Part shown: positions 1 through 64,000 of the stretch, piece after piece
Layout: every line of letters starts with the position of its first letter
How positions within the stretch are numbered: the first letter of the stretch is position 1
From: Bifidobacterium choladohabitans
Lineage (GTDB): Bacteria > Actinomycetota > Actinomycetes > Actinomycetales > Bifidobacteriaceae
Length of the DNA: 64,000 nucleotides
Reading direction: 5' to 3'
NCBI RefSeq assembly: GCF_016102005.1
Contig: NZ_JACFPL010000002.1
Span: 434,001-498,000, forward strand
Made by a program: the position numbers and the translations under genes
The notes under the pieces: model-generated
The model's input: the letters and a program-made list of their open reading frames with translations, nothing else
Databases searched by the model: none
What the model was told of the DNA's origin: nothing

Positions 1-1938
1 CTGCCCTTGTCGGGGCTGATGCTCCACTTGGTGTTCCTGCCTGCGGGCGTCCAGTGGGCGGTCAGGGTCAGGTCCTTGCCGACGGGCCTGCTGAAATCGT
101 AGGCGACATCCCCGGTGAACCACCCGTCGAACAGGAAGCCATCGCGCGCCGGGTCGGGGGAGGGGCGCTTCACCCTCCTGTACGGGGCGGAGACATGCTG
201 GTCTGCTGGTGTGGGGCTTCCGCCGCCTGTGTCGAAGCGGGCCGTGAACGCGGATCCTGGCTCCGCAGCCCGTGCCAGCGGCTGGCCGACCGTGTACCTT
301 AGGCTCCTGGTGAACGGCTTGCCGTCCTGCCTGCCAGTGATGAGGATAGCGGCCTGTCCCGGCTGGCGGGCGGGCATGACCGCCCGCCAGGCATTGTTCT
401 TCGCAGTGAGGCTGAGCGGCTGGCCGTCCAGGCTGGCTGATTCCAGGATGGACGCCTGCGTGGTGTAGATTCTGGCTGACTTGCCGGGCTGGCCCTGCTT
501 GTCCAGGCTCCACTGGTGTAGGCCGCCCTGCCTGCTGATGGCGGCGATCCCGCCGCCGATGCTTGCAGCCCGCACGTACTGCTGGCTCCCGTCGTCCGCG
601 CGCTTGGGGGCTTCGCCGGGCTTCCAGACCCAGACAAGACCATTGGAATCAACCAACGCTGCTTGTGTAGCGTCACTGCTTATTGCTGCGACGGCAGAAT
701 GGTCGGGCATAATCAGCAATTCTGGCTGGGTTTGTCCGTTGTTCAGATAACTGGTCTGGCCGGTTGAGTCCAGAAGCACAAAGCCATGATCCGTGGCTGA
801 TATCTGAACAATTCGGTGAGCAATCTTGACGTGTTGGATCTGAGCGGTATCAACGGCATCCGGCTTCCAAGCCCAGATTTTGCCCTTGCTGTCCATGGCG
901 AGCAGGCGATCAGCATTGCCAGCCACCTTGATTGCTGAAGCCTGCTTGGGCAGGCTTATGGCCTTTCCTGTCATCTCCCCCTTGATGCTCCATGTGCGTA
1001 TACGACCATCCTGATTCACTGCTACGAGGTGGTCGGCAGCCATGTCAATGCTGGTGTACGTCGTGGAATCTGCGTCAAGCAAGGCAGGCGTATCCCCACC
1101 TTTGCTCCAGGTGTAGATGCGGTGGTCCCTGCTCAAGGCTGCAAAGCCGTTATGGCCAACTATTCCAGTCACGAATCGCACGTCACCGGGTTCGCCCTGC
1201 GGCGATGGCACCTGAACAGGCATTTCAGCGTTTGATGTCCAGATGTACAGGCGGCCATCGCCGGTCACGCCGATCAGCTTGTCGTCATGGGCTTCCAATG
1301 CGCTGAACGATGGTGAGTCTGCACTCGGGGGTGTGATGGTGATGCTGGTGCCGCCGGAAGTCGGACCATGGTCGGGGCTGAGCGCCCAATCAGTCACCGG
1401 GGTCCACTTGGCCTTCAAGGTGATGTCCTTGGTGATCGGGGTGCGGAAATCCATCATCGCGTCATGCTCGGACCAGCCGTCGAAACGGTAGCCGTCGCGC
1501 TTCGGATTATCGGCAGGAGGCGAAGCCAAAGCGCCATCCGGCACAGTTACACCTTCCGCTTTGCTTCCATCGGCAGGGTCGAACACCACAGTATGAGAAT
1601 CAGCAGCAGACTGGGTCCCAGTAGGTGAATAAGAGCTGGATGGCGAGATTCCAAGGGATTGGGAAGATCCTGTCGGGGTTTGAACAGGAGAAGAAGCAGA
1701 CGACGCCTTCAGCGGCGAGGGGGAAGGCAGACTGGTCGGTTGTAGATCGCTCAGGGAACCGTTATCTACCTGAGCGGTATAACGACCCCCCCCCCCCGTT
1801 GACATCTGAGCTGGAGGCGAAGACGGTGCCGGTGGCCATGCCGGTCAGCAGCAGGGGTATCAGCACCATTGCTGACATGAGCGACCGCAGGCCAAACCTA
1901 TGCGTACGAGAATCGGCAGACGTCGACGACGAAACCAC
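1..1938 (-). CDS. Secreted RCC1/InlB-repeat surface protein, partial, interrupted by a poly-G tract
   Basis: This gene runs off the left edge. The best start is GTG at 1938, with a GGGGAGG ribosome site six bases upstream. A basic stretch and hydrophobic helix ending in Ala-Ser form a signal peptide. A run of 12 G (1786-1797, coding strand) follows codon AAC; as sequenced, translation stops at 1762 after about 58 residues. With 11 G the frame would join an open frame that continues to base 1 without a stop. That frame holds a Ser/Pro/Thr-rich linker, an InlB B-type repeat ending DGYRFDGW...LKAKW, an IPT/TIG-like SPDHGPTSGG segment, several RCC1-like blades (each with a GRLYIW or GRIRTW type strand), then a second InlB repeat (DGFLFDGW...LTAHW) and the start of another SPDKG segment. 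A cell-surface adhesin or host-interaction role is inference. The C-terminal anchor lies outside the window. Confidence 0.8.
1786..1797 (-). repeat. Poly-G tract (12 G on coding strand), candidate phase-variation switch
   Basis: Twelve consecutive C on the plus strand lie just after the signal-peptide region of the surface-protein gene. The tract length decides which frame follows: 12 gives early termination, 11 or 14 joins the long downstream frame. Homopolymer tracts of this length slip in replication and also promote transcriptional slippage. Confidence 0.8.
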
Positions 1939-2010
1939 AACAAACCTCCCCAAAGGATTCAAACGCTTGGCTGACCCAGTCCCCCGCAACCATGGGCAGC
2001 GCATGAGCAA

Positions 2011-2040
2011 ATCCTATCACGCAGCCATCCGAGCGTCGAA
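2011..2040 (-). promoter_or_regulatory. Candidate promoter of the surface-protein gene
   Basis: On the minus strand TTCGAC (2040-2035) and TAGGAT (2016-2011) are separated by 18 bases, about 70 bases before the GTG start. The match to sigma-70 consensus is moderate (4 of 6 in each box). Confidence 0.35.
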
Positions 2041-2062
2041 TCCCCCGGCAGTTCACTAAGGC

Positions 2063-2938
2063 TCAGCTGGCCGCTACGCCGCCTACTGCGGGCAGGGCGC
2101 CGACCATGAGCATGATGGCCACGAAGATGGCCAGGCCGATCCGGTAGATGACGAATCCCCGGTAGGAGAAGCGCGAGACAATCTTCAAAAAGGCGATGAT
2201 GACGATGTATCCCAGCAGGAAGCTGACCACGGTGGCGCAGATGGTGGCCCCCCAGCCGGGGAAGGCGGCGTCCGCGTTGATGTTCTTCAAGGATTTTACC
2301 GTCTCGAGGATGCCGGCGCCGAAGACGGCGGGGATGGCCATGAGGAAGCTGACCCGGGTGGCGGACTCGCGGGTGTAGCCCAGGGCGCGGCCGAAGGTCA
2401 TGGTGCCACCCGAGCGGGAGACCCCGGGGATCAGGGCCAGCATCTGCCCGATGCCGAAGAGCAGGGCGTCGCGGGCGCTCATCTGGCGGATCTCCTTGTT
2501 CTGGCGGCCGTGGCGGTCGAAGTAGTCCAGCAGCAGGCCGAAGACGATCAGCACCACCACGGTGATCCAGAGGTTGCGCAGCTTGGTCTCGATGATCTTC
2601 TGGAAGAGCAGGCCCGCCACCACGATGGGCAGGGTGCCCAGAATGATGTACCAGCCCAGGGCCGCGTCATGGTCCTTGGAGCCCATCCGCTCACGCCAGG
2701 AGGAGCCGTCCTTGCCGGCCAGGCAGCGGAACCAGTGGGTCAGTATGCGGGCAATGTCATGCCGGAAGTAGAGCAGGACCGCCAGCTCGGTACCGAATTG
2801 GATGATGGCTGTGAAGGCCGCGCCCGGGTCCTGGCCCAGCAGGCCGCCCACGATGCGGATATGGGCGCTGGATGAGACGGGGAAATACTCCGTCAGGGCC
2901 TGCACCAGGCCGAACAGAATGGCTTCGAAGAAATTCAT
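2063..2938 (-). CDS. uppP: Undecaprenyl-diphosphate phosphatase (BacA/UppP family)
   Basis: This integral membrane enzyme dephosphorylates undecaprenyl pyrophosphate to recycle the lipid carrier for peptidoglycan and surface polysaccharides. The 291-residue protein has the two family motifs: an E-Y-F-PVSSSAH segment near residue 17 (usually ELPVSSSGH) and PGVSRSGG near residue 180. Several hydrophobic helices span the length, and the size is normal. The ATG at 2938 has AGAGGGG upstream. It is followed on the same strand, after about 120 bases, by the surface-protein gene, which seems to have its own promoter. Confidence 0.93.
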   Translation of the reverse strand: MNFFEAILFGLVQALTEYFPVSSSAHIRIVGGLLGQDPGAAFTAIIQFGTELAVLLYFRHDIARILTHWFRCLAGKDGSSWRERMGSKDHDAALGWYIILGTLPIVVAGLLFQKIIETKLRNLWITVVVLIVFGLLLDYFDRHGRQNKEIRQMSARDALLFGIGQMLALIPGVSRSGGTMTFGRALGYTRESATRVSFLMAIPAVFGAGILETVKSLKNINADAAFPGWGATICATVVSFLLGYIVIIAFLKIVSRFSYRGFVIYRIGLAIFVAIMLMVGALPAVGGVAAS

Positions 2939-3083
2939 GGACCCCTCTTGCTATGTCGGACAACAATGGCAAGCATAGCCACCGCGCAGGGCAGGCAGAG
3001 CCAAGGGCCGGGCATGTCTCGCAGAATGCCCACAATGGGTCTTGTCGGAATCGACGACTCGACGAATAGGGGTGTGGATCATC

Positions 3084-3878
3084 ATGGCCAAGACCTACAG
3101 AAAATCCAGGGGCGGGGCCCCGGCGGGATTCTTCGAGTGCGAGGGGCGCGGGCTGCAATGGCTGGGCCAGGCCCAGGCGCAGGGCGGTCCCCGGGTGGTG
3201 GACGTCTACGACTGGGGCCCGGACTACCTGGACATCGAGGAGGTGACCTCCGCCTCCCCCACGCCCGGCGCGGCCTACCGCTTCGGCGCTCAGCTGGCCC
3301 ATATGCATGATGCCGGGGCCGACCACTTCGGTTCCGCGCCCGAGGGCTACACGGGCACCTGCTACTTCGGACCCCTGCAGGATCCGCTGCCCATGGACGT
3401 GGGTGCCTGGGACGACCCGGCCACCTACTGGGCCAAGGGGCGGCTGGAGCCCATGGTGGGCATGGCCATGGATCGGCGCGCCCTGAACCGCGATGACATG
3501 AAGATGACCGAAGAGGTGATCCAGGCTCTGCCGGAGCTGCTGGGCGCTGCCGCCAATGACAAGCCCGCCCGGGTCCACGGGGACCTCTGGAGCGGGAACG
3601 TCATGTGGACCAGGAACGACGGGAACACCCAGGCCGTCCTGATCGACCCTGCGGCCCACGGCGGCCACCGCGAGGAGGACCTGGCCATGCTGCAGCTGTT
3701 CGGCATCCCCTACCTGGGGCAGATTCTGGACGGCTACCAGAGCGTGCACCCGCTGGCGGCCGGCTACCAGAACCGGACCACGCTCTGGCAGCTCTACGCC
3801 ATCGCCGGGCACTGCGCCTTCTTCGGCGGCGGCTATGTGAGCGAGTACCGGTCCATGTGCCGGTCGCTGCTGGGCTGA
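3084..3878 (+). CDS. Fructosamine/ketosamine-3-kinase family protein
   Basis: This cytosolic kinase-like protein (264 residues) belongs to the fructosamine kinase family, which phosphorylates sugar adducts on protein amines so that they decompose. The aminoglycoside-phosphotransferase fold motifs are visible: the HGDLWSGN catalytic loop near residue 155 and the IDPAAHGGHREEDLAM metal-binding segment just after, where the family has D-P-A-x-x-G-x-x-E. The N-terminal lysine region (MAKTYRKSRGG) is short but typical. ATG 3084 was chosen; an in-frame GTG lies four codons upstream and the ribosome site is weak. It is divergent from uppP and convergent with dnaJ (10-base gap). The true substrate is unknown. 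Confidence 0.85.
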   Translation: MAKTYRKSRGGAPAGFFECEGRGLQWLGQAQAQGGPRVVDVYDWGPDYLDIEEVTSASPTPGAAYRFGAQLAHMHDAGADHFGSAPEGYTGTCYFGPLQDPLPMDVGAWDDPATYWAKGRLEPMVGMAMDRRALNRDDMKMTEEVIQALPELLGAAANDKPARVHGDLWSGNVMWTRNDGNTQAVLIDPAAHGGHREEDLAMLQLFGIPYLGQILDGYQSVHPLAAGYQNRTTLWQLYAIAGHCAFFGGGYVSEYRSMCRSLLG

Positions 3879-3888
3879 CTCAGCCGCC

Positions 3889-5025
3889 TCAGCTGAAGAT
3901 GTCCTTGAGCTTGCCGAAGATCCCCTTGCGGCCCCCGACTCCGGCAGGCTTGGCGCTCTGCGGGACCTGCTTGGCCTCTGAGTCGTGGCTGTTGGCGAAG
4001 TCTTCAATCAGGCGGCGCTGATCGTCGTCCAGCTTGGTGGGGATCTGGACCAGCACGTGGACGATGATGTCGCCGCGCTCCTCCCGGTTGCCCAGTCTGG
4101 TGACGCCCAGGCCCTTGATGGTGATCTCCTGGTCAGGCTGGCAGCCGGCGGGGATATCCACCTGGCGCTGGCCGTCGAAGGTCTCCAAGTCGACCTGGTG
4201 GCCCAGCACGGCCCAGGTCATGGGCACGGCGATCCAGCAGTGCAGGTCCTGCCCGCTGCGGGTGTAGTGCTTGTCGGGCTTGATGGTGATGTCCACATAC
4301 AGGTCGCCTGCGGCACCGCCGCCCTCGCCCACCTCGCCCTGGGAGGCCAGCCGCAGCCGGGAGCCGTCAGCCACGCCTGCGGGCACGTTGACGCCCACCT
4401 CGCGCCGGGTAGGCACACGGCCGTGGCCGTTGCAGACCGGGCAGGGGTGCTCGATGATGGTGCCGTGGCCCTCGCACCGCTCGCAGGGTGCCTGGCTCAT
4501 CATCTGACCCAGCAGGGTCCGCACCACTTTCTGGGCATAGCCCTTGCCGTTGCAGACCGGGCAGGTCACCGGGGAGGTCCCCTTCTGGGCCCCCGAGCCG
4601 CCGCACTCCTGGCAGAGGCCGTAGGTGCTGATGGGGGCGCGTACCACGCCGCCGAAGATGGCTGTCTTCATGTCCACGGAGACCTGGGCCAGGGCGTCCC
4701 GGCCCGGCTGGGTGCGCGGAATGGGCCCCTGGGTGGTGCCTCCGAAGCCGCCGCCGAAGAACTGGTTGAAGACGTCTCCCATGTCGAAGGGGCTGCCCCC
4801 CTGGGAGGCCTGGGGATCGTTGGGGTCCACGCCCGCGTCGTACATGCGCCGCTTCTCGGGGTCGGAGAGCACTTCGTAGGCGCTATTGACCTCCTTGAAC
4901 TTGTCCTCGTATTCAGGCCCGGCGATGTCCGGGTGGTACTTGCGGCTCATCTTGCGATAGGCGCGCTTGATGTCCTGATCGCTCGCGCCGCGCTCGACTC
5001 CCAAAACCTCGTAGTAATCTGCCAC
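3889..5025 (-). CDS. dnaJ: Chaperone DnaJ (type I Hsp40)
   Basis: This co-chaperone stimulates DnaK ATPase and delivers unfolded proteins. The 378-residue protein shows the J domain with HPD near residue 32, a G/F-rich stretch (residues 80-100), four zinc-finger repeats (CQECGGSG, CPVCNGKG, CERCEGHG, CPVCNGHG, residues 140-205) and the C-terminal substrate-binding domain, so it is a complete type I DnaJ. It sits 84 bases downstream of hrcA on the same strand and is probably in the same CIRCE-controlled operon. In bifidobacteria a second DnaJ usually accompanies dnaK-grpE elsewhere. Confidence 0.96.
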   Translation of the reverse strand: MADYYEVLGVERGASDQDIKRAYRKMSRKYHPDIAGPEYEDKFKEVNSAYEVLSDPEKRRMYDAGVDPNDPQASQGGSPFDMGDVFNQFFGGGFGGTTQGPIPRTQPGRDALAQVSVDMKTAIFGGVVRAPISTYGLCQECGGSGAQKGTSPVTCPVCNGKGYAQKVVRTLLGQMMSQAPCERCEGHGTIIEHPCPVCNGHGRVPTRREVGVNVPAGVADGSRLRLASQGEVGEGGGAAGDLYVDITIKPDKHYTRSGQDLHCWIAVPMTWAVLGHQVDLETFDGQRQVDIPAGCQPDQEITIKGLGVTRLGNREERGDIIVHVLVQIPTKLDDDQRRLIEDFANSHDSEAKQVPQSAKPAGVGGRKGIFGKLKDIFS

Positions 5026-5109
5026 CGATCATCCTTTTCGTTTGATGCCCTCTCGACCCATAGTTGCATGGGCCCACGATACCTATGACTTATGCTGCTG
5101 CCCTGACGG

Positions 5110-6183
5110 TCACGGCTCCCCGTCGCCGGCCAGGAAACCGGTCAGATAGGAGGCCACGGCACGAACCGCGCTCATGGTCGCCGGATAGTCCATATGGGTC
5201 GGGCCGATGGAACCCACGAAGGCCACGGGCTCGTCCGCTTCGGAGCCGTCGGTCTGCCTGGACCGGGCATGCCCGTATCCGCTGGTCACCACCGAGGCGT
5301 GGGCCAGCTCCGGGGTCCGGGTCTCGGTGCCGATGGCCACGCTGACTCCGTTGCTCTCGCGCGAGAGCTCGCTCTGGGCCCGCATGAGCCGCATGAGCAC
5401 CACCTGTTCCTCCAGGGCGTCCAGCAGCGAGCCCAGATCCCCCAGGGAGACGGCCTGGCTGTGGGTCAGCTGGGAGGTGCCGGCCATGTAGAGGCCGCTG
5501 GTCTGTTCCCGGGTGGCCATCTCGTCGAAGACCGTGGCCACCAGGCGCAGCATGGACTTGTCTCGGCCCTCGGTGAGGGAATCGGCCAGCATGCGGCAGC
5601 GGTCGGCGGCGCGGTCCAGGGGCAGGTCCTGGCACTGTCGGTTGATCTTGTCGGACAGGTCCGCCAGGGCGTTCGGGTCCTCCTGCAGGGGCCCGTGCAG
5701 GGTGCGCTGGACCACCCGGCCGGTGTCGGTGATGACCACCATAAGTACGGTCCCCCGGCTCAGTCCTATAAGCTCGGCCCGGCGCAGGTTCGAGCTGGCC
5801 AGGGAGGGCGAGGCCACTACGGCGATCTGCCCGGTGATCTGAGCCAGAAGCCGGGCGGCGTGCTGCAGGGTGTCCTCCAGATTGACCGACCCGGACAGGA
5901 AGGCGTTGATCCCACGGCGCTGGGCGGCGGACAGGGGCACGATGGTGGCCAGCCTGTCGACGAAGTAACGGTAGCCCTTCTGGGTGGGGATGCGGCCGGC
6001 CGAGGTGTGGGGCTGGACCAGGTAGCCCTCGCTCTCAAGGGCCGCCATGTCGTTGCGCACGGTGGCGGAGCTGACTCCAAGCTGATGATTTCTGGTGAGC
6101 GAACCTGACCCTACCGGCTCGCGAGAACGAATATAGTCCTCGACGACCGCGCGCAGCACCAGCATGCGTCTGGTATTAGGCAA
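5110..6183 (-). CDS. hrcA: Heat-inducible transcription repressor HrcA
   Basis: HrcA binds CIRCE operators and represses class I heat-shock genes. The N-terminal winged-helix segment (RRMLVLRAVVEDYIRSREPV, then SSATVRNDMAALE) and the HTSAGRIPTQKGYR motif are diagnostic. I chose TTG at 6183 because GGAAGGAG lies five bases upstream; an in-frame ATG at 6201 has no ribosome site and lies close to the predicted -10. This gives 357 residues, normal for the family. A CIRCE element lies upstream within its own promoter, so autoregulation is expected. The gene is divergent from tkt. Confidence 0.94.
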   Translation of the reverse strand: MPNTRRMLVLRAVVEDYIRSREPVGSGSLTRNHQLGVSSATVRNDMAALESEGYLVQPHTSAGRIPTQKGYRYFVDRLATIVPLSAAQRRGINAFLSGSVNLEDTLQHAARLLAQITGQIAVVASPSLASSNLRRAELIGLSRGTVLMVVITDTGRVVQRTLHGPLQEDPNALADLSDKINRQCQDLPLDRAADRCRMLADSLTEGRDKSMLRLVATVFDEMATREQTSGLYMAGTSQLTHSQAVSLGDLGSLLDALEEQVVLMRLMRAQSELSRESNGVSVAIGTETRTPELAHASVVTSGYGHARSRQTDGSEADEPVAFVGSIGPTHMDYPATMSAVRAVASYLTGFLAGDGEP

Positions 6184-6208
6184 TGTCGCTCCTTCCGTCA
6201 TGGTTTCA

Positions 6209-6238
6209 TTATTAGCACTCGGGCCATGAGAGTGCCAA
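6209..6238 (-). promoter_or_regulatory. hrcA promoter embedding the CIRCE operator
   Basis: On the minus strand TTGGCA (6238-6233) and TAATAA (6214-6209) are separated by 18 bases. The CIRCE element overlaps both boxes and the spacer, so bound HrcA would block RNA polymerase. Confidence 0.65.
6212..6238. promoter_or_regulatory. CIRCE operator (HrcA binding site)
   Basis: TTAGCACTC (6212-6220), nine bases, then GAGTGCCAA (6230-6238). The consensus is TTAGCACTC-N9-GAGTGCTAA, so only one base differs (C for T in the right arm). Its place between hrcA and tkt fits autoregulation of hrcA-dnaJ. Confidence 0.93.
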
Positions 6239-6305
6239 AACGTCGTGCGAAGAGCCGAATTGTGTCGTCTCAAACCGATACGATGGAAACGCATTGTGAA
6301 GGTAA

Positions 6306-6333
6306 TCGAACATTTTCGACACAAGTCGAACAT
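6306..6333. repeat. Repeated TCGAACAT and TTCGAC/GTCGAA dyad in the tkt leader
   Basis: TCGAACAT occurs at 6306-6313 and again at 6326-6333, and TTCGAC (6315-6320) faces GTCGAA (6325-6330) across a four-base loop. They lie 35 to 60 bases before the tkt start. A regulator site or leader hairpin is possible; no known motif matches. Confidence 0.4.
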
Positions 6334-6367
6334 GAAGACCTCTAGATTGGAAGGAAAGCAGCACCAT

Positions 6368-8470
6368 ATGGCAGATTTCACATGGTCCGAACTCGATGAG
6401 CGGGCTGTCAAGATGGCCAAGGTCCTCTCGGCCGACGCGGTCGAGAAGGCCGGAAGCGGCCACCCCGGCTCCCCTATTTCGCTGGCGCCCATCGCTTACG
6501 CGCTCTACCAGCACTTCATCCGTCACGACCCCAACGACCCCGACTGGGTTGGGCGTGATCGGTTCATTCTCTCCGGCGGCCACGCCTCGCTGACCCAGTA
6601 CGTGCAGCTCTACTTCTCCGGGTACGGACTGACCCTGGACGATCTGAAGCGCTTCCGCACCGCCGGCACCAGGACCCCCGGCCACCCCGAGTACGGCCTG
6701 ACCCCCGGCATCGAGATGACCACCGGCCCACTGGGCCAGGGTCTGGCCTCGGCCGTGGGCTTCGCCTATGGTCAGCGCTACGAGCGCGGTCTGCTGGATC
6801 CGGACGCACCCGAGGGGCAGTCCCCCTTCGACCATAAGGTCTGGGTCATCTGCGGCGAGGGCGACGTCGAGGAGGGCGTCTCCTCCGAGGCCAGCTCCCT
6901 GGCCGGCGACCAGCGCCTGGGCAACCTGACCGTCATCTTCGATGCCAACCACATCCAGATCGAGGGCGACACCCGCATCGCCCTGGGCGAGGACATCCTC
7001 AAGCGCTACCAGGCCTACGGCTGGTACACCGACGAGTTCAGCTTCATCCAGCCCGACGGCTCCTACAAGGAGGACGTCGAGGGCCTGGCTGCCGTCCTGG
7101 AGAAGGCCGAGCAGGTCACCGACCGGCCCAAGTTCATTAAGGTGGACACCCTGATGGCCTGGCCCACCCCCGGCAAGACCAACGATCCTTCAGCCCACGG
7201 CTCAGCCCTGGGCGCCGAGGCCGTCGCCGGCCTGAAGAAGACCCTGGGCTACGACCCTGAGCAGAGCTTCCAGATCGACGAGGAGGCCCTGGCCCACGCC
7301 CGCGAGGTCGCCCAGCGCGGCCTGGCCGCCCACAAGGACTGGGACGAGAAGTACCAGGCCTGGCGCAAGGCCAACCCCGACAAGGCTGCCCTCTACGACC
7401 GCATCCATGCCGGCAAGCTGCCCGAGGGCTTCGATAAGGCCCTGGACGACTTGGAGGCTGGCTTCGAGCCCGGCTCCAAGGTGGCCACCCGCAAGGCTTC
7501 AGGTGCAGTCATCAACGCCCTGGCCCCCATCATGCCCGAGCTCTGGGGCGGATCCGCCGATTTGGGCGGCTCCAACAACACCAACATCAACGGTGCCGTC
7601 TCCTTCGCCCCCGAGGCCGACAAGACCGTCCAGTGGCCCAAGACCAGCAAGTACGGCCGCCAGCTGCACTTCGGCGTGCGCGAGTTCGGCATGGGCGCCA
7701 TCACCAACGGCATCCTGCAGGGTTCGGACACCAGGCCCTACAACGGGACCTTCTTCCAGTTCAGCGACTATGAGCGCCCCTCGGTGCGCCTGGCCGCCCT
7801 GATGGACATCCCCAACCTGTATGTGTGGACCCACGATTCCGTGGCCCTGGGCGAGGATGGCCCCACCCACCAGCCCATCGAGCACCTGACCGCCGTGCGC
7901 GCCATCCCCCAGATGGAGGTTGTGCGCCCCGCCGATCAGTACGAGACCGCTGAGGCCTACCGCGCCTTCTTCGAGAAGGACAACACCCACCCCACGGCCA
8001 TGATCCTGACCAGGCAGGGCGTGCCCACCCTGGAGGAGACCAAGGCCAAGGCCCGCGAGGGTGTGCGCAAGGGCGCCTACGTGCTGGTCGACACCGAGGG
8101 TCAGCCGGATGTGCTCATCATGGCCACCGGCTCCGAGGTGCAGCACGCTGTGGCAGCCTCCAAGACCCTGGCTGAGCAGGGCGTCAAGGCCCGCGTCATC
8201 TCCGTGCCCTCGATGGAGTGGTTCGAGGAGCAGGACGACGAGTACAAGGAAGCCGTTCTGCCCGCCTCCGTCAAGGCCCGCGTCTCCGTCGAGGCCGGAC
8301 TGGCCACGCCCTGGTACAAGTACCTGGGCAGCTATGGCAAGCCCGTCTCCATCGAGCAGTTCGGCCTGCAGGGCAGCGGCGACGAGAACATGCGCGACCT
8401 GGGCATCACCGCCGATCATGTGGTCGAAGCAGCACAGGCCTCCCTGGAGGAAGTCCGTCGGGCCCGCTGA
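6368..8470 (+). CDS. tkt: Transketolase
   Basis: This thiamine-diphosphate enzyme moves two-carbon ketol units between sugar phosphates. In the bifid shunt it works with transaldolase to make the pentose phosphates that phosphoketolase cleaves. The 700-residue protein has the N-terminal GSGHPGSPISLAP motif, the TPGHPE and TTGPLGQGLA segments, the ThDP motif with GEGDVEEGV, and the C-terminal domain with a DSVALGEDGPTHQPIEHL segment. ATG 6368 is preceded by GGAAGGA. It is divergent from hrcA and followed 155 bases later by tal. Confidence 0.97.
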   Translation: MADFTWSELDERAVKMAKVLSADAVEKAGSGHPGSPISLAPIAYALYQHFIRHDPNDPDWVGRDRFILSGGHASLTQYVQLYFSGYGLTLDDLKRFRTAGTRTPGHPEYGLTPGIEMTTGPLGQGLASAVGFAYGQRYERGLLDPDAPEGQSPFDHKVWVICGEGDVEEGVSSEASSLAGDQRLGNLTVIFDANHIQIEGDTRIALGEDILKRYQAYGWYTDEFSFIQPDGSYKEDVEGLAAVLEKAEQVTDRPKFIKVDTLMAWPTPGKTNDPSAHGSALGAEAVAGLKKTLGYDPEQSFQIDEEALAHAREVAQRGLAAHKDWDEKYQAWRKANPDKAALYDRIHAGKLPEGFDKALDDLEAGFEPGSKVATRKASGAVINALAPIMPELWGGSADLGGSNNTNINGAVSFAPEADKTVQWPKTSKYGRQLHFGVREFGMGAITNGILQGSDTRPYNGTFFQFSDYERPSVRLAALMDIPNLYVWTHDSVALGEDGPTHQPIEHLTAVRAIPQMEVVRPADQYETAEAYRAFFEKDNTHPTAMILTRQGVPTLEETKAKAREGVRKGAYVLVDTEGQPDVLIMATGSEVQHAVAASKTLAEQGVKARVISVPSMEWFEEQDDEYKEAVLPASVKARVSVEAGLATPWYKYLGSYGKPVSIEQFGLQGSGDENMRDLGITADHVVEAAQASLEEVRRAR

Positions 8471-8490
8471 ACCCGGCACCGTGATCAATC

Positions 8491-8516
8491 GGGGGCCGTC
8501 CGCGACGCCGGCCCCC
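8491..8516 (+). terminator. GC-rich hairpin after tkt
   Basis: GGGGGCCG (8491-8498) pairs with CGGCCCCC (8509-8516), a perfect 8-base-pair stem 20 bases after the tkt stop. There is no U-run, so it may be a weak terminator or an mRNA-stabilising hairpin. Confidence 0.4.
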
Positions 8517-8625
8517 TCCCCTGCAGGCACGCCCGAAACGCGGGTCTGCGGGAATACAGCAACAGACTTCCCGGTAGTGCATAGTGAATGTGATTCCATC
8601 GGGAACCCAAATAAGGAGTGACAAG

Positions 8626-9735
8626 ATGGCAGAAAATGCAAACACCCAGCGCACCAGCGATTCAGGTGTCTCGATCTGGTTGGACGATCTGAGCCGCACC
8701 CGCATCGAGTCGGGCAATCTGCAGCAACTGATCGCCGAGCGCAATGTGGTGGGCGTGACCACCAACCCCTCGATTTTCCAGAAGGCCCTGAGCCAGGTGG
8801 GTCCCTATGACGAACAGCTCAAGCAGCTGGGCCGCATCCCCGTTGAGCAGGCCGTCCGCGAGCTGACCACCACCGACGTGCGCAACGCCACCGACATCTT
8901 CCGCGAGGTTGCCGAGAAGACCGACTATGTAGATGGACGCGTTTCCATCGAGGTCGATCCTCGTCTGGCCCACAACACCGAAGAGACCGAGAAGCAGGCC
9001 GAAGAGCTTTGGAACAAGGTCGATCGTCCCAACGCCATGATCAAGATCCCCGCCACCCTGGAGGGCCTGCCTGCCATCACCGCCACCCTGGCCAAGGGCA
9101 TCTCGGTCAACGTGACCCTGATCTTCTCCCTGGAGCGCTACAAGCAGGTCATCGATGCCTTCATCGAGGGCATGGTCCAGGCCGACAAGAACGGCCATGA
9201 CCTGAAGCACATGGGCTCGGTCGCCTCCTTCTTCGTCTCCCGCGTGGACACTGCGGTTGACAAGCTGCTGGAGGCCAACGGCTCTGACGAGGCCAAGTCC
9301 CTGGAGGGCAAGGCTGCTGTGGCCAACGCCCGCCTGGCCTACGAGCTCTTCGAGAAGGCCTTCGACAGCGATCCCCGCTGGGCCGACCTGGAAGCCAAGG
9401 GCGCCAAGCGTCAGCGTCCGCTCTGGGCCTCCACCGGCACCAAGAACGCCGCCTACTCCGACTGCAAGTACGTGGACGAGCTGGTGGCCCCTGACGTGGT
9501 CAACACCATGCCTGAGAAGACCCTGAACGCTCTGGCCGATCACGGCAACGGCGCTCCCTCGGTCAAGGGCACCTACGAGGAGAGCCACCAAGTGATGCAG
9601 AAGCTGGCAGACCTGGGCATCAGCATCAAGGATGTGACCGACAAGCTGGAGGCCGATGGCGTCGCCGCCTTCATCGACTCCTGGGATTCGGTCCTCTCTG
9701 ACGTGCAGAAGGGCATCGACCGCGTCAACGGCTGA
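8626..9735 (+). CDS. tal: Transaldolase
   Basis: This enzyme transfers a dihydroxyacetone unit between fructose-6-phosphate and erythrose-4-phosphate through a Schiff-base lysine. The 369-residue protein belongs to the longer actinobacterial type: WLDDLSR near the N-terminus, a GVTTNPSIFQKAL segment, IKIPATLEGLPAI with the catalytic Lys, ISVNVTLIFSLERY, and RPLWASTGTKN. ATG 8626 follows AAGGAG by seven bases. With tkt it supplies the non-oxidative pentose phosphate arm of the bifid shunt. A strong hairpin terminator follows. Confidence 0.97.
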   Translation: MAENANTQRTSDSGVSIWLDDLSRTRIESGNLQQLIAERNVVGVTTNPSIFQKALSQVGPYDEQLKQLGRIPVEQAVRELTTTDVRNATDIFREVAEKTDYVDGRVSIEVDPRLAHNTEETEKQAEELWNKVDRPNAMIKIPATLEGLPAITATLAKGISVNVTLIFSLERYKQVIDAFIEGMVQADKNGHDLKHMGSVASFFVSRVDTAVDKLLEANGSDEAKSLEGKAAVANARLAYELFEKAFDSDPRWADLEAKGAKRQRPLWASTGTKNAAYSDCKYVDELVAPDVVNTMPEKTLNALADHGNGAPSVKGTYEESHQVMQKLADLGISIKDVTDKLEADGVAAFIDSWDSVLSDVQKGIDRVNG

Positions 9736-9740
9736 GCGCC

Positions 9741-9768
9741 TGACTGACAGTCGCTGACTGACACTCGC
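9741..9768. repeat. Short tandem repeat after tal
   Basis: Two 14-base units, TGACTGACAGTCGC and TGACTGACACTCGC, lie head to tail between the tal stop and its terminator, with one mismatch. No function is evident. Confidence 0.6.
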
Positions 9769-9780
9769 TGCCAATAAAGA

Positions 9781-9818
9781 TTGTGCCCCCGTCCGGCTCA
9801 AACCGGACGGGGGCACAA
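9781..9818. terminator. Bidirectional terminator between tal and hemH
   Basis: TTGTGCCCCCGTCCGG (9781-9796) is perfectly complementary to 9803-9818 across a six-base loop CTCAAA. The stem is 16 base pairs. The AT-rich stem ends give short U-runs in both directions, so it can end tal and the convergent hemQ-MFS-hemH transcript. Confidence 0.88.
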
Positions 9819-9828
9819 TTTGTATCAG

Positions 9829-10752
9829 TTACTCGGCCTTGGTCTCCTCGACCACCTGCTGCAGGATGGCAATCAGGGCTGGGCTGTCGTTGGGCATGTT
9901 CAGCCTGGTCAGGGTGCCGCCGGCGGACTCGATGGCCTTGGCCAGCTCCATGTCCACGTCGTAGCAGATCTCCAGGTTGTCGGCGATGAAGCCGATGGAG
10001 GCGGAAACAATGGTCTTCATGCCGCTCTTGGTGATCAGATCCTTGGCCACGGTGACGAAATCAGGCCCGATCCAGGGCTCCTGGGTGCGGCCTGCCGACT
10101 GCCAGGCCAGTACGTACTGGTCCTCATTGAGACCGGCTGCCCGGGCCACGGCATTGGACAGACCGATGACCTCATCCTTGTAGGGGTCCCCTCCCTGGAT
10201 GATGCGCAGGGGCAGGGAGTGGGCGCTGAAGATCACCTTGGTGTCCGGCCGGTCGGTCAGATCCTTCTTGGCCACCAGCTGGTCGCTCCAGAAGTGGATC
10301 AGCTCCTGGTGGTTCCACCAGGACCGGACCGGCAGGTACTCCATGCCCGGATGGGCCTCGATGGCCTTGCGGGCGCGGTTGTGGTAGTCCTCGCTCGAAT
10401 AGGAGGAGTACTGCGGGGCCAGCGGCAGGCCGATCACCCTGGTGATGCCATCGGCGGCAATCTGGTCGACCGCATCCTTGATGAAGGGGGTGATGTACTT
10501 CAGCCCCTCGTAGACCTTGTAGGCGCCGGGATGTGCCTTGTCCAGCGCAGCCTGGAGGCCGTCGCGCTGTGCCGTGGTGATCCTGGCCAGGGGCGAGGGC
10601 AGACCGATGGCCTTGTAGCGGCCGACCAGCTGGTCCATGAGCGGCTTGGGGGGCTCCTGCCCATGGCGGATGTTGGTGTAGTACCCCCTGATGTCGGACT
10701 CCTGGTAGGGGGTGCCGTAAGCCATGAGGAGGACTGCTGTAGGTTCAGTCAT
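9829..10752 (-). CDS. hemH: Ferrochelatase, coproporphyrin type (CpfC/HemH)
   Basis: This soluble enzyme inserts ferrous iron into a porphyrin. In Gram-positive bacteria the substrate is coproporphyrin III. The 307-residue protein resembles Bacillus HemH by eye: LLMAYGTPYQESDI with the substrate-contacting Tyr near residue 11, YYTNIRHG, the SAHSLP catalytic His near residue 180, WQSAGRTQEPWIGPD, and IGFIADNLEICYD with the catalytic Glu. I chose ATG 10752 (AGAAAGAAG upstream). It overlaps the end of the MFS gene by eight bases, indicating translational coupling. With hemQ this makes a two-enzyme route to haem. Confidence 0.92.
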   Translation of the reverse strand: MTEPTAVLLMAYGTPYQESDIRGYYTNIRHGQEPPKPLMDQLVGRYKAIGLPSPLARITTAQRDGLQAALDKAHPGAYKVYEGLKYITPFIKDAVDQIAADGITRVIGLPLAPQYSSYSSEDYHNRARKAIEAHPGMEYLPVRSWWNHQELIHFWSDQLVAKKDLTDRPDTKVIFSAHSLPLRIIQGGDPYKDEVIGLSNAVARAAGLNEDQYVLAWQSAGRTQEPWIGPDFVTVAKDLITKSGMKTIVSASIGFIADNLEICYDVDMELAKAIESAGGTLTRLNMPNDSPALIAILQQVVEETKAE

Positions 10753-12142
10753 CAGCAACTTCTTTCTGTGAAAATGGAATGCAGTATGTCAGGCCGATAT
10801 TGACCAGGGCTATGACGATGACCACCAGGAACATGTTCCTGTAGGAGGCCAGACCGGCCTGTCCGCCCACCTTGCCCAGCTCAATGGCCGAGGCGAAGAG
10901 CAGGGGGGCGATGGTGGTGCCGATCTTCTTGCAGGCCGACAGCCCGCCGATGGCCTGCATGCGGTTCTCGGGCCCGGCCAGCCTTCCGGCGATGACCTGG
11001 AGCGGCGAGGACATCATGGAGCCCATGCCGACCCCCATCAGGAAGGACAGGACCATGAAGAGCTGCAGGTTGTGCAGGGTCAGGGTGATCACCAGGGCCA
11101 TCAGGCCTATCAGCGACGACGAAAAGACGAGCGTGGTCCGGTAGCCGAACTTGTCGACCAGGAGCCCGCCCAGCCAGGACCCGACCACGGAGCCGAGCCC
11201 GACGCCGACCATGACCATGCCGGCCGAGCGGACCGGGAGTCCGAAGACGGAGTGGACATAGGTCGGAATGTAGACGAAGAGGGAGAAGAACATGCCTCCC
11301 AGCGTTCCCAGCAGCAGTGTGAGCCCATAGGAGGGCAGCTTGAGCAGGCGGATGGGCAGGAAGGGCATGGTCTCGCTTGAACCGCCAAGATTGCGCTCAT
11401 GCACCAGGAAGATTGCACCGGCAACCACGGTGACCAGGAGGCATCCAATGATCAGGGCCAGATAGGTCGTGCCGTACTGGAGGAAGGTGATCGCCACCAT
11501 CAGCAGGGCCAGAGCGATACTGAAGGAGCCCAGGCCCAGGTAGTCGGTCTTCCAGGCGCGGTCGGTCTTCGAGTCGCCCATCATGAACCAGGCCAGAACA
11601 AACAAAATGGCCAGGAAAGGCAGCATCATGAAGTAATAGGCCCGCCATCCGTGGGTGATGCCCAGGAGCATGCCCGAAAGGACCGGGCTGACCATGGCGG
11701 AAAGGCCGGCGATGATGCCCACCGTGGAGACCTTCCTGCCCTGGTTGTTCCTGCGGGCTCGCTGCAGCAGGACGTTCATGGACAGGACCATGATGCCGCT
11801 GTCTCCCAGGGACTGGATGAACCGGCCCAGCAGCATGACCGCATAGTTGGGCGAGACCGCCGTCATCAGACATCCAAGGAACCAGAAGGCCAGCTCCCAG
11901 AGGAAGACCTTCCTGGTCCCGTGGGCGTCGGAGAGGTTGGAGGTGATGGGGGTGCCCACCACCAGGCCCAGGGTGTAGAGTCCGACCACCCAGGAGGAGC
12001 CCATGGTGGTCAGGCCGAAGGTCCGTGTGATGGACGGCAGCATGGTCGGCACCGCTCCCCCATCCAGCTGGGTGATGAAGACGATGACCATGAAGAACCA
12101 TATGGGCGTGGAAAGGATCGATCTTCTCTCTCTTGTCGACAT
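10745..12142 (-). CDS. MFS transporter in the haem cassette
   Basis: This 465-residue major facilitator superfamily protein has hydrophobic segments spaced as 12 to 14 transmembrane helices. An early motif, D-G-G-A-V-P-TMLPSI in helix 1, resembles the DHA drug:H+ antiporter class, and GRFIQSLGDSG matches the helix-4 motif of that class. It lies between hemQ (3-base gap upstream) and hemH (8-base overlap downstream), so the three are surely co-transcribed. The context suggests transport of a porphyrin, haem or related tetrapyrrole, but sequence alone gives neither substrate nor direction. Export of excess haem or of a toxic intermediate is as possible as import. Confidence 0.85.
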   Translation of the reverse strand: MSTRERRSILSTPIWFFMVIVFITQLDGGAVPTMLPSITRTFGLTTMGSSWVVGLYTLGLVVGTPITSNLSDAHGTRKVFLWELAFWFLGCLMTAVSPNYAVMLLGRFIQSLGDSGIMVLSMNVLLQRARRNNQGRKVSTVGIIAGLSAMVSPVLSGMLLGITHGWRAYYFMMLPFLAILFVLAWFMMGDSKTDRAWKTDYLGLGSFSIALALLMVAITFLQYGTTYLALIIGCLLVTVVAGAIFLVHERNLGGSSETMPFLPIRLLKLPSYGLTLLLGTLGGMFFSLFVYIPTYVHSVFGLPVRSAGMVMVGVGLGSVVGSWLGGLLVDKFGYRTTLVFSSSLIGLMALVITLTLHNLQLFMVLSFLMGVGMGSMMSSPLQVIAGRLAGPENRMQAIGGLSACKKIGTTIAPLLFASAIELGKVGGQAGLASYRNMFLVVIVIALVNIGLTYCIPFSQKEVADD

Positions 12143-12145
12143 GTG

Positions 12146-12904
12146 TTACTGTCCCAACTGGTCCGTGAGCAGCCTGTCGATGCGCTCGGGATCGGTCCGG
12201 GTGCCCACCAGGAAGTAGGGGAATTCGCCGTAGATGGAGCTGGCTTCGATGTAGCGCATCTCGGTGACGATCTTCTTGAATTGGACAGGGTCGTCGGCGA
12301 AGAGCGTGACGCCCCACTCATAGTCGTCCAGGCCGATGGAGCCCGTCAGGATGATGGAGACCTTGCCGGCATAGGAGCGACCGATCTTGCCATGGTCGTG
12401 CATGTAGGCCTTGCGCTGGTCGTAGGGCAGCGTGTACCAGTTGGCGCCGGGGACGCGGGTCTTCGACATGGGATAGAAGCAGATGTAGGGCTTGTCGGGC
12501 GTCTTGGGATGCAGGCTGGCGTTGACGTAGGACCAACCACGGTCTGTTGTCGGTTCGCCCGAGTAAAGGCCCACCTCGGTGACCGATACATAGGAGATGG
12601 TCGGCTTCAGATAATCGGAGAGAGGCAGCTTCTCCAAGGAGGTCTCTACCTCCTGCAGCTGGTCCAGGGTCTCCCTGAGAACCATCAGGCCCAGGTCGGC
12701 CTTTTGCCCATTGACCTGGCACCAATAATGGCTTCCCTTGCCCTGGGACTGGACCTCGTCCAATTGTGCGGCCAGGGTCTTGAACCCATCCAGGCATTCC
12801 CGGCGCTCGTCCTGGGGCACCCGGCGCCACTTGCCCCAATCGATCTTCCAGAAGAGGTGGAGGCAGAACCAGCCCTCCAGGCTCGGTGCAGCTTGCTCAG
12901 CCAT
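12146..12904 (-). CDS. hemQ: Coproheme decarboxylase (ChdC/HemQ), Firmicute-like
   Basis: HemQ oxidatively decarboxylates coproheme III to haem b, the last step of the coproporphyrin-dependent pathway, using hydrogen peroxide. The 252-residue protein has the catalytic Tyr and Lys in YPMSK (Y144, K148), the proximal haem-ligand His in HDHG (H171, exactly 27 residues after Y144 as in Firmicute enzymes), then GRSYAGKV and the GSIGLDDYEWGVTLFADD block. That last block is typical of Firmicute rather than actinobacterial HemQ. The distal Gln of Firmicute enzymes (13 residues after the His) is Ile184 here. ATG 12904 has AAAGGA upstream. It is the first gene of hemQ-MFS-hemH. Confidence 0.92.
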   Translation of the reverse strand: MAEQAAPSLEGWFCLHLFWKIDWGKWRRVPQDERRECLDGFKTLAAQLDEVQSQGKGSHYWCQVNGQKADLGLMVLRETLDQLQEVETSLEKLPLSDYLKPTISYVSVTEVGLYSGEPTTDRGWSYVNASLHPKTPDKPYICFYPMSKTRVPGANWYTLPYDQRKAYMHDHGKIGRSYAGKVSIILTGSIGLDDYEWGVTLFADDPVQFKKIVTEMRYIEASSIYGEFPYFLVGTRTDPERIDRLLTDQLGQ

Positions 12905-13084
12905 GAGCACATCCTTTCGCTTGCTTAGCTTGCACGACAACGTGTAATATGCCGCTGATTCGGCACACAGTTACCCACTCTATCCGTCAACCGGCTGAAT
13001 CGCTGGATTATCCATGCATTGTGAATGACATATTGTGGTAATAGTCAAGGACTAGGAGCATTGCACCAAAGTGGTCCGGATATG

Positions 13085-13109
13085 GAAAAACCCCGGTCGA
13101 TGCCGGGGT
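13085..13109 (-). terminator. Rho-independent terminator after secG
   Basis: Reading the minus strand, ACCCCGG (13109-13103), a six-base loop, then CCGGGGT (13096-13090) followed directly by a T-run. This ends the whiA-pgk-tpiA-secG transcript. Confidence 0.85.
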
Positions 13110-13137
13110 CAGGTATTTTAGATATTGGTTGTCGGAA

Positions 13138-13386
13138 TCAGGCCAGCTTGTACTTGGCAATGAGGTCCAAGGCGATGATGATGGCCACCCAGATCAGGGC
13201 CACGATAATGGTCAGCCTGTTCAGGTTCTTCTCGGCTGCGCCCGAGGTACCGGCATTGGAGCCGATTCCGCCACCGAACATATCGGACAGGCCGCCGCCC
13301 TTGCCCTTGTGCAACAGAATCAGCATGGTCAGCAATATGCTGGCGAGGATGACGACGACTTGAAGCACAATCTTGACAATGGTCAC
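13138..13386 (-). CDS. secG: Preprotein translocase subunit SecG
   Basis: SecG is the small membrane subunit of the SecYEG export channel. The 82-residue product has two hydrophobic helices (about residues 3-22 and 58-78) joined by the family's Gly-rich loop, LLHKGKGGGLSDMFGGG. I chose GTG 13386 because GGAGG lies eight bases upstream; an ATG five codons earlier would overlap that ribosome site. It is the last gene of pgk-tpiA-secG, as in other actinobacteria, and is followed by a clear terminator. Confidence 0.93.
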   Translation of the reverse strand: MTIVKIVLQVVVILASILLTMLILLHKGKGGGLSDMFGGGIGSNAGTSGAAEKNLNRLTIIVALIWVAIIIALDLIAKYKLA

Positions 13387-13446
13387 GGCACATACCTCCA
13401 TGTAAGGAACTGGGAACAAGTATACATACACCCGTCGAAAAGCGCA

Positions 13447-14229
13447 TCAGCCCTTGGCGGCCAGTCGCACAATACGTGCGAACTCCTCCACATCCAGGGA
13501 GGCGCCGCCCACCAGGAAGCCATCCACGTCCGGCTGGGTGATCATCTGGGAGGCATTCTTGGAGGTGACCGAACCGCCGTAGAGGATCCGTACCGCTTGG
13601 CCGGCAGACTCTCCGAACTTGCTTGAAATATGGTCGCGGATGGCCCGGGCGGCCTGCTGGGCGGTATCCGGGGTGGCCACCATGCCGGTGCCGATGGCCC
13701 AGACCGGTTCGTAGGCCACGATCAGGTTTTCCATGTCCTCCTTGGCCAGGTCTCGGGTGACGTCGTTGACCTGACCCACGGCGAAGTCCAGCTGGATGCC
13801 CTGGCGACGCTCCTCATAACTCTCCCCCACACAGAGGATGGGCTTCATGTCCGCAGCCAGGACGGCCCGGACCTGGTCGACGATGTTGGCATCGTCCTCA
13901 GGATGGTACTTGCGCCGTTCGGAGTGGCCCACGATGACGTAGCTGCAGCCCAGCTGAGCCAGCATATCCGCGGACACATCCCCGGTGAAGGCACCCTGGG
14001 CGGTGACGGAGACGGCCTGGGCCCCATACTCGATGGGCAGGTTGTCGGCCTCCACCAGCACCTGGACGGAACGCAGGGCGGTGAAGGCGGGCATCAGAGC
14101 CACCTGGCAGCGTCTGCGGTCGAAGTGGGCGTCGCGCAGGAGCCAGGCCAGCTTCTGTACGAAATAGGTGGCTTCCAGGTGGTCGAAGTTCATCTTCCAA
14201 TTGCCGGCCACCAGGGGAATGCGTGCCAT
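13447..14229 (-). CDS. tpiA: Triosephosphate isomerase
   Basis: This enzyme interconverts dihydroxyacetone phosphate and glyceraldehyde-3-phosphate. The 260-residue protein starts MARIPLVAGNWKMN, with the substrate-binding Asn and Lys, and has the catalytic His in IVGHSERR, the catalytic Glu in VAYEPVWAIGTG, and the phosphate-binding loop near ILYGGSV. ATG 14229 is preceded by GGAAAGG. It lies between pgk and secG; an intercistronic hairpin upstream may set its level relative to pgk. Confidence 0.97.
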   Translation of the reverse strand: MARIPLVAGNWKMNFDHLEATYFVQKLAWLLRDAHFDRRRCQVALMPAFTALRSVQVLVEADNLPIEYGAQAVSVTAQGAFTGDVSADMLAQLGCSYVIVGHSERRKYHPEDDANIVDQVRAVLAADMKPILCVGESYEERRQGIQLDFAVGQVNDVTRDLAKEDMENLIVAYEPVWAIGTGMVATPDTAQQAARAIRDHISSKFGESAGQAVRILYGGSVTSKNASQMITQPDVDGFLVGGASLDVEEFARIVRLAAKG

Positions 14230-14259
14230 ACCAGACCTTTCCATCCGCGCAACAACAAC

Positions 14260-14300
14260 AATGCCGGGCCGCCGGATGCGAAACCCGGTGACCCGGCATT
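14260..14300 (-). terminator. Intercistronic hairpin between pgk and tpiA
   Basis: AATGCCGGG (14260-14268) pairs with CCCGGCATT (14292-14300), and CCGG pairs inside the loop. On the minus strand it is followed by GTTGTTGTTG. It could be a leaky terminator or processing/stability element. Confidence 0.5.
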
Positions 14301-14319
14301 GCACGTCTGTATGCCGATT

Positions 14320-15516
14320 TTACTCCAGCACCTTCAGGCCCGGAAGCTCCTTGCCCTCAAGGAACTCCAGAGAGGCGCCGCCGCCGGTGGAGATGTGCGA
14401 GAAGCCGTCCTCGGGGAAGCCAAGGTTGCGCACGGCCGAGGCGGAGTCGCCGCCGCCGACGATGGTGAAGGCTCCGGCCTTGGTGGCGTCGACCAGGCCC
14501 TGGGCCACGGCACGGGTGCCATCGGCGAATGCCGGGAACTCGAAGACGCCCATGGGTCCGTTCCAGACCACGGTCTTGGAGTCCACGATCTTGTCGTGGA
14601 AGAGCTTCTGGGAGTCGGGACCGATGTCCAGACCCATCTTGTCTGCGGGGATGCCGTCGGCAGGGACCACCTGGTGGGGCGAATCCGCCTTGAACTCGTC
14701 AGCCACCACGATGTCGGTGGGCAGGACCAGCTCCACGCCCTTCTCGCGGGCGGTGGCCATGTAGCCCTTGACGGTGTCGACCTGATCCTCCTCCAGCAGG
14801 GAGGAGCCGACCTCATAGCCCTCGGCCTTGAGGAAGGTGAAGACCATGCCGCCGCCGATGACCAGCCGGTCGGCCTTGCTGAGCAGGTTCTCGATGACGC
14901 CCAGCTTGTCGGAGACCTTTGAACCGCCCAGGACCACGGTGAAGGGCCGTTCGGGGTTCTCGGTCGCCTTGGACAGGGCCTTGACCTCCTTCTCGACCAG
15001 CAGACCGGCTGCGGAGGGCAGGAACTTGGCCACGGAGTAGTTGGAGCCCTGGGCGCGGTGGACCACGCCGAAACCGTCGGAGACGAAGACATCGCCCAGG
15101 TCAGCGATCTTGCGGGCGTAGGCATCACGCTCGGCCTCGTCCTTGCTGGTCTCCTCGGGGTTGTAGCGCACGTTCTGCAGCAGGACCACGTCGCCGTCGT
15201 TCATGGCGGCCACCTTGGCATGGGCATCGGGACCATAGGTGTCCTCGGCCAGAGGAACCTGCACGCCCAGCAGCTCGCCCAGGCGGGCGGCCACGGGGGC
15301 CAGGCTCAGCTCGGGAACGACCTTGCCCTTGGGGCGACCCAGGTGGGCCATGAGGATGACCTTGGCGCCCTGGCCACGAAGCTGCTCGATGGTTGGCAAA
15401 GCGGCGCGGATGCGGCCGTCGTCCGTGATGGTGGTGCCGTCCAGCGGCACATTGAAGTCCGCGCGGACGAGCACGCGCTTGCCCTTGAGATCACCGAGGC
15501 TCTTCAGTGTTTTCAT
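14320..15516 (-). CDS. pgk: Phosphoglycerate kinase
   Basis: This enzyme makes ATP from 1,3-bisphosphoglycerate in the lower glycolytic arm fed by the bifid shunt. The 398-residue protein has [14 protein letters not shown] at the N-terminus, HLGRPKG with substrate-binding basic residues, the [10 protein letters not shown] segment, WNGPMGVFE, and the nucleotide-binding GGGDSASAV followed by the [11 protein letters not shown] motif. ATG 15516 has AAAGGA upstream. It follows whiA on the same strand. Confidence 0.97.
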
Positions 15517-15595
15517 GCGTATCCTTTCTGACTGCGGGTCCATGCGCCCGCTCCCCTGCCATGGTACTCAGGCAGACCGACCTGTGTGAGCTATC

Positions 15596-16555
15596 TCACT
15601 CTTGTTTGGCCTCTTCCTCGGCCCTCTTCTTTTCGACCTTGGTGGCCAGCTGCAGCAGACGGCGGATGCGTCCGGCGATGGCGTCCTTGGTGACCGGCGG
15701 ATCGGCCAGGCGGCCCAGCTCTTCGAGGGAGGCCTCGCGGTGGTCGAGACGGAGCTGGCCGGCTGCACGCAGGTTCTCGGGGATGTCGTCGCCCAGAATC
15801 TCAAAGGCCTTGGTGACCTTGGCGCTGGCCTCGACGGCTGCCTTGGCCGACCGGCGCATGTTGGCATCGTCGAAGTTGGCCAGGCGGTTGGCCTTGCCGC
15901 GGGACTCGCCGTCGCTGCGCTTGCCGGTCCACTCACGGGAGGACTTGGGGGCGCCCATCAGGTTGAGCATGCGTTCGATGACGTCCGGATCGCGCAGGGT
16001 GACGCGCTCGGAGCTGCGCACCTGGCGGGCCTTGGCGTTGATGCCCAGACGGCGGGCGGCGCCCACCAGGGCCAGGGCGGCCTCGGATCCGGGGCAGACG
16101 ATCTCCAGGTAGGAGGCCTTGCCCGGGTCGGACAGCTCGCCGTGGGCCAGGAAGGCCCCTCTCCAGGCGGCCTTGACCTGGGCGATGTTGCCGGAGACGA
16201 TGTCAGCGGGAAGACCACGAACCGGATGCTTGCGGCGGTCCAGCAGACCGGTCTGCAGGGCCAGGGCACCACCCGCTCTCAGCACGCGGACCGAGTAGCG
16301 GGTCAGGTTGCCGGTGGGGGCCTGACGCTTGACCTGGATCAGATCGGAATCATGTCCGTAGACGTCCCTGATGGTGTTCTGCAACCACTGCGCTGCCGGC
16401 AGGGAATCGAATTGCGCTTCCACCACGATGTGACGCTGAATGATGTGCAGACCGCCGCCGAAGCGGATCATCGCCGCCGATTGTGCTTTCTTGGCAGAGG
16501 GGGGTTCGTTGTCAATCGCGGCCAGCTCGCTTTTGACATCATCAAGTAGGGCCAA
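15596..16555 (-). CDS. whiA: DNA-binding protein WhiA
   Basis: WhiA pairs a degenerate LAGLIDADG homing-endonuclease-like domain with a C-terminal helix-turn-helix; it regulates sporulation septation in Streptomyces and division or chromosome segregation in Bacillus. The 319-residue protein has the N-terminal KSELAAI region, [10 protein letters not shown] and [18 protein letters not shown] in the endonuclease-like part, and the C-terminal [18 protein letters not shown] helix-turn-helix. I chose TTG at 16555 because AGGAGG lies seven bases upstream. It sits between rapZ and pgk; the yvcK-type gene often found here is absent. Confidence 0.93.
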
Positions 16556-16675
16556 GAGCCGTCCTCCTACGAAAAAATACTGAAAAATGAATACTTCCAG
16601 GCCGCGCGACACACCTGCCGTGCAAACCACCGGATTACTGTGATACCGAATATCTTGGACAAATTGCGCCTTTGG

Positions 16676-17569
16676 CTATCCGCGGGAACGGTGCGGCAGC
16701 TCGCGGGCCGAGACAGTCACCTCCATTCCCCGGGACCGCAGACGGGCGGCCAGAGCGTCGGCCATGGCCACCGAGCGGTGCTGTCCGCCAGTGCAGCCAA
16801 AGGCGATGGTCACATAGTGCTTGTCCTCGCGTGCATAGCCGCTGAGCGCGGTCAGAATGGCCGTGGTATAGGCATCAAGGAACTCCTTGGCACCCTTGCT
16901 GGCCATCACGTAGTCACGGACCGGGCCGTCGTGGCCGTTCAGGTCGCGCAGCTCGGGGACCCAGTAGGGGTTGGGCAGGAAGCGTACATCGGCCACGAAG
17001 TCGGCATCGATGGGCAGGCCGTACTTGAACCCGAAGCTCATGATGTGCACGCCCACGGTGGTCGGGCCGGAGCCCAGGACCATTTCGTACAGGCGGGTGG
17101 AGAGCTGATGGATGCTCAGGTTGGAGGTGTCGATGACCATGTCGGCACGTTCCTTGAGCCCGGCCAGCAGGCGGCGCTCCTCCCGGATGCCGTCGATCAG
17201 GCGGCCCGAGCCCTGCAGGGGGTGGGGACGGCGGACGGACTCATAGCGCTTGACCAGCACCTGGTCGGAGGCATCCAGAAAGAGGATGCGGCAGCGCACG
17301 CCCAGGTCGTCCAGGTGGCTGAGCACGGCCGACAGGTCGTCGAAGTAGGAGCGGGAACGGACGTCGATGACGGCGGCCAGGCGGTGCAGGGAGCTCCCTG
17401 CCGAGGTCATCATGTCGACCAGGGGCACCAGCAGGCGCGGGGGCATGTTGTCGACCACATACCAGCCCATGTCCTCCATGGAGTCGGCGGCGCGGGAGCG
17501 GCCTGCGCCGGACATGCCCGTGATCAGCAGCACCTCGAAGCCTGCGAAGGGCGGTTTTTCCGTCGTCAT
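16676..17569 (-). CDS. rapZ: RapZ/YvcJ family nucleotide-binding protein
   Basis: RapZ-family proteins are P-loop NTPases; in E. coli RapZ is an RNase adaptor sensing glucosamine-6-phosphate, and in Bacillus YvcJ affects competence. The 297-residue protein has a P-loop GMSGAGRS near residue 20 (Arg where most families have Lys, as in other actinobacterial members), VVDNMPP, the C-terminal FGFKYG motif, and GCTGGQHRSV. ATG 17569 was chosen (GGGAGG seven bases upstream); an ATG two codons earlier overlaps the aroE stop. The actinobacterial role is not settled. Confidence 0.9.
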   Translation of the reverse strand: MTTEKPPFAGFEVLLITGMSGAGRSRAADSMEDMGWYVVDNMPPRLLVPLVDMMTSAGSSLHRLAAVIDVRSRSYFDDLSAVLSHLDDLGVRCRILFLDASDQVLVKRYESVRRPHPLQGSGRLIDGIREERRLLAGLKERADMVIDTSNLSIHQLSTRLYEMVLGSGPTTVGVHIMSFGFKYGLPIDADFVADVRFLPNPYWVPELRDLNGHDGPVRDYVMASKGAKEFLDAYTTAILTALSGYAREDKHYVTIAFGCTGGQHRSVAMADALAARLRSRGMEVTVSARELPHRSRG

Positions 17570-17571
17570 CG

Positions 17572-18591
17572 TCATGCCTCCCTCAAGGCTTGGTCCATCG
17601 CGGTCACCGGAACAGCGGCCAGGGGTCGGTCGGTCATCAGCGCCACCTGACGCACGGCTTGATAGAGCAGCATCCGTTCACCACTCATGGCCCGGGCGCC
17701 CGGCCGGCGGCAGAAGGCCTTCATGAGCGGGGTGGGCCGGGGGTCATAGACCACATCCAGCAGGACCAGGCCCATGCGACCGTCGTCATCAGCCGTATTG
17801 AGCAGATCGGCCAGGGGGTCGGCTGCACCCGAAGGCAGGGTGGAGACGACAATCCGGGCACCGATCAAGGCCTTTTCGGCTGCCTCGACCTGATCCATGG
17901 CGGTGACGGTGGGCTCAGGCAGGTCCAGCCGGGAGGCGAGATCCAGCATGTGGTCGCAGTGCTTTGGGTTGCGGGCCAGCAGGTCCACACGTTCGATCCC
18001 CAGCACCTTCAAGGCACAGAAGGCGGACTCGGCTGTGTTCCCGTTGCCGATGACCAGGGCCCGCGCTCCCCCATACGGTTGGTCGGGAAGCTGGTCCTGT
18101 CGCCCCTGACCGGCTGCCTCCAGCAGGGCGGCCAGATCATCAGGGTTTTCATCGGCCCGGCAGCGGTCGGCTGCCTCCAGCAGGGCGGCAACAATCCCCT
18201 CCACATCGGTGTTGTACAGGGACAGCCCATTGGCGGGGCCGCCCTGCCCAAAGACTGCGGTGTTGGCTACGCCCAGGGTCCTGGACCAGTGGTCGCTAAA
18301 ACCACCCAAGGGGCCGACAGCGCTCTTCAAGGGCATGGTCAGGCTGAGACCGGACCAGGAGGGGTCCAGGCCATGGATAAAGTCCGCCAGGCCGTCAGCG
18401 TCCATGCGTACACGGTCGTAGCGCCAGCCGTCCAGACCCAGTGCGGCATAGGCTGAGCGATGCAGGAGGGGCGAAAGGGAATGGCTGATGGGGTCGCCCA
18501 GGACGGCACAACGACGATCAGGCCCATTCATATCTGCAATCACGCACCAATCAAGATCAGGGCATGGCCCTTTGCCAGCCTCCCGAGCCAT
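17572..18591 (-). CDS. aroE: Shikimate dehydrogenase family protein
   Basis: AroE reduces 3-dehydroshikimate to shikimate with NADPH in aromatic amino acid synthesis. The N-terminal CAVLGDPISHSLSPLLH motif, the LTMPLK lysine loop with the catalytic Lys, the LYNTDVEG substrate segment and the nucleotide-binding VIGNGNTAESA turn (usually GAGGA) are visible. At about 340 residues it is longer than E. coli AroE (about 270) because of an insert around the middle (CRADENPDDLAALLEAAGQ). ATG 18591 abuts the uvrC stop; an ATG at 18531 is an alternative, and neither has a clear ribosome site. Confidence 0.87.
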   Translation of the reverse strand: MAREAGKGPCPDLDWCVIADMNGPDRRCAVLGDPISHSLSPLLHRSAYAALGLDGWRYDRVRMDADGLADFIHGLDPSWSGLSLTMPLKSAVGPLGGFSDHWSRTLGVANTAVFGQGGPANGLSLYNTDVEGIVAALLEAADRCRADENPDDLAALLEAAGQGRQDQLPDQPYGGARALVIGNGNTAESAFCALKVLGIERVDLLARNPKHCDHMLDLASRLDLPEPTVTAMDQVEAAEKALIGARIVVSTLPSGAADPLADLLNTADDDGRMGLVLLDVVYDPRPTPLMKAFCRRPGARAMSGERMLLYQAVRQVALMTDRPLAAVPVTAMDQALREA

Positions 18592-18592
18592 T

Positions 18593-20893
18593 TTATCGCT
18601 GGCTGTCCCCGGCCTGATCCTGGTCGCTGTGCAGGGCCTGGTAGATGGCCTCGGCCTTGGCGGAGCCGATGCCCTTGACGGCCTCCAACTCCTCCTGGGT
18701 GGCCTGGCGCATGCGCTTGACCGAACCGAAGTGATTGAGAAGCTTCTTCTGATAGGTGGGGCCAATGCCCGGAATCTCGTCCAGGGCCGACCGGAGGGCA
18801 CCCTTGCGCCGGGTCTGCCGGTGGTAGGTGATGGCGAACCTGTGGGATTCGTCGCGCACCCGCTGCAACAGGTACATGCCCTCGGACTGGCGCTTGAGGA
18901 TGATGGGATAGTCGTCGTCAGGCACCCAGACCTCCTCCAGGCGCTTGGCCAGCCCGCACAGGGCCACATCGTCCACCCCGCAGTCGTGCAGGGCCCGGGC
19001 TGCGGCGGTCACCTGCGGCTTGCCGCCGTCGACCACGACCAGGTTGGGCTTGTAGGCGAAGTGGCGGGCGGCGGTGTTCTGCTGGACAATGGCCCCCTCC
19101 TCCTGCTCCACCAGCTCGGGTGCCTTGTCGCTGGCCTTTCGCTCGGCCTCCAGGCTGTCGCCGCTGTCACCCGCAATGTTGCCGTGGCGGAAGCGCCTGG
19201 TCAGGGTCTCGTAGATGGCGCTCATATCGTCCACAGCGCCCTTGCCGTCCTCGCCGCGGATGGCGAATCGACGGTATTCGGACTTCTTGGGGACCGCGTC
19301 CTCGAAGACCACCATGGAGGCCACCTGGAACTGGCCGCCCACGGTGTTGGAGATGTCGTAGCACTCGATGCGCAGCGGGGCTCGGTCCAGGCCCAGTGCC
19401 TTGGCCACGTCGTTCATGGCCTGGGTGCGGGTGCCCATGTCGCTCATGCGGCTGAGCTTGCTGCGCTGCAGGGCCTGGCGGGCGTTGGCGTTGGCCCGGT
19501 CCATCAGGGACTTCTTCTCCCCCCGGCTGGCCACTCTGATAGTCACCGAGGATCCGCGCAGCTCCCGCAGCCACTCCTGCAGGTCGCCGGTCCGGTCGGG
19601 CTGGATGGGGACAATGACCTCCGGGGGCACCGGCGAGATGGGGGCCAGCAGGTCGGCACGTCCGGTCTGGTCCTGATGGCGATGCCGGCTCCTGGTGGCC
19701 TTGGCCCGCGCTTCGGCATCCAGGGCCGTGACCTTCTGGGTGGAACCCATGGCGTCCCTGTCCTGGCTGATGGAGACAGGGATGTCGGAATTCTCTGGAA
19801 GCTTGTGTAGCTCGCTGTCATTCTCATTCATAAGATCCGAGTAGACCTGCACCAACAGGTCGCTGATCAGCTCGCTGTCGGAGACGTCCTCGACCCGCTC
19901 CACGCTCCAGTTGCGTTCGCCGCGGATGGCTCCCGAGCGCACGAAGAAGGCATGGACCGAGGCCTCCAGTTCGTCCGAGGCCACACCGAAGACGTCCACA
20001 TCCACGTTGGAGGCGAAGGCCACGGCATTCTGCTCGATGACCGTGTCCAACATGGCGATCTGGTCGCGCAGGCGGGCGGCCTTCTCGAAGTCCAGCTCCT
20101 TGCTGGCCTTCTGCATGCTCCTGGTGAGCCCGGCCCGGTAACTTTTGCCCAGCCTGCCGGTGATGACCCCGGTCAGCTCCGTGCACAGACGCCGGTGGTC
20201 GCTGGCGCTGATCCGGCCCACACAGGGTGCCGAGCACTTGCCGATGGAGGCCAGCAGGCAGGGGCGGCCGCTGAGCTTTGCCTTGCGGAAGACGCCGGGG
20301 GTGCAGGTGCGCACCGGGTAGGTCTTGAGCAGGGCGTCCAGGGTGTGCTTCATGTCCCAGACCTTGGCGTAGGGGCCGAAGTAGCGGGTGTCGTGCCGCT
20401 TGCGCACGCGAGTCATCCATACCCTGGGGAACTCCTCCCCCACGGAGACGGCCAGGTAGGGGTAGGTCTTGTCGTCGCGCAGCTTGACGTTGAAGCGGGG
20501 ATCGAACTCCTTGATCCAGGTGTATTCCAGGGTCAGGGACTCCAGGTCGGTGCCCACCACGGTCCACTCCAGGCTCCGGGCCGTCAGCACCATGGTCTGG
20601 GTGCGCGGATGCAGGTTCTCCAATGGCTGGAAGTAGTTGGTCAGACGGTTGCGCAGGTTCTTGGCCTTGCCCACGTAGATGACCCGGCCGTCGCCGTCCC
20701 GCCACTTGTAGACCCCAGGCTGGGCGGGGATGTCCGAAGTCTTGGGGCGGAAGAGGTCACGGCTGTCTCCCAGCAGGGGCGCGCCGTTCTTGTTGACGCC
20801 CGTCGTGGTGCCGGTGGCGGACTCCTCCTCCAGAGCCTGGGCGGTGCGTCGCCATACCTGCGGCGTGTGCCGCTCGAAGCAGCTGCGGGTCAT
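18593..20893 (-). CDS. uvrC: Excinuclease ABC subunit C
   Basis: UvrC makes both incisions around bulky DNA lesions after UvrA/UvrB recognition. The 766-residue protein has the GIY-YIG nuclease (GVYKWRD...[14 protein letters not shown], residues 60-90), a Cys-containing segment ([17 protein letters not shown]), a UVR motif ([14 protein letters not shown]), the endonuclease-V-like domain with VVDGGKPQV, and a C-terminal helix-hairpin-helix pair ([27 protein letters not shown]). About 50 extra residues precede the GIY-YIG domain. Its ATG overlaps the uvrA stop (ATGA), so the two are coupled and share SOS control. Confidence 0.95.
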
Positions 20894-23868
20894 GATCGAG
20901 TGGCCCTGGCTACCTTGGCGGGATCCAGCATGGGCTTCAGATACTTGCCGGTCCAGCTGTCCGGATTGGCGGCCACCTGCTCGGGAGTGCCCTGGGCCAC
21001 CACGGTGCCGCCGCCGTCGCCGCCCTCGGGGCCCAGGTCGATGATCCAGTCAGCGGTCTTGATCACATCGAGGTTGTGCTCGATGACGATGACCGTGTTG
21101 CCCTTGTCGACCAGACCGTGAAGGACCTTGAGCAGCTTGCGCACATCCTCGAAGTGCAGGCCCGTGGTGGGCTCGTCCAGGATGTAGACGGTCTTGCCGT
21201 CGGAGCGCCGCTGCAGCTCGGTGGCCAGCTTGACCCGCTGTGACTCGCCTCCGGACAGGGTGGGTGCCGGCTGGCCAAGACGGATGTAGCCCAGGCCCAC
21301 GTCAACGAGAGTGTCCAGATAGCGGGCGATGGAGGGATAGGCCTTGAAGAAGTGGGCGGCCTCCTCGATGGGCATATCCAGCACGTCCGAGACGGTCTTG
21401 CCGTTGTAGGTGACCTCCAGGGTCTCCCTGTTGTAGCGCTTGCCGTGGCAGGTCTCGCACTGCACGTAGACGTCGGGCAGGAAGTTCATCTCGATCTTGA
21501 TGGTTCCGTCACCGTGGCAGGTCTCGCAGCGGCCGCCCTTGACGTTGAAGGAGAAGCGGCCCGGACCATAACCGCGCACCTGGGCCTCGGGGGTCTTGGC
21601 GAAGAGCTGGCGGATCTTGTCCCAGACGCCGGTGTAGGTGGCCGGGTTGGATCGCGGGGTGCGGCCGATGGGGTTCTGGTCCACGTGGATGACCTTGCGC
21701 ACCTGGTCCACGCCCTCCACCCGGGTGTGCTTGCCGGGCACGATGCGGGCGTTATTGAGCTGGTCGGCCAGGACCGGATAGAGGATGGAGTTGACCAGGG
21801 TGGACTTGCCGGAGCCGGAGACGCCGGTGACCAGGGTCATGACCCCCAGTGGGAACGAGACCTTGAGGTTCTTCAGGTTGTTCTCGCGAGCCCCCACCAC
21901 GGTCAGCTGCCGGGTCTTGCTGGTCTTGCGGCGGCGCTTGGGCACCTCGATGGAACGGCGACCGGCGATGTAGTCGGCGGTGATTGAGCGGGAGGCCTTG
22001 ACCAGGTCCTGCGAGCGCCCTGAGAAGATGACCTCGCCGCCATGCTCGCCGGCCCCCGGGCCGATGTCGACCAGCCAGTCGGCCTGGCGGATGGTGTCCT
22101 CGTCGTGCTCGACCACAATCAGGGTGTTGCCCAGGTCGCGCAGCCGCTGCAGGGTCTTGATCAGCCGGTCGTTGTCCCGCTGATGCAGGCCGATGGAGGG
22201 CTCGTCCAGCACGTACATGACGCCCACCAGGCCCGAGCCGATCTGGGTGGCCAGGCGAATGCGCTGGGCCTCGCCGCCGGAGAGGGTGGCCGCCGCCCGG
22301 GACAGGGTCAGGTAGTTCAGGCCCACGTCGTTGAGGAAGCGCAGACGGGCGCGGATCTCCTTGAGGACCTCCCCTGCGATCTTGGCCTGTGCGCCCTCCA
22401 TGTGCAGGCCCTCCACCCACTTCAGGCTGGCGGACACGGCCATGTCGCAGACCTGGGCGATGGACAGGCCGTCCACGGTCACGGCCAGGACCTCGGGCTT
22501 CAGGCGCTTGCCCTGGCAGACCTGGCAGGGCACCTCGCGCATGTAGGACTCGTAGTACTGCTTCATGGGCTGCGAGTCGGTCTCGTCGTGGCGGCGCATC
22601 AGGGTGCGGACCACGCCCTCGAACCCGGTGGTGTACTCGCGCAGGCGGCCCCAGCGGTTCCGGTAGGAGACGTCCACCTTGAAGTCGTGCCCGTACATGA
22701 CGGCATGGCGGACGTCCTTGGGCAGATCCTTCCAGGGGGTCGAGGTGGAGAAGCCCATCTCCTTGGCCAGGCCGTCCAGCAGGTGGCCGTAGAAGCGCTG
22801 CTGGCTCTTGGTGCCGCTCCAGGGCTCCACGGCCCCGTCCTTGAGGCTCTTTTCCGGGTCGGGCACCACCAGCTCGGGGTCGATCTCCAGGTTGAATCCC
22901 AGACCGGTGCAGGCCGGGCAGGCTCCGTAGGGGGCGTTGAAGGAGAAGGTCCTGGGTTCGATCTCGTCCAGCTCCAGCTCGTGGCCGTTGGGGCAGGAAC
23001 GCTTTTCGGAGAAGGGCTGGCGGCGCTCGGGATCCTTGGCATCCAGATCCACGAAGTCGGCCACCACAGTGCCCTTGGCCAGTCGCAGTGCGGTCTCCAC
23101 GGAGTCGGTCAGGCGCTGGCGCATGCCCTCGCGGATGACCAGCCTGTCCACCACCACCTCGATGGTGTGCTTCTTCTGCTTGGTCAGCTTGATGGAGTCG
23201 GACAGCTGGTGCATGTCCCCGTCGATGATGGCCCGGGAGTAGCCGTCGGAGCGCAGGAGCTCAAGGGTCTCCACGAACTCGCCCTTGCGGCCCTTGACGA
23301 TGGGGGCCAGCAGCTGGAAGCGGGTCCCCTCCGGCCTGGACATGAGGGTGTCGACGATCTGCTGCGGCGACTGGGCGCGCACCTCGGCCCCGCAGACCGG
23401 GCAGTGGGGGATGCCTGTCCTGGCGAAGAGCAGACGCAGGTAGTCGTAGACCTCGGTGATGGTGCCCACGGTGGAACGGGGGTTGCGGTTAGTGGTCTTC
23501 TGATCGATGGAGACGGCAGGGCTCAGGCCCTCGATGAAGTCCACGTCGGGCTTGTCCATCTGGCCCAGGAACTGGCGGGCATAGGCGGAGAGGGACTCCA
23601 CGTAGCGGCGCTGGCCCTCGGCGAAGAGGGTGTCGAAGGCCAGGGAGGACTTGCCGGAGCCCGACAAGCCGGTGAAGACCACCATCCGGTTGCGGGGTAT
23701 GGACAGGTTGACGTTCTTGAGGTTGTGGGCCCGGGCGCCTTGGATGACGATCTTGCGGTCGTTGGGCACCATGGACAGGTCCGCCACCAGGGACCCCTTG
23801 GATTCGATCATGCGCGGGTTTTCGATGGCCGCGTCCACTGTCGACTTAGGCTTGTTCTGCTGCTTCAC
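20890..23868 (-). CDS. uvrA: Excinuclease ABC subunit A
   Basis: UvrA is the damage-sensing ABC-type ATPase dimer of nucleotide excision repair. It has two ABC modules: the first P-loop GLSGSGKS near residue 65 with its signature LSGGEAQRI, the second P-loop GVSGSGKST with LSGGESQRV. Zinc-finger cysteines include [16 protein letters not shown] and CETCHGKR. I chose GTG 23868 (about 992 residues) because an upstream in-frame ATG at 23928 lies inside the predicted -10 region and so ahead of transcription. A LexA box overlaps the -35 region. Confidence 0.94.
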
Positions 23869-23926
23869 GTGCTTCCCATCCGCTTCCCTGAAGACCCATG
23901 GCCAAGGCTGAGGCCAAAGCCTGACC

Positions 23927-23955
23927 ATACTATCGCCGGGACCGAATAATTCGAA
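23927..23955 (-). promoter_or_regulatory. uvrA promoter
   Basis: On the minus strand TTCGAA (23955-23950) and TAGTAT (23932-23927) lie 17 bases apart. The -35 box overlaps the LexA operator, so bound LexA would block it. Expected transcript start is near 23919. Confidence 0.6.
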
Positions 23956-23966
23956 CAGGTGTTCGA
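23951..23966. promoter_or_regulatory. LexA box (SOS operator) upstream of uvrA
   Basis: TCGAACAGGTGTTCGA matches the Gram-positive/actinobacterial LexA consensus (CGAAC-N4-GTTCG), with perfect TCGAAC/GTTCGA arms. It controls uvrA and, by the stop-start overlap, uvrC. Confidence 0.92.
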
Positions 23967-23973
23967 TGACGGC

Positions 23974-24576
23974 TTAGATGGACGGGCCGGGCGAATCCAG
24001 GGGCGGACGGCCGCAGCCGTTGAGGAAGCAGTCGTGCTGGTGGTCGTTGATCATGCCGGCCGCCTGGAGGAAGGAGTGGACCGTCACCGGTCCCAGGAAG
24101 CGCAGGCCCAGGTCGCGCATGTCCTTGCAGACGATGGCCGACAGGTGGTCGTAGCGCGGTATGGAGGGATCGTCCGGATAGTCATGGTTGATGGTCTGGC
24201 CGCCGGTGAAGGACCAGCAGTAACGGTCGAATTCCTCCCCAGGAAATTGCCGGGCGATCAGGGCGGCATTGGCCACGGTGGCTTCAATCTTGCGTCGATT
24301 GCGAATGATGGCCGGGTCGGCCACGAGACGGTCGATCCGGCCTGCGTCGAAGGCGGCGACCGCTTGAATATCAAAGTTGTCAAAATCCTTGAAGAGGGCC
24401 TGGCGGCGGTGCAGGACCAGCTGCCAGCTGAGCCCGCATTGGAAGATCTCCAGGGAGAGCATGGCGAAGAGCCTCTGGGACCCATGCAGAGGGCGGCCCC
24501 ACTCATGGTCGTGGTAGCTGCGCATGAGCGGGTCGTCCACCTGTGCCCAGTCGCATCGATATAAGGGTTCGGTCAT
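23974..24576 (-). CDS. tag: DNA-3-methyladenine glycosylase I
   Basis: Tag removes 3-methyladenine from alkylated DNA. The 200-residue protein has YRCDWAQ with the zinc-binding Cys, YHDHEWGRP, EIFQCGLSWQLVLHRR (the catalytic Glu region), and the C-terminal zinc His and Cys in DHQHDCF. ATG 24576 has GGGGAG five bases upstream. It lies just upstream of the LexA box and uvrA on the same strand, so repair genes are grouped, but Tag itself would not be under that LexA site. Confidence 0.95.
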   Translation of the reverse strand: MTEPLYRCDWAQVDDPLMRSYHDHEWGRPLHGSQRLFAMLSLEIFQCGLSWQLVLHRRQALFKDFDNFDIQAVAAFDAGRIDRLVADPAIIRNRRKIEATVANAALIARQFPGEEFDRYCWSFTGGQTINHDYPDDPSIPRYDHLSAIVCKDMRDLGLRFLGPVTVHSFLQAAGMINDHQHDCFLNGCGRPPLDSPGPSI

Positions 24577-24758
24577 TCGCACTCCCCTATCCAGTGTTTG
24601 GGTTCAGGCTAGCACCGACGGACGCCCGGACCGGGTGGTCAATACCACTGAGTCGGGTGGGCCGATTTAGAGTTGGAGCAGAGGCCGGTCGCCCATGCCC
24701 GGGGCAATCCCCACGGCGGCAGTACGGTTGCGGCCGGCAAGGAGAGGAAGCATGTGCT

Positions 24759-25928
24759 ATGACTGACAAGGACAATCCGCGCAGACTCTGGACCGACGAC
24801 GAGGACCCGGTCGAGAGGGCCAAGCGCACCTCCCCTGCCATGCAGGGCAGCCGGTCGAATTCAGATTCGTCGTCCAAGTCTTCCACAGCGGCAGGGTCGG
24901 CAACGGCAGCTGGGAATTCGGGGAATAGCAGTTCGGCATCTTCGGCTCCAACAACTCCAAATTCATCCAACTCAAATTCATCCAGCTCAGGTTCATCGCC
25001 TTCGGGTGCCGCAACCAAGCAGTCCGGTGATTCGTCGAAGAAGTCGTCGGCTGGGGATACCGGTGCCGAGGAGACCGCCAACGGAGGCGGGACTCGTTCT
25101 GATCACAGCGGCAATGAAAATGAAGCAGCGCAGGAATCCTCCAAGGGACGCGGCTGGAAGCTCTTCGAGGACATCCTGCTCTGGGTGGCCTGGGTGGCCA
25201 TGGTGGGCTTCAACGGCTATGCGGAGGTCTACCACTTCAATGGCACGACCGTGGGCGGCCTGGCCCGCAAGGTCGACCTGTGGATCATGCCTGCCGGATA
25301 CGTCTTCGCCATCTGGGGTGTCATCTACATCGCCCTGGCCATCTGGCTCTTCCGCTTCTGCCTGGCCGGCCCCAGCCGCAAACGCCTGGGCTTCCTGCCC
25401 TTCACGCTGAGTGGACTGCTCTTTGTAGCCACCTGCTGCCTGAACATCGCCTGGCTGGCCCTGTGGCACATGGAGCGCAACTTCTGGGCCCTGGTCATCA
25501 TCCTCATTCTGACCGTGCTGGCCTGGATGCTCTACGCCCTGGTGCGCAGGGATGCCACCGAGGCCGGGACCCCCACCGCCGCCAAGGCCCTGGACTGGAT
25601 TCCGCTGTCCATCTACGCCAGCTGGCTGAGTGTGGCAACTCTGGTCAACGCCGGATACATGGTGGTCGCCGGGCATAGGGTCGGCAATGCCGTCCAGGGA
25701 TTCGCCACCATCATCGTGGTCGGCGCCCTCCTGGCTGTCGCCTACCTGATGAACAGGCACGGCAAGGACTGGGTCTTCGGCCTGGTGGTCATCTGGGCCT
25801 GCCTGGGCATCGGCATCAGGATCTTCTCCTTCGCGGCCGCCATGGGCGTGCTGGTCATCGCTCTGACCGCCGTGGGCGCCTTCCTGGTCTACTTCCCCTG
25901 GAGCAGGTTCAGGCTGGTCCGCCGCTGA
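24759..25928 (+). CDS. TspO/MBR-like tryptophan-rich membrane protein with Ser-rich N-terminal tail
   Basis: The C-terminal two thirds (from about residue 130) is an integral membrane protein with about seven hydrophobic helices. PAGYVFAIWGVIYIALAIW and, later, WIPLSIYASWLSVATLVNA match the signature segments of the TspO-related tryptophan-rich sensory protein family, whose classic members bind porphyrins and haem. The N-terminal 110 residues are low-complexity and rich in Ser, Asn, Thr and Gly, probably disordered and cytosolic. ATG 24759 follows GGAGAGGAAG. The ligand is unknown; a link to the haem cassette 12 kb away is speculation. No neighbour suggests an operon. Confidence 0.75.
   Translation: MTDKDNPRRLWTDDEDPVERAKRTSPAMQGSRSNSDSSSKSSTAAGSATAAGNSGNSSSASSAPTTPNSSNSNSSSSGSSPSGAATKQSGDSSKKSSAGDTGAEETANGGGTRSDHSGNENEAAQESSKGRGWKLFEDILLWVAWVAMVGFNGYAEVYHFNGTTVGGLARKVDLWIMPAGYVFAIWGVIYIALAIWLFRFCLAGPSRKRLGFLPFTLSGLLFVATCCLNIAWLALWHMERNFWALVIILILTVLAWMLYALVRRDATEAGTPTAAKALDWIPLSIYASWLSVATLVNAGYMVVAGHRVGNAVQGFATIIVVGALLAVAYLMNRHGKDWVFGLVVIWACLGIGIRIFSFAAAMGVLVIALTAVGAFLVYFPWSRFRLVRR
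24958..25002 (+). repeat. 15-base tandem repeat encoding Ser/Asn-rich tail
   Basis: Three 15-base units; the first two (24958-24972, 24973-24987) differ by one base, the third (24988-25002) is diverged. They encode N-S-S-N-S-type repeats within the disordered tail of the TspO-like protein. Unit length is a multiple of three, so copy changes would stay in frame. Confidence 0.6.
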
Positions 25929-25948
25929 TCCGTCCATGATTCATTCTT

Positions 25949-25978
25949 TGCCCCGTCAGCCGAGACGCACTGGCGGGG
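25949..25978 (+). terminator. Terminator after the TspO-like gene
   Basis: GCCCCGTCAG (25949-25958) pairs with CTGGCGGGGC (25969-25978), ten pairs including one G-U, followed by TTGCTTCTTGC. It lies 20 bases after the stop. Confidence 0.65.
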
Positions 25979-26045
25979 CTTGCTTCTTGCTACCATGGTC
26001 CCTTGCAAGTTTTGAATCCAAGAGGAAAGCGGGGTCGGAGGCGGC

Positions 26046-27647
26046 ATGGCTATTGAGGCGCAGGGACTTGAGATCCGGATAGGTGCCCGACTAATCCTGC
26101 AAGCCACCGACTTCCACGTGACCAAGGGTGATCGGATCGGCCTGGTGGGCCGCAACGGCGCGGGCAAGACCACACTGACCCGGGTCATTACCGGCGATAT
26201 GCTCCCCTCGGCCGGCAAGGTGCGGGTGACCGGACAGCTGGGATACCTGCCCCAGTCAACCCATGCGGGAGACTCCGAGCAGAGCGCCCTGGACCGGGTC
26301 ATGAGCGCCAGGGACATCGCCTCCATCATCCAGCGGATGCGCAAGGCCGAGACCGAGATGACCAGTCCTGATCCCAAGATCATGGAAAAGGCCATGAAGC
26401 GTTACGACAAGGCCCAGCAGGACTTCGAGAACGCCGGTGGTTATGCGGCCCAATCCCAGGCCATCGTCATGGGCGAGAGCCTGGGGCTGAGCCAGGAGAC
26501 ACTGCAGCAGGCACTGGGCACCCTCTCCGGCGGTCAGCGCCGACGGGTCGAGCTGGCCAGAATCCTCTTCTCCGATGCCGACACCCTGATTCTGGACGAG
26601 CCCACCAACCATTTGGATGCCGACTCCATCGAGTGGCTCAAGGGCTACCTGCGCAGGTTCGAGGGCGGCTTCCTGATCATCTCCCACTCCACCGAGCTGT
26701 TGGACGAGACCGTCAACCGCATCTGGCACCTGGATGCCCAGCGTTCCTGCATCGACATGTACACCATGGGATGGAAGGCCTATCTGCGCCAGCGGGTGGT
26801 CGACGAGGAGCGCCGGCGCCGTGAACGCGAGGTGGCCGAGAAGAAGGCCGACCGCCTGATGCGGCAGGGCATCCGCCTGCATGCCAAGGCCACCAAGGCC
26901 GTGGCCGCCCAGAACATGATGCGCCGCGCCCAGCGCCTGCTGGCCGACACCCAGGAGGCGGAAAAGGCCGAAAAGGTGGCCGACCTGCGCTTCCCGGATC
27001 CTGCCCCCTGCGGCCGCACGCCCATCATGGCCGAGGATCTGTCCAAGGCATACGGGTCCAACATCGTCTTCGCCGGAATCAACCTGGCCATCGACAAGGG
27101 CTCCCGGGTGGTCATCCTGGGATACAACGGCGCCGGCAAGACCACCACCCTGCGGCTGCTGGCCGGCATCGAACAGCCCGACACGGGCAAGGTGACCTTA
27201 GGGCACGGGGCCAAGATCGGCTACTTCGCCCAGGAGCACGACACCCTGGATAACGATGTCAGCGTTCTGGAGAACCTGCAACATGTGGCCCCTGATCTGG
27301 ACAACACCCAGGCGCGGACCATCCTGGGCTCCTTCCTCTTCTCAGGGGACGACGCCATGAAGCCCACCAAGGTGCTTTCGGGCGGCGAGAAGACCCGTCT
27401 GGCCCTGGCCACCCTGGTGACCAGCCGGGCCAACGTCCTTCTGCTGGACGAGCCCACCAACAACCTGGACCCCGCCTCGCGCGACGAGATACTCAAGGCC
27501 ATCGCCAAGTACGAAGGGGCCATCGTGCTGGTCACCCACGACGAGGGGGCCGTCAAGGCGCTCAACCCCGAGCGGGTGCTGCTCATGCCCGACGGTGATG
27601 AGGACCTCTGGAGCGACGACTACCTGGATCTGGTTGCCGAAGAGTAG
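26046..27647 (+). CDS. ABC-F family ATPase (ribosome-associated type)
   Basis: This soluble tandem ATPase (533 residues) has no membrane segments. ABC-F proteins act on the ribosome, in translation control or antibiotic protection. Domain 1 has Walker A GRNGAGKT, signature LSGGQRRRVELA and Walker B LILDEPTNHLD. A basic linker (EERRRREREVAEKKADRLMR, about residues 255-300) separates it from domain 2, with Walker A GYNGAGKT, LSGGEKTRLALA and LLLDEPTNNLD. Length and linker are similar to EttA/Uup-type housekeeping members, but a resistance role cannot be excluded. ATG 26046 has a weak ribosome site. Confidence 0.92.
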   Translation: MAIEAQGLEIRIGARLILQATDFHVTKGDRIGLVGRNGAGKTTLTRVITGDMLPSAGKVRVTGQLGYLPQSTHAGDSEQSALDRVMSARDIASIIQRMRKAETEMTSPDPKIMEKAMKRYDKAQQDFENAGGYAAQSQAIVMGESLGLSQETLQQALGTLSGGQRRRVELARILFSDADTLILDEPTNHLDADSIEWLKGYLRRFEGGFLIISHSTELLDETVNRIWHLDAQRSCIDMYTMGWKAYLRQRVVDEERRRREREVAEKKADRLMRQGIRLHAKATKAVAAQNMMRRAQRLLADTQEAEKAEKVADLRFPDPAPCGRTPIMAEDLSKAYGSNIVFAGINLAIDKGSRVVILGYNGAGKTTTLRLLAGIEQPDTGKVTLGHGAKIGYFAQEHDTLDNDVSVLENLQHVAPDLDNTQARTILGSFLFSGDDAMKPTKVLSGGEKTRLALATLVTSRANVLLLDEPTNNLDPASRDEILKAIAKYEGAIVLVTHDEGAVKALNPERVLLMPDGDEDLWSDDYLDLVAEE

Positions 27648-27671
27648 GTAGCCACAATGGCGAAAAGCGGG

Positions 27672-28361
27672 TCAGTCGTCCTCCCCCAGGACCTCCACCC
27701 CTTTGACCCCTGGAGTCTGACCTATGGATTCGACCAGCTCGGTCACGTCCCCCTTGCCCAGCAGGTTGACGGTGACATCGGCGCCCTTCCAGGCATCCCG
27801 ATGCAGCTCATGGATGGTCAGCACCCGGGATTCGAAGCCCATGCGGGTGGCCAGCAGCAGGGATTCGCGCAGACAGCCGTGGCCGTCCTGATATACGATG
27901 CGCAGGACCGTGTTCTGACGATTGCGCAGGAACCACTTGAGGATGGGCGCGATGACCAGGACAGCCAGAAAGTAGAAGACGACGGCCAGGATGGCGATGG
28001 CGAAGAGCTGGACCCCGCAGGCCATGCCCACGGCGGCGGCCACCCAGATGGCGCTGGCCGTCGTCAGACCCTTGACCGAATCATGGTTGAAGAAGATGAC
28101 TCCGGCGCCGATGAAGCCGATGCCCGAGGCCACCCCGGCCGCGATTCGCGAGGCATCCCAGGAATAGTTGCCTACAGCGGCCTGGATGCCGTAGAGGGAG
28201 ACCATGGTGAACAGGCAGCTGCCCAGTCCCACCAGAATGTGGGTGCGGATGCCAGCGTCGTGTTTGAGGAACTCGCGCTCGAAGCCGATCAGGCCACAGA
28301 GCACCACCGTCAGGACCACTGCCATAATCTGGCCTTGATTCGGCATCGCGAATCCCTGCAT
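27672..28361 (-). CDS. MgtC/SapB family membrane protein
   Basis: MgtC-family proteins are inner-membrane proteins linked to magnesium limitation and acid stress, in some species by modulating ATP synthase. The 229-residue product has four hydrophobic helices in its first 150 residues, with the family core CGLIGFERE, RTHILVGLGSCLFTMVS and GIGFIGAGVIF, then a soluble C-terminal domain of about 80 residues (ACT-like by position). ATG 28361 has AAAGGA upstream. It is convergent with the ABC-F gene (24 bases) and divergent from nnr. Confidence 0.88.
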   Translation of the reverse strand: MQGFAMPNQGQIMAVVLTVVLCGLIGFEREFLKHDAGIRTHILVGLGSCLFTMVSLYGIQAAVGNYSWDASRIAAGVASGIGFIGAGVIFFNHDSVKGLTTASAIWVAAAVGMACGVQLFAIAILAVVFYFLAVLVIAPILKWFLRNRQNTVLRIVYQDGHGCLRESLLLATRMGFESRVLTIHELHRDAWKGADVTVNLLGKGDVTELVESIGQTPGVKGVEVLGEDD

Positions 28362-28497
28362 GATTTCCTTTCCTGCCCTCGTAAATAGGCAGACCTTATA
28401 ACGCTTGCAGGACAAGGCCATCGGATAGAGTGGAGCCAGCACGTGGCCGGTCGCGCCGCCGCCGCACGTGGACCTTTTGAATGAGGGGTGTGATGCC

Positions 28498-30405
28498 ATG
28501 AAGCCGTCACCAGATGAACGCCGCGAAGCCCGGCGGACCCTGGCCACCAGCGCCTATTCCGCCGACATGATCCGATCCCTGGAGCAACCGTTTTTGGACG
28601 ACGGGGTGCCCCTGATGCGCATTGCCGCCGGATCCCTGGCCTCCGTGGCCGACGTCATGCTGACCCAGGCCGGGATGGAGCCGGCAGAAGCCAGAATCGT
28701 CCTGCTGGCAGGGGCCGGCAACAACGGCGGCGACGGGCTCTATGCCTCGGCTGACCTGGCCGGGCACGGGGCCGACGTGACGGTGGTGGCGACCGGGCGG
28801 AGCCTGCACCAGGGCGGATTGGATGCCCTTCTGCGCGCCGGCGGAGTGGTCACGGCCTTGGACCCCCAGGCGGCCATCCCCGGTTGCGAGGCGCCGACAG
28901 GACCGGACCAGGCCTCAGAGGAGCTGGACCAGGCCCTGGACCTGTGCCGGCAGGCGGATCTGATCATCGATGCCATGACGGGCATCGGCCTTAAAGGTGC
29001 ATTGCGCGGCATCCCCGCCGCTCTTGCCGCGGAACTGGGCATGGAGAGCGGTCTGCCCGACAGGCCAGCCTGGCACGACCCCGCCGGTCAGGACGGGCCC
29101 CTGGTGCTGGCCGTGGATACTCCCTCCGGCGTGGACATTGATGAAGGCACCCTGCCCGGGGCCTACATACCGGCGGATGTGACCGTGACCATGGGGGCCA
29201 TGAAGCCCTGCCTGATGCTTCCCCCGGCCGCCTACGTCTGCGGAAGAGTCGTCCTGGTGGACTTCGGCTTCGACACCTCGGCCCTGGTCCCCAGCGTCTC
29301 CTGCATGAGCGTTGAGGACTGCGCCGGACTTTTGCGGGCGCCCAGGGTGGATGACACCAAGTACACCAGGGGCGTGGTCGGTCTGGTCACCGGGTCCGCC
29401 CTCTACCATGGCGCGGGGCTGCTCTCCAGCAGAGCGGCGGCCAGCGGCAACGTGGGCATGATCCGTTACTGCGGCCCCGAGCAGGTGGGCGACCTGATTC
29501 TGCAGGAGCTGCCCGAAACGGTCCTGGGCCGTGGACGGGTCGAGTCCTGGGTGCTGGGTTCGGGCGTGCCCACCCGGCAGGCGCAGGAGGCCGCCGGTCC
29601 TGAAGGCCAGGACGGTCAGCGGGATCTGATTGCCGACATACTCAATCGACAGGCCGCGGACCTGGATGAGGACGAGGCAGCAGCCGATCCACCGGTGGTG
29701 GCCGATGCCGGAGCCCTGGATCTGCTGCCGGACCGGCTGGGACCGCGCACCGTACTGACCCCGCACGCCGGCGAGATGGCCGCCCTGCTCAACTCGCACG
29801 GTGAGAACGTGGACGGCGACCAGGTCATGGCCGAACCCCTGCGCTGGGCTGTCCGCGCCTGCCAGCTGACCGGAGCCACCATTTTGCTCAAGGGAGCCAT
29901 CACACTGGTCGTCGGCGAGGACGGCACCGACCGCCCCCGGGTCATGACCACCGGCTTCGGCCCGGCCTGGCTGTCCACGGCCGGATCAGGGGATGTACTC
30001 TCCGGCACCATCGGAGCCATGCTGGCCCAGAACGCCGGACCAATCCAGGATGATGCCACGCTGATGGTGGATCTGACGGCTGCTGCGGCCTTCCTGCATG
30101 GACTGGCTGGCTCCTTGGCCAGTGGCGGCAGGCAGACCGGCTGGGAGCAGCCTCTGATCTTCGACCCCCGCAAGCCCCAGGACTTTGCGGATCTGGTAGC
30201 CGAGGACAACCAACCGGAGGGCCAGGGGACTGTTACAGGACGCATGGGGCAGCCGATCCGTGCCGGGCAGGTGGCTGATGCCCTACCCAAGGCCATAGGG
30301 CTGGTCATGTCCAGAGCCGAGGGGGCTGCTGAACAGATCGATCAATCCATCCAAGATGGGGACGATGCCTCTCAGTTCTTCGAAAACAGCTCGCTCTGGT
30401 TCTAG
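28498..30405 (+). CDS. nnr: Bifunctional NAD(P)H-hydrate repair enzyme (epimerase plus dehydratase)
   Basis: It repairs damaged NADH and NADPH hydrates: the N-terminal YjeF_N domain epimerises them and the C-terminal kinase-fold domain dehydrates the S form with ADP. The epimerase part shows AGAGNNGGDGLYAS near residue 72 and DTPSGVDIDEGTLPG near residue 205. The dehydratase part shows VLTPHAGEMAALL near 420 and the phosphate-loop AGSGDVLSGTIGAML near 500. At 635 residues it is longer than the usual 500, with an acidic insert near residues 370-400 and a tail ending in an Asp/Ser-rich stretch. ATG 28498 was chosen over an upstream frame start. Confidence 0.93.
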   Translation: MKPSPDERREARRTLATSAYSADMIRSLEQPFLDDGVPLMRIAAGSLASVADVMLTQAGMEPAEARIVLLAGAGNNGGDGLYASADLAGHGADVTVVATGRSLHQGGLDALLRAGGVVTALDPQAAIPGCEAPTGPDQASEELDQALDLCRQADLIIDAMTGIGLKGALRGIPAALAAELGMESGLPDRPAWHDPAGQDGPLVLAVDTPSGVDIDEGTLPGAYIPADVTVTMGAMKPCLMLPPAAYVCGRVVLVDFGFDTSALVPSVSCMSVEDCAGLLRAPRVDDTKYTRGVVGLVTGSALYHGAGLLSSRAAASGNVGMIRYCGPEQVGDLILQELPETVLGRGRVESWVLGSGVPTRQAQEAAGPEGQDGQRDLIADILNRQAADLDEDEAAADPPVVADAGALDLLPDRLGPRTVLTPHAGEMAALLNSHGENVDGDQVMAEPLRWAVRACQLTGATILLKGAITLVVGEDGTDRPRVMTTGFGPAWLSTAGSGDVLSGTIGAMLAQNAGPIQDDATLMVDLTAAAAFLHGLAGSLASGGRQTGWEQPLIFDPRKPQDFADLVAEDNQPEGQGTVTGRMGQPIRAGQVADALPKAIGLVMSRAEGAAEQIDQSIQDGDDASQFFENSSLWF

Positions 30406-30431
30406 AGCGTCATCAAAAAGGAGTCGATTCG

Positions 30432-31214
30432 ATGACCTCGCAGCTCATCGTCATGCGTCACGGGGAAAGCGTCTGGACCCAGAAGTCGGTCAACCGTTTT
30501 GCCGGTTGGGTGGACGTGCCCCTGACGGATCGTGGACTGGACCAGGCCCGTCATGCCGGACAGCTGCTCAAGGAATCAGGCCTGCTGCCTGACCTGGTCT
30601 TCACCTCCCTGCTGACCCGCAGCATCGTCACCGCCAACACGGTGCTGGACCTGGTCGATCGGGCCTGGATTCCGGTGGAGCGTACCTGGAGGCTGAACGA
30701 GCGCCACTACGGTGCCTTCCAGGGACAGACGCGACCGGCCATGCTGGAGCGATACGGCCAGGAGCAATTCAATATCTACCGACGTTCCTATGATGTTCGG
30801 CCGCCTGCCATCGAAACCGATTCACCATACTTTCAAGGACAGGATCCTCGCTATGCCCCGGCCATGGGCGACGGGCTGGACAGCCGGAATCCGGCCGAGA
30901 TCCGCGCCGAATGCCTCAAGGATCTGCTGATTCGCCTGAATCCCTTCTGGCGCAGCCGGATAGCCCCCAATCTGGCCTGGGGCCGGACTGTGCTCATCGT
31001 CACCCACGGTTCTGTGGTCCGTAGCCTGATCAAGGTCCTTGAAGATATTGACGACAAGGACATCCGATCCATCAACGTGCCCACCGGCGTGCCCATGGTC
31101 TACAGCTTCGGGACCGACGAAGACGGCAACCCCCAGGTCCAGGGTCCGGGTCGTTATCTGGATCAGCAGGCCGCCAACCAGGGTATGGCTGAAACCGCGG
31201 CCCTGGGCCGATAG
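30432..31214 (+). CDS. gpmA: 2,3-bisphosphoglycerate-dependent phosphoglycerate mutase
   Basis: This enzyme interconverts 3- and 2-phosphoglycerate through a phosphohistidine. The 260-residue protein has the RHGES catalytic motif near residue 9, NRFAGWVDVPLTDRG, WRLNERHYGAFQG with the proton-donor Glu, HDPRYA-like QDPRYAPAM, and the second catalytic His in VTHGSVVRSLI, with INVPTGVPMVY after it. AAGGAG precedes the ATG. It begins 26 bases after nnr and may share its transcript. Confidence 0.96.
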   Translation: MTSQLIVMRHGESVWTQKSVNRFAGWVDVPLTDRGLDQARHAGQLLKESGLLPDLVFTSLLTRSIVTANTVLDLVDRAWIPVERTWRLNERHYGAFQGQTRPAMLERYGQEQFNIYRRSYDVRPPAIETDSPYFQGQDPRYAPAMGDGLDSRNPAEIRAECLKDLLIRLNPFWRSRIAPNLAWGRTVLIVTHGSVVRSLIKVLEDIDDKDIRSINVPTGVPMVYSFGTDEDGNPQVQGPGRYLDQQAANQGMAETAALGR

Positions 31215-31238
31215 GGCCTTGGGTATAGATTGGCTTGT

Positions 31239-32177
31239 ATGACACTGCTCCAACTGCGCTACATCGTCAAGATTGTCGAATGCGGCTCGATGAACGAGGC
31301 CTCGCACGAGCTCTACATCTCCCAGCCGGCACTGAGCTCTTCGGTCAAGGAGCTGGAGAACGAGCTGGGCATCGAGATCTTCACCCGCCACTCCCAGGGG
31401 ATCGCCCTGACCGTGGACGGGGCGGAATTCCTGACCTACGCCCGGCAGATCCTGGACCAGACCGACCTGCTGGAGGCCCGCTACCGGCAGGTCAGACCCC
31501 GCAAGCAGCTTTGCCGGGTCTCCACCCAGCACTACATGTTCGCAGTCGAAGCCTTCGTGGAGATGATCAACTCCATCGATTCGGACGAGTACGAATTCAC
31601 CATACGGGAGACGCGCACCAGGGACATCATCGACCAGGTGGCCACCCTCCAGTCCGAGATCGGCATCATCTACGAGTCCGACTTCAACAAACGGGTGCTG
31701 TCCAAGATGCTCCGGGAGAAGCACCTGGACTTCCATCCGCTCTTCAGGGCGGACCTGCATGTCTTCATCGCACGAACCAACCCCCTGGCTGATCGGGCCA
31801 TGGTGACCATGAAGGACCTGGAGCCCTACCCCTTCCTGCAGTACGAGCAGGGCGAGGAGGGTTCCTTCTACTTTGCCGAGGAGGCGGTCTGGCCCGACTA
31901 CTCCCCCAAGCAGATCACCGTGAGTGACCGGGCCACCATGCTCAACTTCATCGTCGGGCTGAACGCCTACACGGTCTGCACCGGCATCGACAACGAGGAC
32001 CTGAACAACGAGAAGATCGTCAGCGTTCCCCTGGAGTCGGACGAATCCATGCTGGTTGGCTGGATCGTCAACAGCCGGACCAAACTGTCCCATGCCGCCG
32101 AACTCTACTTGGACAAACTGCGTCAGGTGGTGTCCAACCACGGATATTCGCTGATTGAACAGGGGTCAGGCAAGTAG
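31239..32177 (+). CDS. LysR-family transcriptional regulator
   Basis: The 312-residue protein has the LysR helix-turn-helix at residues 1-60 (LLQLRYIVKIVECGSMNEAS, ISQPALSSSVKELE) and a periplasmic-binding-protein-like effector domain. The effector is unknown. ATG 31239 has no ribosome site, and TATAGAT ends only eight bases before it, so a leaderless transcript is possible. It follows gpmA by 24 bases. No divergently transcribed target adjoins it, which is unusual for LysR genes; it may act on distant genes. Confidence 0.9.
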   Translation: MTLLQLRYIVKIVECGSMNEASHELYISQPALSSSVKELENELGIEIFTRHSQGIALTVDGAEFLTYARQILDQTDLLEARYRQVRPRKQLCRVSTQHYMFAVEAFVEMINSIDSDEYEFTIRETRTRDIIDQVATLQSEIGIIYESDFNKRVLSKMLREKHLDFHPLFRADLHVFIARTNPLADRAMVTMKDLEPYPFLQYEQGEEGSFYFAEEAVWPDYSPKQITVSDRATMLNFIVGLNAYTVCTGIDNEDLNNEKIVSVPLESDESMLVGWIVNSRTKLSHAAELYLDKLRQVVSNHGYSLIEQGSGK

Positions 32178-32220
32178 CAGCCAGGCAAGCAACAGCTGAA
32201 TGGGTGTCATCTGAACCGGA

Positions 32221-32238
32221 CCGCTGATGCTCCAGCGG
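32221..32238. terminator. Small hairpin between convergent LysR and thioredoxin-fold genes
   Basis: CCGCTG (32221-32226) and CAGCGG (32233-32238) form a six-base-pair stem in the 109-base convergent gap. There is no U-run, so terminator function is uncertain. Confidence 0.3.
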
Positions 32239-32286
32239 CGATTGTTGGACTTCGCTGCTGGCCGGCAATCGATTGGTAGTCGCGGT

Positions 32287-33405
32287 TTACTGTACTTTCA
32301 ACGCCTTCCCTTGGGCTCCGATGGAGGGCATCTTACCCTGGTGGCCCACATCCTGTGATTTGAGTCCCAAGGCTTTGAGCAGGGCCCGATCCAGATGTTC
32401 CAGGCCTCCCTGGCTCTTTGCCGCTGCGGTCAGATCCCAGACCTTGCCATTGATCATGATGGTGGGTGTCGAAAACTCCCCCTTGGCATCCTTGGCGTCC
32501 TTGCGGGTGATGGCGTAGGCGTTGACCTTGTCCACCCATGGCCTGTAAGTACCCTGTGCGAAGCGGTCTGCCAGGGACCTGGGCACGCCTACCCCCACAG
32601 CCTGGTCGGCCAGGCGTGCGTCGGAGACGGCCTGATAGGAGCTTTCATCGGGCTGGAAGTCGGCGGCAAAGACGGCGGCGGCAAAGGCCGGCAGATGATC
32701 CGGATCCTCCTGGGCCACCATGGCCAGGGCGTTGTCCACGCGGCTGGAGTACTGGTCGCTTGAGGCTGAATCCAGGAAGTTCAAAAAGTTGTAGGTGACG
32801 TTGATCTGACCGGCGCCGATCATGCGCTGCAGCTGGGGATCGATGACCCGGCCCACCTTGCCGCACCAGGGGCACATGGGGTCCATGAAGATCTCAAGGG
32901 TCGGCGCATCGGCAACCTTCTTCCTGCTGCCGATCCCCTTGGCTGAAACAGTCAGCCCTCCCTGGTCGTCTGCCACCGATGGCGTGACGGTGACCTCTTG
33001 CAGGGCCTTGTAGGCCTTGGCATCCCCGCTGGGACCCTGACTGACTTGTGCGGTCGAGCCTGTGGATGAAGGCTTTTGGGCAGACTGGTTGCCTGCTGAA
33101 TGATCTGCCCACAGCATGTATATGCCTGCCGCAAGCACCAGCACAAGAGCCACCGCCACCAGTACCAACGGCAGCCTCCGTGAGCGCTGTGCAAGCGCAG
33201 TTTCTTCAGGCTCGCTCACCTGAGGCTGGCCTGTCTCTGCCGGCTTCTCCTCAGTCGAAATTCGCCCGCCCGCAGGCTCCGCGGTATCCGAAGATTTCAC
33301 CGTGTCGGTTCTTGTGGCCGAGACGGCAGGCTTGGCCGCATCCACCGCGTCGACCCCAGTCTGGTCCGGTTCCTCATGACCGTTCTGCTCCAGCGGTTTC
33401 GTCAT
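32287..33405 (-). CDS. Membrane-anchored DsbA-like thioredoxin-fold protein
   Basis: The product has a cytosolic N-terminal tail (about 75 residues, acidic, low complexity), one transmembrane helix (residues 79-100), an extracytoplasmic linker, and a thioredoxin-fold domain with the redox motif CPWC at 178-181 preceded by IFMDPM, as in DsbA/Thioredoxin_4 proteins. A cis-Pro loop fits STPTIMINGK. It probably catalyses disulphide exchange outside the membrane. Partners such as VKOR or DsbB are not in the window. ATG 33405 has AAGGAAGG upstream. Confidence 0.88.
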   Translation of the reverse strand: MTKPLEQNGHEEPDQTGVDAVDAAKPAVSATRTDTVKSSDTAEPAGGRISTEEKPAETGQPQVSEPEETALAQRSRRLPLVLVAVALVLVLAAGIYMLWADHSAGNQSAQKPSSTGSTAQVSQGPSGDAKAYKALQEVTVTPSVADDQGGLTVSAKGIGSRKKVADAPTLEIFMDPMCPWCGKVGRVIDPQLQRMIGAGQINVTYNFLNFLDSASSDQYSSRVDNALAMVAQEDPDHLPAFAAAVFAADFQPDESSYQAVSDARLADQAVGVGVPRSLADRFAQGTYRPWVDKVNAYAITRKDAKDAKGEFSTPTIMINGKVWDLTAAAKSQGGLEHLDRALLKALGLKSQDVGHQGKMPSIGAQGKALKVQ

Positions 33406-33562
33406 GATCCATGGCCTTCCTTGCGATGATGATCCGTCGGCCTGCCCGTCGGACCTTTACCAATCTACACGAGGGTCGGCCGACAGAATGGCCGTCCGCA
33501 GAATGTGCGCCAATGTGGCCTGCATGCACAATCTGCACGCTGAATATGAGCCGGTCCCTTGT

Positions 33563-34312
33563 CTAGGCCCCGTAACGCTCCAAGTAGTCCCTGGCGGCAT
33601 CGGCCGTGCGCTGATCCAGAATGGGCGACCCGTCCGGGCCCTTCATGGAGGCAGCGGCATCGAAGATCTGGCGGACATTGACGATGCTGATGACCGGGAA
33701 GTGGAATTCGTCCATAATGGATTCGACAGCCGAGCCTTGGCCCTGTCCGGTACGCTCCATCCGATCCACGGAGAGCACCAGGCCGACGATGGTCACCTTG
33801 GCCTGGGACATGATCTTGGGCACCACCTGGCGGACCGCGGTCCCGGCGGTCATGACGTCATCCACCAGCAGCACCCTCATGCCATCCCTTAACTGGGTGC
33901 CGACCATGAGCCCTCCGTCGCCGTGGTCCTTGACCTCCTTGCGGTCAAAGGTGTAGCCGACCGGCATGCCGTGCGCCCCGCTCAGTGCGATGGCGGTGGA
34001 GACGGCCAGGGGAATCCCCTTGTAGGCCGGACCGAAAACCGTGTCGATATCGACGGGCAGGGTCCCCTGCCTCACAGCCTGCACAATGGTCCGGGCGTAG
34101 AACTCCCCAAGCAGGGCGATCAGCCGTCCATCGTTGAAGGCCCCGGCGTTGATGAAGTAGGGCGAGCGCCGCCCCGACTTCAGGGTGAAGTCACCGAACT
34201 TGAGGGCTCCGCTCTGGAGGAGGAAGCTGGTGAAACTCTCCTGGATGCGGCGGGTCTGCTCCTGGGAATCCCCGTCACGCTCGGCCTTGTTTTCTGCTGC
34301 GGATGCGCTCAT
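33563..34312 (-). CDS. pyrE: Orotate phosphoribosyltransferase
   Basis: PyrE joins orotate and PRPP to give OMP. The 249-residue protein has [38 protein letters not shown] with catalytic Lys residues, and the PRPP-binding loop [16 protein letters not shown] 34312 overlaps the pyrD stop (ATGA). It is the last gene of the pyrBICFKDE operon. Confidence 0.96.
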
Positions 34313-35256
34313 CGCCAGCACTCCCCTTTCTTGAGCAAATCGGCCAGCTCGGGCCGCTCGTCCAACAGATCATCCAGCTCCCGGGCCACCCTCATTGGTG
34401 CCACAGGGTCCACCAGGGCCGCAGCCCCCACCTCGACGGCGTTGGCCCCCGCATAGAGGAATTCCAAGGCCGTGCGTCCCGAATCGATGCCCCCGATACC
34501 GATGATGGGAATGTCGGGAAGTGCCCGGCGCACCCGCCAGACGAAGGACAGAGCTATGGGCAGGATGCAGGGGCCGGAGACGCCGCCGGTGCCCTGGGCC
34601 AGGATGGGCCTGCCTGTGTTGATGTCGATGCGCATGCCTACCAGGGTGTTGATCAGGCTGAGGGCATCCGCTCCCCCATCGACCGCCGCCTTGGCCACCT
34701 CCACGATATCGGTGACGTTGGGGGTCAGCTTGACCACCATGGGCTTGTCAGTCAGTCCCCGCAGCCTGGTGATCAGCCGGTTCAGGGCCTTGGCGTCGGT
34801 GCCCACGGACATCCCCCCATGTGAGACGTTGGGGCAGGAGACGTTGATCTCCAGCATGTCGGCCGGGGAGTCGGCCAGCTGTTCCACAACGATGGCGTAG
34901 TCCTCGTCGCTGTGGCCGGCCACATTGGTGACCACGTTGGCCCCCAGGGCCTTGAGCCTGGGCAGTTCGTCCACCAGGTAATGGTCCACGCCCGGGTTCT
35001 GCAGGCCCACGGAGTTGACCATGCCGGCGGGGCTCTCGGCTGTCCTGGGCGTGGGGTTGCCTTCCCAGGGCACCGGCGAAACCCCCTTGGTGGAGATGGC
35101 GCCCATCTGGGAGACGTCGTAGTAGTCCCCGCAGGCATCCAGGTTGAAGGTGCCCGAGGCCGTGCCCACCGGGTTCTTCCAGGGCGTGCCGGCCACAACG
35201 GTGCCATGCCGCCAGGCGTGCGGCTCCAGAGGGTCCATGATTGTCAGCCCGCTCAT
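34309..35256 (-). CDS. pyrD: Dihydroorotate dehydrogenase, catalytic subunit (class 1B)
   Basis: It oxidises dihydroorotate to orotate with FMN and passes electrons through PyrK to NAD. The 315-residue protein has the [11 protein letters not shown] segment, [17 protein letters not shown] with the class 1 catalytic Cys, [10 protein letters not shown] with the FMN-binding Lys, and [15 protein letters not shown] 35256 has AAGGAG upstream and overlaps the pyrK stop. The PyrK partner next door supports the heterotetrameric 1B type. Confidence 0.96.
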
Positions 35257-36098
35257 CGTGTCTCCTTCTTGTCCTCGCCTGCATCCCAGATCAGACGGTC
35301 GGCAGCAAAGACCGGGCCGTCCTTGCAGACCTTGAGCCTGCCGTCCACGGTGTCGACCACGCAGGCCACGCAGGTGCCGTAGCCGCAACCCATCCGCGAC
35401 TCCATGCAGCACTGGGCAGGCAGGCCGGTCTTGCGGGCCCAGGCGGCCACGGCCCGCATCATGGGCAGGGGGCCGCAGGTCAGGATGATGGTCCGTCCCG
35501 GGTCGATGTCGCCGCGAACCCGATCCAAGAGGGTTATGACATCCCCGGAGGCATTGTCGATGGACTCCAACCGGTCGGTCAACGGGCCCATGATGGCATC
35601 GGCGAACCGATGGTCCCGGTAGCCCAGCAGGGCGGTGGTGCGCACACCGGACCGGCCTTTCAGGCACTGGGCTGCACGGATCAGCGGAGGGACGCCCAGG
35701 CCGCCGCCCACCAGCAGATAGTCAGCCGGCTTCCCCATGTCGAAGCCATGGCCCAGGGGTCCCAGCAGGTCCACAGCCATGCCTGGCTGCAGGCGGGAGA
35801 ACTCATAGGTCCCCTGGCCCACGACGGCGAAGATGATCTCGATCTGCTCGCCCTCCAGAACCCGACTGATGCCGAAGGGTCTGGGCATCATGGTCATGCG
35901 ATCGGCCGAATAGAGGTTGATGAAGGCTCCTGCCGGAGCGTGGGCTGCCAGGTAGGGGTCGCAGATGGTCATCCGCCAAACCTGCCGGTCCAGGGGCTCC
36001 ATGCCGGTGACCTGGGCCGTGCGGCGTCCGGGCATGCGGCCTGCCTGTCGGGCCTGCTCCTCCACCCGGCTGGTGGATATGAAGAGGTTGGGTTTCAT
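35253..36098 (-). CDS. pyrK: Dihydroorotate dehydrogenase electron-transfer subunit
   Basis: PyrK carries FAD and a [2Fe-2S] cluster linking PyrD to NAD. The 281-residue protein has the FAD-binding RPFGISR motif near residue 95, a GGGLGVPPL dinucleotide turn, and the C-terminal cluster motif CGYGTCVAC followed by a fourth Cys in KVCKDGP. ATG 36098 follows GGAGG closely and overlaps the pyrF stop. Confidence 0.95.
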   Translation of the reverse strand: MKPNLFISTSRVEEQARQAGRMPGRRTAQVTGMEPLDRQVWRMTICDPYLAAHAPAGAFINLYSADRMTMMPRPFGISRVLEGEQIEIIFAVVGQGTYEFSRLQPGMAVDLLGPLGHGFDMGKPADYLLVGGGLGVPPLIRAAQCLKGRSGVRTTALLGYRDHRFADAIMGPLTDRLESIDNASGDVITLLDRVRGDIDPGRTIILTCGPLPMMRAVAAWARKTGLPAQCCMESRMGCGYGTCVACVVDTVDGRLKVCKDGPVFAADRLIWDAGEDKKETR

Positions 36099-37156
36099 CG
36101 GGCCTCCTTGATCGCCTGATTGAGATCGTCCTTCATGGCCTGCGCGGCTCGGCGGGCATCGCGGGTGACCATGCCCAGGGCCGCCTGAACGCTGAGCTGC
36201 GGGCTGTAGTCCGGATCCTTCCGCCAGGCCGCGATGATTCCCCGGGAGGAATTGACCACAGCACCGCCGCCGGACCGGTCGAACATGGGCGCCACGTCGG
36301 CTGCGGAACCGCCCTGGGCTCCATAGCCGGGGACCAGGAAGAAGGTATGGGGCATGGCCTGACGCAGAAGGGCCCCGTCCTCGGGGTGGGTGGCACCGAC
36401 TACGGCTCCAAGCCTGGAGTATCCTGATTCGCCGATGGAGGGCTGCCCCCAGGTTTCGACCAGGCCACCCAAGCGCTGATAGATGGTGCCGCCGCCTGAA
36501 TCTGGGTCCAGGCCAAGTTCCTGGATCTGGCTGCCCGAGGGGTTGGAGGTGCGCACCAGGGCGAAAAGGTCACCCTGGATATGCTCGGCCGCCTGCAGGA
36601 AGGGTTCCACACCGTCGGAGCCCAGGTAGACGTTGATGGTCAGGGCATCCTCATACCAGGGGAACCTCCCGCCTGCCCGGGCCGGCCCATCCACTGGCTG
36701 CCCCGGGGCGAAGGACAGGGGAAGCCCGTCCAGGTGGGCGGCGTAGGCCTCGGCCGTGGAACCGATGTCCCCGCGCTTGACATCCCCGATGACGTAGAGT
36801 CCCCGGTCGGCTGAGGCCCGGCAGGTACCGGTGTAGGCCCTGATGCCCCAGGGTCCCAGAGCCTCGTACATGGCGATCTGGGGTTTGACTGCAGGCACCA
36901 GATCGGCCACGCCTTCCAGGATGGCCAGGTTGAAGCGCAGATAGGCGCGGGCCAGGTGGTCCGCCCAGACGGCCTGGGCCTGCTCGCCCTCGGTTTGCTG
37001 CGGGTCCTTGGGGTCCAGGCCCATCCGGGCCATGCTTCCGGCGGCGCGCTGCCTGGCCTGCTCGATCAGCTGGCCGGGCAACAGTTCCGGTCGCGGATCC
37101 AGGCCGACCACGGTCGGATTCTGTTTGTCCTGAATGAGCGCGGTCAGTCGGTCCAT
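36095..37156 (-). CDS. pyrF: Orotidine-5'-phosphate decarboxylase (type 2)
   Basis: PyrF decarboxylates OMP to UMP. The 353-residue protein is of the longer type 2 class: VVGLDPRPELLP at the N-terminus, AVKPQIAMYEALG, the catalytic GDVKRGDIGSTA near residue 125, and FLVPGYGAQGG with the phosphate-binding segment. An acidic/Gln-rich insert lies around residues 45-65. It overlaps the end of pyrC by 13 bases and pyrK by four. Confidence 0.94.
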   Translation of the reverse strand: MDRLTALIQDKQNPTVVGLDPRPELLPGQLIEQARQRAAGSMARMGLDPKDPQQTEGEQAQAVWADHLARAYLRFNLAILEGVADLVPAVKPQIAMYEALGPWGIRAYTGTCRASADRGLYVIGDVKRGDIGSTAEAYAAHLDGLPLSFAPGQPVDGPARAGGRFPWYEDALTINVYLGSDGVEPFLQAAEHIQGDLFALVRTSNPSGSQIQELGLDPDSGGGTIYQRLGGLVETWGQPSIGESGYSRLGAVVGATHPEDGALLRQAMPHTFFLVPGYGAQGGSAADVAPMFDRSGGGAVVNSSRGIIAAWRKDPDYSPQLSVQAALGMVTRDARRAAQAMKDDLNQAIKEAR

Positions 37157-38568
37157 GCACGGATCCTTTCCCTGGTGATGACACGGCTTGCGGGCAGGCG
37201 GGAGAAGACCAGACGCCCATCCCTGATGGTGGCCATGACCCTTCCGGTCAGTTCCGTCCCGGCAAAGGGGGTGTTCCTCGCCTTGGAGTGGAAGCGGCTG
37301 GGATCAACCTTCCACCTGGCCTCAGGGTCCATGATGACCAGGTCGACGGGTGGCTGGCCGGCATCACTGTGCTGATCGGACTCCAGCCGAGGATGATCCG
37401 TGTTGTTTGCCTTGTGCGAGGGCAGGTTTTCAGGCAGGAGCCGATGCATGCCCATGAGCTCGGCTGGAGCCAGGGACATGAGCTCAATCAGACGGTCATG
37501 ACTGATGAGCCCGCTTTTGACCAGGACCTGGTTGCAGACCGCGTAGGCAGTCTCCAGGCCGATGATGCCGTTGGGGGCATCCTTGAGCCCCAGGGCCTTC
37601 TCAGCGGCGGTGTGCGGGGCGTGGTCGGTGGCGATCATGTCCACAGTGCCGTCGGCCACGGCTTCCAGGGCCGCCTGCTGGTCGGCGCGGGAGCGCAGCG
37701 GAGGGTTCATCTTGGCCATGCTGCCGCTGCGCAACAGGTCCTCGTCGCATAGGGCCAGATAGTGGGGCGCGGTCTCGCAGGTGACCGACAGTCCGCGGGC
37801 CTTGGCGCGGCGGACGGCATCGAATCCCCCGGCGGTGCTGACATGCTGCAGATGCACCCTGGTGCCGGTGCGTTCCGCCAACTCGATGTCGCGATGGATG
37901 ATGGCGGTCTCGGTCGAGGCGGGAATCCCCTCCAACCCCAGTTGACGGCTGACAGTGCCAAGATTGACCTGACCGTGCTCGTGGTGTTCGCAGTGGTCCA
38001 GGATGGGCAGATCGAATTCCCGGGCGTTGGCGGCCACGTCCTCCAGGGTTTGGTCGGTCACGGCCGAGCCGTCATCGCTGATGGCCACTACAGGGTGTAC
38101 CCATCCGTGACCAGGCAGGTGCCCCGACCAGTCGTCTGGGTTTGAGGCCTGACGGCCGGCCCGGTCCAGAGTGGCCGCCACGCAGAGGGCGTAGTCCACC
38201 GGCAGATGTAGTCCGTGGTCCCGCTCATAGGATTCCAGATAGTCGATGACCGTGCGCCCATTGGCCATCCGAGCTCGGCCGTCCATGGCGGGCTGGGTGT
38301 TGGGCATGAGCAGTATCAGCCCGTAGCCTCCGGCCGCTGCGGCAGCTGTGCCGGTCACCATGTCTTCCTTGTCGGTCTGTCCAGGGTCGCGCAGGTGGAC
38401 ATGGGGGTCGACCAGGGCCGGAGCCAGCACCAGCCCCGAGGCGTCTATCTGATCGACCTCTGCCGACATGGCGCCGGTCTCGTCAATCAGCGCGCTGTCG
38501 GCGGCCTGGGGAAGCACCAGATCGACCGGCCTGCCGCTGCGCCAATCGGTCAACCCCAGCAGCCGCAT
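37144..38568 (-). CDS. pyrC: Dihydroorotase
   Basis: This zinc amidohydrolase closes carbamoyl aspartate to dihydroorotate. The 474-residue protein is the class I type: DPHVHLRDPGQ with zinc His residues near 55, MPNTQPAMD, a DHCEHHEHG segment, HLQHVSTAGG, and ATDHAPH with the catalytic Asp. An insert near residues 375-400, hydrophilic and rich in Asn, Asp, His and Ser, is not seen in typical members. ATG 38568 follows the pyrI stop by one base. Confidence 0.94.
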   Translation of the reverse strand: MRLLGLTDWRSGRPVDLVLPQAADSALIDETGAMSAEVDQIDASGLVLAPALVDPHVHLRDPGQTDKEDMVTGTAAAAAGGYGLILLMPNTQPAMDGRARMANGRTVIDYLESYERDHGLHLPVDYALCVAATLDRAGRQASNPDDWSGHLPGHGWVHPVVAISDDGSAVTDQTLEDVAANAREFDLPILDHCEHHEHGQVNLGTVSRQLGLEGIPASTETAIIHRDIELAERTGTRVHLQHVSTAGGFDAVRRAKARGLSVTCETAPHYLALCDEDLLRSGSMAKMNPPLRSRADQQAALEAVADGTVDMIATDHAPHTAAEKALGLKDAPNGIIGLETAYAVCNQVLVKSGLISHDRLIELMSLAPAELMGMHRLLPENLPSHKANNTDHPRLESDQHSDAGQPPVDLVIMDPEARWKVDPSRFHSKARNTPFAGTELTGRVMATIRDGRLVFSRLPASRVITRERIRAWTD

Positions 38569-38569
38569 G

Positions 38570-38983
38570 TCAGTCTTCTGCCTTCTCGTCGCAGTAGTCG
38601 CAGCGGTAGACCCCGGCAGCGTCCAGGTGGAAGCGCTGGTCCACGCCGGTCTCCACCGTGGTGACGCAACGGGGGTTGACGCAGGTGATGACGTTGACCA
38701 GATGGTTGGGGCGGTCCGGCTGATGCTTGCTGACGATCCTGCCCTGCCGGACCACGTCGACGGTGGCCTCGGGGGCGATGAACCCCAAGGCTGTCAGGTC
38801 CAGATCCCCGGTCTGCTCGATCTTGATGATGTCCTTGGATCCGTACTTGCGGCTGTCCGTATTCATGATCAGGGCCAGCCGGGTCTTCGCCGGGTCCACG
38901 CGCAGGTAGTGCAGGACCTTCAGGGCCGTGCCCGCACGAACGTGGTCAATGATGATGCCGTCGACAATGCTGGTGACCTTCAT
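38570..38983 (-). CDS. pyrI: Aspartate carbamoyltransferase regulatory chain
   Basis: PyrI assembles with PyrB and mediates allosteric feedback by CTP and ATP. The 137-residue protein has the nucleotide-binding VDGIIIDHVRAGTALKVLH start and the zinc-binding cysteines CVNPRC and CDYC in the C-terminal domain. ATG 38983 overlaps the pyrB stop. Its presence means enzyme-level feedback control of this operon's first step. Confidence 0.96.
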   Translation of the reverse strand: MKVTSIVDGIIIDHVRAGTALKVLHYLRVDPAKTRLALIMNTDSRKYGSKDIIKIEQTGDLDLTALGFIAPEATVDVVRQGRIVSKHQPDRPNHLVNVITCVNPRCVTTVETGVDQRFHLDAAGVYRCDYCDEKAED

Positions 38984-39987
38984 GCCGCCACCTCCTTCTG
39001 CTTGCGGTAACCGGGCAGCTCGTCGCCCAGCAGGGCGCTCTCCAGGGCCATTCTGACCAGCATGCCGTTGCGGACCTGCTGGAAGTAGGCCGCACGCGGA
39101 TCATTGTCCACCTCCACGGCGATCTCGTTGACCCTGGGCAGCGGGTGGAGGATGGCCATGTCGGGTCGCGCAGCCCGAAGCTTGTCGGCATCCAGAATGT
39201 AGGTGTCGCGCAGGCGCAGGTAGTCGTCCTCGTTGAAGAAGCGCTCCTGCTGGACACGGGTCATGTAGAGCACGTCCAGGTCGCCGATGACCCCGTTCAA
39301 GTCCCCGGTCTCCCGGTAGGTGCAGTCGGCCGAGGAACGAATCCTCTCCAGGACGTATTCGGGGGTGCGCAGCTCGTCGGGGCTGATCAGGACGAAATCC
39401 ACGTGTCCCAGGCGGCAGAGGGTGGCGATCAGGGAGTGGACGGTGCGACCGAAGGTCAGATCCCCGCACAGGCCGATGGTCAGGTGGTTCAGCCGACCCT
39501 TGCGGGCGCGGATGGTGGCCAGGTCGGTCAGGGTCTGGGTCGGGTGCATGTGTCCGCCGTCGCCGGCGTTGATGACCGGGACCGTGGCTGCCTGGGAGGC
39601 CACCAGGGCGGCACCCTCCTTGGGGTGGCGGATGGCCACGATGTCGGCATAGTTGGAGACGGTCTTCAGGGTGTCGCTGATTGACTCCCCCTTGGAGACG
39701 CTGGCCAGCTGGGCGCCGGCGAACCCGATGACCTGGCCGCCCAGACGGAGCATGGCGGTCTCGAAGCTGAGCCGGGTGCGGGTGCTGGGTTCATAGAAGA
39801 GCGTGGCCAGGACCCGGCCGTCGCAGGTGTGGGCCACCTGACGGCGATGGGTGTCGATGTAGGCCGCCCGATCCAGAAGGTCCAGGATCTGGGTCATGGG
39901 AATGTCGTCGAGGGTTACCACACTTCGCCCACGAAGAGGAACGACGTCGGAAGAGGTTTTGGATGCGTGATCAACTTGTTGGGACAA
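38980..39987 (-). CDS. pyrB: Aspartate carbamoyltransferase catalytic chain
   Basis: PyrB makes carbamoyl aspartate, the first committed pyrimidine step. The 335-residue protein has FYEPSTRTRLSFE near residue 66, SVSKGESISDT, GDGGHMHPTQ, and the C-terminal HPLPRVNEI. The start appears to be TTG 39987, with AAGGTGAG just upstream. It heads pyrBICFKDE. A perfect 14-base palindrome lies 15 bases before the start. Confidence 0.95.
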   Translation of the reverse strand: MSQQVDHASKTSSDVVPLRGRSVVTLDDIPMTQILDLLDRAAYIDTHRRQVAHTCDGRVLATLFYEPSTRTRLSFETAMLRLGGQVIGFAGAQLASVSKGESISDTLKTVSNYADIVAIRHPKEGAALVASQAATVPVINAGDGGHMHPTQTLTDLATIRARKGRLNHLTIGLCGDLTFGRTVHSLIATLCRLGHVDFVLISPDELRTPEYVLERIRSSADCTYRETGDLNGVIGDLDVLYMTRVQQERFFNEDDYLRLRDTYILDADKLRAARPDMAILHPLPRVNEIAVEVDNDPRAAYFQQVRNGMLVRMALESALLGDELPGYRKQKEVAA

Positions 39988-40002
39988 CGGCTCACCTTCC
40001 TC

Positions 40003-40016
40003 AAGGTGGCCACCTT
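40003..40016. promoter_or_regulatory. Palindrome upstream of pyrB
   Basis: AAGGTGGCCACCTT is a perfect 14-base palindrome in the 70-base gap between glnE and pyrB. It could be an operator, or a sequestering structure near the ribosome site. No known regulator site matches. Confidence 0.4.
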
Positions 40017-40057
40017 ATGTGACCTGAACAAGCATACGACGCCGGATGGACCCGGGG

Positions 40058-43000
40058 TCAGCCTCCGTAGAAGAGCCGTTCCATGACCTGCCTGCAGCGG
40101 CGCATGGCCGCCAGCAGCTCGTTGACGAAGTGCTGGCCCCGGTGGGCCGGGTAGCCCAGACAGACCGCGATGCCTCCCAGAACCTGACCGTCGTCCGGCA
40201 GGATGTCCGCCTGTAAGACCCTTCCGGACCAGAGGAAGTTGGCGTTGCGGGCTGCGGTGCAGAGCACCCAGCTGCGGCGCAGGGCCCCGGCATCCTTGGT
40301 CTCTATGAGTCCCGCAGCCTCCAGGGCGTCCAGGGCAGTCAGCGTGCCGGTGACCTGCAGCTCAGGCAGATCGTGGGCGTAGCGCAGCTGGAGGAGCTGA
40401 ACCGTCCACTCCACGTCAGACAGCCCTCCCCGACCCAGCTTCAGATGCCGGTCCCGACGCACCCCGCGCGGCAGCCGCTCCGCCTCCATCCTGGCCTTGA
40501 GACGGCGGATCTGCCCCAGCTCCTCCTCATTGGGCTGCTGCGCGGGGTAGCGAAGCGGATTGGCTATGCCCTCCAGGAAGTCATCGGCCAAACCGGCATT
40601 CCCGGCTGCAAATCTGGCCCGGATCAGTGCCTGATGTTCCCAGGTATCTGACCAGTCGCGGTAGTAGCGCTGGTAGGAGTCCAGGGAACGCACCAGAGGC
40701 CCCTGGCGTCCTTCGGGGCGCAGGTCGAAGTCCAGGTCGATGCCGGGCTCCAGACTGGCCCGTCCAGTCAGGACGGCCCGCAGGTCGGCGGTCACTCCAC
40801 GTGCGAATTCGGCCGCCTGGTCCTGATCAGCGCCCGATGCGGGACGGTAGACCAGCATGATGTCGGCATCTGAGTTGAAGTTGACCTCCCTGCCCCCGTA
40901 ACGCCCCATGGCGATGAGGGCCATTTCTGCCGGCGCACTAGTTTGTTCCAGACGGTGATCCACGGCCCAGTCCAGGGCGGCATCGATGGCGGCATCGTAG
41001 ACATCCGACATCCCGGACAGGCAGGCCTGCTGATCGTCCACCCCGCTCATCCAGCCCAGCCCGATCCGCTCGATCTCCTGTCGGCGCATGGCCCGCACAG
41101 CGGTGGCGAACTCCTCCAGTGAGTCCGCGTGCCGGGTTCGATAGGCAGCAGCGCGCTTGTCCAGGGTGGCCCGATCACGGGGGATCATGTCCTGGTCATG
41201 GCCCAGCCAGGTCACCGACTGAACGGACCTGGCCAGAGCGCCGGACAGATAGCGGGAGTTGGACAGGACGTGGCAGAGGCGGCGGGCGGCCGAGGTGGAG
41301 TCCCGCAGGAAGCCCAGGTAGGTGCTCTTGCCGCCGAAGTGCTCCTCAAGGGTTCGCCAGCCCAGAAGACCCATGTCCGGATCCTGCCCCTCCCCCAGCC
41401 ATTGGAGGACGGCTGGCATAAGAATACGGTTGATCCTCCCCGACCGGGTGACCCCTGTGGTCAGTGCCGTGACGTGGCGGATGGCTGCATCGGGGTCGGC
41501 AAAGCCGATGGATGCGAACCTGGCGCGGGCCGCCTGGGGGCGCAGGCTGACCTCATCCTCGTCCACCTGGGCGTTGATGGGCAGCATGGGACGGAAGTAG
41601 ATGGCCTGGTGAAGGTTGCGAACCTCGATTCTGGTGGCCTGGTATCGGGCCAGCATCTGGTCGGCATGCAGTCCGAAGGCCCGGGCCAGCCGCCGCAGAT
41701 CGCGGTTGTTCTCCAGCTCCTCCAGACTGGGCGGCCGTTTGCCGGGGGTGCCTGAACGGTTGATTTTCGGGAAGAGGTGGGTGCGGCGCAGCTGCCACAT
41801 CTGCAGACGATGTTCCATGACCCGTTCGAACCGATAGTCATGGTCCAGCTGGTCGCCGTGCTTGCGTGAAATGTAACCGCCACGGGACAGGGCCTGCAGG
41901 GCATCCAGGGTGGCCGGACAACGCAGATCGTCGTCGCTGGAGCCGTGGACCAGCTGGAGCATCTGGACGGTGAATTCAACATCCCGCAGTCCGCCCTGGC
42001 CAAGCTTGATCTCCCGCTCCTTGCGATTCTCGGGTATCAACCTCTCCACCCGCTGGCGCATCCGCTGGCAGTCGTAGACGAAGTTGGGTCGCTGGCAGGC
42101 ACCCCAGACCAGGGGCTCGATCATGGCAGAGTAGTCCTGTCCCAGGGCCTTGTCGCCCGCAACCGGACGGGCCTTGAGCAGGGCCTGGAACTCCCAATTC
42201 TCGGCCCATTGGGCATAGTAGTCAGTGTAGGAGGCCAGACGACGGACCAGGGGACCGTCACGTCCCTCGGGCCTAAGGGCGGTATCAACCTTCCAGAGCG
42301 GCGGCTCGGTCGAACCGGGGATGACTGACTGGCAGACCCGCTGCAGGAGGACGGCCATGGCAGTGCCCACGGCGATGGGATCGGACTGACTGGTGTCCGT
42401 CCCCGAGGCCGGCTCCACCAAGTACATGAGATCCACATCGGACACGTAGTTGAGCTCCTGGGCACCCAGCTTGCCCATGCCGATGACCGCCAGACGACAT
42501 GAATCCGCATCGGGAACCTGACGGCAGGCAATGCTCAGAGCCCCTTGAAGCGCAGCGTCGGCCATGTCGGACAGGGCCCGGCTGATTGCTGGCTCCAGCT
42601 CCAGAGGATTCTTGGCTGCCAGATCCCGGGCCATGACTGCAGCCAGCTGCAGCCGGTATTCGAACCGCAGCGCATCGGCGTAGGCCGCCAGCGAGGGCAG
42701 GGATTCTGAATTCTTCTCCACCCCATCCAAGGCGTCCAGGATACGCTTCTGTCTCGTTTCCGCCGGACAGGCAGCCAAGTGATCCGGATCCAGGGCAGCC
42801 GCCTCTACCAACTCCGGCCGCGAGCGCATCAGTCGGCCCATGGCCTCCGAGGCCCCCAGCACCCTGATCAGCGACTGGGCGGCCTCTTGGTTTTCCCGTG
42901 GGGACCCGGAAAGAAAGTCCGGCCTGACTCCCTGTGGATACTGTTCGAGAATTCGTGTCAGCCCCGCAAGGGCTTCGTCCGGATCGCAGGCCTGTCCCAG

Positions 43001-43138
43001 GGCTTGGACCAGGGTTTGCGCCAGAGTCTGGTCGTCCACCAGACGGGCAAGCCGATCCAGCCGAACCCGGGCCTTGTCCAGGTCGTGCAGCCCAAGGTGG
43101 ATCAGGGTCGAAGTGGTCGGTCGCACCGGATCTTCCAT
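40058..43138 (-). CDS. glnE: Bifunctional glutamine synthetase adenylyltransferase/deadenylase
   Basis: GlnE reversibly adenylylates glutamine synthetase to tune nitrogen assimilation. The 1026-residue protein has two nucleotidyltransferase domains: the N-terminal one (GMGKLGAQELNYVSDVDLMY, about residue 215) and the C-terminal one (MGRYGGREVNFNSDADIM, about residue 740). Each has the Asp pair for metal binding and is followed by LRPEGR and GDKALGQDY- or helical HD-type regions. Length is normal for actinobacteria. ATG 43138 has AGGGGA upstream. It lies upstream of the pyr operon on the same strand. Confidence 0.95.
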   Translation of the reverse strand: MEDPVRPTTSTLIHLGLHDLDKARVRLDRLARLVDDQTLAQTLVQALGQACDPDEALAGLTRILEQYPQGVRPDFLSGSPRENQEAAQSLIRVLGASEAMGRLMRSRPELVEAAALDPDHLAACPAETRQKRILDALDGVEKNSESLPSLAAYADALRFEYRLQLAAVMARDLAAKNPLELEPAISRALSDMADAALQGALSIACRQVPDADSCRLAVIGMGKLGAQELNYVSDVDLMYLVEPASGTDTSQSDPIAVGTAMAVLLQRVCQSVIPGSTEPPLWKVDTALRPEGRDGPLVRRLASYTDYYAQWAENWEFQALLKARPVAGDKALGQDYSAMIEPLVWGACQRPNFVYDCQRMRQRVERLIPENRKEREIKLGQGGLRDVEFTVQMLQLVHGSSDDDLRCPATLDALQALSRGGYISRKHGDQLDHDYRFERVMEHRLQMWQLRRTHLFPKINRSGTPGKRPPSLEELENNRDLRRLARAFGLHADQMLARYQATRIEVRNLHQAIYFRPMLPINAQVDEDEVSLRPQAARARFASIGFADPDAAIRHVTALTTGVTRSGRINRILMPAVLQWLGEGQDPDMGLLGWRTLEEHFGGKSTYLGFLRDSTSAARRLCHVLSNSRYLSGALARSVQSVTWLGHDQDMIPRDRATLDKRAAAYRTRHADSLEEFATAVRAMRRQEIERIGLGWMSGVDDQQACLSGMSDVYDAAIDAALDWAVDHRLEQTSAPAEMALIAMGRYGGREVNFNSDADIMLVYRPASGADQDQAAEFARGVTADLRAVLTGRASLEPGIDLDFDLRPEGRQGPLVRSLDSYQRYYRDWSDTWEHQALIRARFAAGNAGLADDFLEGIANPLRYPAQQPNEEELGQIRRLKARMEAERLPRGVRRDRHLKLGRGGLSDVEWTVQLLQLRYAHDLPELQVTGTLTALDALEAAGLIETKDAGALRRSWVLCTAARNANFLWSGRVLQADILPDDGQVLGGIAVCLGYPAHRGQHFVNELLAAMRRCRQVMERLFYGG

Positions 43139-43221
43139 GACTTATCCCCTGCCTTTCCTCAGGCCCGCAACGGCTCTGATGTCTGCGGAACCGGTACAGG
43201 CATTATAGGGGTGACGGGTCG

Positions 43222-43422
43222 TCAGCCCTTGCGGCCCTCCCGAAAGGCGCAGACGGCACAGTATACGGTGACCACAGCTAAGCAGACGGAGAAAATCATT
43301 GTAGGCCATGTCAGCAGGCTGCCGTCCCGCACAGCCTCAGCCAGAGATTGGACCAGCCAGATGGCGCAGGCCGCAGCAGTCAGGCCATACATCCGAGAAC
43401 GAGCCTTGCCGGTGATACGCAC
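43222..43422 (-). CDS. Small hypothetical membrane protein (two helices)
   Basis: A 66-residue product starting at GTG 43422, with AAGGAG eight bases upstream. It has a basic N-terminus (MRITGKARSRMYG) and two hydrophobic segments (about residues 12-28 and 38-58), ending in a basic FREGRKG tail. I do not recognise a family. It lies between glnE and the sugar ABC operon on the same strand, separated from the latter by a long hairpin. Confidence 0.7.
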   Translation of the reverse strand: MRITGKARSRMYGLTAAACAIWLVQSLAEAVRDGSLLTWPTMIFSVCLAVVTVYCAVCAFREGRKG

Positions 43423-43460
43423 GATTGTGCTCCTTTTTATCTATGTTCCGAAGATAGTTG

Positions 43461-43504
43461 ATTGGCATGAGGGGCGACGGAAAGCGCCCGTCCCTCATGC
43501 CAAT
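43461..43504 (-). terminator. Hairpin after the sugar ABC operon
   Basis: ATTGGCATGAGGG (43461-43473) pairs perfectly with CCCTCATGCCAAT (43492-43504), a 13-base-pair stem starting seven bases after the permease stop. No clear U-run follows on the minus strand, so termination may be partial. Confidence 0.6.
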
Positions 43505-43510
43505 AATTGG

Positions 43511-44746
43511 TTAGCTCTTGCGGCGCTTGGACATGACGTCAATGGCCACGGCCAGGAGGAGCACCAGCCCCTTGATGGTCTTGACGATGGCCGTGTCCAC
43601 GCCCATGATGGACAGCCCCTGGTTGATCACGCCCATGACGAAGGCTCCGACGACAGCCCCGGGAATGGTCCCGATGCCGCCGGTGACAGCCGTGCCACCG
43701 ATGAAGCAGGATGCGATGGCGTCCATTTCAAACTCCATGCCAGCCTGGGCAGTGGCCGAGGCCAGTCGTGAAAGCATGCAGATGGCCGCCACAGCGGACA
43801 GGAAGCCCATGTGGACGAATAGCGTGAAGTCCACCCGTTTGGCGTTGATGCCCGAGAGCACGGCAGCCTTGCGGTTGCCGCCCACTGCGTAGACATGCCG
43901 GCCGAAGACGGTCCTGGTGAGGATGAAGTTGTAGATCAGGACCAATACGGCCACGATGACCAGCATTATGGGCGTTCCGCCCTGGTTCTCATTACCGGAG
44001 GAGGCCAGCAGGTAGGTCACGAAGAGGATGACGACTGCGGCCACGATGATCTTGCCGGTCATCAAGGCCTTGGGCTCGGGAACCAGACCTACAGCCAGGG
44101 TCTTACGACGACGGGCAATCTGCGACCAGGCGTATGCCAGGATGCAGATCAGGCCCAGCACCACGGTCAGGCCGTCGAAGGGCCCCCACCATCCCAGGAT
44201 GTTGGGCAGGTAGTCGCGGGCGATCCCTCTGAACTGCGCGGAGGTAATGGGCACGGACTCACCGACGATGACTGTGGCCAGACCACGGAAGATCAGCATG
44301 CCGGCCAGGGTGGTGATGAATCCTGGAATGCCGATGACGGCGACCCAGAATCCCTGCCAGATGCCGATCAGCAGACCCACTATCAGGGACAGGCCGATGG
44401 CCACGATCCAGTTGACCCCCATATGCTCCATAAGGATGGCGCACACGCCTCCGATGAAGGCCACCAGAGAGCCCACCGACAGATCAATGTGGGTGGCGAT
44501 GATGACCATGACCATGCCGATGGCCAGGATGATCACGTAGGCGTTCTGCTGGATCAGCGAGACGAAGCTGTTGGGCTTGAGCAGCACCCCCTTGGTCAGT
44601 ATTTCGAAGACGACCACGATGACCACCAGGGCGCCGACGATGCCATACTGCCGGGCATTGCTGGCCAGGGAGGCCAGAATGCCAGGTCCTGCCTGTTCTT
44701 GTTCCACCGCCTGGGCGGTGCTCTTGTTGCTGTTGGGCGAGCTCAT
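43511..44746 (-). CDS. Monosaccharide ABC transporter permease (GguB-like)
   Basis: This permease subunit (411 residues) belongs to the CUT2 branch, which imports monosaccharides. About ten hydrophobic segments are seen, with the family signature IDLSVGSLVAFIGG near residue 88 and the C-terminal GMEFEMDAIASCFIGGTAVTGG-type block that contacts the ATPase (shown here only in part). It is a single permease, as in GguB, rather than a pair. ATG 44746 overlaps the ATPase stop. The ChvE-like binding protein in the operon points to galactose, arabinose, glucose or xylose-type sugars. Confidence 0.92.
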   Translation of the reverse strand: MSSPNSNKSTAQAVEQEQAGPGILASLASNARQYGIVGALVVIVVVFEILTKGVLLKPNSFVSLIQQNAYVIILAIGMVMVIIATHIDLSVGSLVAFIGGVCAILMEHMGVNWIVAIGLSLIVGLLIGIWQGFWVAVIGIPGFITTLAGMLIFRGLATVIVGESVPITSAQFRGIARDYLPNILGWWGPFDGLTVVLGLICILAYAWSQIARRRKTLAVGLVPEPKALMTGKIIVAAVVILFVTYLLASSGNENQGGTPIMLVIVAVLVLIYNFILTRTVFGRHVYAVGGNRKAAVLSGINAKRVDFTLFVHMGFLSAVAAICMLSRLASATAQAGMEFEMDAIASCFIGGTAVTGGIGTIPGAVVGAFVMGVINQGLSIMGVDTAIVKTIKGLVLLLAVAIDVMSKRRKS

Positions 44747-46299
44747 CTGGCTGCCACTCCCTTCTTTTCCTGGGTCATGCCCTTCATCAGATATTCCTGT
44801 GAGAAGTCCCGGCGCTCCACGTCGTTGGTGATGACCCCCTGGCTGACCGTATAAATACGGTCACAGATGCCGATCAGCTCTGGCAATTCCGAGGAGATGA
44901 CCACCACAGCCTTGCCCTGGTCGACCAGCCGGTCGATGATCTCGTAGATCTCGTACTTGGCTCCCACATCAATGCCTCGGGTGGGCTCGTCCAGGATGAG
45001 CACATCAGGATCCGAAATCACCCACTTGGCCAGCACCACCTTTTGCTGGTTGCCGCCGGAAAGGGTGGAGACGGGTACATCGATGTTGCTGCACTTGATG
45101 TTGAAGTCCTTGCGGTACTCCTCCACCCGTGCCCTCTCAAGGTTCTCGTTCATGACTCCATGACTGCTCATTTTCTTGAGCGAGGCCATGGAGGCGTTTT
45201 CCCTGATGTTCTGAAGCAGGTTGAGTCCGAAGACCTTGCGGTCCTCAGTGGCGTAGGCCAAGCCCGAATCGATGGCCGACTGGACGTTCGGCAGCTCGAC
45301 CTGACGACCATGTATCTCGATCCTGCCGCTGATGTGGCTGCCGTAGGACCGCCCGAAGATGCTCATGGCCATCTCGGTGCGGCCCGCACCCATGAGTCCC
45401 GCCAGTCCGACGATCTCACCCTGGTGAACCACCAGATTGGCATGATCGACCACGGTGCGGGAGGGATCCTGCGGGTGATGGACAGTCCAGTCGCTTACCT
45501 TGAGCACCTCCTTCCCGATGTGTGGCACGTGCTCTGGATAAAGGTTGGTCAGCTCGCGGCCGACCATCTTCTGGATGAGCAGATCCTGATCCAGAGGGTG
45601 GTCCGCGTCGATTCGCATACCGCCCACCGTGGAGCCATCCCGTAGAATGGTCACCCCATCCGCAATCTGCCCCACCTCACCCAGCTTGTGGGTGATGAGG
45701 ATGCTGGTCACTCCCTGCTCGTCACGCAGCTGCCTGACCAGGTCCAGCAGATGATCGGAATCATCGTCGTTCAAGGCGGCTGTGGGCTCATCCAGAATAA
45801 GTAGCCTGACATGCTTGGACAGCGCCTTGGCGATCTCCACCAGCTGCTGCTTGCCCACTCCAAGATCCATGACCCTGGTGTCGGGATTCTCGTTCAGCCC
45901 TACACGCTCCAACAGACGCGAAGCCTTGGCCCTGGTGGTGTCCCAGTCCATTACGCCATTGTGGGCCTGCTCATTGCCTAGGAAGATGTTCTCCGCAATG
46001 GACAGGAAAGGGCTCAGCGCCAGCTCCTGATGGATGATGACGATGCCGTCGTCCTCCGAATCATTGATGGTCCGGTAGCGACAGGGCTTGCCATCGAACA
46101 GGATTTCGCCGGTATAGCTGCCGTGTGGATAGACCCCGGACAGCACATTCATCAGGGTGGACTTACCGGCCCCGTTTTCCCCACAGATGGCATGGATTTC
46201 GCCCTTGCGTACGTCCATGTCGACATTGGACAGGGCCTTTACCGGACCGAAGGTCTTGGTGATTCCCTGCATTCGCAACAAGATGTCCTCGTCGGACAT
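44743..46299 (-). CDS. Monosaccharide ABC transporter ATPase (GguA-like, tandem domains)
   Basis: The 518-residue CUT2 ATPase has two nucleotide-binding domains. Domain 1 carries Walker A GENGAGKST, LGVGKQQLVEIAKAL as a degenerate signature, and LLILDEPTAAL. Domain 2 carries GLMGAGRTE in the Walker A position (degenerate, as is usual in CUT2 domain 2), LSGGNQQKVVLAKW and LILDEPTRGIDVG. ATG 46299 has AGGAGG upstream, which excludes an earlier in-frame start. It lies between the binding protein and the permease. Confidence 0.94.
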   Translation of the reverse strand: MSDEDILLRMQGITKTFGPVKALSNVDMDVRKGEIHAICGENGAGKSTLMNVLSGVYPHGSYTGEILFDGKPCRYRTINDSEDDGIVIIHQELALSPFLSIAENIFLGNEQAHNGVMDWDTTRAKASRLLERVGLNENPDTRVMDLGVGKQQLVEIAKALSKHVRLLILDEPTAALNDDDSDHLLDLVRQLRDEQGVTSILITHKLGEVGQIADGVTILRDGSTVGGMRIDADHPLDQDLLIQKMVGRELTNLYPEHVPHIGKEVLKVSDWTVHHPQDPSRTVVDHANLVVHQGEIVGLAGLMGAGRTEMAMSIFGRSYGSHISGRIEIHGRQVELPNVQSAIDSGLAYATEDRKVFGLNLLQNIRENASMASLKKMSSHGVMNENLERARVEEYRKDFNIKCSNIDVPVSTLSGGNQQKVVLAKWVISDPDVLILDEPTRGIDVGAKYEIYEIIDRLVDQGKAVVVISSELPELIGICDRIYTVSQGVITNDVERRDFSQEYLMKGMTQEKKGVAAR

Positions 46300-46376
46300 A
46301 CTTTCACCTCCTGTGCGCCGACCGTCCCTCCCCTTGACCGGAAGCGGGACGGTCGGGCGCGACTGTGATGCCAACC

Positions 46377-47531
46377 TCACTTGGTCAGCTGATCGAATCG
46401 GTCCTGGGTCAGGTATTTCGCCTTGACCAGATCGGTCAGGTTGTCCTTGGTGATGGCCTTGGGGTCCAGCAGCTTCGAAGGCACCTTGATGCTGTTGTTG
46501 TCAAAGGTGCCGTTGATACCGGTGACCTTCTTGCCTTGGGCGATTTCAATAATCATGTCGTAGACGGCCTGGGCCAGCTTGTTGACGTCCTTGAAGACGG
46601 TCTGGCCCTGCAGTCCCTTGGAGATGTTGGCCACGGAGATCTCCATGGCGTCCTGCCCGGTGATCTTGGGCCAGCTGTCGGTATTGGGCTGGATGTCGGG
46701 CCTCTTGGACTGGATGGCGTTGATGACTCCCTGGCTGATGCCGTCATAGGGGCTCAGCACCGCATCCAGCCGCTCGCCGTGGGAGTAGGTGGAATCGAGG
46801 ATGGACTCCATGTCCTTCTGGGCCTGTTCGGTCTTCCAGGACTGCACCGAGATCTTCTGCCAGTCGGAGAGCTTGAAGTCCTTGGTCACACCGCCGCCAT
46901 GCTGGGAGGGGCTGACCAGAACGCCTGACTGGAAGTAAGGCTGCAGCAGCTCCCAGGCCCCCTTGAAGAAGTACTTGGCGTTGTTGTCGTCGGGAGAACC
47001 GGTAAAGAGCTCAATGTTGAATGGACCCTTGGCTCCGTTTTTGAGCCCCAGCTGGTCAATCAGCCAGTTGGCCTCCAGCACGCCGGTGCGCTCAAGCTGG
47101 AAGGTCGCATAGTAATCAACGGCCTTGGTGTTCATGATTAGCCGGTCATAGGCGATGACCTTGGCCCCGGCATCCTTGGCCTTCTCGACAGCCGGTCCTA
47201 CGGCGGTGCCGTCCTTGGAGGCCACCACCACGATCTTGGCGCCCTTGTTGACCATGTTCTCGATGTCGGCGTTTTGCTGGGCGGGCTTGTCGTCCGCAAA
47301 GGAGAGCACTACCTTGTAGCCTGCCTTCTCCAGTTTGCTCTTGAGGTTGTTGCCGTCCTTGTTCCAACGCTCCTCGGACTTGGTCGGCATGGACACACCG
47401 ATGGTGGCGCCTTTGCTGATCGCCCCTCCCTCCTGGGAGGAACTGGAGGCACGTGATCCTCCACAGGCGCCCAGTCCGGTCAGCATGGCGACGCCAATGG
47501 CCGCCGCCATGGCACGTTGCATCATCTTCAT
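46377..47531 (-). CDS. ChvE-like monosaccharide-binding lipoprotein
   Basis: This is the extracytoplasmic solute-binding component of the sugar importer. The 384-residue precursor has a lipoprotein signal (lipobox LGAC, Cys near residue 23) followed by a Ser/Gly linker. The mature domain resembles Agrobacterium ChvE/XylF proteins: GVSMPTKSEERW, ENMVNKGAKIVVVAS, VIAYDRLIMN, ELFTGSPDDNNA, AVLSPYDGIS and ITGQDA. Sugar specificity is not certain. ATG 47531 has GAAGGAG upstream. It heads the operon and faces the ROK gene across a 236-base divergent region. Confidence 0.93.
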   Translation of the reverse strand: MKMMQRAMAAAIGVAMLTGLGACGGSRASSSSQEGGAISKGATIGVSMPTKSEERWNKDGNNLKSKLEKAGYKVVLSFADDKPAQQNADIENMVNKGAKIVVVASKDGTAVGPAVEKAKDAGAKVIAYDRLIMNTKAVDYYATFQLERTGVLEANWLIDQLGLKNGAKGPFNIELFTGSPDDNNAKYFFKGAWELLQPYFQSGVLVSPSQHGGGVTKDFKLSDWQKISVQSWKTEQAQKDMESILDSTYSHGERLDAVLSPYDGISQGVINAIQSKRPDIQPNTDSWPKITGQDAMEISVANISKGLQGQTVFKDVNKLAQAVYDMIIEIAQGKKVTGINGTFDNNSIKVPSKLLDPKAITKDNLTDLVKAKYLTQDRFDQLTK

Positions 47532-47607
47532 GAAGACTCCTTCATCCTTGAATTCTCTGGCAGGCATCTCCGTCTGCCTGGGCCCCTTCATTGCAGGCCC
47601 AGTGGTC

Positions 47608-47636
47608 AGCATACCCAATTGTGTTAACTTTATCAA
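47608..47636 (-). promoter_or_regulatory. Promoter of the sugar ABC operon
   Basis: On the minus strand TTGATA (47636-47631), 17 bases, then TATGCT (47613-47608): a good sigma-70-type match about 75 bases before the binding-protein start. Confidence 0.65.
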
Positions 47637-47646
47637 CTCAATAAAG
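47628..47646. promoter_or_regulatory. Candidate operator over the sugar operon -35 box
   Basis: CTTTAT (47628-47633), seven bases, ATAAAG (47641-47646): a perfect inverted repeat covering the -35 box of the sugar operon. The adjacent ROK gene is the obvious candidate binder, but this is inference. Confidence 0.5.
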
Positions 47647-47658
47647 CACATTTTCCGA

Positions 47659-47686
47659 TTGTCTGTTTTGTATATGAATTTAATAA
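47659..47686 (+). promoter_or_regulatory. Candidate promoter of the ROK gene
   Basis: TTGTCT (47659-47664), 16 bases, TAATAA (47681-47686) on the plus strand, in the AT-rich divergent region, about 80 bases before the ROK start. Confidence 0.45.
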
Positions 47687-47767
47687 TTCACTCGAATCGT
47701 TCACTGCCATCGGCGAAAGGGCAGCTATTGGCGGGGGCAAGCCACGATCTTGGCTACACTGGAACCT

Positions 47768-48961
47768 ATGGCACATCGATTGTTCGGTTCACAGTCCTCA
47801 TTGCGTGAGGCCAACCGTGCACTACTGCTGGATACGATCCGAAGATTCGGCGCCATGACCCAGATCGAATTGGCTGAAAATACCGGGCTTTCAACAGCAA
47901 CTGTATCCAACCTGGTACGTCTAATGGGCGATCAGGGACTTCTGGAGACATCCTCAACCACCAGAAACGGCCGTCGCGCCACCCTGGTCATGCTGGCCCG
48001 CCGCAAGGGCCTCGGAGTCGGGCTCTACATCGGCCGTCACGAGATGCGGTTGGAAGTGGTCGACGCCAGCCATGCCATCCTGGCAGAGCATGATATGGCT
48101 CTGCCACGCCAGCACAAACCGGACACCACCCTGGAACGGGCCATGATCCTGATCAAGGAAACGTTGACCTCCATCGGTGCCCAATCGGACGAGCTTGTCG
48201 GTCTGGGCTTGGCCATGGGGGCCCCAGTGGACTGCAGAACTCACCGGCTGGCCATTCCCGGCATCCTGCGAGGCTGGGACAAGGAGGATTTGATAGGCAC
48301 CTTCCACGAGGCTTTCCAGGTGCCGGTCCAAGTGGACAACGATGCCAACTTCTCGGCTATGGCCGAGCTGAGAATGGGAGCAGCAGTCGGCAGACGAAAC
48401 TTCGTTTACATCCACGCCAACGACGGTGTGGGCGCGGGAATCGTCATCAACGGCGAGGTATGGCGGGGCACCACCGGGCTTGCCGGCGAGATAGGCCATG
48501 TTCAGGTGGATCCCCTAGGCGATATCTGCATCTGCGGCAACCGCGGGTGCCTGAATACGGTGGTCGATGAGAGCCGCCTGGTCTCCTTGCTCAGCGTGAC
48601 CCACGGGAACATGACCCTGGAGGATCTGGTGGCCAATGCCGTCAAGGGGGACCCGGGCTGCAGACGGATTGTAGGAGATGCGGCCATCCGCATCGGCAAT
48701 GTAGTAGCCGATCTTTGCAACGCCGTGGATCCCGAAGTGGTGGTCCTGGGAGGCATCCTGAGTACAACCGAAGAGGTCTTTCTGGAACCCCTCCAGGAGA
48801 CTCTCCAGCGCATGCTTTTCCCTGATGCCATGGTTCCCATGGAGGTTCTCCCTGCCCGCTATCCGATTACCGGTTCCGCTCTGGGGGCGGCTATGATGGC
48901 TGTCGATAGCGTCAACGAACACATTGATGTGTCCACCAAATCCGCAGGTCGATCATCGTAG
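47768..48961 (+). CDS. ROK-family transcriptional regulator
   Basis: The 397-residue protein has a winged helix-turn-helix at residues 15-75 (ANRALLLDTIRRFGAMTQIE, GLSTATVSNLVRLM) and a ROK sugar-kinase-like domain. The domain shows DNDANFSAMAE, the E-I-G-H motif, and the zinc cysteines in ICICGNRGCLN, matching ROK repressors such as XylR and NagC. It probably responds to the sugar imported by the divergent ABC system. ATG 47768 lacks a clear ribosome site; TTG 47750 is an alternative. It is followed 15 bases later by an ATPase gene. Confidence 0.9.
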   Translation: MAHRLFGSQSSLREANRALLLDTIRRFGAMTQIELAENTGLSTATVSNLVRLMGDQGLLETSSTTRNGRRATLVMLARRKGLGVGLYIGRHEMRLEVVDASHAILAEHDMALPRQHKPDTTLERAMILIKETLTSIGAQSDELVGLGLAMGAPVDCRTHRLAIPGILRGWDKEDLIGTFHEAFQVPVQVDNDANFSAMAELRMGAAVGRRNFVYIHANDGVGAGIVINGEVWRGTTGLAGEIGHVQVDPLGDICICGNRGCLNTVVDESRLVSLLSVTHGNMTLEDLVANAVKGDPGCRRIVGDAAIRIGNVVADLCNAVDPEVVVLGGILSTTEEVFLEPLQETLQRMLFPDAMVPMEVLPARYPITGSALGAAMMAVDSVNEHIDVSTKSAGRSS

Positions 48962-48976
48962 AGGAGGTGACCTGGA

Positions 48977-49816
48977 TTGCATGAAACCTCTGTCTTGATG
49001 CAGATGGAAGACCTCTGCATCAGGTTCGGGTTCGTTGAGGCCCTCAAACATATAAACCTGGATATTCGTCAGCACGAAGTGCTCGCCGTTGTGGGCGACA
49101 ATGGAGCGGGCAAGTCCACACTGGTCAGGATTTTATCCGGCTTGATCCGACCCGATCAGGGTACGCTGCTCTGGAAGGGCCGACCGACCAGCATTCCCTC
49201 GATCAGAGTCGCCAACCAGTTGGGCATTGCAGCCGTCTTCCAAGGGCAGGACTTCTGCGACAACCTGGATGTCTCCTCCAACCTCTTCCTGGGCAAGGAG
49301 CTGCGCGATCGTCACCATCGCCGTGATGACGAAGCCATGCGTCGGCGCACCCGTCAGGTCCTCCAGTCGCTGTCCTCCCCCATCCGCGTGGGACAACCCA
49401 TGGCTACCTTGTCTTTGGGACAAAAACAGACCGTATCAATCGCAAGGACTCTGCTGGACGATCCCGAGCTGATCCTGCTGGACGAACCGACGGCCTCCTT
49501 ATCCGTCATGCAGTCCGCCGAGGTGCTCAACTACATCAAGCGCATGCGTTCCGAGGGCCGCAGCATCCTGATGGTCTGTCACGATCTGCCGGACGTTTTC
49601 GCGGTTTCTGACCGCATAGCAGTCATGCGCCAGGGACGTCTGGTAGGAGTCCTTCCTACGGCCAAGACATCTTATGAAACTGTAATAGCGTTGATTTCAG
49701 GCATTGATCCCGAGGATGTCATACAGGACCAGGAGCAGCTGGATGCCATGGCCAGAGCCAACGCCCGCGTCCACGCCCTGCGCGGCACCAGAAAGGCCTC
49801 GCCCGAGCAATCATGA
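48977..49816 (+). CDS. Stand-alone sugar-type ABC ATPase domain
   Basis: This 279-residue single nucleotide-binding domain looks like the first half of CUT2 ATPases or like single-domain FrcA. It has Walker A GDNGAGKST, the Q-loop AVFQGQDFCDNLDV, signature LSLGQKQTVSIART (Leu in place of the first Gly), Walker B LILLDEPTASLS and the switch His in VCHDLPDV. The TTG start (48977) has AGGAGGTG seven bases upstream. No permease or binding protein accompanies it. It could serve the adjacent GguB-like permease or a permease elsewhere. Confidence 0.9.
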   Translation: MHETSVLMQMEDLCIRFGFVEALKHINLDIRQHEVLAVVGDNGAGKSTLVRILSGLIRPDQGTLLWKGRPTSIPSIRVANQLGIAAVFQGQDFCDNLDVSSNLFLGKELRDRHHRRDDEAMRRRTRQVLQSLSSPIRVGQPMATLSLGQKQTVSIARTLLDDPELILLDEPTASLSVMQSAEVLNYIKRMRSEGRSILMVCHDLPDVFAVSDRIAVMRQGRLVGVLPTAKTSYETVIALISGIDPEDVIQDQEQLDAMARANARVHALRGTRKASPEQS

Positions 49817-49832
49817 AAGAAGGAACCCTAGA

Positions 49833-50153
49833 ATGCACTTGACCGATACCCTCCTGACAATCGTGTGCGCCCTGATAGGGCTGGCGATAGGACTGATCTA
49901 TGGACTTCTGCCGAAGAAAAACGACAGAATGACCGATTCTCAGCAACGCTGGATACCGGTCCTATCCTTGATCGGCCCCGGCCTTGTGGTAGTCATGATT
50001 CTGCTGGGACATGACCTGGCCTCCTGGTTGACCATAGGAGGGATGATCCTCGGTCTGTTGATTGGCATGATACCGCCGCTGAACAGGGCTGCACTCAAGG
50101 TCTGGCCATGGCTGAGGCCCCGCACCGACAATCAGGGCCAAAAGCGTCGCTGA
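49833..50153 (+). CDS. Hypothetical three-helix membrane protein
   Basis: The 106-residue product has three hydrophobic segments (about residues 6-25, 42-60, 66-85) with a basic loop after the first (LLPKKNDR) and a basic tail. AAGGA precedes ATG 49833. It is the last gene of ROK-ATPase-membrane protein, starting 14 bases after the ATPase stop, and a terminator follows. I do not recognise a family. The position suggests a partner of the orphan ATPase, though three helices are too few for a normal CUT2 permease. Confidence 0.75.
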   Translation: MHLTDTLLTIVCALIGLAIGLIYGLLPKKNDRMTDSQQRWIPVLSLIGPGLVVVMILLGHDLASWLTIGGMILGLLIGMIPPLNRAALKVWPWLRPRTDNQGQKRR

Positions 50154-50185
50154 AAGCTGGCGATCACGCTTTTGCCGTCATCGGT

Positions 50186-50205
50186 GCGGGGCCTCCCCCG
50201 CTTTT
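50186..50205 (+). terminator. Rho-independent terminator after the ROK operon
   Basis: GCGGGG (50186-50191), CCTC loop, CCCCGC (50196-50201), then TTTT. It ends the plus-strand operon just before the convergent metF stop. Confidence 0.8.
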
Positions 50206-50211
50206 ATGCAG

Positions 50212-51093
50212 TTATTTTTGGCTGCTGACCGGCTCCTCCTTGGCACCCACCTGACGGAAGAGGTGACGGACGTTGTGCCAGATGCGCCGGGTGACACCGG
50301 AGTGGTTCATGGAGTAGAGATGGATGCCGTCCACCCCATGAGCCACCAGGTCGGCAATCTGTTGAGAGGCGTAGATGATGCCCGCCTCGCGCAGGCTGGC
50401 CCGGTCGTCGCCCCAGCGCTCCAGGATGGACTCGACAGCCGCCGGGATCCGCGCCTTGCAGACCTCGCTCATGTGCCGGACCTGGCCCTCGTTGGTGATG
50501 GGCATGATGCCGGCCTCGATGGGCACCTGGATGCCGGCTGCCCGGGCCCGGTCCAGGAAGTCCAGAAAATCGGCGTTGTCGTAGAAGAGCTGTGAAACCA
50601 GGTGGTCCACACCGGAATCCACCTTGATTTTCAGATTCTCAATGTCCTCCTCGGGCGAGGCGGCCTCCGGGTGGGTCTCCGGATAACAGGCTCCGTATAT
50701 CGACAGGTTGGGCCGACGCGACCGGATGTAGGCGGCAAGGTCGCTGGCGTGGTCGAAGACTCCGGCGGGCTCACGGCCCTCCACGCTGTCGCCGCGCAGG
50801 GCCAGTACCGCTGCCACCCCGGCGTCGTCGAACATGTCCAGGGCCTGGTCGATCACCTCGCGGTCCGCATACTGGGCCGTCAAGTGCGCCACGGCAGGGA
50901 TGCCGTACTCGGTATGGATGGTCTTGGCTATGCGGGCCGTGGCTGTGCGGTCCGAGCGCCGACCGGTCCCGTAGGTCACCGAGATGAAGTCGGGCATCAG
51001 CCCTTCCAGCCCATCCAGGGTGTCGTAGATGGTGCCCACCGGGGCATCACGCTTGGGGGGAAAGACCTCCAGGGAAAAGATAGGCTCATGCAT
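50212..51093 (-). CDS. metF: Methylenetetrahydrofolate reductase
   Basis: MetF reduces methylene-THF to methyl-THF, the methyl donor for MetE. The 293-residue protein is a TIM barrel with the N-terminal SLEVFPPK (catalytic Glu), the ISVTYGTG segment, [22 protein letters not shown] and a [10 protein letters not shown] segment. ATG 51093 (CAGGAG upstream) overlaps the end of metE by eight bases, so the two are coupled. Confidence 0.96.
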
Positions 51094-53422
51094 GATCCGA
51101 CTCCTGACTGGACGATAGTTCCGCACGCACCTGATGGGCGGCGGCCACCATGTGCTCCAGGCTGGGCCAGGTCTCCTTGTCGCCTCGGGTCTTCAACCCG
51201 CAGTCGGGGTTGATCCAGACCTTGGCCGCGTCCAGCTTCTTGAGGATGGCGTGGATCCGGTCCACGATCTCCTCTGTGGAGGGGATGCGCGGCGAGTGGA
51301 TGTCGTAGACTCCGGGGCCCGCCTCGGTCTCGAACCTGGCCTCCTGGATGGCATCCAGGACGGTCAGGTCGGAGCGGGAGGCTTCGAAGGAGATCACATC
51401 GGCGTCCATGGCATCAATGTCCTTGATGATGTCGTTGAACTCCGAGTAGCACATGTGGGTGTGAATTTGGGTAGTGGGTTTGACGCCGGAATGCACCAGC
51501 CGGAAGGCGGGGATGGCCCAGTCTAGGTATCGACTGTGCCAGTCGGAGCGCCGCAGCGGCAGCTTCTCGCGCAGGGCGGCCTCGTCGATCTGGATGATCC
51601 GGATGCCCGCGGCCTCCAGGTCCAGGACCTCGTCTCGGATGGCCAGGGCCAGCTGACGGGTCTGCTGCTTGTGATCGATGTCCTCGCGGGGCCAGGACCA
51701 GTTGAGAATGGTCACCGGACCGGTCAGCATCCCCTTGACCACATGGTTGGTGCGGGACTGTGCATAAGAGGACCAGCGCACGGTGATGGGCCGGGCGCGG
51801 GAGATGTCCCCCCAGACGATGGGAGGCTTGACGCAGCGGGTGCCATAGGACTGGACCCAGGCATTCCGGGTGAAGAGGTAGCCCTTGAGGTTCTGGCCGA
51901 AGTACTCGACCATGTCGTTGCGCTCGAACTCGCCATGGACCAGCACATCCAGGCCGATCTGCTCCTGGTGGTCGATAACCTGATCGATCTTCCGGGCGAT
52001 GAAGTCGTCGTAGTCCTTCTGACTGATCTCCTTCTTGCGCAGGCGGGCACGCTCGGCGCGGACCTCGGCGGTCTGGGGGAAGGAGCCGATGGTGGTGGTC
52101 GGCAGCAGGGGCAGACCCAGCTCCTGTGCCTGGATCCTCTGGCGCTCGGGCCGGGCCGGGGTACGCACAAAGTCCTCGTCCTTAAGGCCGGCCAGGCGCT
52201 GCTGCACCTGGGGGTCGGGCTGGACGCGGCTGCCGTCGAAGAGCTTCTGGTTGTCGGCAAGGGCCTTACTGGAGCGGCGCTGGTCCTCGTCGGCATCGGC
52301 CAGCCGGGCCAGGTCGTGCAGCTCGCCCAGCTTCTCCAGGGCAAAGGCGAAGTGAGGGCGCACGGTGTCGGCATCCAACCCGTCCTCGTCGGCCACGGTA
52401 TAGGGCACGTGCAGCAGTGAACATGCGGTGGACACCACCACGTTCGGGGTCACCTGGTGCAGGGCATCCAGCAGGCCCAGGCTGACTGCATAGTCGTTGC
52501 GCCAGATGTTGCGGCCGTTGACCAGGCCGGCGAAGATGGTGGTTCCCTCCGGCACGCCGTGCTCCTTGAGGGCGGCCAGGTTCTCATCCCTGCCCTCGAC
52601 CAGATCCAGGCCGATGCCGTCGAAGCCCAGGTCAGCCAGCCGGGCATAGCAGTCGCCAATATGGCCGAAGTAGGTGTTGAGCAGGATACGGACCTTGCCC
52701 TGGCCGCTCTGGCGGGCCTTGAGAATGGGCCCATAGAGGGTATCGAAGAGGTCCTGGTCGCCCGGTTCCTTGTCCAGGACCAGGTAGGGCTCGTCCAGCT
52801 GTATCCAGTCGGCGCCAAGGCCGATGAACCGCTCCAGTATGGTCGCATAGGCCTTGGCCAGGTCCTGGACCAGTGCCGGGTCAGGATCCAGCAGCTCGCC
52901 CTGGGGGCCGCGTGCCAGCTTGAGGAAGGTGTAGGGGCCGATCAGCACCGGCTTGGTGGCGATGCCCTGCTCGCGTGCCTCCTGGAACTCCTTGAACGGC
53001 TTGTCGCCCTCAAGGGCGATTTTGGTATCCTGGTCGATCTCGGGCACCAGATAGTGGTAGTTGGTGGTGAACCACTTCTTCATGGGCAGGGCGGTCACAT
53101 CACCCTGCTCCCCCTGGTAGCCGCGGCCCATGGCGAAGAGGGTGTCCTCGGGGCCCAGTCCCAGCTTCCGATAGCGCCCGGGTACGACGCCCAGGAGGAT
53201 GGACGTGTCCAGGACCTGGTCGTAGTAGCTGAAATCGTTGACGGGAATAAGGTCGACGCCGGCCTGCTGCTGAAGCTGCCAGTGCCTGGCCCGCAGATCG
53301 GCGGCCGTGCGCCGGACCTCGTCCAGATTCCGTTCGCCCTTCCAATAGCCCTCGATGGCCCTCTTGAGTTCGCGGTGCGCGCCAATGCGCGGGAATCCGG
53401 ACACGGATGTAATCGCTGCCAT
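51086..53422 (-). CDS. metE: Cobalamin-independent methionine synthase
   Basis: MetE transfers a methyl group from methyl-THF polyglutamate to homocysteine, with zinc activation. The 778-residue protein has the N-terminal [19 protein letters not shown], a middle [17 protein letters not shown], and zinc ligands in HTHMCYSEF and the C-terminal [12 protein letters not shown] 53422 has GGGAGG upstream. A TTGACA box (53584-53579, minus strand) lies about 160 bases upstream, but no convincing -10 was found; no riboswitch was recognised. Confidence 0.97.
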
Positions 53423-53600
53423 GAAACCTCCCAGTTTCGTCCTGATGTCTTTGGTCAGCCTATCAGCGGCGGGGGGAGGCGGGTAATTGGTGCAAATAAG
53501 GTGTCGCCATAACCTGAATCGATAACGACATGACAACAGCCACGGGATTACTGGTCGCTAAGACTGCCTAAGGAGGATTGTCAACGGCTTGTTCTGCCGG

Positions 53601-54161
53601 TCAGTCTTCAAGATCCTGGGGGCCCAGAATGCCAAGCAAACGGGCCTGGTGGGTCCCCCAGTCGGTCAAGGGCCGCTCGGAGCCCAGCAGAACCATGGTG
53701 GCCGGGGGCAGTCCAAGATTGAGCAGGTCCAGAAGGTCGGGATCGGAGTTGTCCTCGGCCAGCCATTGTGAGCAGATAGACATGGTGGGCTCATGACCCA
53801 GGATGAGGACCCGGCGGTCACGGTCCTCGGTCTGCGCCAGCTCGTCGAAGACCGCCTGCATCCCGGATTCATAGAGGGATTCCCGGTAATCCACACGCGG
53901 TCCGTCCCCCAAGGGCTTGAGCATGCCGTCCAGGGTCTGACGGGCCCGGGGTGCGCCCGAGCAGATGATGCGGTCAGGCACCAGGCCCAAAGCGGTCAAT
54001 CCACGGCCCATGATCCGGGCCTGCCGCTGGCCACGGTCGGTCAGCTGGCGGCTGCGATCGCCCTGTGACCCCTGGCGTTCGGTCTTGGCGTGACGCATGA
54101 GCATGAGGGTTCGGCTGCACCGCCGCAGATCCTCGGCCTTCAGACCCTTTCGCAAACCCAT
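53601..54161 (-). CDS. SixA-type histidine phosphatase
   Basis: The 186-residue protein is a small histidine-phosphatase-fold enzyme. The catalytic RHAKTE lies near residue 24, LTDRGQRQAR after it, CSGAPRARQT near 72, and the second catalytic His in ILGHEPTMS near 125. SixA-type proteins dephosphorylate histidine-phosphorylated proteins (in E. coli ArcB or NPr). The target here is unknown. ATG 54161 has AAAGGA upstream. It lies between trmI and metE. Confidence 0.88.
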   Translation of the reverse strand: MGLRKGLKAEDLRRCSRTLMLMRHAKTERQGSQGDRSRQLTDRGQRQARIMGRGLTALGLVPDRIICSGAPRARQTLDGMLKPLGDGPRVDYRESLYESGMQAVFDELAQTEDRDRRVLILGHEPTMSICSQWLAEDNSDPDLLDLLNLGLPPATMVLLGSERPLTDWGTHQARLLGILGPQDLED

Positions 54162-54241
54162 TCATGCTTCCTTTCCCGACGATCTCATCAGTCGCCCTTC
54201 CCATTATGACAGAGCCCAGTGGATACGCCGGTCATGGGTGA

Positions 54242-55375
54242 TCAGTCTTCCTGATCCTGTCCGCCCTGCAGAGTGCGCACCTGATGGTCCAGGTCACGCA
54301 AGACCTTGCGCAGCTTGCGATCGGAGACACGGCGCAGCTCCAGATCCTCGAGATCCTCCAGGTCCACCATCTCCCGCTCATGACCCAAGCCGCTGCTCTT
54401 GGCTGATGACCGGCCCTGATCCACGTCGGTCTGGTAATCCTTGGTGGCCCGGACGTGCTTGCGCAGAGCCTGCTGGCCAGGAGCCATGGCCCTGCTGGTC
54501 AAGAGGAAGCCGGTGTGCCCGATCATCTCATGCTCGGGTCGGACCGCCAGGCCGTCGGCCTTCCAGGAGCGCTCCAGGCTCTCCATGATCTCGGGCTCGG
54601 TCCACCGCCCGTCGGCACGCAGGACCTCGGCCAATCGGCTCAACTGGGTGGTGGTGGTCACGTAGGCGGTCAGCACGCCGCCGGGAGCCATGACCCGGTA
54701 GGCCTGCTCCAGACGGTTCCAAGGGTCCAGCATGTCCAGAACAATACGGTCGAATCCGTCCTTGGGCAGGTCGGCGGCAACGGTATCGAAGTCGCCGGTA
54801 CGCAGGTCCCACTGGGCAGGGCGCTGTCCAAAGAAGACGGTGGCATTGCCCATGGCCACCCGTGCGAACTCCTCCCGTCGCTCGATGCTGGTCAGCTTCC
54901 CCTCCGTGCCGATGGCATCCAGCAGGCCCAGACTCATGGCCCCTGAGCCGGCTCCCGACTCCAGCACCCTCATGCCGGGACGGATGTCGCCCAGGAGGAT
55001 GACCCTGGCCACATCCTTCGGGTACATGATCTGGGCGCCGCGTGGCATGGAGAGTATGTAGTCCTCCAGCCGTGGACGCATGACTGTGAAGGCCCATCCC
55101 CCTATGCTTCGCGAGGACTTCCAGGGCTTGGCCCTGTCATCCTCCTCTGCGCCAGTGCCGGCATCCTGCTTGTGACGCATCCGCCGCCACTTGTCAGCAG
55201 AAATCGTGACGACCACGGATCCCTCGGGCAGGCCAATCATGGCCTCGTGCGGCAGGAGCCCGTGGTCGGTCTGGGTCAGGCCGCCCGGCTCAAGCATGAC
55301 CGTCAACCTGCGGCCACGCCTGTCGGTCAGCTGGACCCGCTCCCCTACGCTCAGCGGACCGTGTCTAAGGCTCAT
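54242..55375 (-). CDS. trmI: tRNA (adenine-58-N1)-methyltransferase TrmI-like
   Basis: TrmI methylates A58 in the T-loop of tRNAs. The 377-residue protein has an N-terminal beta domain (GERVQLTDRRGRRLTVML), the IMYPKDVARVILLGDI segment, the SAM-binding VLESGAGSGAMSLGLL near residue 140, and LDMLDPW. An extra C-terminal tail of about 80 residues is highly charged (EREMVDLEDLEDLELRR). It starts just downstream (about 6 bases) of the ABC exporter gene and is probably co-transcribed. Confidence 0.92.
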   Translation of the reverse strand: MSLRHGPLSVGERVQLTDRRGRRLTVMLEPGGLTQTDHGLLPHEAMIGLPEGSVVVTISADKWRRMRHKQDAGTGAEEDDRAKPWKSSRSIGGWAFTVMRPRLEDYILSMPRGAQIMYPKDVARVILLGDIRPGMRVLESGAGSGAMSLGLLDAIGTEGKLTSIERREEFARVAMGNATVFFGQRPAQWDLRTGDFDTVAADLPKDGFDRIVLDMLDPWNRLEQAYRVMAPGGVLTAYVTTTTQLSRLAEVLRADGRWTEPEIMESLERSWKADGLAVRPEHEMIGHTGFLLTSRAMAPGQQALRKHVRATKDYQTDVDQGRSSAKSSGLGHEREMVDLEDLEDLELRRVSDRKLRKVLRDLDHQVRTLQGGQDQED

Positions 55376-55381
55376 GCCCCC

Positions 55382-57328
55382 TCAGTCCTCCTCGCCCTTG
55401 GTGAACTGGGAGTTGTAGAGGGAGGCATAGGCACCTCCGCGCTCCAGCAGCTGGTCGTGGGTGCCCTGCTCGACCACCGAGCCGTGGTTGACCACCAGGA
55501 TCAGGTCGGCGTCGCGGATGGTGGACAGCCTATGCGCGATGACGAAGGAGGTCCTGCCCTTGCGCAGGGTGTTCATGGCCTGCTGGACCAGCAGCTCGGT
55601 CCTGGTGTCCACCGAGGATGTGGCCTCGTCCAGGATCAGGATGTCCGGGTCGGACAGGAAGGCCCGGCAGATGGTCATCAGCTGGCGTTCACCCTGGCTG
55701 AGTTCGCTGCTGTCCTCGTTGAGGACGGTGTCATAGCCCTGGGGCAGCTTGCGGATGAACTCGTCCACGTGGGTGGCCTTGGCGCCATCGATCATGGTCT
55801 GCTCGGGGATGGTCTGCCCCTCATCCAGCCCGTAGAGCAGGTTGTCGCGGACGGTCCCGTCGAAGAGCCAGGTGTCCTGCAGAACCATGCCGAAGTGGCT
55901 GCGCAGGTCGTGACGGGTCACCCTGGAGGTATCCACGCCGTCGATGGTGATGTGTCCGCCCTGGATCTCGTAGAAGCGCATGAGCAGGTTGACCAGGGTG
56001 GTCTTGCCCGCCCCGGTGGGTCCCACGATGGCGATGGTCTGCCCGGGCTTGGCCTCGATGGACAGGTCCTTGATCAGCGGCTCGGCCGGATCGTAGGAGA
56101 AGCGGACGTGGTCGAAGCGGACGTGGCCCTCGACCTTGCCTCCGGTCTCCTGGCCCAGATGGTCGGGATGCTCGATGTCCGGCACCTCCTCGGCCTCGTC
56201 CAGGAAGTCGAAGACCCTGCGGCAGGAAGCCAGGGAGGACTGGAGCATGGTGCCCATTGAGGCCAGCTGGCCGATGGGCTGGGAGGCCTGACGGGTGTAC
56301 TGGGTGAAGGCCTGCAGGCCGCCCAGGCTCATGCTGCCGTTGAGCACATGTACGCCGCCGACGATGACCACGATCACGAAGCTCAGGTTGCCGAAGAAGG
56401 TAGACATGGGCGTGACCAGTGCCGAGAAGAAGGAGGCCTTGAAGCTGGCCTGGTAGAGCTCCTGGTTGCGCTCCTCGAACTCCTTCTCCGCCTCGCGCTG
56501 GTGACCGAAGGCCCGGACCACCATGTGGCCGGAGAACATCTCCTCCACGTGGCTGTTCACCTGGCCGGTGCGGATCCACTGCCTGGTGAACTGCGGCTGG
56601 GTCTTCTTGAGGATGACGCCCGCGCACAGGGCCATGACCGGGATGATGATGAAGGCGATCAGGGTCAGCAGGGGCGAGATGGTCAGCATCATGATGAAGG
56701 CGCCGATGATGGAGAAGACGGAGAAGATCAGCTCGCCCAGGATCTGCTGCAGGGTGCCCGAGATGTTGTCGATGTCGTTGGTGGTCCGGCTCATGACCTC
56801 GCCGCGCGGGGTCCGGTCGAAGTATTGCAGGGGCAGCCGGTCCAGCTTGTCCTCGATCTGCCTGCGCATGGTGTAGACCGCGTCGGAGACCAGCCGGGTC
56901 ATCAGGAAGTTCTGCACCAGCCTGACCAGGATGGAGATCAGGTAGATTCCGATGACGAACATGAGGATGGTGCCGAAGCGCCCCCAGTCGATGCCCACGC
57001 CCACCTGGACGTTCATGGAGTCGATCATCCGGGCGAACTTGTCCTGCCCACGGGACTGCAGGTAGGTGACCACAGCCTGCTTGGGGGTGCCTGGCTTGGC
57101 GCCCATCTTGACCAGCATCGACCCCAGCAGACCCTCGAAGAGGACGTTGGTGGCCTCGCCCATGACCTTGGGGCCGATGACGATCATGGCCACGGCGGTC
57201 ATGCCGGCGAGGACCATGACGATGACCCTCCAGGGGCTGGCCAGCAGATAATGGACCAGCCGGCCCACGGTGTGACGGCGGCCGCCCACGGCCTGCGAGC
57301 CTGTATTCGTGCTCAAGTCCTTGGCCAT
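55382..57328 (-). CDS. ABC exporter half, consensus ATPase subunit
   Basis: This 648-residue fused permease-ATPase has six transmembrane helices and an ATPase with Walker A GPTGAGKTT, Walker B LILDEATSSVD with the catalytic Glu, and switch His in IAHRLST. The signature is LSQGERQ, not LSGGQ. That pattern, together with the neighbour's defects, fits the catalytic half of a heterodimeric exporter of the BmrCD/TM287-288 type, where an LSQG signature completes the degenerate site. ATG 57328 directly follows the partner's stop. Substrate unknown; drug or lipid export is typical. Confidence 0.92.
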   Translation of the reverse strand: MAKDLSTNTGSQAVGGRRHTVGRLVHYLLASPWRVIVMVLAGMTAVAMIVIGPKVMGEATNVLFEGLLGSMLVKMGAKPGTPKQAVVTYLQSRGQDKFARMIDSMNVQVGVGIDWGRFGTILMFVIGIYLISILVRLVQNFLMTRLVSDAVYTMRRQIEDKLDRLPLQYFDRTPRGEVMSRTTNDIDNISGTLQQILGELIFSVFSIIGAFIMMLTISPLLTLIAFIIIPVMALCAGVILKKTQPQFTRQWIRTGQVNSHVEEMFSGHMVVRAFGHQREAEKEFEERNQELYQASFKASFFSALVTPMSTFFGNLSFVIVVIVGGVHVLNGSMSLGGLQAFTQYTRQASQPIGQLASMGTMLQSSLASCRRVFDFLDEAEEVPDIEHPDHLGQETGGKVEGHVRFDHVRFSYDPAEPLIKDLSIEAKPGQTIAIVGPTGAGKTTLVNLLMRFYEIQGGHITIDGVDTSRVTRHDLRSHFGMVLQDTWLFDGTVRDNLLYGLDEGQTIPEQTMIDGAKATHVDEFIRKLPQGYDTVLNEDSSELSQGERQLMTICRAFLSDPDILILDEATSSVDTRTELLVQQAMNTLRKGRTSFVIAHRLSTIRDADLILVVNHGSVVEQGTHDQLLERGGAYASLYNSQFTKGEED

Positions 57329-59092
57329 CTACTCGGCCCTCCCCTCGTCAATGCTGAGCTCTTCCACGTCGGGACCCTGCCCGCCCTGGGACTGGACGAT
57401 CTCCTGGTAGGTGGGGCAGTCCTCCATGAGCTCGTCGTGGGTGCCCCGGCCGACGATGCGGCCGCGGTCCAGGACCAGAATCTGGTCGGCCTGGCGGATG
57501 GATGCCGCCCTCTGGGCCACGACGATCTGGGTGGCCTCGCGGGTGACCGGGACCAGGGCCTCGTGCAGGGCCCGGTCGGTGGTCATGTCCAGCGCGGAGA
57601 AGGAGTCGTCGAAGGTGTAAATGCGGGGGTTGCGCAGGATGGCCCTGGCCATGCAGAGACGCTGCTTCTGCCCGCCGGAGAAGTTGGTGCCGCCCTCGGC
57701 CACGCGGGCATCCAGGCCCTCGGGGATCTCCCGCACGAAGTCCTCGGCCTGGGCGATGCGCAGGGCCTGCCAGATGCGGTCGTCGTCGGCGTCGGGGTCC
57801 CCGTAGTGCATGTTGTCGCGGATGGTGCCGGTGAAGAGGATGGCCTTCTGCGGGACGGGCCCGAAGATCAGGGCCAGCTGGTCGGGGTCGTACTCGCGCA
57901 CGTCGTGGCCATCCACCAGGACCTGGCCGTCGGTGACGTCGAACATGCGGTTGGCCAGCCGGATGATGGTGGACTTGCCGGATCCCGTGGCCCCGATGAT
58001 GGCCGTGGTGGTGCCCGGCCGGGCTGTGAAGGAGATATCCGAAAGGACCGGATCCTGGGCGCCCGGGTAGCTGAAATCCACGTGCTTGAACTCCAGCAGC
58101 CCCTGGGGGTGCTCGTTGCGGTAGGGGTGCTCGGGAGCGGCGATTTCGCTGGTGGCCTCCAGGACCTCGTTGATCCTTCGGGCGGCCACAGCGGCCCTGG
58201 GCAGCATGACCGACATCATGGCGGCCATCATCAGGCCTGACAGGATGATCATCAGGTACTGGATGAAAGCCTGCAGGGCGCCGATCTGCATGGCACCGGA
58301 GTCGATGCGGCGTCCGCCGAACCACATGATGGCCACGTTGGACATGTTCAGCAGGAACCACATGAGCGGCACCATCATGCTCATCAGCCTACCGGTGGAG
58401 ATCAGGACGCCGTAGACGTCGCGGTTGGCCTTGTCGAAGCGGGCTGCCTCGGTCTTCTCTCGGACGAAGGCACGGATGACCCGCACGCCGGAAATCTGTT
58501 CGCGGACCAGACGGTTGACCGAGTCCAGCATGTTCTGCAGGCGGGTGAACAGGGGTCCCATCCTGCCCATGAGCACCAGGGCCACCACCAGGATCAGGGG
58601 GACAATGACCGCCAGGGACCAGGTCAGGGGGCCGTCCTGGCGCAGGGCCAAAACCAGCCCGCCGATCAGCATGACCGGGGCCTGCAGGATGATCATCAGG
58701 GTCTGCATGGTGGTCATCTGCATCTGCTGGACGTCGTTGGTGGTGCGGGTGATCAGGGAACCGGCCGAGAAGCGCTCGATCTCGTTGAGGCTGAAGCCCT
58801 CCACTGAAGCGAACAGGTCCCTGCGCAGCTCGTAGCCCATCCTCATGGACAGCCGGGTGGCGCAGTAGACGGCGACCACGTTGGCCACAATCTGGATGGC
58901 GGTGATGCCCATCATCTGCCAGCCGATCCGATAGATGGCATCCTGGTCGCCTACGGCCACGCCCTTGTCGATGATGTCCGCCTGCAGGTTGGGCAGGTAG
59001 AGGTTCAAGGCCGTCTGCGCCACCTGAAAGAGCACCAGAACGGCCACCTGGAGCCAGTAAGGCCGCAGGTAGCGAGTCCATATTTTGATCAC
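57329..59092 (-). CDS. ABC exporter half, degenerate-site subunit
   Basis: This 587-residue half-transporter has six helices and an ATPase with Walker A GATGSGKST and a canonical FSGGQKQRL signature. In its own Walker B the catalytic Glu is Asp (FDDSFSALD), and the switch His is Gln (VAQRAAS). These are the hallmarks of the degenerate half of heterodimeric ABC exporters. I chose GTG 59092 because GAAGGA precedes it; earlier in-frame starts lack a ribosome site. A 7-base-pair hairpin lies in the leader. It is the first gene of the pair. Confidence 0.91.
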   Translation of the reverse strand: MIKIWTRYLRPYWLQVAVLVLFQVAQTALNLYLPNLQADIIDKGVAVGDQDAIYRIGWQMMGITAIQIVANVVAVYCATRLSMRMGYELRRDLFASVEGFSLNEIERFSAGSLITRTTNDVQQMQMTTMQTLMIILQAPVMLIGGLVLALRQDGPLTWSLAVIVPLILVVALVLMGRMGPLFTRLQNMLDSVNRLVREQISGVRVIRAFVREKTEAARFDKANRDVYGVLISTGRLMSMMVPLMWFLLNMSNVAIMWFGGRRIDSGAMQIGALQAFIQYLMIILSGLMMAAMMSVMLPRAAVAARRINEVLEATSEIAAPEHPYRNEHPQGLLEFKHVDFSYPGAQDPVLSDISFTARPGTTTAIIGATGSGKSTIIRLANRMFDVTDGQVLVDGHDVREYDPDQLALIFGPVPQKAILFTGTIRDNMHYGDPDADDDRIWQALRIAQAEDFVREIPEGLDARVAEGGTNFSGGQKQRLCMARAILRNPRIYTFDDSFSALDMTTDRALHEALVPVTREATQIVVAQRAASIRQADQILVLDRGRIVGRGTHDELMEDCPTYQEIVQSQGGQGPDVEELSIDEGRAE

Positions 59093-59115
59093 GTCAACAT
59101 CCTTCACGCATACAG

Positions 59116-59139
59116 GTCTGCCGCGGTCCCCGGGCAGAC
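59116..59139. promoter_or_regulatory. Leader hairpin before the ABC exporter pair
   Basis: GTCTGCC (59116-59122) faces GGCAGAC (59133-59139) across a GC-rich loop, about 25 bases before the GTG start. It could shape translation or mark an operator; no family match. Confidence 0.3.
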
Positions 59140-59234
59140 AAACCACCACAGTCTATACCTGCGTCTGGGCTGATGAATTTGCTATTCCTTGAGCTGATAC
59201 GGGCATGTCAGAACAGGTCCGCAGGCATTGGCGT

Positions 59235-60074
59235 TCAGACGGCGAAGGCACCCCAGCGGCCGTCGCGGTGGACCACGGTCAGGTCCAGGCCGAAGAGCTC
59301 GCTCAGTCGCGGACCGGTCAGTCCACCCTCCAGCGGCCCCTGGTAGACGATGGTGCCCGGATCCGGGTCGCCGGTGTCTGCAGTGTCGGCAGGACGCCGG
59401 CCCATCATCGCTATCCGATCGAACCCCAGAGGTATCTCCTCAAGCCGGTGGGTGACCAGGATGACCGTACGGTCCTTGTCTTCACGGCCGATGTCGCTCA
59501 GGGCCCTGAGCACCAGCTCCCGACCGCCCAGGTCCAGCCCGGTGGTCGGCTCGTCCAGGATGAGCAAATCGGGATCGGCCATCAGCGCCCGGCAAATCAG
59601 CACCCGGCCACGCTCCCCCTCGGAGAGCCGGTACATACGCTTGCCCTTGAGGTAGGCGATGCCGAACCGGTCCATCAGGGCCAGGGTGGCCTCCTCCTGT
59701 TCGGCAGTGAAGGTCTCCCTCCAGCGGCCGGTGGTGTCACTGAAGGCGGTCAGCACCACGTCGTAGGGATCCTCCTGGGGACTGATGGTCTTGGCCAGGC
59801 CGGCCGAGGCCAGACCTATCCGATGCCGGTAGGAGAAGACATTCACCTTACCCAGCCGGTTGCCCAGAATCTCCACGCTGCCGGTGCTGGGGAAACCCCG
59901 GGTGCTCATCATGGCCACCAGGGTTGATTTGCCCACGCCATTGGGCCCGAAGAGCACCCACTTCTGCCCCTGGCCCACCTCAAGGTTGACATCGTCCAGT
60001 ATGACCCGGCCCTGACGGCGGAATCCCACGTGCTGCATGAGCACGGCCTGCTTTTCTGCCACGCTTTCGCTCAT
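59235..60074 (-). CDS. ABC ATPase (stand-alone, YlmA/ModF-like)
   Basis: The 279-residue single ATPase domain has Walker A GPNGVGKST near residue 42, signature LSEGERGRVLICRAL (Glu for Gly), Walker [13 protein letters not shown] and switch His VTHRLEE. No permease adjoins it, and the protein looks soluble. Proteins of this layout are often annotated as iron- or molybdate-type ATPases, but the substrate, if any, is unknown. ATG 60074 follows the upstream gene's stop by two bases; the ribosome site is weak. Confidence 0.88.
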   Translation of the reverse strand: MSESVAEKQAVLMQHVGFRRQGRVILDDVNLEVGQGQKWVLFGPNGVGKSTLVAMMSTRGFPSTGSVEILGNRLGKVNVFSYRHRIGLASAGLAKTISPQEDPYDVVLTAFSDTTGRWRETFTAEQEEATLALMDRFGIAYLKGKRMYRLSEGERGRVLICRALMADPDLLILDEPTTGLDLGGRELVLRALSDIGREDKDRTVILVTHRLEEIPLGFDRIAMMGRRPADTADTGDPDPGTIVYQGPLEGGLTGPRLSELFGLDLTVVHRDGRWGAFAV

Positions 60075-60076
60075 GG

Positions 60077-60529
60077 TCACAGGGCCGTTCCGTATGAGTC
60101 CAGACGGGGATTGTCCCGGTTGCCTCCCACCAGGAAGAGTCCCAGCACACCCAGGCAGAAGACCGCCGCGATGGCGATGGTGGCCCAGATGGGAACATGA
60201 GGCAGCCACATGCAGACCAGGAAGGCCAGGCCTGAGCAGATGATCAGGGCCCAGACCAGGATTCGCAGCCACTGACGCAGGCCGCTGGGAGCCTTCAACA
60301 GACGGGGGTTGCGGTCGTTGGGATCCACGGAGTCCTTCTGCACCAGGTCATCGGTGTGCCCGGTGGGCTTCCACTCGGCTCCCTGGCCAGCCTCCAGCCG
60401 ACGGGAGCGCTCCTGCAAGGCCCGTTCGTCCATCACTCCGGCCCTGCCCTTGGCCGTCATCCTCCGGTCATCACTGCCGCCACGGCGGCTCCGCTTGGCC
60501 TGCGCCCTACGTTCAGCGCGGTTGGTCAT
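60077..60529 (-). CDS. Hypothetical membrane protein with basic N-terminus
   Basis: The 150-residue product has a strongly basic, probably cytosolic N-terminal 80 residues (TNRAERRAQAKRSRR) and two hydrophobic helices (about 90-110 and 113-135). GGAGG lies upstream of the ATG at 60529. It ends two bases before the ABC ATPase start, so the two are coupled. I do not recognise a family; a membrane anchor or partner for the ATPase is one reading. Confidence 0.78.
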   Translation of the reverse strand: MTNRAERRAQAKRSRRGGSDDRRMTAKGRAGVMDERALQERSRRLEAGQGAEWKPTGHTDDLVQKDSVDPNDRNPRLLKAPSGLRQWLRILVWALIICSGLAFLVCMWLPHVPIWATIAIAAVFCLGVLGLFLVGGNRDNPRLDSYGTAL

Positions 60530-60574
60530 ATCCCACTGCCTCCATCCCTTCGATCGGCACCATTCCTTTTCATA

Positions 60575-62122
60575 TTAGCGTGGGTACCGGTCGGCCGCTG
60601 GCAGGGTCATCGCGCGCTCATCGGCTCGAATGGGGGCGGGCAGTTCGGTGGCGCCTGTCAGATACCGATCCACGGCCGCAGCGCAGGAACGACCCTCGGC
60701 CAGGGCCCAGACCACCAGGGATTGGCCGCGTCCGGCATCACCGCAGACGAAGATACCGTCGCGGTCGGTGGCGTAGTCGGCATCCCGGGCCACGTTGCCG
60801 CGAGGGTCCAGGCCTATGCCGGTCTGTCCGGTCAGGGTAGCCGTCTCCGGATGGGCAAAGCCAATGCTGATCAGCACCAGGTCGGCGGGCAGGACCCGCT
60901 CGGTGTCGGGATGGGGAATGATTCGGTCCTGGTCGTCCCGGCTGACGTCCACCACGCGAACACCGCGCACCCGTCCCTCATGATCCCGATCGAAGCCGGT
61001 GGGGGCGCTGGTCTGATCCAGGTTGATCCGGTCATCGGAACCGTCGCCCAGGTACTCCAGGCTGTCCACCGCGTACTCGTAGCGGCCGCCTTCCTCCATG
61101 GAGGAGGTGGGATTGTAGAGCCGGGCGTAGGTCGGCCAGGGCCGGTTATCGGGCCTGGAAGAGGGCTCCCGGGGCCGGATTTGCAGGACGGTGACCGACT
61201 TGGCACCCTCTCGCAGGGCCGTGCCCAGGCAGTCCGACCCGGTGTCTCCACCGCCGATGATGATGACGTCCTTGCCGGCCGCATCGATGTTGTTGATGGG
61301 CTCGCGGCCCATGAGTTTGCGGGTGGGGTCGGGCAGGAAGTCCATGGCGTAGTGGATGCCCTTGAGCTCCCGTCCTGGCAGGTCGACCCGACGGGGCTCG
61401 GTGGAACCGATGGCCACCACCAGGGCGTCATAGCGGGCCCGCAGCTGATCCCAGCCCAGGTCTCGGCCGATTTCGACACCGGTACGGAATCGGGTCCCCT
61501 CGGCCTCCATCTGCTCCAGCCGGCGGTCCAGCAGGGACTTCTCCAGCTTGAAGGCGGGAATGCCGTAGCGCAGGAGCCCTCCAATGGCATCGGCGCGCTC
61601 GTAGACCACGACCGTGTGCCCTGCCCGGGTCAGCTGCTGGGCGCAGGCCAGCCCTGCGGGACCGGAACCGACCACGGCCACGGTCATGTCGGTCAGCCGC
61701 TGCGGAGGCCGGGGCTTGACCAGACCCAGGGACCAGGCCTGGTCGATGATGGTCTGTTCGTCCAGCTTGATGGTGGTGGCCGGCTGGTGGATGGAGAGCA
61801 CGCAGGAGGACTCGCAGGGAGCCGGGCAGATCCGTCCGGTGAACTCCGGGAAGTTGTTGGTCAGGCTCAGCCGCTCGTAGGCCTCCTCCCAACGGCCTCG
61901 GGACAGCAGGTCATTGAACTCGGGGATCAGGTTGCCCAGGGGGCAGCCGGTCATGCAGAAGGGGGTGCCGCAGTCCATGCAACGGGCGGCCTGCTCGGCG
62001 GTCCAGGGCCCGGGGCCAGTGGTCTGGTGCACGTCCCGCCAGTCCTTCAGGCGTTCAGCGACCGGGCGCTCGGCGAGCTCGTGCCGGGTGCGTACCTTGA
62101 GGAATCCCTTGGGGTCGACCAT
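60575..62122 (-). CDS. gltD: Glutamate synthase small subunit
   Basis: GltD supplies electrons from NADPH through FAD and iron-sulphur centres to GltB. The 515-residue protein has N-terminal cluster cysteines (ARCMDCGTPFCMTGCPLGN and CPAPCESSC), the FAD-binding VVGSGPAGLACAQQL near residue 150, the NADPH-binding IIIGGGDTGSDC near 295, and the C-terminal GIFVCGDAGRGQSLVVWA. ATG 62122 follows the gltB stop by one base, with GAAGGAG upstream. Confidence 0.97.
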   Translation of the reverse strand: MVDPKGFLKVRTRHELAERPVAERLKDWRDVHQTTGPGPWTAEQAARCMDCGTPFCMTGCPLGNLIPEFNDLLSRGRWEEAYERLSLTNNFPEFTGRICPAPCESSCVLSIHQPATTIKLDEQTIIDQAWSLGLVKPRPPQRLTDMTVAVVGSGPAGLACAQQLTRAGHTVVVYERADAIGGLLRYGIPAFKLEKSLLDRRLEQMEAEGTRFRTGVEIGRDLGWDQLRARYDALVVAIGSTEPRRVDLPGRELKGIHYAMDFLPDPTRKLMGREPINNIDAAGKDVIIIGGGDTGSDCLGTALREGAKSVTVLQIRPREPSSRPDNRPWPTYARLYNPTSSMEEGGRYEYAVDSLEYLGDGSDDRINLDQTSAPTGFDRDHEGRVRGVRVVDVSRDDQDRIIPHPDTERVLPADLVLISIGFAHPETATLTGQTGIGLDPRGNVARDADYATDRDGIFVCGDAGRGQSLVVWALAEGRSCAAAVDRYLTGATELPAPIRADERAMTLPAADRYPR

Positions 62123-62123
62123 A

Positions 62124-64000
62124 TCAGTGCGCTCCTTCCATGACCTGGGCGTAGGTGGCGTCCCAGACACCGGGCGCGTTGAAGTCCACCTGCTCGCGTT
62201 CGGCCTCTTCCATGGCCTTCTTCATGGCCAGATAACGACGGGGAACCAGATGGGTGAACCGGGCCAGCGCGCTCGGCCAGTCCTCCAGCAGCCCGGCCGC
62301 AGCCTTTGACCCGGTCAGCCGGACATGCTCCCCTATGAGTTCCTTGAGCATGGCCGCCTGGTTCTGGTCGGGCTCCAGGGCCAGCAAGGAGCCGTCATTC
62401 CAGGCTTCAGGATTGAGCCGGGAGGTGTCCATGTCCAGCAGGTAGGCATCCCCTCCTGAGAAGCCGGCGCCGAAGTTGCGCCCTGTGGGACCCAGAACCA
62501 CTACCAGGCCGCCGGTCATGTATTCGCAGCCGTGGTCGCCCAGGCCCTCGACCACGAAGCGGCCGCCCCCGTTGCGCACGGCAAAACGCTCCCCGGCCCG
62601 GCCCGCCACGAACATGTCGCCCGAGGTGGCGCCGAATCCGGCCACATTGCCGCAGATGACAGTCTGATGCGGATCGTAGCGGACGCCCTTGGCGGCGTGG
62701 AGGACCAGACGACCACCGGACAGACCCTTGCCTGCATAGTCGTTGGCCTCGCCGATCACCCGGATGGTCTCGCCCCTGGGGATGAATGCACCCAGGGATT
62801 GACCGGCCGAACCTGTCAGCGTGATGTCCACGGTGTTCGGAGGCAGGCCGGCCGCACCGTATTCGCGGGTGATCCTGTAGCCCAGCATGGTGCCCACGCT
62901 GCGATTGACATTGCGCACGGTTGTTTTGATGGCAACCGGCCGACCCTCGTCCAGGGCGTCGACAGCCTGGTTGATCAGGTCCACATCCAGGGACTTGTCC
63001 AGTTCGTGATCCTGGGCCTGGGTGTGGTGCAGCACCGTGCCCGGGGTGGGGCCCGGCTTGCGCAGGATGGCATCCAGGTCGATGCCCTGGCTCTTCCAGG
63101 TGCGCACGGAAGGGTCCCGGCGCAGGCACTCCACGTGGCCGACCGCCTCCTCCAGGCTGGCGAATCCCAGGGAGGCCAGGATCTCCCGCACCTGGCGTGC
63201 CATGAGCATGAAGAAGTTGATCAGATCCTCGGGCCGGCCGGTGAAGCGCGAGCGCAGCTCCGGATCCTGGGTGGCTATGCCCTGGGGACAGGTGTTCTTG
63301 TGGCAGGCCCGCATCATGACGCAACCCTCCACCTGCAGCGCCGTGGTGGCGAAGCCGAACTCCTCGGCCCCCAACAAGGCCGCTACGACCACGTCGCGGC
63401 CGGTCTTGAGCTCCCCGTCGCATTGGACCACAATCCGCGAGCGCAGATCGTTCATGACCAGGGTCTGCTGGGTCTCGGCCAGGCCCAGCTCCCAGGGGGT
63501 GCCCGCGTGCTTGATGGCGTTGAGCGGGGCCGCCCCTGTTCCGCCGTCCTGGCCGGAGATGAGGACCACGTCGGCATGACACTTGGCCACGCCTGCGGCC
63601 ACGGTTCCCACCCCGTGCTCGGAGACCAGCTTGACGTGGATACGGGCCCTGGGGTTGGCCATCTTAAGGTCATGGATGAGCTGCTTCAAGTCCTCGATGG
63701 AGTAGATGTCGTGGTGGGGCGGAGGCGAGATGAGTTCAACCCCGGGTGTGGAACGCCTGACCTGGGCGATCCAGGGCGGAACCTTGGCGCCGGGAAGGTG
63801 GCCGCCCTCCCCCGGTTTGGCTCCCTGGGCCAGCTTGATCTGCAGATCGGTGGCCGAGACCAGGTAGTCGCTGGTCACCCCGAACCGTGCCGAGGCCACC
63901 TGCTTGATGCGGCTGGTCCGGGCCGGGTCTGCAATCCGGTCCGGGGATTCACCGCCCTCGCCCGAGTTGGACCTGGCCCCCAGCCGATTCATGGCCAGGG
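62124..64000 (-). CDS. gltB: Glutamate synthase large subunit, 3' part
   Basis: This is the C-terminal 625 residues of the ammonia-channelling glutamate synthase; the glutaminase domain lies beyond the right edge. It begins within [16 protein letters not shown] of the FMN-binding synthase domain. Visible motifs are [31 protein letters not shown], the loop [10 protein letters not shown], the 3Fe-4S cysteines [16 protein letters not shown], and the GXGXG-type C-terminal domain. It is coupled to gltD by a one-base gap. Confidence 0.97.

Follow-up and report, generated by a model that had tools for sequence, protein, structure and literature searches.

Many gut and food bacteria harbour haem enzymes without synthesizing haem, and the routes by which it is supplied are poorly known. 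Lactic acid bacteria such as Lactococcus show haem-activated respiration: a cytochrome bd is operated without haem synthesis, and finished haem is taken up from the outside. The coproporphyrin-dependent pathway of e.g., Bacillus, Listeria and Staphylococcus proceeds via CgoX, CpfC and ChdC (PMC10427985). For Bifidobacterium asteroides PRL2011, terminal haem steps, cydABCD and a catalase were already published in 2012; the authors credit the strain with the last three steps, beginning at coproporphyrinogen III, and no mention of a cassette, its transfer or plasmid copies was found in that paper (Bottacini et al., 2012, PMC3447821). The third step claimed may have been based on a HemN-like protein, which has been argued to be HemW (PMC9004370). 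O2 consumption among the assayed bifidobacteria was confined to B. asteroides, while relatives carrying cyd genes and apparently no HemQ did not consume it (PMC3447821, PMC9004370); in the non-consuming bee species with cyd genes, no HemQ was annotated (PMC9004370).

Here, we describe a cluster of hemQ, an MFS transporter gene and hemH in a bifidobacterium of the same species group, the B. asteroides group of the bee gut. With a probability of roughly 0.6, we read it as a self-contained, horizontally acquired cassette for the salvage of coproporphyrin III, with the MFS protein as the most likely importer. Instead of three steps from coproporphyrinogen III, it would combine two steps and a transporter, starting from coproporphyrin III, and its presence could explain why respiration is seen in B. 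asteroides and not in relatives sharing its oxidase. No specific description of a mobile cassette with a conserved MFS, of a plasmid-borne hemQ-hemH unit or of coproporphyrin cross-feeding was found in the open-licence papers searched.

Gene layout and enzyme type

The analysed window comprises 64,000 nucleotides, and all three genes are located on its minus strand. The first, hemQ (chdC; 12146..12904), encodes 252 aa from an ATG at 12904, predicted to form an H2O2-dependent coprohaem decarboxylase of the Bacillota type. It is followed by the gene of a DHA2-type MFS transporter (10745..12142, 465 aa), the proposed coproporphyrin III importer, and by hemH (cpfC; 9829..10752), which encodes a putative coproporphyrin III ferrochelatase of the Bacillota type with 307 aa when translated from the ATG at 10752; a TTG at 10758 is a possible alternative start. 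The compact arrangement pointed out in the earlier note, with a gap of 3 bases between hemQ and the MFS gene and an overlap of 8 bases between the latter and hemH, was confirmed by the open reading frames, the sequence and the Pfam and NCBIfam assignments. Pfam scores amounted to 191 bits for HemQ (Chlor_dismutase), 163 bits for the transporter (MFS_1) and 236 bits for HemH (Ferrochelatase), and NCBIfam assigned HemQ to the H2O2-dependent haem synthases (PRK12276, 299 bits, cut-off 253) and HemH to TIGR00109 (213 bits, cut-off 124.6). The cassette is flanked by secG-tpi-pgk on one side and tal-tkt on the other. Thirteen genomes of the genus share this gene order, with protein identities of 90–100%, which excludes a chance arrangement. 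The closest public loci, those of B. apousia and B. mizhiense, encode HemQ proteins with 96–98% identity, and across the closest public loci of the B. asteroides group, with HemQ identities of 90–98%, the neighbouring genes are the same.

A candidate promoter region (13015..13050, minus strand) was found in an intergenic alignment of seven genomes, where TTGACT at 13048-13043 is followed by a conserved block; the promoter consensus scan did not call this TTGACT block, and the candidate is consequently a weak one. Downstream of hemH, the terminator scan gave an intrinsic terminator (9780..9819, minus strand), and although about 1.7 terminator-like sites are expected by chance in the region, its stem of 18 pairs is very long. 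An inverted repeat between secG and hemQ (13090..13109, no strand assigned), found by scan and in the sequence, probably terminates the secG operon that lies upstream.

Judged from scores and residues, HemH and HemQ are CpfC and ChdC of the Bacillota type. The best solved relatives of HemH are the CpfC enzymes of B. subtilis and Listeria, with about 234 bits for Listeria CpfC versus 110 bits for human ferrochelatase, and it retains the proximal Tyr12 as well as the distal pair His178 and Glu261. The roles of the catalytic residues in CpfC and ChdC follow published work, in which Tyr at position 12 represents the Bacillota state and Phe that of actinobacteria (PMC10427985). HemQ reached only 69 bits with the actinobacterial HemQ model, against 299 bits for PRK12276, and aligns with LmChdC (6fxj) and GsChdC (1t0t); its catalytic Tyr157 and proximal His171 are kept in every homologue aligned. 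As a counterpoint, it lacks the distal Gln of Bacillota ChdC (Q187 in Listeria); proteins of the B. asteroides group have Ile184 in its place, and those of a second Bifidobacteriaceae genus (g5) have Pro. The Q187A variant of Listeria ChdC is still active, with a higher H2O2 need (PMC7611857).

An alternative option would be that the enzymes serve other porphyrins, HemH acting on protoporphyrin IX or, in reverse, releasing iron from haem. PRL2011 membranes indeed respond to protoporphyrin IX, which the coproporphyrin route would not use (PMC3447821). However, HemH groups with the coproporphyrin ferrochelatases by the scores above and by Tyr12, and a partnership with HemQ would be meaningful only if coprohaem is the product (PMC10427985), so that we regard this option as most improbable.

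In four further genomes (G096, G098, G103 and G105; loci L149:4416-7470, L156, L157 and L158), three tandem ferrochelatase genes lie downstream of hemQ-MFS. In copies 2 and 3, the metal-binding His/Glu are retained, but Tyr12 is replaced by Phe or Leu and Arg29 is lost; going by these residues, their metal or porphyrin may be a different one.

Haem genes in the host and its relatives

The host genome (2.08 Mb, 99.99% complete) encodes a single ferrochelatase, namely the HemH of the cassette. Family searches of this genome gave neither HemB nor HemC, and the search for the URO-D family (HemE) was without any match. For CgoX (TIGR00562), nothing exceeded the cut-off in 41 genomes including the host; candidates were rejected, since they match over a short N-terminal stretch (e.g., positions 2-73) in the FAD-binding part, with at most 39 bits. 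PF07285, which we take to be the CgoN/YtpQ family, was found in none of 43 genomes, again including the host, and among the control genomes it matched in B. subtilis only. CgoN, the product of ytpQ, has been described as an alternative oxidase (PMC10965808). Absence of HemB, HemC, CgoN and of CgoX above the cut-off extended to all 36 Bifidobacteriaceae tested. URO-D-like proteins of some relatives were rejected as HemE, being weak matches (40–82 bits) without any NCBIfam match, hemE included, in the three tested.

On the side of haem users, the host genome contains cytochrome bd subunit I (CydA) and a haem catalase. Within the Bifidobacteriaceae, 23 of 189 genomes encode HemQ, in line with the earlier remark that most bifidobacteria make no haem, and these carriers possess CydA throughout (23/23) and, with one exception, catalase (22/23). 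The genome search proposed in the earlier note thus found the upstream genes HemB, HemC, HemE and CgoX to be absent and the haem users to be present, and the full haem pathway elsewhere in the genome, which that note had named as a refuting finding, did not turn up. By family searches, the genome content allows iron insertion and decarboxylation, and it does not allow synthesis of coproporphyrin III; on this basis, we consider salvage from coproporphyrin III very likely.

Coproporphyrin III released by other organisms would then enter the cell, most likely via the MFS of the cassette. HemH (CpfC) would insert ferrous iron to give coprohaem, which HemQ (ChdC) would decarboxylate with two H2O2 to haem b, and the latter could serve cytochrome bd and the haem catalase. 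We infer in this scheme the supply of the substrate by neighbours, the direction of transport and the function in vivo. Against this scheme, several cassette-free relatives retain cytochrome bd and presumably use ready-made haem, so that uptake of finished haem may take place and the cassette may be optional.

Distribution, age and decay of the cassette

Apart from bifidobacteria, the order hemQ-MFS-hemH was found in Agrilactobacillus, Companilactobacillus versmoldensis, Lentilactobacillus farraginis (with a broken MFS frame in the assembly used), an uncultured Lactobacillus and two further Lactobacillaceae genomes. Their proteins share 56–63% (HemQ), 51–57% (MFS, intact copies) and 45–61% (HemH) identity with those of the window. 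Plasmid copies with IS elements close by occur in L. reuteri, L. panis, several L. plantarum and Loigolactobacillus; hemQ is incomplete on the plasmids of L. panis, L. plantarum (p3) and Loigolactobacillus (pLDW-4), and one identical HemH accession is present on plasmids of three genera. A diverged form, MFS-hemQ-MFS-hemH, is carried by plasmids of Lactococcus and Enterococcus faecalis, its inner MFS being 33% identical. On two dairy plasmids (L191, pAH1-1; L195, E. faecalis LR961990.1), the order reads multicopper oxidase - MFS - hemQ - MFS - hemH. In the tree, all HemQ proteins of cassettes form one clade apart from those of Bacillaceae, Staphylococcaceae and Listeria, as seen with a midpoint root and long branches.

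In other Bacilli, 68 hemQ loci were inspected and none contained a related MFS or HemH (0/68), which indicates that the MFS goes with carriers unable to make the substrate. Only five of 399 sampled Lactobacillaceae encode a close MFS, all five inside a cassette, and in a wider sample of 399 Bacilli genomes the known carrier was the only one with a close MFS. Among Lactobacillaceae carriers, seven were tested for HemE-family proteins, all with a negative result; HemC is present in four carriers and HemB in one of five tested, both of which we assign to the synthesis of cobalamin or sirohaem. The shared order across carriers, the absence of HemE in those tested and the lack of such an arrangement at the other hemQ loci together argue for a haem-completion cassette that has spread horizontally among organisms unable to produce its substrate. 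The linkage of transporter and enzymes, noticed earlier in this window only, gains weight from its recurrence in two phyla and on plasmids. In Lactobacillaceae carriers (L163, L165, L166 and L167; genomes G190-G193; also G189:C4:80807-81760), a second, distant ferrochelatase of about 25% identity is encoded at another genomic location, and its porphyrin specificity may differ.

Recent acquisition by the bifidobacteria was rejected, as G+C content and third-position G+C of the cassette equal those of its neighbours, and the transfer is consequently old. Whether a single transfer into the Bifidobacteriaceae took place is undecided: genus g5 also carries the cassette, at a different chromosomal site, and is placed differently in the HemQ and MFS trees. 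In three Bifidobacteriaceae genomes, the cassette is decaying: in G142 (L154), the same site contains broken copies of hemQ and hemH and no longer an MFS gene; G095 (L155) retains a hemH fragment and has a stop counted inside the hemQ match; and in G126 (L153), hemH and half an MFS remain. All three still possess cytochrome bd. For the wider scenario of a mobile cassette turning haem auxotrophs into coproporphyrin III scavengers by means of a dedicated importer, with plasmid spread in lactic acid bacteria and an old transfer to bee bifidobacteria, we see even odds.

The transporter and described systems

The AlphaFold model of the MFS protein has about 14 membrane helices (mean pLDDT 79, nine sequences) and most closely resembles the folds of MHAS2168, EmrB, EfpA and QacA. 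Its best family matches are multidrug transporters, with 113 bits for TIGR00711 (cut-off 230). The protein could hence be a mere passenger between two haem genes, carrying an unrelated compound such as a drug. We consider this quite unlikely, since the MFS sits between hemQ and hemH in all intact cassettes read, a position kept in Lactobacillaceae, two genera of Bifidobacteriaceae and, at 33% identity, on the plasmids of Lactococcus and Enterococcus.

More weight is due to the possibility that salvage occurs and the MFS acts as a safety valve, porphyrin entering otherwise and excess coproporphyrin, coprohaem or haem being exported. By sequence and fold, the transporter appears to fall into the drug:H+ antiporter group, one of exporters, and it keeps the SDxxGxxK motif of loop 2-3 and the LDxG motif of TM1. 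Its nearest relatives outside cassettes, with 31–34% identity, are found in Lactobacillaceae and were rejected as cassette members, since their loci contain no hemQ or hemH match. In five of the eight such loci examined (L175, L176, L178, L179 and L180), the gene adjoins one for a small HsmA-like membrane protein, confirmed by NCBIfam in three of the five; HsmA is haem-related, and together with the DHA2-type MFS it is a probable porphyrin transport pair. No gene for PefB, which we take to be equal to HsmA, or for another HsmA-like neighbour was found in the cassettes read. The MFS group is thus probably porphyrin-linked, with export as the known direction: the nearest relatives resemble PefA, a drug:H+ antiporter by which the haem auxotroph Streptococcus agalactiae expels haem and PPIX (PMC2858704).

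However, a unit moving alone into hosts without a porphyrin source should bring along the missing entry step, which favours import. Moreover, motif C reads APIFVG or SPVLSG instead of the exporters' GPxxGG, a weak point in so far as the HsmA-linked relatives deviate as well (GPNLGS). R167, R387, K405 and K406 are conserved in the cassette proteins and absent from the HsmA-linked relatives, the Lactococcus form sharing R167 and the KK pair; as far as residues can tell, the basic positions and the altered motif C would be compatible with a tetra-anionic substrate and with a mechanism that has changed. Export remains a serious rival, which we nevertheless rate as rather unlikely, while import of coproporphyrin III is the most economical reading and, provided that salvage occurs, a reasonably likely one. 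Regarding the salvage unit with MFS-mediated uptake suggested in the earlier note, the salvage part gained support from the missing upstream genes and the haem users, and the direction of transport is left undecided by the antiporter family and the relatives resembling porphyrin exporters.

If import holds true, the MFS would be a candidate coproporphyrin importer, and plasmids would spread a route of haem-precursor cross-feeding among lactic acid bacteria. A small transferable unit finishing haem from an excreted precursor would represent a concrete mechanism of such cross-feeding.

In comparison to the complete coproporphyrin-dependent pathway, HemH and HemQ of the host belong to the same CpfC and ChdC types and retain the catalytic residues, but CgoX, CgoN, HemE, HemC and HemB are missing from its genome, the enzymes are clustered with an MFS and HemQ is devoid of the distal Gln. 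PefAB of S. agalactiae likewise ties a drug:H+ antiporter MFS to porphyrins in a host with cytochrome bd and without haem synthesis; PefA pairs with PefB, whereas the MFS of the cassette lies between hemQ and hemH and shows about 32% identity to PefA-like candidates, a figure referring to these candidates and not to PefA itself (PMC2858704). With the haem-activated respiration of lactic acid bacteria, finally, the cassette would share the need for supply from the outside, which there consists of finished haem and here of a precursor that is completed in the cell.
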